IMG/VR virus record: IMGVR_UViG_3300020169_000132
Span: 1-22,251 of that record
DNA: 22,251 nucleotides
Strand: one strand, 5' to 3'
Origin: a virus
Shown here: positions 1-22,251 of the stretch, piece by piece
Position numbering within the stretch: position 1 is the stretch's first letter
Layout of the letters: each line of letters starts with the position of its first letter
Made by a program: the position numbers and the translations under genes
The notes under the pieces: generated by a model
What the model was told of the DNA's origin: nothing
Database searches by the model: none
The model's input: only the letters and a program-made list of their open reading frames with translations

Positions 1-163
1 CTGCTGACTGCTGTTGCTGCTGCTGTTGTGCTTGAATCAAGCTGAGTTGTGCCTCTAAATCGGCTATTCTGAGAGCCTGACCGGCGTTTTGTTTAGCTAA
101 TGAATCAATCTTAGCCATTGTTACATACTCGTCGGCACTCATCTCTCGCTTCTGTTCGCTCAT
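1..163 (-). CDS. Short coiled-coil, glutamine-rich protein, partial (C-terminus outside window)
   Basis: A frame starting MSEQKREMSADEYVTMAKID, with AAGGAGAGG 5-7 nt before the ATG at 163. It continues through heptad-like LRIADLEAQLSLIQ to a run of seven Gln and leaves the window after 54 residues. The Gln run is encoded by mixed CAA/CAG codons. Such short coiled coils can be parts of tail accessory or lysis proteins, but nothing here decides. It is the last gene visible in the block and is separated from the previous one by 76 nt, the longest non-coding gap in the window, which holds only a 5-bp inverted repeat (188-200) and no clear promoter or terminator. Confidence 0.75.
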   Translation of the reverse strand, partial: MSEQKREMSADEYVTMAKIDSLAKQNAGQALRIADLEAQLSLIQAQQQQQQQSA

Positions 164-239
164 GTTCCTCTCCTTAGTTGTGGCTTGACGATTTTATCGT
201 GTTATTAGCACGTCTTCCACTGGTTTAACAGGCCAGAAT

Positions 240-1541
240 TTAGTTAAATTTATCTGTCCTCGCTCTCAGGCTGATCATAAAGTTTAGTGTTGTATCTTTC
301 TCAATGAATGTCCGATCTGCTGGGCTGTATCCAAGGAGCCTTAACGCCCACCTAAACCTAATATCAACTGTTGAAACCTTGTCCCCATAAGTGAATCTAG
401 GCATCGTTGTAGAGACTTGGAAGCTTCTTCCATAGGCGGTGTTTGCCGCTGTTGTGACAAATGAGCTTATGCTGTTAGTTGACATCAATGTCTCACCAAA
501 GCCTGATACGTTGTAGGAAGATTGCCCGATCTGACCGCCTCCAGGATTTTGTGTTCCAGTGGCTAGTGACTCATTATGCTGAGACGTTAAAAGAGCCGCC
601 TGTATGACTTGAGCGCCTTCAAATGTAATGGCGTCATTAGTGACCGCGCTGTAAGTTTGGGGACTGCCGGTTCCTGACCCTAGAGATGTCCAGTATTGAT
701 TAGTAAGAGTGATTGTAGCGCCGCTGCCGGTAAAGTTTCCGGTAGATAAGAGATGATACCTAAGCCTTGTGTTAGTTCCGTCAAACTCTACGGTCATGCC
801 GCATTTTGCAATTGTTACCGCCGCATTAATGCTTGCGTTGTCTATATCTGCATTTGCACTTGCCAGCTTATAGTTAAGGTCGTTGCTGGTTGTGGAGAAC
901 AAACGCCTTCTCTGATCTCCTTGATTCTCGCCCACGTTGCAGGGGTAATAATACTCCTGCACTGCATTCTTGCCGCCGCTTGCGATAGCACTTCCCGCCA
1001 CAGTGTTGTACCAGTTCAAAGCACGAACGTCTGAGTCATTCAACCCAACAGAAGTTCCAGAGCTTCCACCAGCCGCTAGGTGTATGGTATTCATGCTTAG
1101 AGCGCCTGACGCTGGTAGGGTGCCGCTATGCTTTACATACATCGCTTGAGTTGCGCCAGAGGCAGACGATGCAAACGGGAAAGACGATACGCCTGTCCAA
1201 TACCAGCTTGTGAATATTCCGCCTTTTGTGTAGTTATTGCTGGCGGTTGTGTTCATTGTTATAGCGCCGCCATAAGTGGCGGAGGATCTATTATAATTTA
1301 CCCCATTGACCGTGATGTAGTCCCACCCATCGTTTTCATGAATGCCGTACACTTCAAAAGTAATCCGGTCGTTAGACCCTTGCCAATATAAACCTCTGAC
1401 ACCGTTGCCGCCAAACGCGACCACTTCTCCATTAGTTATCGTTCCGCTACCAATTACATCAGTAAAGCCAGCGAAGGCAGGCGGGTCAAAGCCAAAGACA
1501 TCAACCGTTGGAATTGTGAATGTGCTTATTGTGACTGCCAT
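240..1541 (-). CDS. Ser/Thr/Gly/Asn-rich structural protein, probably tail-associated
   Basis: A 433-residue protein starting MAVTISTFTIPTVDVFGFDP, preceded by AGGTGGAAG. It is rich in Ser, Thr, Gly, Asn and Ala, with aromatic residues scattered through short beta-prone stretches (GLYWQGSNDRITFEVYGIHE, TSWYWTG, YRSFQV-like runs). No signal peptide, transmembrane segment or enzyme motif is seen. The C-terminus RFRWALRLLGYSPADRTFIE is more ordered and basic. Composition and position after the fibre gene suggest a virion surface or fibre-accessory protein, perhaps one that binds a receptor, but I recognise no family and the function is unknown. Confidence 0.75.
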   Translation of the reverse strand: MAVTISTFTIPTVDVFGFDPPAFAGFTDVIGSGTITNGEVVAFGGNGVRGLYWQGSNDRITFEVYGIHENDGWDYITVNGVNYNRSSATYGGAITMNTTASNNYTKGGIFTSWYWTGVSSFPFASSASGATQAMYVKHSGTLPASGALSMNTIHLAAGGSSGTSVGLNDSDVRALNWYNTVAGSAIASGGKNAVQEYYYPCNVGENQGDQRRRLFSTTSNDLNYKLASANADIDNASINAAVTIAKCGMTVEFDGTNTRLRYHLLSTGNFTGSGATITLTNQYWTSLGSGTGSPQTYSAVTNDAITFEGAQVIQAALLTSQHNESLATGTQNPGGGQIGQSSYNVSGFGETLMSTNSISSFVTTAANTAYGRSFQVSTTMPRFTYGDKVSTVDIRFRWALRLLGYSPADRTFIEKDTTLNFMISLRARTDKFN

Positions 1542-1705
1542 TCTTCCACCTGATCTATGAACTCTTGTTCTTGAGCGACGAAAGATTCTATCTGCTGCTC
1601 AGGAGTGAGATTAGGGTCTGGTTCTAAATAGAAAAATGATGTCTGCCCATTGCTAAACTCATGGGCGAACTTCAACAATCCATCTTCAACCGTGTAATCA
1701 GTCAT
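1526..1705 (-). CDS. Small acidic protein of unknown function
   Basis: A 59-residue frame, MTDYTVEDGLLKFAHEFSNG and onward, ending EEWQSQ. It fills the gap between the 89-residue protein and the 433-residue protein. It overlaps the former by 8 nt and the latter by 16 nt, so it is probably translated by coupling. The second half is acidic and helix-prone (LTPEQQIESFVAQEQEFIDQ). This aqueous, Gln/Glu-rich helix resembles the end of small tail-associated proteins, but I recognise no family. Confidence 0.7.
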   Translation of the reverse strand: MTDYTVEDGLLKFAHEFSNGQTSFFYLEPDPNLTPEQQIESFVAQEQEFIDQVEEWQSQ

Positions 1706-1967
1706 CAGCCCAGACCGCCGCGCAGATGTCTTGGACTAGCTGGGGATAGATTGAAACATCCGTGGGATTGCCGTCAGAATCATAGCGGCTTAAACCAGAA
1801 GGGTGGGCAGAGACTGCTGGCAATTCCGCATCGTCAGGGTCATCAAAATGGATTTCCATGATGACCATAAGGCTTGGGTTACCTTCGTTAGTCTCAGACC
1901 CTGCCTCTGGATTTCTGGCAGGATACAATTCGCATCTTTGTAAAACTTCAGTTTTAGTTATTGCCAT
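1698..1967 (-). CDS. Small phage protein of unknown function following the tail fibre
   Basis: An 89-residue protein starting MAITKTEVLQRCELYPARNP. GGAG, located inside the last codons of the fibre gene, serves as the ribosome binding site. The pattern 'AITKTEVLxRxExYPA, then LMVIMEIHFDDPDDAELP, and QDICAAVW near the end' matches small acidic proteins that I know from marine and other environmental phages but that have no assigned function. Two-layer alpha/beta content is likely (VIMEIHFDD strand, LVQDICAAVW helix). Its stop overlaps the next start over 8 nt (ATGACTGA). It may be a tail or fibre accessory protein; this is by position only. Confidence 0.78.
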   Translation of the reverse strand: MAITKTEVLQRCELYPARNPEAGSETNEGNPSLMVIMEIHFDDPDDAELPAVSAHPSGLSRYDSDGNPTDVSIYPQLVQDICAAVWADD

Positions 1968-1969
1968 TT

Positions 1970-4900
1970 CTATTTCTCCATTAGTTTTTTAACAAGGGTT
2001 TTGAGTTCGTCAATTTCGGTTTGTTGCTGCTTGGCGTTTTCAATGAGATAACCGACGAGGTTTCCATACGCGACAGATTTGGTTCCCATCTCATCATCTG
2101 CCGTATGGACCAACTCGCTTGCAATAAGCTCCAGTTCCTGGGCGATTACGCCCGACCCCGCTTTGCCGTCCTTAGTAAAAGACACGCCACGCATTTGCAA
2201 GACTTTAGAGCCATCAAGCGTTTTGATATCCGACTTAAGGCGTTTATCTGAGTAAGCTGTTACGTTGTCCGAGGCTGTAATTGAGCCATTGAAAGATACA
2301 TTGTTATTACTAACAGCATAATCAAAAACGGCATAGCGAGTGCCATTGTATAGTCTATAAAAAGTTATGAAGTCAGCGCGTTCGCCACTAGCCCAAGCTG
2401 GAGATCCGTCTCCATTGTAAGACATACCGCCGCCGTATGTGTCGCTCTGACCGACTTCAAAAATCCCAGTTCCCTGTCCGTCGCCGTTAGCGCGAACAAA
2501 CGCCTGACCGTTGTTGTCGCACTTAATCTTAACGGTTGTGCTCACACCTGAGTCAAATACCGTTTCCCCTTCAACGGTTAAATTGTTTCTGACAATCGTG
2601 TGACCTGCGGAGGTTAAAGTAAGTGCTTTAGTGCCACTTGTGCCGCCTGATTGCGAGATAGATGTACCGTTTACCCAAAAGTCAAAATATCCACCCGTGG
2701 AGGTATTGCCTGCTATTATATTATTCGCACCGTTATTGCCAAGCTGCAAAGTCCTCCAATCAAAATAGCCTCTATAACTGTTGGTGGAAGTGTAGTGCAT
2801 AAATATACCGGCAGTCCCATTACCAGCAGTCCAACTAGCATACCCGCCGAATGTTGAGTTGCCAGTTGTTGCGAGTGACCCAATACCCTGCAAAGCGTTT
2901 CCAGAAAAGTTGACAAAAGACGCGACTCTATCGCCATACATAATAAGAGCGCCTGCCGCACTGTTATCGTGGCCCCACATACCCCACTGACCGTTGCCGA
3001 TTTGGCTAAGACCTGTCCAAGTTTGACCGCTCGCGCCTTCTATACTGGTAGCGCCACCCCTATAACCTATGGACATTCCATAATTGTCCATTAGGGCTGT
3101 AGTGCCGTTGTGCTCTGTGAAAAAGATGCGGCCAGACCCTTCGCCACTTGTGTCAGTATTGCCCTCAATGGATAGATACCTTCCCCCGACAGAGCTGCCC
3201 AGACCGGGAACACCCATAGACAGGTATGCGTTGTCGGCGGTAGTCCTTATGTTTCCTAAACTATTAAGGTTTCTGCTGGAATCAACTATGGTTGTTGAGC
3301 CTATTTTGAGTCCACTAGCCCTGACATAGCCCGTATAAGCACCTTCACCTTGTGTAAAGTCAAGATCATTGCCTGTGTAACTAATAAAAGCAGCATCACT
3401 ACCTCCAGGTGAAGCGTGCAGAATGTAGTAGTTTGACGCTCTTACAAACCCACCAAACTGAGCTATTGCGCCAGAACCGGCGTTGTTAATTGCCCCAACG
3501 TGTAGTTTTGCTGCCGCAGGAGTAGTTCCAGAAGCAGATGCTTTGACAAACCCCGTAGCGGTAAAGTCTGCTGCGTAAAAATTTTTATTGGCATCAATTA
3601 TAGTAGCGCCAGCAGATTGAAGGTTATATCCGCTTCTTATATCAATATTGCCTTGAAAACTGAAAGTGCTTGCAGTTGAAGCATAGACTTGTGGCCCTCC
3701 CGAAAGATCTTCCCTATATAACTGAATCGCCCAAGGGGATGAGTCATCGGCTGATATTTTTAATAGAGGGCTTGCGCTTCCGTCATCTGTTAATGTGAGA
3801 CTTTTTGCTGTAATAGCCCCACTAGAGATAGTTCCAGAAAAAACCGCGTTCCCGCTGGTGTCTAATTCAAGTCTTTTAGTGTTGCCTCCGGTTGCGAATA
3901 AAATGCTTTCTTGCGAGCGTATACACAGGTCATCAATTGCAGAAGTTGAAACCATGTCTCCCGCTGTTGTTGCTGACTCTATGCCGCTTTTAAATGCACC
4001 TCCTCGCAAGAACCTGACCCTCACGGTGTCGGTATTGTCAATATCTATACCATTTTTAAGATTGAGATACTTAGCTGAGTTTATTGATAGGGCGTCATTT
4101 CCACTGATTTTTATTTTGTAGAAGCTGCCAGCCCTGTTTGAATGAACAATTAAAACGCCATCAACACTATTTTCATGGCCGTAAGTCCCCCATTCGCCAT
4201 TGCCTAGCGTTGACGTAAACCCGCTATCAAAATCTAGCGGAGCCGATCCAGAACCTTCGTAGACGAGCGAAACTCCATATTTATAGGGGTAATTAGCATC
4301 TCCAGAAACTCCTGTCTCAGACATAAACATGCGTAGAGACTTATCAGAAGCGGATGTGCCATCTTTGTTGATAGTTTCAAACAAAAATCCAACGGGAGTT
4401 GTTGCGCTGCTAGCTCCAATCTCAAATTTCTGATTGTTCGCTGCCCCTGCCGTCACGGCTGTATGCGCGGCAGTAATAACCGCCTTGTCCGTGGTGAATT
4501 GTAAGTTAGTCCCTGTGTTGCCAGTATGATAAAGGTACTCTGGTATGTATAAATTCCCACCAAACACAGCATCTGCGTCAGCTTCTAAAGTTAGAGCAAG
4601 ATTCCCACTGGTTCCGCCGCTTTGGCTTATTGCTGTTGCATTAGTAAAAAACCGAAAATGACCGCCAGCCGAAGTACTTCCTGCCAATATGTTATTTGAA
4701 CCGTTGTTTCCCAGCTGGAGAGTTCTCCAGTCAAAATAGCTCCTGTAACTGTTGGTGGCATTGTAGTGCATGAATATTCCGGCAACGCCGCTGCCGCCGG
4801 TCCAGCTTGAATATCCTCCATGTGTAGAATTGCCTGTGCTTGTAATAGCACCACTAGAGATGGTGCCGACGGTCAGATTGCGGCTTACATCTGCCATTCT

Positions 4901-7900
4901 GGTTCCGTTTACCCAATAGCCATAGGGCGCGTCTACACCAGTATCATCGTAGATCTTGAAATGCACCTTGTTGGTATCTTCTGGTTCGTAAAAATGCAGT
5001 TCGTCGCCAGAAAGACGAATAGCCATATCAACACCTGGGTCAGTAGCGGTGCTCGTGTTGAAGGTTACTGCTGGCGATGTGCCTAGCGTAGTCGTTAGAA
5101 CGATATCGCCTGTGCTTGTTATTCCAGAGGTGGATATGCTTGCTGCGTTAATGTTTTGACTAGAATCTATGACTGAGATGCCACTGAGTTCAAAGCTAGT
5201 GGCAGATACAGATCCAGAGAAAGTAGAATTACCACTACTATCAACAACTAATAAAGCGGTTGAGCCAGTTCCTTGACCGCCAATTTGGGCTGCGGTAGTG
5301 GCTGCAGAGGTCCTAAGCTCAAATTTTCCTGCGTTAGCGGAAGCAGTGGAAGGAGCGTTGTGAATCCAATAATGTCTGCGCGTTGAGGCCGTATAGTTTG
5401 AGAGAACAATGTTAGAAGCCCAATCCCCACCATCGTCAGCAATTACTTGAATCTGACCCTCGGTGGCTTGAACCTCTAAGGTCACATTAGAGCTGACCAC
5501 TGCGCCTGTCACTGTAGAGGGCTTTACTGTTGTAACCCCAGTCAAAGTGCCGCCAGCTAAAGGCAAGTGACCAATTTGAGAATAGTCGTATCCAGTTTCC
5601 CATTGCAGGGAATTAGACGCAGCACCGTCAGCGTAAATGGTGCCACTTGCTAAAAAGTTCCCGTTGTTTACAAACGCCCAGTTATTGCCCGCAACGCTGG
5701 GGTCATAGTCAATATACAAAGTTGACGTTGCTAAACTTACGTCTGCATATATCTTAAAAGCAGTCGCATTTGAAGCTGACGAGTCTTGTAAGAATATTCC
5801 TGCCTCGCCACCAGAAGAGCGCAAATATAAATTTGAGTTGGCTAGTATATTTCCGCGAAATTCCCAATCGTTACTGTTTACATAATTCCTAGCAGTCCAA
5901 AAAGTACCAGCTTGCCCAGTTGAGGCAGTTGTGCGATAGAGCGCAGTGTAGTCATCGCCAGCTCCTGAAGTCACAGGGCTGTTGTCTCCATTGTACTCAA
6001 TGCCGCCACCATAATCAGTAGACTGTCCAACAAATAATTTGCCAGTTCCTTGACTAGATCCATACAGGCGGATTTGAGCCATGCCATCATCGTCAGCAAT
6101 GACATTAACTGTCGTGTTCGTGCCGTTATCAAATGTTGCGTTTTTTGTGCTTATTGCATGACTAAACTCAAACGTATCAGTCGCAGTCTTCCATAAGATA
6201 GAAGCATCTGTCGTAGAATTAACCGCATCTTGGATAATGATACCGGCGTTGTTCGCGGTCGCAGAAGAATCACCCGTGGAATAGTTTAGCGTTATGTCCT
6301 TATCCGCAACGGTCAGATCTGCCACGTTGATCGTGGTAGTCGTTCCTTGGACGGTTAAGTCTCCGGTGACTACTAAGTCCCCTGAGATGGTGCCGCCACT
6401 GGAAAGCAGGTTTTGACTCCCTGAAATAAATACATTGTCTGAGCTTTTTATCAGCCCTGAGCCGGTTATCTCGTAATGACGCTCGTCACTATTGCCGCCG
6501 TCAAAATAAATGCCTGTCGTTGTGTTGTTTGAGCTTGGTGGCGTAGTAGATCCACTGATTACGGTCGTCGTTCCGTCTTCTACAACCCTGACAACAATTT
6601 TAATCTTGTATGTCTGAGCCGTTGGGAACAAGCCTGATCCAAGAGATGCAGTCGTTATCACATAGCTGGTAGCGCCGCCTCCCGCATTGGGAATCATTTC
6701 TAGCGCACCGCCAAAGTCTTGCAGTACAGAAAAATACCTTGTCAAAGATCCACCGTATCCAGCGCCTCTATCAAACCCGCCAACCCGCATTTGCGTTGAA
6801 GATGGAGTCCCGCTGTTTACGATAGTAACTCGCTGGGTAGCTGAGGGCGTTCCGCTATAGCTTCCGCCATTGGGCTTAACGTAGTAGTCAACCAGAACAT
6901 CAACGCCGGTTAATTGCGCCTCTGCGCTTGCTGTGCTGCTTGTGCTTGCGCCAGCGAAGTATTGGGTTGCGTCATAATTGTCGTTTAACGCGACCTTAGA
7001 TGTGATTGAGAATGACTCGCTTGCTGAAGCCGTTGTAAGTGTGATTTCGCTAGTGGAGTTGTTAACCGTCCCGCCGACCGTGGATACAACCGATCCGCTA
7101 GACACTGATATATCGTTAAGTGCTGCCGCGCCCAAACCTGTTGGGCTTAATAGCACATCCCCAGATGTGTTGTAGATCGTAATGTTTGATGCGAATACTC
7201 GTCCATCGTTACCGACCTTAAATGATGAATCATCAGGCGAATACTGATTAGTTTCTGTATCAAGTGTCGCGTTGGTGAACATCCTGTAATCGGTGTCATT
7301 ACCATCAATTACCGTAATTGTTCCAGCCGTAGATCCGACCGCTACCTGACCGCTAAACTCCCCAGCGGATGCGTTTACGGTGCCGGTAACGGTAAGGTCA
7401 TCACCGTCAAACGTAAGCGCCTCAGATGTTGAATTCCTTATGCTGAGTTTGTATTTACTGCTGTCGTACCCAAGGAAAAAGCCTTCTCCGCTATTATAGG
7501 AAGTCTGACCGCCTCTAATAGAGCCGCCCTGGTTCATTCTGATACCACCTTGGGTGATGGTAACGTCTTCTGATATACCGCTCTGTGCTACTGCTTGGCC
7601 TGTCGTTGTGTTTGCAACGCCAAGATTGATTGAGATCTCATCGCTGTTGTTGATATCAATCCCAATAGTAGGATCAGCAACATTGTCCCAGTCCACCTCA
7701 ACTGCGCCAACTGTAGCGAATACTGTTGTGTTGGGGTCAGCATTAGGCTCTAAATTAGACTGACTTGCTGCGTCCGTTCCGACATTCTTAACTGCTCTTA
7801 CCCAGTAATATCTAAGGTTTCCTGGGGCCATGGTTTCCCACAGATTACCCGTTCCGCTTCCTGTCGCCGTTGCAGTAAAGACAACCCCAACGGTATTAGA

Positions 7901-9748
7901 GGCTGCACCCATAGCTACGAAGTTTGTATTTCCTAAAGTTCTTATCGTGTAGGTATCACCTACATTGACAACCGAAGGCGAAAAGACCAAAGACTTATTT
8001 GACGCATCGTGAATAAACTGAGTTCCGTCAGTCTCACCAATCTTTATCGCGGATGAGAAATTTGCATTCCTTGATGCGTAAATGTAAATCGTCCCAAAGT
8101 CATTAGGCTTGCTAGGATTGATCCAATTCAGCTCATTGCTTTTTAGTCCAGCCGTAGCAGTTAAACCAGAAGGACTTGGAACGCCTCGGAAAGCGTCTGT
8201 GATGTCGCCTGTAGCCGTAATCGTGGAATACTCATTATTAGGCGTTACAGTCGGATCAGCGTAGGATGTGCTTGAGTCTTCCCGTAAGGTTAGATTAACT
8301 CCACCATCTTCTGAGAACGTCCAGCCAGCACACTGAAAGACCTTGTTTGACCAATTCAATTCCTCAACAGAGACTTGAACCCGATCACCTGCTGTTATCC
8401 TCAAAGCAGATAAATTCGCTGGGAATGTAACGACCTTCTGCTGATCGCTTAACTGAATTAATTTGTGTGACAGTCTCTGAGCCATATAGCTTGAGTTAGT
8501 CATGGGATACTGAACTTCTTTTTCCAGTATTTCCCCGTTGTCTCTGGTAACAGCGTCAGCTAACTGAACCTTCGGAAACTCGCTTGACTTGTGATTCTGG
8601 GCTGGATCAATAAACAGACCTTTGATCGTGTTGAATCGGTCTGATCTTTCCAATGAAGTCTTGATTGAAATAGCGCCGATCAAGTCATCTTCAGTCAAGG
8701 TCTCGGTCGGAGCCTCATAGATCCCAGCGTGAACGATATACTTACCATTGGAGTAAACAAGGTTGCCGTTCATTGACGATAGGATCTTGTTTATATTCTT
8801 CTGGTGTGAGTCAGTCGCAAATACTACGCCGTTACAAGTAAACCTTGATTCCGTACCGCCAGGAACAGAGACCGATACATCACAACCGTCTGCCGCTGTA
8901 GATACAGAATCCCAATCAATCTTACCAACAGCTATACCCATCCCAAGATAGGTATCCGTGAGATAGTCAACAACGCATAAACTTGGGTTCGTTGAATAAG
9001 TTATATAGCTTGCATTAGTCGTATCTTGCCCTCGTGTCCCAACAGCCGCAAACTCTAACCGTGGGTCATAGATAGACTTGCCTTGAACCAATGCTTTTAC
9101 ATTTGAAGGCGCAAATTTTTCCCAAGTCTCCGCTGAGTCTTCGTTCAAGACCCACTTCATCGCCAGATAAGCAATGCCATCGCCACGATGAGCGGACGTG
9201 TAGTTAGCAAACGGGCCTGTCAATAAAACGTCTGCTGTTTGAGACGCTTCACCTAAATGCTTTTTAATTACGCAAATGGTGTTTGAGTTCTTAGGCCCAA
9301 AAGTCCCAGCAGTAACATTACCGCCAGCATCAGATCCGCCGTTTATCTGCGAATCCGTAATCACAACGTCATCCATGTGGATGTCGGTAATGTCGTTTAA
9401 TTCATGCCCTGCTAGAACAATGGTCTGGTAAAGGTCAGAGTTATCGGTGCCTGATAACCCGATAAAAGAAATCGGGCCTGATACCAATGCTTCGCCGTAG
9501 ATTATCTTCTGTGGTTCTGTCGTTGATTTAACTGTTCTCTGTCTGGAAGCGTCAGTGTCAACAGTCGGCATTTCTACTTCAAAAAGACTCATTGCCTGTT
9601 TAGCAATTAAAGTCCCACCAACAACAACAGCAGCACCAATCGCTACAGCCGCTCCAGCACCAAGAGTTGCCGCAGCAGCCGCCCCAGCGACAAGCTCAAA
9701 AGCAAAAAAACCAATTTTTAGTAACGCTATACCTATTGCTTGTGGCAT
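1970..9748 (-). CDS. J-like tail hub fused to a giant tail fibre with C-terminal S74 chaperone
   Basis: A 2,592-residue receptor-binding protein. Residues about 5-52 are hydrophobic, rich in Ala, Gly and Val. Residues about 55-505 resemble the tail hub of lambda J (PQKIIYGEALVSGPISFIGL; later FPANLSALRITAGDRVQVS). A fibronectin III-like domain covers about 522-665 with an inserted motif. Fibre modules follow: GGIRMNQGG near 735, a 'TTTTINVADLTVADKDI' module near 1125-1190, many DSSxNL-type shaft repeats, and duplicated blocks listed separately. The C-terminus has SDKRLK, with S2500 and K2505 placed like the self-cleavage pair of endosialidase chaperones, then a coiled coil. I chose ATG 9748; a TTG at 9757 would add three residues. 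The chaperone should drive trimer folding and then be released. Confidence 0.9.
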   Translation of the reverse strand: MPQAIGIALLKIGFFAFELVAGAAAAATLGAGAAVAIGAAVVVGGTLIAKQAMSLFEVEMPTVDTDASRQRTVKSTTEPQKIIYGEALVSGPISFIGLSGTDNSDLYQTIVLAGHELNDITDIHMDDVVITDSQINGGSDAGGNVTAGTFGPKNSNTICVIKKHLGEASQTADVLLTGPFANYTSAHRGDGIAYLAMKWVLNEDSAETWEKFAPSNVKALVQGKSIYDPRLEFAAVGTRGQDTTNASYITYSTNPSLCVVDYLTDTYLGMGIAVGKIDWDSVSTAADGCDVSVSVPGGTESRFTCNGVVFATDSHQKNINKILSSMNGNLVYSNGKYIVHAGIYEAPTETLTEDDLIGAISIKTSLERSDRFNTIKGLFIDPAQNHKSSEFPKVQLADAVTRDNGEILEKEVQYPMTNSSYMAQRLSHKLIQLSDQQKVVTFPANLSALRITAGDRVQVSVEELNWSNKVFQCAGWTFSEDGGVNLTLREDSSTSYADPTVTPNNEYSTITATGDITDAFRGVPSPSGLTATAGLKSNELNWINPSKPNDFGTIYIYASRNANFSSAIKIGETDGTQFIHDASNKSLVFSPSVVNVGDTYTIRTLGNTNFVAMGAASNTVGVVFTATATGSGTGNLWETMAPGNLRYYWVRAVKNVGTDAASQSNLEPNADPNTTVFATVGAVEVDWDNVADPTIGIDINNSDEISINLGVANTTTGQAVAQSGISEDVTITQGGIRMNQGGSIRGGQTSYNSGEGFFLGYDSSKYKLSIRNSTSEALTFDGDDLTVTGTVNASAGEFSGQVAVGSTAGTITVIDGNDTDYRMFTNATLDTETNQYSPDDSSFKVGNDGRVFASNITIYNTSGDVLLSPTGLGAAALNDISVSSGSVVSTVGGTVNNSTSEITLTTASASESFSITSKVALNDNYDATQYFAGASTSSTASAEAQLTGVDVLVDYYVKPNGGSYSGTPSATQRVTIVNSGTPSSTQMRVGGFDRGAGYGGSLTRYFSVLQDFGGALEMIPNAGGGATSYVITTASLGSGLFPTAQTYKIKIVVRVVEDGTTTVISGSTTPPSSNNTTTGIYFDGGNSDERHYEITGSGLIKSSDNVFISGSQNLLSSGGTISGDLVVTGDLTVQGTTTTINVADLTVADKDITLNYSTGDSSATANNAGIIIQDAVNSTTDASILWKTATDTFEFSHAISTKNATFDNGTNTTVNVIADDDGMAQIRLYGSSQGTGKLFVGQSTDYGGGIEYNGDNSPVTSGAGDDYTALYRTTASTGQAGTFWTARNYVNSNDWEFRGNILANSNLYLRSSGGEAGIFLQDSSASNATAFKIYADVSLATSTLYIDYDPSVAGNNWAFVNNGNFLASGTIYADGAASNSLQWETGYDYSQIGHLPLAGGTLTGVTTVKPSTVTGAVVSSNVTLEVQATEGQIQVIADDGGDWASNIVLSNYTASTRRHYWIHNAPSTASANAGKFELRTSAATTAAQIGGQGTGSTALLVVDSSGNSTFSGSVSATSFELSGISVIDSSQNINAASISTSGITSTGDIVLTTTLGTSPAVTFNTSTATDPGVDMAIRLSGDELHFYEPEDTNKVHFKIYDDTGVDAPYGYWVNGTRMADVSRNLTVGTISSGAITSTGNSTHGGYSSWTGGSGVAGIFMHYNATNSYRSYFDWRTLQLGNNGSNNILAGSTSAGGHFRFFTNATAISQSGGTSGNLALTLEADADAVFGGNLYIPEYLYHTGNTGTNLQFTTDKAVITAAHTAVTAGAANNQKFEIGASSATTPVGFLFETINKDGTSASDKSLRMFMSETGVSGDANYPYKYGVSLVYEGSGSAPLDFDSGFTSTLGNGEWGTYGHENSVDGVLIVHSNRAGSFYKIKISGNDALSINSAKYLNLKNGIDIDNTDTVRVRFLRGGAFKSGIESATTAGDMVSTSAIDDLCIRSQESILFATGGNTKRLELDTSGNAVFSGTISSGAITAKSLTLTDDGSASPLLKISADDSSPWAIQLYREDLSGGPQVYASTASTFSFQGNIDIRSGYNLQSAGATIIDANKNFYAADFTATGFVKASASGTTPAAAKLHVGAINNAGSGAIAQFGGFVRASNYYILHASPGGSDAAFISYTGNDLDFTQGEGAYTGYVRASGLKIGSTTIVDSSRNLNSLGNIRTTADNAYLSMGVPGLGSSVGGRYLSIEGNTDTSGEGSGRIFFTEHNGTTALMDNYGMSIGYRGGATSIEGASGQTWTGLSQIGNGQWGMWGHDNSAAGALIMYGDRVASFVNFSGNALQGIGSLATTGNSTFGGYASWTAGNGTAGIFMHYTSTNSYRGYFDWRTLQLGNNGANNIIAGNTSTGGYFDFWVNGTSISQSGGTSGTKALTLTSAGHTIVRNNLTVEGETVFDSGVSTTVKIKCDNNGQAFVRANGDGQGTGIFEVGQSDTYGGGMSYNGDGSPAWASGERADFITFYRLYNGTRYAVFDYAVSNNNVSFNGSITASDNVTAYSDKRLKSDIKTLDGSKVLQMRGVSFTKDGKAGSGVIAQELELIASELVHTADDEMGTKSVAYGNLVGYLIENAKQQQTEIDELKTLVKKLMEK
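2354..2539 (-). repeat. Fibre module A, copy 2
   Basis: Residues 2404-2465 of the fibre protein (QGTGIFEVGQSDTYGGGMSY). It lies about 35 residues before the S74 chaperone domain. Confidence 0.75.
2615..2863 (-). repeat. Fibre module W, copy 2
   Basis: Residues 2296-2378 of the fibre protein, the same length as copy 1 with no gaps. The shared core is YFDWRTLQLGNNG. Confidence 0.9.
2915..2998 (-). repeat. Fibre module H, copy 2
   Basis: Residues 2251-2278 of the fibre protein (GNGQWGMWGHDNSAAGALIM). It lies just before module W copy 2. Confidence 0.75.
4121..4204 (-). repeat. Fibre module H, copy 1
   Basis: Residues 1849-1876 of the fibre protein (GNGEWGTYGHENSVDGVLIV). It is 28 residues long, with 15 identical to copy 2. 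Confidence 0.75.
4586..4834 (-). repeat. Fibre module W, copy 1
   Basis: Residues 1639-1721 of the fibre protein. It is 83 residues long, and 63 are identical to copy 2, including SYFDWRTLQLGNNG and SQSGGTSG. DNA similarity is also evident. Confidence 0.9.
5933..6115 (-). repeat. Fibre module A, copy 1
   Basis: Residues 1212-1272 of the fibre protein. They share with copy 2 the skeleton TTV, IxxD, G, QGTGxxxVGQSxxYGGG and YNGDxSP, ending in YR. About half the positions are identical. Confidence 0.75.
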
Positions 9749-10125
9749 AAATCCCAACCCGATAAGATATGTTGCTCAGGAACCCTAGCGAATCCCGACT
9801 TAACTAGACAAACTGCTGTATTGCCCAGCTTGATACCCATAAGCTGGCTGTCAGGCGTTTTTACTATAACTGGCGAACCATCTGATAAAGATCTAATGTC
9901 TTCCGTAGGCTCGCCTAAAACGCTTGCAGCTGTGTCTTCCAAGTCGCCAAAATCCTTAATGATAGATTCAGCGTCTTCCTCAGAATTATAGTGGAAATCG
10001 GCAAGATAGTCTTTGCCTGTTAATTCTTTTACGATGAAACCAGCGAACTGACAGCAATCTACAGAGCCATAATCAAAGTCTTTCTTTTCCCATTTATTCA
10101 ACGCTTGATAGACTTGCAAGATCAT
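9733..10125 (-). CDS. NlpC/P60-like tail assembly protein in the lambda K position (DUF6950 type)
   Basis: A 130-residue protein opening with MILQVYQALNKWEKKDFDYG and SVDCCQFAGF, where C24 sits at the start of a helix, as in NlpC/P60 cysteine hydrolases and the short phage DUF6950-like proteins. In lambda, K joins a JAMM peptidase and an NlpC/P60 domain and acts on cell wall or tip assembly. This protein has only the short NlpC-like part. I see no His placed as a normal catalytic partner: the usual strand reads QLMGIKLGNTAVCLV. It may be inactive or structural. Its start overlaps the upstream stop (TAATG), and its end overlaps the J gene start. Confidence 0.72.
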   Translation of the reverse strand: MILQVYQALNKWEKKDFDYGSVDCCQFAGFIVKELTGKDYLADFHYNSEEDAESIIKDFGDLEDTAASVLGEPTEDIRSLSDGSPVIVKTPDSQLMGIKLGNTAVCLVKSGFARVPEQHILSGWDLCHKQ

Positions 10126-10757
10126 TAGCGCATGTATTGAGGTTGACGATCTTCAGGGCCTCTTGGCGTACCCACTCCACCTGAACTACCAGTTGATTTA
10201 GCGCCCCAATCAATCTTAGCGCCTTCAATCTTGTGCATGTGACTAAAGAACAAATCACCAGCAGACTTTTCCTGTTGAGCTACATTGGTATACATCAAAT
10301 TCAAAGACTTGTTGAACCGACTCAATTCAGATTCAGCGATTAACTGGATGGCATCACCGCCATCGGCACCGACTGACATGTTCATTTGATCCATGAACCC
10401 TGCCCAGATCTGGGTAGGATCGGAAATTAAAACATCGTCAGTATCAAGAACGCCAAGGTAAACCGTGACAGGATGTAGATAGTAGTCTTCGGTTAAAGCC
10501 ACGCCTGATATCGTTGCGTCTAATCCGCTTAAAGTGAGCGTAATAGCGTAAGGACTAACATCAAGACCTTCCTCAACCTGTGAGATAGACCCTAAGTCAC
10601 CAACACCCAGCCAATCTTGACCACCCCAAGTATATGTTCCCAATGAGTTGTGAACGTAAACCGTACCAGACGGGAACTCTAACTTGGCAAAAGACACAAT
10701 CGCAACGTGCTGCTGTGCTAAAGCTGTCGCTACATTAGCTGGGAATCCTCGGCTCAT
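10125..10757 (-). CDS. Tail tip protein in the lambda L position (DUF2163-like N-terminus)
   Basis: A 210-residue protein with the N-terminus MSRGFPANVATALAQQHVAI, then FPSGTVYVHNSLGTYTWGGQ, LSGLDATISGVALTEDYYLH and IWAGFMDQMNMSVGADGGDA. This pattern of 'seated helix, Gly/Trp beta loop, LTLSGLD, then VxVYLG' is that of tail hub proteins described as DUF2163-like or L-like. It ends in a Gly/Ser/Pro-rich basic tail (GGVGTPRGPEDRQPQYMR). Lambda L is a tip protein thought to carry an iron-sulfur cluster; no Cys residues are present here, so that feature is absent. It overlaps both neighbours by 3-4 nt. Confidence 0.7.
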   Translation of the reverse strand: MSRGFPANVATALAQQHVAIVSFAKLEFPSGTVYVHNSLGTYTWGGQDWLGVGDLGSISQVEEGLDVSPYAITLTLSGLDATISGVALTEDYYLHPVTVYLGVLDTDDVLISDPTQIWAGFMDQMNMSVGADGGDAIQLIAESELSRFNKSLNLMYTNVAQQEKSAGDLFFSHMHKIEGAKIDWGAKSTGSSGGVGTPRGPEDRQPQYMR

Positions 10758-11374
10758 GCTAGAACATCCTCTATGGCCTCAACGGTAAAATTTGAAACTA
10801 TCCCTGGCTGCGTATCCCAAGATGTCGCGCTAGAAAGCATAAAAACTCCAAAAATTGGCTGTAGATAATCAATTGCATCAGCTCCATTTAAAAGTGATGT
10901 TGGCTTTCTGATCGGGGGCGCAATCGGTATAGAGACTGTATTAGATCCTGTTGAATTACAATCATCAGTGACCATGTGAAGCTCATTGTTAAACGCGATG
11001 TAATCACCCGCTTTAAGATATCCTGTCTGCGAAGCGGTTGCTCCACTAGCTACTAAGGTAGAGCCTGTTTGTCCTGCGCTGTTTACAACTAAGGTGTCAG
11101 CCGGATTGCTAGGCGCTATGCCTCTTTTCACAGCGGAATGATCATGCAAATACATTCTGTGCTGCTGCCCGTTCATCTTCGCCAGAAACCCCTGCATTAT
11201 CGCTCTGTCATTGCCAGAGAGATTATTAAACCGCATAGATATCTTCCAGAGAGAACCTTTCCTTGATGCAGTCTGAACAGAGTTAGTCAACGGGCTTTGA
11301 AACGTCCGAGTGTTCGTCACCAGCTCAAACGTGCTAGATGATGGCGTTATGCTTGGGAACATATATACAGTCAT
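10754..11374 (-). CDS. Tail tip protein in the lambda M position (distal tail type)
   Basis: A 206-residue beta-rich protein between the tape measure and the L-position gene. It has the pattern 'FELVTNTRTFQSP ... GSLWKISMRFNNLSGNDRAI ... FLAKMNGQQHRMYLHDH' and ends FTVEAIEDVLA. Proteins with this 'short strand, then RAIMQGFLAKMNGQ' core occur next to tape measures in many environmental siphophages. They fit the distal tail ring that connects tube and tip, although I cannot name a family with certainty. The start overlaps the tape measure stop (TAATG), and the stop overlaps the next start (ATGA). Confidence 0.7.
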   Translation of the reverse strand: MTVYMFPSITPSSSTFELVTNTRTFQSPLTNSVQTASRKGSLWKISMRFNNLSGNDRAIMQGFLAKMNGQQHRMYLHDHSAVKRGIAPSNPADTLVVNSAGQTGSTLVASGATASQTGYLKAGDYIAFNNELHMVTDDCNSTGSNTVSIPIAPPIRKPTSLLNGADAIDYLQPIFGVFMLSSATSWDTQPGIVSNFTVEAIEDVLA

Positions 11375-13923
11375 TACCCGAATCTCCGGCGGCGCATCAG
11401 ATCTTGTATGCTAAGTATAGTTTGTTGCGAAGTCTGCTGCATTGCTGCCCTGATCTTCATATCTACATCAGCACCAGCGCCTGTTGCGTCTATGTTGTTG
11501 ACCACGGTAATACCGCCACCTTGGCCCTTAGTGTGATCAACAACCGTCTCATTCGGATGAAGAATAGCTGGGAAGCCGCCCTTGCCATCCATGCCGCCGG
11601 ACCTTCCACCTGTGCCGGTAAAACCACCGCCGTCAAAGCTCTGAGCCTTGATCTGAGCGACTTGCCCCATACCAGCAGCAATAACACCACCGGCCATAAC
11701 GTAGTTCAGAGGCGGCGGATAGCTCTTGTAGGCTACGGTTGCAGCAGTAGAAGTATTCATTATAGCATTAGCGATATTGAACGCTTTGCTGATTGCAAAC
11801 AGGCGCTTGTTGTTCTTTGCTATACCGTTGAATTGATTACCAAGTTCGCCCAAAACATGCTCGGTCTGTTCTGTAGCAGACAGCTTGTTAAATGACTCTA
11901 GTCTCTTAGCGCCTTCAATAGAAGCTCTTTGCAAGAAGTTCATGCCTTCTAATTCGTCTGTCACACCTTGATCTAATAAGGCTTTCTTCTTCTCGTTGAA
12001 GTCCTCAATGACCTGCAACTGCATGTCTCTGAACGTCTGTTCATTGATAACGCCCAGTGCTAGATTTTCTACAAGAATCAGGTTTTGATTAACCATAGAC
12101 TGTTCTAGTGCTTGCTCTTCAGTCAACAAAGATTGACGTAAGCTCTCTAATTTACCCTTAGCACTCTCTACCTTCTGCGCCTCTTCTTGTGCAGTTTGAA
12201 AGTCTTTAAGCCTCTGTATTGCGTTATCAAATGCTTTTTTCTGCTCGGTATCTAATCCTTTTACTAAATCGTTAGCTAACAACAGCTCTATATTACTTTT
12301 CCCTAAAGCATCCGCTTGTGCGACTACGCCATTGACGTAGTTTTCAGCAGACAAAGCTTGCGCTCTAAGAGCCGCCGCATCTTCATCTCGCAATGCCTTC
12401 GCATCACGCAAGCCTTGGTTAACTTCTTGTAAGCGGAAAATTTCTTTTATTTGTTGAGCACTGTAACCCTTGCGAGCAAGTTGTAGTGCTTGCAGAGTCT
12501 TCAAACCGAAGACTAGCTGGGTATTCTCGTCTATTAAAGATTGAACATGCTCATCTACAGTTCGCTTTAACTCGTCTGCTTTATCTTTTGCCTCGGTATC
12601 AGCTTTAGATTTAGCTTCTGTTGCCGTTGCGTTGCCAAATAACACTTCTCTTAAAGTTTCTAGAACTATTCCGGCTTCTTGAGACGCAACTTTAAATTCT
12701 TGTATTCTTAAATTAGCTTTTAAGAACTCTTCTGCTTGCTCGGCAGTTTGCATTCTGGAGTCTGATATGCTTTGCATCAATTCTGCAATGCTATCTATTG
12801 TTGCGCCGGTTCCCTTGTTATAACTCTTTTGAGCTTCTACTACTTTCTTAAGATCTTCTCTTGCCACACCATACTTTCTGGATAAAACAGTAAGCTCATC
12901 TATCACTACGTTTGTTTCAGTGCCAAGAGTAGATGGTATTAAGTTGCTTAACTCATCTTTGAATCCGGTAACCGCGCCTTTAGCGTTTTTCATTGCATTA
13001 ACAAGCTCAATCTGCAATGTAGCTTTTGCTAAACTCTCGCTTTTCTTAGTTAGTTCATCAAACTTATCAGTAAGTAACGCAACTCCAGAAACAAAATCTA
13101 TCTTTAAGAATTCCGCAGTAGCCTCTGCTGACTTCTTAATTTCCTCTAAGGCATCCTTAGAGCTAAACACTTTAGGCATGAAGTAAGTACCAAGAGCGGC
13201 ACCTACAGCCAATACAGCACCGATCAAAGCGCCGTTCTGACCGAATAGAGAAGCAACCTGGGAACCCTGCTGACCGAAGATGAGAAGCGCGTTCTGACCC
13301 ATTTGAAGCTGAACCGCAACGTCCTGTACCTGATGGCCTAACTGGCCCATACCGCCTCGCATCAAGCGCAATCCGCCTTTCGCAGTGCCGGCGGCAGCAG
13401 AACCTTGCTTCCTAAATTCTTTAGTAGCTTGCTGAGTAGCTATAACAGAATCTAACTGTTCTTGAGTAGCACCCATCATCTTTAGGCGATAGATCTCAAG
13501 CTCGTCAGAGGTCATATCAACCGTGGCGGCTTCATCTCTGTAGGCGTTGTTAGTGCGGTTTACTGCGTCAGCAATTCTTTTAGTTGCGGCTTCTTGTAGT
13601 TCAGCTTCTTTGCGACCACGAATTGCAGCTTCTGTAGCCCTGTTGTGAACATCAATCTTATCATGAAGATTATTAATGGCCTCAAACTCAGCGTCAGAAG
13701 CACTAAGAGTTGCTGCCTTGAGGAGGTCAAGTTCTCTGGCGTTTTTACCTAAAGCAAGGACTTGCTTGTCTAAGCTCTCTACAAGCTTGTCAACAGCGTG
13801 AGCACGGAAGGCTTCTGTGGTTTTCTTAGCGCGTTCAGCATTACGAGCGTAGGACTGAAATCCTACCTTCGTATTATCATCTATTGATATTCTTGCTAGG
13901 ACTGTTTCTTTTGTTGTCGCCAT
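11374..13923 (-). CDS. Tail length tape measure protein, lambda H-like
   Basis: An 849-residue protein. Residues about 20-180 are charged and helical (likely coiled coil), followed by GGLRLMRGGMGQLGHQVQDV and a Gln-rich segment around 190-230 typical of this family. A hydrophobic segment follows (about 231-249, GALIGAVLAVGAALGTYFM), then a long helical rod to about 700. The C-terminal part has AFNIANAIMNTSTAATVAY, then a Gly-rich FDGGGFTGTGGRSGG and HPNETVVDH, which close many lambda-type tape measures. The protein sets tail length, occupies the tube lumen and takes part in DNA entry. At about 0.15 nm per residue the tail would be near 125-130 nm. The ATG at 13923 has GAGAGAAG upstream. Confidence 0.92.
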   Translation of the reverse strand: MATTKETVLARISIDDNTKVGFQSYARNAERAKKTTEAFRAHAVDKLVESLDKQVLALGKNARELDLLKAATLSASDAEFEAINNLHDKIDVHNRATEAAIRGRKEAELQEAATKRIADAVNRTNNAYRDEAATVDMTSDELEIYRLKMMGATQEQLDSVIATQQATKEFRKQGSAAAGTAKGGLRLMRGGMGQLGHQVQDVAVQLQMGQNALLIFGQQGSQVASLFGQNGALIGAVLAVGAALGTYFMPKVFSSKDALEEIKKSAEATAEFLKIDFVSGVALLTDKFDELTKKSESLAKATLQIELVNAMKNAKGAVTGFKDELSNLIPSTLGTETNVVIDELTVLSRKYGVAREDLKKVVEAQKSYNKGTGATIDSIAELMQSISDSRMQTAEQAEEFLKANLRIQEFKVASQEAGIVLETLREVLFGNATATEAKSKADTEAKDKADELKRTVDEHVQSLIDENTQLVFGLKTLQALQLARKGYSAQQIKEIFRLQEVNQGLRDAKALRDEDAAALRAQALSAENYVNGVVAQADALGKSNIELLLANDLVKGLDTEQKKAFDNAIQRLKDFQTAQEEAQKVESAKGKLESLRQSLLTEEQALEQSMVNQNLILVENLALGVINEQTFRDMQLQVIEDFNEKKKALLDQGVTDELEGMNFLQRASIEGAKRLESFNKLSATEQTEHVLGELGNQFNGIAKNNKRLFAISKAFNIANAIMNTSTAATVAYKSYPPPLNYVMAGGVIAAGMGQVAQIKAQSFDGGGFTGTGGRSGGMDGKGGFPAILHPNETVVDHTKGQGGGITVVNNIDATGAGADVDMKIRAAMQQTSQQTILSIQDLMRRRRFG

Positions 13924-14400
13924 CCATCTTCTCTCTTTTCACTTTAAAGAAAGTCCACCAATGATCAAACTCGGCCACAGTCATGTCTAAGATTGTCGCT
14001 AGGGGCTGACCAAGTCGCTCGGCTAACTCGTACATGTAGTATAGCTGAGTTGGGTTGCCTTGGTCAGTTATAAGTTTTTTTCTCGGTCTTCCTCCGATTC
14101 AGAACCAGCGGTTAGCGCAAACGTAGCAAGTCTAGTCACTATGTCTGGGTCAACCTTCTTTCTCAGCGCAACCTTATCCTCAAGCCCGAAGACAGGATCT
14201 CCGTTCTCGTCAACAAGGCCAAAGATCACCGCATAGATAAGATAATCAGTGTTATCACTATCTGCGCGACGAAGCATTTTGGCCTTATCGTCAAGGGTAA
14301 GGTTCTTTGCGAAAAGACTAACCTCCCATTCTGGGACCTCAATCTTCCGCAAATCCTTGCTGTTAAAGTGTGCTAATGCGTTCTCAATTAGCCTCGGCAT
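13877..14400 (-). CDS. Tail assembly chaperone G-T fusion made by -1 frameshift
   Basis: Reading through G to the A AAA AAC heptamer (14074-14080) and shifting -1 continues as LITDQGNPTQLYYMYELAER and onward, ending at TGA (13877-13879). This adds 65 residues to the first 109, for 174 in total. The added part contains ELAERLGQPLATILDMTVAE followed by an aromatic FDHWW, the helix pattern expected of the T domain that binds the tail tube protein. The T part fills the otherwise empty stretch between G and the tape measure and overlaps the latter's start by 47 nt. Lambda makes gpG and gpGT in the same way. The open frame, the site and the stem-loop agree; actual slippage is inferred. Confidence 0.85.
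14006..14067 (-). promoter_or_regulatory. Stem-loop downstream of the frameshift site
   Basis: On the minus strand CTGACCAAG (14059-14067) is perfectly complementary to CTTGGTCAG (14006-14014), a 9-bp stem. It starts 6 nt after the slippery heptamer, the normal spacing for a frameshift stimulator. The 44-nt loop holds a second possible stem, AACTC with GAGTT. Both arms lie in the T coding part. Confidence 0.8.
14068..14400 (-). CDS. Tail assembly chaperone, lambda G-like (unshifted product)
   Basis: A 110-residue, mostly helical protein (MPRLIENALAHFNSKDLRKI ...) between the tail tube and tape measure genes. It ends in an acidic tail (SESEEDREKNL) that carries the frameshift site. In lambda the equivalent G protein coats the tape measure and is absent from the finished tail. 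The WEVSLFAKNLTLDDKAKM and DYLIYAVIFGLVDENGDPVF stretches resemble siphophage chaperones with a folded helical core. Ribosomes that do not slip stop at 14068, two codons after the slippery heptamer. Confidence 0.88.
   Translation of the reverse strand: MPRLIENALAHFNSKDLRKIEVPEWEVSLFAKNLTLDDKAKMLRRADSDNTDYLIYAVIFGLVDENGDPVFGLEDKVALRKKVDPDIVTRLATFALTAGSESEEDREKNL
14074..14080 (-). promoter_or_regulatory. Slippery heptamer A AAA AAC for -1 frameshift
   Basis: In the zero frame the codons are GAA AAA AAC TTA TAA, so the heptamer fits the X XXY YYZ rule exactly, and a stop follows two codons later. The -1 frame is open for 65 more residues with T-like sequence. Confidence 0.88.
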
Positions 14401-14401
14401 G

Positions 14402-14791
14402 TTATACCGTATCGGCTGTTAGAGCGCCAGTACCTTGAACAGAGATAGAAGCTTCTACCATTCCGTCAAAGCTTGCAGTTCTAGAAACGCCCGTCACTAG
14501 GGCTGTGCCAGAGTAAAAAGTAGCACCAGTAGCCCCGCCTTCTGGGTATAATCCAAGCGTTACACTCGCCCCGATTGTTAAAGCTCCCTGTCCTGTCGCA
14601 TCGGTTTCGTCCCAAAAACAATCTAATGATCCAGAGAAACTGGACAAAGTGATTGCATGAGTTCGTGACGTATCCGTCATTTTGGTTGTTTCAACGGTAT
14701 CCGCTGATTCTTCTATAGAAAATGATTTAACTTCGGCTACTGTAGCGCTACCGACTTTAACAATCCCATCGCGTCCGATATGACTTGCCAT
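14402..14791 (-). CDS. Major tail tube protein
   Basis: A 129-residue protein of the kind that stacks as hexameric rings to make the siphovirus tail tube. Recognisable features are MASHIGRDGIVKVG, EVKSFSIEESADTVETTKM, a SFSGSLDCFWDETDATGQGAL stretch quoted here only in part, and VSRTASFDGMVEASISVQGTG at the end. This is the usual order of 'strand, helix, target-binding loop, long C-terminal strand'. It corresponds to the N-terminal domain of lambda gpV and has no added Ig-like C-terminal domain. AAGGAG lies upstream of the start. It is followed after one base by the chaperone gene, in the expected order V, G/GT, H. Confidence 0.85.
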   Translation of the reverse strand: MASHIGRDGIVKVGSATVAEVKSFSIEESADTVETTKMTDTSRTHAITLSSFSGSLDCFWDETDATGQGALTIGASVTLGLYPEGGATGATFYSGTALVTGVSRTASFDGMVEASISVQGTGALTADTV

Positions 14792-14967
14792 TATTCAGAC
14801 TCCTTATCTGATTTAGTTTGAGGCTCAACAACTTCTGTAGGCTCTAAAGCCTTCTTGGGTTTTGCCTTGCCTTTCTTTTCCTGTGTCCAACCGAGGTTGA
14901 TCATAGATTCTACTTTTGACGGATGAGCATCTACTTCAGATGAGCCGTCTGGACTATATAGCTTCAT
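14791..14967 (-). CDS. Small protein of unknown function between tail terminator and tail tube
   Basis: A 58-residue frame (MKLYSPDGSSEVDAHPSKVE ...) fills the gap before the tail tube gene. The N-terminal half ends in the helix-like VESMINLGW, and the C-terminal half is a charged tail with many Lys, Glu and Pro (KKGKAKPKKALEPTE). The start has AGGTGAT upstream, and the stop overlaps the tail tube start as TAATG. The 'sequence PDG ... HPSKVE ... GW' pattern recurs in small phage structural-block proteins that I know only as uncharacterised. No function is offered. Confidence 0.7.
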   Translation of the reverse strand: MKLYSPDGSSEVDAHPSKVESMINLGWTQEKKGKAKPKKALEPTEVVEPQTKSDKESE

Positions 14968-14977
14968 AGTATATCAC

Positions 14978-15424
14978 CTATAATGCGGTTTCAGGAGCAT
15001 TAGTTGCTGTGCGATATTGTATAACATAATTCATCGTAACAATACCAACAGGCTGCTCGCCTTCACCGTTATAATTTATATCAGTGCCAGCTAAATAGCT
15101 ATTTTGAGCCAAGCCATTTAAGGTCTTGTCGCCGGCCATAGCAATTTCAACTTCCTTGCAAACGTCATCAATCACATCGTCGTAATCAGAGACGTTCTTT
15201 ACATACCCTTCTATTGACAGGCTAAGGCTTCTAGTTAGAGAACCTATTGGCCCCATAGAGTCAATGTCAGAGCTTTCAGAGACGCTGTAAACCAACAGGG
15301 CTGGAAGTACATCATCGCTCAGAGAATAGACTCTTGACTGAAATACATTGCTACCAGTAGTTGCTAGTCCTGTTACCGTAGTTGCTACTTGCTCTCTTAT
15401 TCTCTGCCTTACATGATCAGTCAT
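14978..15424 (-). CDS. Tail terminator / tail completion protein (lambda U or Z position)
   Basis: A 148-residue protein starting MTDHVRQRIREQVATTVTGL. An N-terminal helix followed by TTGSNVFQSRVYSLSDDVLPALLVYS is the usual look of tail terminator proteins, in which the LPALLVY strand belongs to the central sheet. Then come SLSLSIEGYV and the helix DYDDVIDDVCKEVEIAM, and the protein closes with a beta-strand (VTMNYVIQYRT). Such proteins form a hexameric ring that ends tail tube growth and docks to the head. Only one such gene is seen here, whereas lambda has both Z and U; I favour the U-type role. Confidence 0.75.
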   Translation of the reverse strand: MTDHVRQRIREQVATTVTGLATTGSNVFQSRVYSLSDDVLPALLVYSVSESSDIDSMGPIGSLTRSLSLSIEGYVKNVSDYDDVIDDVCKEVEIAMAGDKTLNGLAQNSYLAGTDINYNGEGEQPVGIVTMNYVIQYRTATNAPETAL

Positions 15425-15768
15425 TACTGTTCCTCAAGAACTACTGCGACCATTCCAGTGTTGTCTGGCTGAAGGCTTACTATTTTATACGTTGCGGCAT
15501 TCTTTATCGTGTTGCCGCTTAGGTCTGTAATCGCAGCAAAGGCTAGTTGATCGCCAAATGCTCCGTCCCTTAAATCCTTGGCTTTACCTTGCACGATTGG
15601 CTGACTGCCGTTGAACGAAACGGTGTCGCCAGGAATCTCATAATACTCTTGGTCTAAAATAACCTTGATAGTAACTGGTGATCCACCTGTCGGCGTATAG
15701 GTGCATGAAACGCCATGACCTATTACGTCCAGATAACCATCAAAGTCTGAATCAAATTCTAAGCTCAT
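15424..15768 (-). CDS. Head-tail connector (stopper) protein, lambda FII-like
   Basis: A 114-residue, beta-rich acidic protein beginning MSLEFDSDFDGYL. Its length is close to lambda FII (117 residues), and it sits between the capsid module and the tail terminator. Stopper proteins of this type join the portal end of the filled head to the tail and hold the DNA in. Visible features are alternating beta segments (VTIKVILDQEYYEI, ATYKIVSLQPDN, GMVAVVLEEQ), as in head-tail adaptors related to FII. It is overlapped at both ends (ATGA upstream, TAATG downstream). The role is inferred mainly from size, fold pattern and position. Confidence 0.65.
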   Translation of the reverse strand: MSLEFDSDFDGYLDVIGHGVSCTYTPTGGSPVTIKVILDQEYYEIPGDTVSFNGSQPIVQGKAKDLRDGAFGDQLAFAAITDLSGNTIKNAATYKIVSLQPDNTGMVAVVLEEQ

Positions 15769-15944
15769 CGCTTGGCGACTTTCTCAACTGCCTTCTTAGA
15801 TAAAGGCTTTGGGTCCATCTTAATCTCTTCAGCATGGCCTGAGCTGATGAACTGTCGGGCTTCTGCTGTAGATAAAACAACCATATCCCCTGCGTTTCGC
15901 GGCACACCGTGAACGTGGCAAGGCATCTTAATTACTAATTCCAT
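15765..15944 (-). CDS. Small head protein in the lambda FI position
   Basis: A 59-residue protein (MELVIKMPCHVHGVPRNAGD ...) directly after the capsid gene. The pattern 'short beta start, HGVPRNAGDMVVLS, then TAEARQFISSGHAEEI and a basic tail' is one I recognise from small uncharacterised proteins that follow capsid genes in many siphophages. Lambda has the packaging accessory protein FI in this place, but I see no proof of homology. I chose the ATG at 15944 because GGGG lies 6 nt upstream; longer versions would start inside or before the GC-rich hairpin. Its stop overlaps the next start as ATGA. Confidence 0.7.
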   Translation of the reverse strand: MELVIKMPCHVHGVPRNAGDMVVLSTAEARQFISSGHAEEIKMDPKPLSKKAVEKVAKR

Positions 15945-15962
15945 AATAATCCCCATAAGATC

Positions 15963-15980
15963 GGGGGGCCGAAACCCCCC
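15963..15980 (-). promoter_or_regulatory. GC-rich hairpin just after the capsid gene
   Basis: The minus strand reads GGGGGGTTTCGGCCCCCC, six G-C pairs closing on a U-G pair and a UUCG loop, starting 8 nt after the capsid stop codon. No T-run follows on the minus strand (GATCTTATGGGG), so it is not a standard intrinsic terminator. It could stabilise the 3' end of a capsid message, act as a partial terminator or processing site, or limit read-through. The following gene must be started downstream of it. Confidence 0.6.
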
Positions 15981-15987
15981 TTTCTCA

Positions 15988-18342
15988 TTAGCTTGCAATG
16001 ATGTCTTTGATTACTGAGAAAGACTCAGGATATCTAAGAGCAACGTCTAAGTCTTGGAAGAACGCGAGTCGCGTACCGCCAGAAGTAGACAAGCTGGATT
16101 GGTCAACAACAACGTCAACACCTGACCAGAAACCAATCATGATCTGGCTGAAATCGCCGTAGACCATTGCTGACAGGTTAGAGCCAGTGCCTTTAGTCAA
16201 GTCAGAAGGAACCACGGTGCTAGAAGCAACATTAGTACCCAAGATTGACTGGTTGGCATCCATGATGAAGTTGCCTTCAACGCCGTTTGCTTGTCTTGCC
16301 GTAGTCCGTAAAGCCGCGATGACTTTAGGGTTGGTCAAGAAAGCAGAGCTATTGATGATGGCATTGTCTTCTTCAACAGCTTTCATCATCTCAACTACTT
16401 TAGCGTAGGTGATTGCAGCACCATTGGCGCCCATAGCAACTACGTTAGTAGAGCCGTTAGCAATGATCCCAGATGGCCCATTAGTAGCACCGCCTTCAAT
16501 AGCAGCATCATCAATTCTTCGTGCGAAGGTGTTGATAATGTCGTTACGGAGGACTTGTTCTACTGAGGGGTCTGACTGCTGCATGAGTCGCCGCGATACG
16601 TCAACATAAGCTGCCAGCGTTTTTGGGGACATCGTCACCTGAGCGAACGTAGCTGCACCTTCACTAGGCGCTGAACCTTCAGCAACGAATGCTGAGTTGG
16701 TTACAGAAGCACTGAGCTTAGGAATAGCAACATCACCTTTCAGGCCTTGCATGATGCGAGCACCCAAAGAAGCTACAGTCAAACGACCATACAATGCTTC
16801 AATGAATTGATCAGCAAGATGATCAGTACCAACCAAGAAACCACCGGCAGAAGTCGGAGATTTAGTCTGGTCGCGCTGACCCCAATTGATGTTAGCAGGA
16901 ACGTAGAAACCACGGGCTTCTTTGCCAGAACGGTGTGCGATCTCATCAGAGATTTCACGCTCGTAACCAGCTTCGCGCCAGTCGCCAGATGAAGCAGCTT
17001 TGATAGCTCGGATTAAGCTATATTCACGCTGTTCGCTCTTGGCTACGTCAACGACAGCAGCAGGAGTTTCTAACGGACGATCATTTCGGACAGCTTCAAG
17101 AAGCTCTCCTTTGAATTGATCAACGGATACACCACGTTCAATAGCTTTGTCGGCTAAATCACGCTGATTATGATGCTTACCCAAAGAAATGATTTCACCG
17201 ACATTGGCTAACGCTTCTGCCTTGGCTGAATCACTTACTTGGCGAACATCTACTTTTACTTCTTCAGTCATAGTAGTCACCTTATTAGTGTTTAAAGTTT
17301 TTTCGGTGGATCGTCCAACGCCAACAAACTTAGAGGGGTCAGCAGGGACAGCGACAATTGATGCTTCCATCGGTGTCCAACTAGCCCTGTAGTACTCCTT
17401 TCCTTCGCCGTCTTTAGAACGAACCATTCTGTTAATGCTGTAACCGACACTAATGTTTTGCTTAATGCCTGTTCTAACATCCTCAAAAACCTCTTGAGCC
17501 AAGGCTGAATTGCCAAATTCAACCAACGCAACGGTACGCCGCTGCGCCTCATCAAGGTAAAATGACCGCACAACCCCGATCTGTTCATCCATCTTATGGT
17601 TGTTCAGAAGCGGTGCGCGACCAGAAGCCATAAATTCCATATCTATGTCTTCTTTATTATGGCCCAAAACCTCTAAGCCAAAATCTCGTTCAACTGGTGT
17701 TTCTGATGAAACGCCAATTCGGACAATACGCTTTTGCTCGTCAATAGCTCCGCGAGAAAGGTCAATTGTCCTATAAATTACTTTGTCAGATACCATATCA
17801 CGGGCCATAGCCTGATATTCTTCGTCATCTAATTCTGCTGAACGCTCTTCTTCAGAATCTTCAATGATATCTTCAACAGTGTCTTCGGCAGCTTCTATCT
17901 CGGCTTTCCTAAATTCAACGATAAAGCTGTCTTCGGTTTCTTCAACCCCTACAACATGTCTTTCCATTTGTATCACCTCTTGTTCTGGCTCAATAGTATC
18001 ATCTTTGTCAATAGATTCAGACCATCTTTCGTCTTTTTTCATCTGGTTGACAAGCTTCTTAGACCATGAAAAACCGGCATCTCCACCCCATAATGCCCAA
18101 GCTATTCGCCCGTTTGATGGATATCCTTTCTCTCCAGGCCTAAAGCCTTGTGCCTTCTTGTCCACTTCATGCCGAGAAAAGAACGAATACATCCTCTTTA
18201 CCGTAGAATCTGACAGATCTTTGGCGTTAACAATGTCTCTGGCTCTAGCGATACCAACTTCAGTACCACCGCGACCGAACTCGCTACGCCAATCCAAGCC
18301 TTTTCGGGCCTCTGACTTCATTCCGCTATTCGGGGTCGGCAT
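15988..18342 (-). CDS. Polyprotein: small N-terminal domain + HK97-type prohead protease (S78) + HK97-fold major capsid protein
   Basis: One 784-residue frame covers three parts. Residues about 8-100 form a compact domain (EFGRGGTEVGIARAR, FFSRHEVDKK, GRIAWALWGGDAG) seen in many phage proteins but without a known function. After an acidic linker (about 115-190), residues about 190-345 are a prohead protease with candidate catalytic H249 (LLNNHK), S298 (QNISVGY) and E326 (EASIVAVPADP). From about 358 on comes a scaffold-like charged stretch and then an HK97-fold capsid protein (SPTSAGGFLVG, PKTLAAYVDVSRRLM, YPESFSVIKDIIAS). The protease is expected to cut the scaffold part and itself free during maturation. 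I chose the ATG at 18342 because AAGGAAGGGAAA precedes it; a TTG at 18387 would add 15 residues. An internal start at 17271 would give capsid alone. Confidence 0.92.
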   Translation of the reverse strand: MPTPNSGMKSEARKGLDWRSEFGRGGTEVGIARARDIVNAKDLSDSTVKRMYSFFSRHEVDKKAQGFRPGEKGYPSNGRIAWALWGGDAGFSWSKKLVNQMKKDERWSESIDKDDTIEPEQEVIQMERHVVGVEETEDSFIVEFRKAEIEAAEDTVEDIIEDSEEERSAELDDEEYQAMARDMVSDKVIYRTIDLSRGAIDEQKRIVRIGVSSETPVERDFGLEVLGHNKEDIDMEFMASGRAPLLNNHKMDEQIGVVRSFYLDEAQRRTVALVEFGNSALAQEVFEDVRTGIKQNISVGYSINRMVRSKDGEGKEYYRASWTPMEASIVAVPADPSKFVGVGRSTEKTLNTNKVTTMTEEVKVDVRQVSDSAKAEALANVGEIISLGKHHNQRDLADKAIERGVSVDQFKGELLEAVRNDRPLETPAAVVDVAKSEQREYSLIRAIKAASSGDWREAGYEREISDEIAHRSGKEARGFYVPANINWGQRDQTKSPTSAGGFLVGTDHLADQFIEALYGRLTVASLGARIMQGLKGDVAIPKLSASVTNSAFVAEGSAPSEGAATFAQVTMSPKTLAAYVDVSRRLMQQSDPSVEQVLRNDIINTFARRIDDAAIEGGATNGPSGIIANGSTNVVAMGANGAAITYAKVVEMMKAVEEDNAIINSSAFLTNPKVIAALRTTARQANGVEGNFIMDANQSILGTNVASSTVVPSDLTKGTGSNLSAMVYGDFSQIMIGFWSGVDVVVDQSSLSTSGGTRLAFFQDLDVALRYPESFSVIKDIIAS
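17269..17284 (-). promoter_or_regulatory. Internal ribosome binding site and ATG for free major capsid protein
   Basis: Within the protease-capsid frame the minus strand reads TAAGGTGACTACTATG. AGGTGA (17277-17282) matches six bases of the anti-Shine-Dalgarno complement, and the ATG (17269-17271) is 5 nt further on. The in-frame product is 427 residues, a normal length for an HK97-type capsid protein including its scaffold domain, and the start falls exactly between the protease and the capsid part. Its use in the cell is inferred, not shown. Confidence 0.55.
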
Positions 18343-19801
18343 TTTCCCTTCCTTCAACTTCTGCTTCTGTCGGTAGCTTAATACCAAAAGGTTGGAAGGC
18401 TGTCTTTATTCCATACTGTTCAGCAAGCTTCTGTTCTCGTTCGTGCTGCTCAAATAGCTCTTCAACATCACGCCCGTAGTTAGCCTCAATGTCTTGATAC
18501 GTCACGATACCGTTCTGAAGGCCAGCAATGTTGGCTTGCATTTCTTTCTGCGGATCTACCCAACCCCAACTGCGAGGAATGTAAGATACACCTTCGGCAA
18601 ACTTGTCGTACTTTGTGATAGGAAGGTTGATTGAACGAGTCATGGCGTTCTTCAGCCAGCTTCTGAATACCGGCTCAATAAAGTGCTCAACCATGAACTT
18701 CTGAAGTATCCTGTATTGATCCCTATCCTCTAAACTACCCGCTCGTAGAGACGAATAGTTCACACTAGACAGGTCATTTGAGATTGAGTGATAACTAATG
18801 TTTAAACCTGAAGCAATACTTCTCAGGATAGCAGTAGAAAAGCTCTCAAACGCTGTCGTAGGATGGGCAGGGTCAAATGCCTTAAAGTCCATTCCGGCAG
18901 GGAGCTGCTCAAACGTAGCCGGTTCCGCAGACATGATAGGCGTGTATTCGTCCTGCATTTCATCGCCAACGTATCCATCGCCGGCAGGACTGGTAAAGAA
19001 GCCCATCTTTGCCGAGGAAACCCTAGCAGCAGTGATCTCAGCCTCATAATACCCATTCAGCATCTTGATATTGCCCATCACAGGCGCTACAAACGGATAA
19101 CCACGGGTCTGTTCAGGTCTTTGACGTACAAAGGCGTGAATCACTTCTTCTGCTGGGACTCTAATTGTCTCATTGCTCTGCTGAAGCCCTAAATCGTTTG
19201 GATGGTTCTTATATAAGTGATACGCGACAGGTTTTCGCTTGTCGTTGATCTCAACACCCATGACAACCTTGTTGCCGTTAGTGTAGATCTCGTTTTTAGT
19301 GTCGTTGAGGTGATCTGCTTCCAGAAATTCAATCTTATAGCCAAATTCGCTTGTAGGATCTGTGATCTGACGAATTAAGACCTCACCATCACGGGCTAGA
19401 GCCTCAATAAACATCCTTTGACAGTCAATCATGGACATCTGACCGTCCACAGTGCAGTTACCCTTCTTAGACCACTTCTTCCACGCCATCTCAATCGTTG
19501 AGTTAGCAACAGAATCCAAGGTGCCGTCAGAGTCTCTAGACTTAGCATTGACCCTAATGCCGTTATGACCGACTACGTTTGACGTTAGAAGGTTTAGATA
19601 TCTGGCTACATAAGCGTCATTTCGTGATAGCTCACGGCTTCTGTTCCGCAAAGTGACCAGTGCTTGCCTTAGTTCCTGATCTGCGGAAGCTGAAGAACTA
19701 AAAAAGTCGGAGAATAACCGACCGCCTTGAGCGCCTTTAAACGATCTTTGCATCTTGATCTGTTTGCGGATCTCTTTTCGTTTAAAAGGGTTCCAAGCCA
19801 T
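18326..19801 (-). CDS. Phage portal protein, lambda family
   Basis: A 491-residue portal, the dodecameric ring at the capsid vertex through which DNA enters and leaves and on which the neck is built. Family-typical stretches are visible: SRNDAYVARYLNLLTSNVVG near 60-80, ALARDGEVLIR near 135-145, IEFLEADHLN near 157-166 and YHLYKNHP near 194-201. The N-terminus is basic and the C-terminus is charged, as usual for this family. The length agrees with lambda-type portals (about 500-530 residues). The start overlaps the previous stop as TAATG, and the end overlaps the ATG of the protease-capsid gene by 17 nt, so the three head genes are probably translated in series. Confidence 0.93.
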   Translation of the reverse strand: MAWNPFKRKEIRKQIKMQRSFKGAQGGRLFSDFFSSSASADQELRQALVTLRNRSRELSRNDAYVARYLNLLTSNVVGHNGIRVNAKSRDSDGTLDSVANSTIEMAWKKWSKKGNCTVDGQMSMIDCQRMFIEALARDGEVLIRQITDPTSEFGYKIEFLEADHLNDTKNEIYTNGNKVVMGVEINDKRKPVAYHLYKNHPNDLGLQQSNETIRVPAEEVIHAFVRQRPEQTRGYPFVAPVMGNIKMLNGYYEAEITAARVSSAKMGFFTSPAGDGYVGDEMQDEYTPIMSAEPATFEQLPAGMDFKAFDPAHPTTAFESFSTAILRSIASGLNISYHSISNDLSSVNYSSLRAGSLEDRDQYRILQKFMVEHFIEPVFRSWLKNAMTRSINLPITKYDKFAEGVSYIPRSWGWVDPQKEMQANIAGLQNGIVTYQDIEANYGRDVEELFEQHEREQKLAEQYGIKTAFQPFGIKLPTEAEVEGRENADPE

Positions 19802-20391
19802 TAAAATCTTACTCCAATTAAATTGCCAGACGGCTTCTTGTTTCTGATTCTAGCCTTTTTGACTTCTTCGTTGTATTCGGCTCGGTATCTGTCTCTAACC
19901 ATGAACAATTCTTCTATGGTCATTCTAGATAGGCTTCTGCCAGCGATTGTGAATGAGCTTTGATCCACAGTTGCTCTATTCTCAATAACAGCTTGGATAG
20001 AGTCTAAGACTTTCTTAGCGTGGGTTCTTACATCGGCATTGCTGTCGGCATAGTTCACCACAAGTGTTGTTATGCCGTTATCAACAGCAACTCGTTGTGA
20101 ATCAGAGGTTCTAGTTATAAACGCGTACCACTTGTACGAATGTGCTGTATAATTCTCAGTGACTGTAGAGCTGACCTCTACTACATACGCCGTGCTGGTT
20201 TCTGAAGCCGTAACAGTAAACTTATGACTACCGCCGCCACCAGTGTCGCAATGAAATTCATACGTTAAAGCGTACTGGTCTGTCGGATAATCCGTAACAA
20301 GGTCAGGACGTTGCCAAACCCATCTATCACCGACAACCAAGGTTTCTGGTTCTTGGCTTGGGTAATTACTAGCATCAAATAGGTTTGCCAT
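19801..20391 (-). CDS. gpW-like head-tail joining protein with an extra N-terminal beta-rich domain
   Basis: A 196-residue protein between terminase and portal, exactly where lambda has W. Residues about 122-196 (VLDSIQAVIENRATVDQ ... SRMTIEELFMVRDRYRAEY) look like the short helix/beta-hairpin/helix gpW fold, followed by a basic tail. gpW completes the head and helps attach the tail. Residues about 15-115 form an extra beta-rich segment (W24, W26, VVEVSS, KWYAFITR), possibly Ig-like, that lambda gpW (68 residues) lacks. The gene starts 1 nt after the terminase stop, with GGCGGTGAA just upstream. Its own stop overlaps the portal start (TAATG), implying coupling. The family call rests on position plus pattern and is moderate. 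Confidence 0.65.
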   Translation of the reverse strand: MANLFDASNYPSQEPETLVVGDRWVWQRPDLVTDYPTDQYALTYEFHCDTGGGGSHKFTVTASETSTAYVVEVSSTVTENYTAHSYKWYAFITRTSDSQRVAVDNGITTLVVNYADSNADVRTHAKKVLDSIQAVIENRATVDQSSFTIAGRSLSRMTIEELFMVRDRYRAEYNEEVKKARIRNKKPSGNLIGVRF

Positions 20392-20392
20392 T

Positions 20393-22198
20393 TCACCGCC
20401 ATGCGTTCGTATAGTTTTGTCTAGGCCTTCGCTGCACTGGCCTTCTTCTAGTTACAGGCTGGACCTCTGGCTCTTCAGGAACCTCTGGTCTTTCAGATCT
20501 TGCCTGAATTTTATCCGCAATGCTATTGACAGATACGTTGATTATACTATAAGCGGCTAGAGAGTAAACATAACAATCTAAAGCCTCATTACGATTTCTT
20601 ATCTTCTGAAAGACTCTCTTTTTAAACCCTCTGACAAGTTTCGTTATTATCTTCTCAGCCGTAAGCTGCCGGAAGTATTCTTCGTTCAACGTATCAGAGA
20701 AGTTTATGTATCCTGGGCCAGCTTCGTCAATTCTAAGACGCGCAAAGACAAGGTCTTTAATCGTATCAACACCGATAGGAAATAGGCGACACTTTACCAC
20801 ATTATTCCTTGATGGCTTACCGGCAATCGCTCTACCTTCTCCGCCCACACCCTTTATCGCAAAGACTCTGCGAGCAAAGTTCCTGTGACAGTACTGATAG
20901 ACGCTGTTCGTAAAGTGACCGCCAGAGTCTATCGCCGTAGCTCTAACGCCAAGCATCCTGCCGTCTTCTGTCTCAAACGTCCTAGCTAACTGAGAGTCTA
21001 AGGCTGACCACAGTTGAGGCGTTGACGGATCTCCAGGCAAGATCTCATGATCCAAGACGAACGATTCCTCATCGCGGCCCCATCCAACAAAGGTCAATTC
21101 TAATCTGTCATCCTGCACGTCTGCTCCAACAGTTATGATGACCACTTCGTTAGGGACCTTGTCGTATGATTCTCTACGTTGGAACAAGTTCATCTCATCA
21201 ATAGTGACACCAGCATCCACCCAAGGCTCGGCTAAGTAAGTATTGGTCCATACTTTAAGCTGCTCAGGGTTCTTCTTGACCGACAGGAACTCACGAACAC
21301 CGTCAGCAAGTGCTGTCCAAGGAGAATACAGTCCAGATATCTTGAACCCAGCGATACCCTTGAACTCTCCTGACGCTTCCCATTGTCCGTTGCGAACAGA
21401 CCATCTCCTATCTGCATCGGACCATAACCCACCGCACTCTTCGCACATATAACCAGCAGTGTCAGGGTCGCTATCAACCCATCTCACGTTGGCCCAGATC
21501 AGGGTCTGAGTATGATCACAATGCTTGCACGGGACATAGTACTGTCTCTTATCGGACTTCTCGTAAGCATCCTCAATCCTAGACACGTCTTTGATCGTCG
21601 GAGTGCTGACCGCAATGACCTTAGAGTTGTGGAAGGTAGAGGTTCTCTTGCGAGCCAGCGATAGAGGATCACCCTCACTTCCTGCTGAAGCTGGGAATCG
21701 GTCAACCTCATCTGCGAGTATTATTCTGATCGGCCTACTAGCAAGACCAGCCGGTGAGTTAGCACCGACCAGAGAAAGACTGCCGCCAGGATAGATCTTG
21801 TGCAAAGTCGTATTGTTAGAGTCTCTCGCCCGTGGATCCTTTACCTTGCCAAACAGACAGGGAGTCGCCCTAAGTAGGCCGTTAGCAATACGATCCTTTG
21901 AGAACGACTGAGCCATAGACTCTGTAGGCTGTAGCATCAGAATCGGGCAGGGATCATGGTCAATGTGATAGCCAATGATATTCAGCAATGCCTCTGACTT
22001 GCCTAACTGAGCGCCAGCCATTACAACGACTTCTTTTATATTGTAGTCAGAACAGGCATCCATAATGCCTCTCTGGTACTCAGCCCGAGACGTTCGCCAC
22101 GTTCCAGCCTCTGCGCTAGTCTGAGAGTCTAGTCGCCTTTGACGGTCTGCCCACTCGCTTACGCTTAGGCGGGGCGGTGGCTTCAGTGTCTTCATCAC
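20393..22198 (-). CDS. Phage terminase large subunit, GpA family
   Basis: This is the DNA-packaging motor ATPase and nuclease that cuts concatemeric DNA and pumps it through the portal. Numbering from the GTG at 22198 (601 residues): an EWAD motif at about 15-18, a Walker A-like GAQLGKSE at 62-69, Walker B ILADE at 160-164, two Cys pairs typical of the GpA zinc-binding insert (C224/C227 and C252/C255), and a nuclease domain with acidic residues at GAD(360)VQDDR, DS (D424) and NEALD(541). The C-terminus is Pro/Arg-rich. The start is uncertain: the GTG and the ATG at 22195 sit almost on top of GGGAGG, leaving poor spacing. The same frame stays open to the window edge with a plausible sequence (LASLKDHLREVMK), so the real start may lie outside the window. 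The product assignment is firm. Confidence 0.95.
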   Translation of the reverse strand: MMKTLKPPPRLSVSEWADRQRRLDSQTSAEAGTWRTSRAEYQRGIMDACSDYNIKEVVVMAGAQLGKSEALLNIIGYHIDHDPCPILMLQPTESMAQSFSKDRIANGLLRATPCLFGKVKDPRARDSNNTTLHKIYPGGSLSLVGANSPAGLASRPIRIILADEVDRFPASAGSEGDPLSLARKRTSTFHNSKVIAVSTPTIKDVSRIEDAYEKSDKRQYYVPCKHCDHTQTLIWANVRWVDSDPDTAGYMCEECGGLWSDADRRWSVRNGQWEASGEFKGIAGFKISGLYSPWTALADGVREFLSVKKNPEQLKVWTNTYLAEPWVDAGVTIDEMNLFQRRESYDKVPNEVVIITVGADVQDDRLELTFVGWGRDEESFVLDHEILPGDPSTPQLWSALDSQLARTFETEDGRMLGVRATAIDSGGHFTNSVYQYCHRNFARRVFAIKGVGGEGRAIAGKPSRNNVVKCRLFPIGVDTIKDLVFARLRIDEAGPGYINFSDTLNEEYFRQLTAEKIITKLVRGFKKRVFQKIRNRNEALDCYVYSLAAYSIINVSVNSIADKIQARSERPEVPEEPEVQPVTRRRPVQRRPRQNYTNAWR

Positions 22199-22251
22199 CT
22201 CCCGCAGATGGTCCTTTAGGCTTGCTAGTCCTCGCCGCTGAAACTTTTGGG
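22116..22251 (-). CDS. C-terminal end of the gene upstream of the large terminase (possible small terminase), partial
   Basis: A reading frame enters from the right edge and stops at TAG (22116-22118), giving about 44 residues rich in Pro, Lys, Arg, Ser and acidic residues. It ends in a basic stretch, KRKRVGRPSK, that carries the GRP core of an AT-hook-like motif. It overlaps the start of the terminase frame by about 80 nt. In lambda the small terminase gene (Nu1) lies directly upstream of A and slightly overlaps it, so the position fits a small terminase tail. Only position and composition support this; the terminase frame is also open across the same bases, so this could be a chance open frame. 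Confidence 0.3.
   Translation of the reverse strand, partial: PKVSAARTSKPKGPSAGGDEDTEATAPPKRKRVGRPSKATRLSD

Follow-up and report, generated by a model that had tools for sequence, protein, structure and literature searches.

The analysed stretch of viral DNA (hereafter the window; 22,251 nucleotides) carries on its minus strand the morphogenesis module of a siphovirus, comprising genes for a terminase, a portal (assigned from the gene's own sequence), a protease-capsid fusion, a tail terminator, a major tail protein, G, T, a tape measure protein and a tail tip. The features relevant to the tail chaperone region are as follows:

1 to 22,251, source stretch, IMGVR_UViG_3300020169_000132; the module lies on the minus strand
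14402..14791, minus, major tail (tube) protein gene, directly upstream of G (PHROG 1407 major tail protein, E 3.6e-18)
14068..14400, minus, gene G, open reading frame of the 0-frame product of 110 aa (PHROG 344)
14074..14080, minus, slippery heptamer A AAA AAC in -1 phase with G, read from the sequence and kept in relatives
14068..14070, minus, TAA stop of G, the second codon past the heptamer
14059..14067, minus, 5' arm of the downstream hairpin, CTGACCAAG, from the fold and from covariation in 20 distinct relatives
14049-14042 with 14025-14018, minus, inner helix CTCAGCTA/TAGCCGAG of the minimum free energy (MFE) fold, with one A.C mismatch
14006..14014, minus, 3' arm of the downstream hairpin, CTTGGTCAG, from the fold and from covariation in 20 distinct relatives
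13877..14074, minus, predicted -1 frame extension T, from the open frame, conservation of the T domain, pN/pS and a weak match to PHROG 25875
11374..13923, minus, tape measure protein gene, 849 aa (PHROG 9483, E 5.7e-23)

G sits between the major tail protein and tape measure genes, as expected of a lambda-type pair. The anatomy that a sequence-only reading had proposed for this region (the phase of the heptamer, a stop two codons on, a 6-nt spacer, a 9-bp stem and a -1 frame open to 13877) proved correct almost letter for letter, and the possible inner stem it had mentioned is present in the MFE fold. That reading had also described an empty gap before the tape measure gene; this holds in part, but the tape measure ATG lies at 13923 and the end of T runs 47 nt into that gene.

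The product of G matched PHROG 344 'tail assembly chaperone' (E 3e-10). A profile built on 32 G relatives had the HK97 chaperone (PDB 2ob9) as its top PDB match (E 0.015), and the same structure was the first Foldseek match of the predicted G fold (mean pLDDT 87.3; E 6.6e-5, prob 1.00, TM about 0.56–0.67), at an identity to G of about 20%. Both G and T fell under the curated cut-offs of Pfam, neither matched NCBIfam and the hairpin had no match in Rfam, so that the chaperone assignment of G rests on PHROGs, profile and fold. By these lines the G product is a tail-chaperone homologue.

The 3' end of G reads GAA AAA AAC TTA TAA, and the first A of A AAA AAC falls on codon position 3, the phase required for simultaneous -1 slippage. 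Scanning viral contigs for G recovered 74 loci (27–100% identity), of which 72 had a readable G stop; an in-phase X XXY YYZ heptamer lay ≤25 nt from the stop in 70/72. The independent sample is smaller than this count, as near-identical copies of a single virus make up many of the loci; over 90 nt, 14 rows, counting the window, do not differ at all. Loss of the heptamer in relatives, an outcome that the sequence-only reading had named as counting against itself, was confined to L066 and L057. Most relatives carry A AAA AAC, with A AAA AAG, G GGA AAC or G GGA AAG in the distant ones. This variety bears on whether the A run itself is the active element, with the polymerase adding an A on A7 (14081-14075) and a mixed mRNA pool giving rise to both G and GT. 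Long A runs such as A7 in the window and A9 in the marine phage HTVC026P would suit slippage during transcription, but the distant relatives have GGGAAAC or GGGAAAG at this position, without a long A run; the property that is conserved is the in-phase X XXY YYZ, a signature of the ribosome, and the covarying hairpin downstream (see below) does not favour slippage by a polymerase. With GGGAAAC and GGGAAAG in the distant relatives, transcriptional slippage was judged unlikely, and we consider it very improbable.

The two loci that depart from the pattern differ from one another. In L066 (1626-1964), G ends in GCA AAG GAA TAG without an X XXY YYZ motif while the -1 frame is still open and T-like; a single-tRNA site of the A AAG type is possible there. 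In L057 (1998-2402), ~100 nt present in L058 are deleted, among them the heptamer and the initial part of T, and G is fused in frame with the end of T to give a product of 135 aa; this could reflect true variation or a chimeric assembly.

Beyond the heptamer, the -1 frame from 14074 offers 65 codons after the slip and is open to the TGA at 13879-13877, for a predicted GT fusion of about 174 aa. The frame extends 134–215 nt beyond the G stop in 69/69 loci where this could be judged; a closed -1 frame, another outcome set against the sequence-only reading, was found in none of them. Where the T region of the window differs from that of its clade, the substituted bases are mostly third codon positions of the -1 frame. 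In comparisons of the window with 11 informative relatives (L005, which has a single substitution, was uninformative), pN/pS in the T region was 0.16–0.39 in the -1 frame and 0.79–2.68 in the other two frames. This pattern of substitution indicates purifying selection in the -1 frame only, the signature of a protein translated there. An alignment of 34 T sequences (alongside the 32 of G) defines a conserved T domain with an invariant Trp, predicted to be a small helical domain (mean pLDDT 86.7). The PHROG match of T was weak (PHROG 25875 tail assembly chaperone, E 0.005), the search of its fold against the PDB gave no meaningful match, and tblastn of T alone against named phages matched CRP-406 only (E 0.01).

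A protein translated in the T frame could in principle be made on its own, either from an internal start (e.g., in the region of the ATG at 14035-14033, the M codon in YYMYELAE) or by ribosomes re-initiating once past the G stop, and no frameshift would then be needed. The T-frame ATG is invariant in 20/20 clade sequences (alignment columns 46–48), as such a start would predict. However, the CTATACTAC that precedes this ATG (about 14035 in the window) has no Shine-Dalgarno match, and the ATG is absent from the distant L052, CRP-406 and HTVC026P, in which the in-phase heptamer is retained. A start at the internal ATG would also lose the conserved first residues of T and would leave the conservation of the heptamer unexplained. 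Given the missing Shine-Dalgarno match and an ATG that is not kept in distant relatives, an internal start was judged unlikely, and separate synthesis of T is, in our view, extremely improbable. The preferred reading is that T is reached by a -1 shift at the heptamer.

The hairpin lies immediately past the G stop, inside the T coding sequence. Its outer stem (CTGACCAAG/CTTGGTCAG) consists of 9 perfect Watson-Crick pairs closing a 44-nt loop, at a spacer of 6 nt from the heptamer (14073-14068). The MFE of the hairpin region was -19.8 kcal/mol (z = -2.96 against dinucleotide shuffles, with 2/200 equally stable). Against a null in which the T protein was fixed and synonymous codons were randomised, a 9-bp stem at a 4–10 nt spacer arose in 77/20,000 recodings (0.4%), and an equally low fold energy in 73/2,000 (3.7%), so that the fold energy of the window alone is only moderately unusual. 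The strength of the case for the hairpin comes from the relatives, not from the fold energy of the window: the folds of L032, L036, L045 and L049 reached z of -3.8 to -4.7 against the synonymous null.

Within the window's clade (20 distinct sequences, aligned free of gaps), 8/9 of the outer pairs were held in 20/20 sequences and the ninth, outermost pair in 9/20. In two pairs both partners were replaced (G-C by C-G, A-U by C-G) with pairing kept, and in a third pair only one partner changed; the two-sided replacements are the compensatory changes that the sequence-only reading had sought in relatives. The covariation score of the outer stem was 0.242 compared to 0.094 in shuffled alignments (0/500 shuffles reach it), and 94% of its cells were paired compared to 13–51% in slid versions of the stem; by itself, the number of pairs that changed on both sides was no higher than in shuffles (359/500 reach it). 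The replacements in the stem exchange a T residue D for P (A in L031) and, on the other arm, Q for E. Amino acids are altered on both arms, yet the arms still pair, and the pairing has therefore been held across amino acid change. In the tree of G, L031 and the L032 group are sisters; together with a double change of C-G to G-C seen within the inner helix in the clade, this indicates about three independent double changes. Judged from these alignments, covariation of the stem in the window's clade is real but modest.

The spacer is near-constant across clade members, at 6–7 nt from the heptamer, and a structured RNA 5–9 nt downstream with compensatory changes is present in the window's clade and not in all relatives. 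The consensus inner helix is weaker, with 76% of cells paired and shifts of register between members, and it fails in some clade members, and we therefore make no claim that the inner pairing is conserved. Beyond the clade, in more distant relatives, the fold is different or missing. L070 (-4.6 kcal/mol) and HTVC026P (-8.8) carry the heptamer without a strong hairpin, from which it follows that the stem is not essential to the G/GT arrangement in general. The perfect stem of the sequence-only reading is a feature of the window's clade but not a property of G/GT cassettes generally.

These observations bear on whether the shift is real and the hairpin merely a by-product of codon usage in T, with no stimulatory role. 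The 3.7% of synonymous recodings that reach the window's fold energy and the distant relatives without a strong hairpin are in keeping with a by-product, and other phages do not in every case require a structure for the G/GT shift. Standing against it are the paired columns that hold through two-sided changes, including amino acid changes on both arms, the near-constant distance of the stem from the heptamer in the clade, and the z values of the four relatives under the synonymous null. A by-product of this kind seems rather improbable. As for a dedicated role, we give about equal weight to either side of the proposal that the ~62-nt covarying hairpin in the T coding sequence sets the G:GT ratio in this lineage, and that T took on the D to P and Q to E replacements alongside the changes in RNA pairing. 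If true, the protein sequence in this phage tail cassette would be under constraint from RNA structure.

Taken together, the window pair can be assigned with near certainty, on sequence evidence, to lambda-type G/GT tail assembly chaperones made through programmed -1 ribosomal frameshifting in an uncultured siphovirus. Its basis is the anatomy of the site, a heptamer conserved among relatives, a T under purifying selection in the -1 frame, a covarying stem, the homology and predicted fold of G, and gene order. The G/GT frameshift proposed in the sequence-only reading is likewise supported by the heptamer, the selection on T, the changes in the stem and the homology of G. From these observations we infer the occurrence and efficiency of the shift, a stimulatory role of the stem and a chaperone function of GT. 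Most ribosomes would halt at the TAA and release gpG of 110 aa, while a minority, held up by the hairpin when A AAA AAC occupies the P and A sites, would have both tRNAs slip back by one base and, reading on in the -1 frame, would add 65 T residues to give a GT of about 174 aa. If lambda is a guide, many G and few GT would coat the tape measure protein, the T part would recruit the tail tube protein, and G and GT would both then leave the tail. The binding of G to the tape measure and of T to the tail tube protein is presumed here from the lambda system (PMC5009743).

In phage lambda, gpG and gpGT are made at a ratio of about 30:1; they bind the tape measure protein and the tail tube protein, and neither is present in the mature virion (PMC5009743). 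Virions are for this reason a poor sample in which to look for GT and lysates the right one. Frameshifting of G/GT is widely conserved among long-tailed phages, and 2,397 of the 2,476 annotated frameshifted genes in the PRFect training genomes are tail assembly chaperones (PMC10885494), which places the case in the window within an already known mechanism. The window shares with lambda the order major tail protein, G, T and tape measure, and a T that is appended to G and accessible solely through a -1 shift at an in-phase heptamer close to where G ends. It differs in its A AAA AAC, the covarying downstream hairpin and a short T (about 65 aa); the lambda heptamer is G-rich. The work on lambda gpG and gpGT is reportedly that of Levin, Hendrix and Casjens in 1993 and of Xu, Hendrix and Duda in 2004, 2013 and 2014; a review (PMC5009743) sums it up. 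With the mechanism known from lambda and its kin, the less usual and slightly noteworthy detail is a conserved covarying hairpin inside the T coding region; the T annotations lacking in three cultured marine phages (see below) also deserve slight notice. With this locus, an uncultured siphovirus lineage that is widely sampled gains a clear predicted G/GT frameshift, and the window's clade is a natural set of hairpin variants for gauging the contribution of a downstream stem to tail-chaperone frameshifting.

Among named phages, the Rhodobacter phage RcCronus (NC_042049) has a G homologue (29% identity) with a heptamer at the stop codon, a T frame reaching to just before the tape measure gene, and two annotated chaperone products, the G/T pair being entered as a joined CDS. 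It differs in the heptamer, which is GGGAAAC at the G stop, and in its downstream fold. The cultured marine phages HTVC026P, CRP-406 and CRP-822 each have A AAA AAC TAA followed by an open T frame in which T is unannotated, at these positions:

L077 2960-3120 (CRP-406)
L076 2330-2507 (HTVC026P)
L084 near 3712 (CRP-822)

The suggestion that gene finders usually miss T therefore holds for these three phages but not for RcCronus. The CRP-822-type roseophages (CRP-406 and CRP-822; PMC12629253) resemble the window in module order, in a G that ends with A AAA AAC TAA and in the open T frame, and their terminase is about 55% identical. They differ in that T is absent from their records, G is too distant for tblastn at E 1e-3 and no equivalent stem was seen; the paper describing the group does not mention frameshifting (PMC12629253). 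Omission of T from the deposited annotations of CRP-406, CRP-822 and HTVC026P means that their tail proteomes would be searched against an incomplete protein list. Outside the viral contigs, the closest G was found on a contig of a Gammaproteobacteria MAG (L079; 61% identity), with the same heptamer.

Elsewhere in the module, a single ORF of 799 aa (15988-18387) combines an S78-like prohead protease region, which is below the Pfam cut-off, with the major capsid protein, and the CRP-406 capsid ORF is of similar size. The tail-tip ORF (1970-9757; 2,595 aa) joins a Phage-tail_3 domain through a long middle to an S74 chaperone domain at its C-terminus, and contains several in-frame heptamers of slippery type, including A AAA AAC at 6146.
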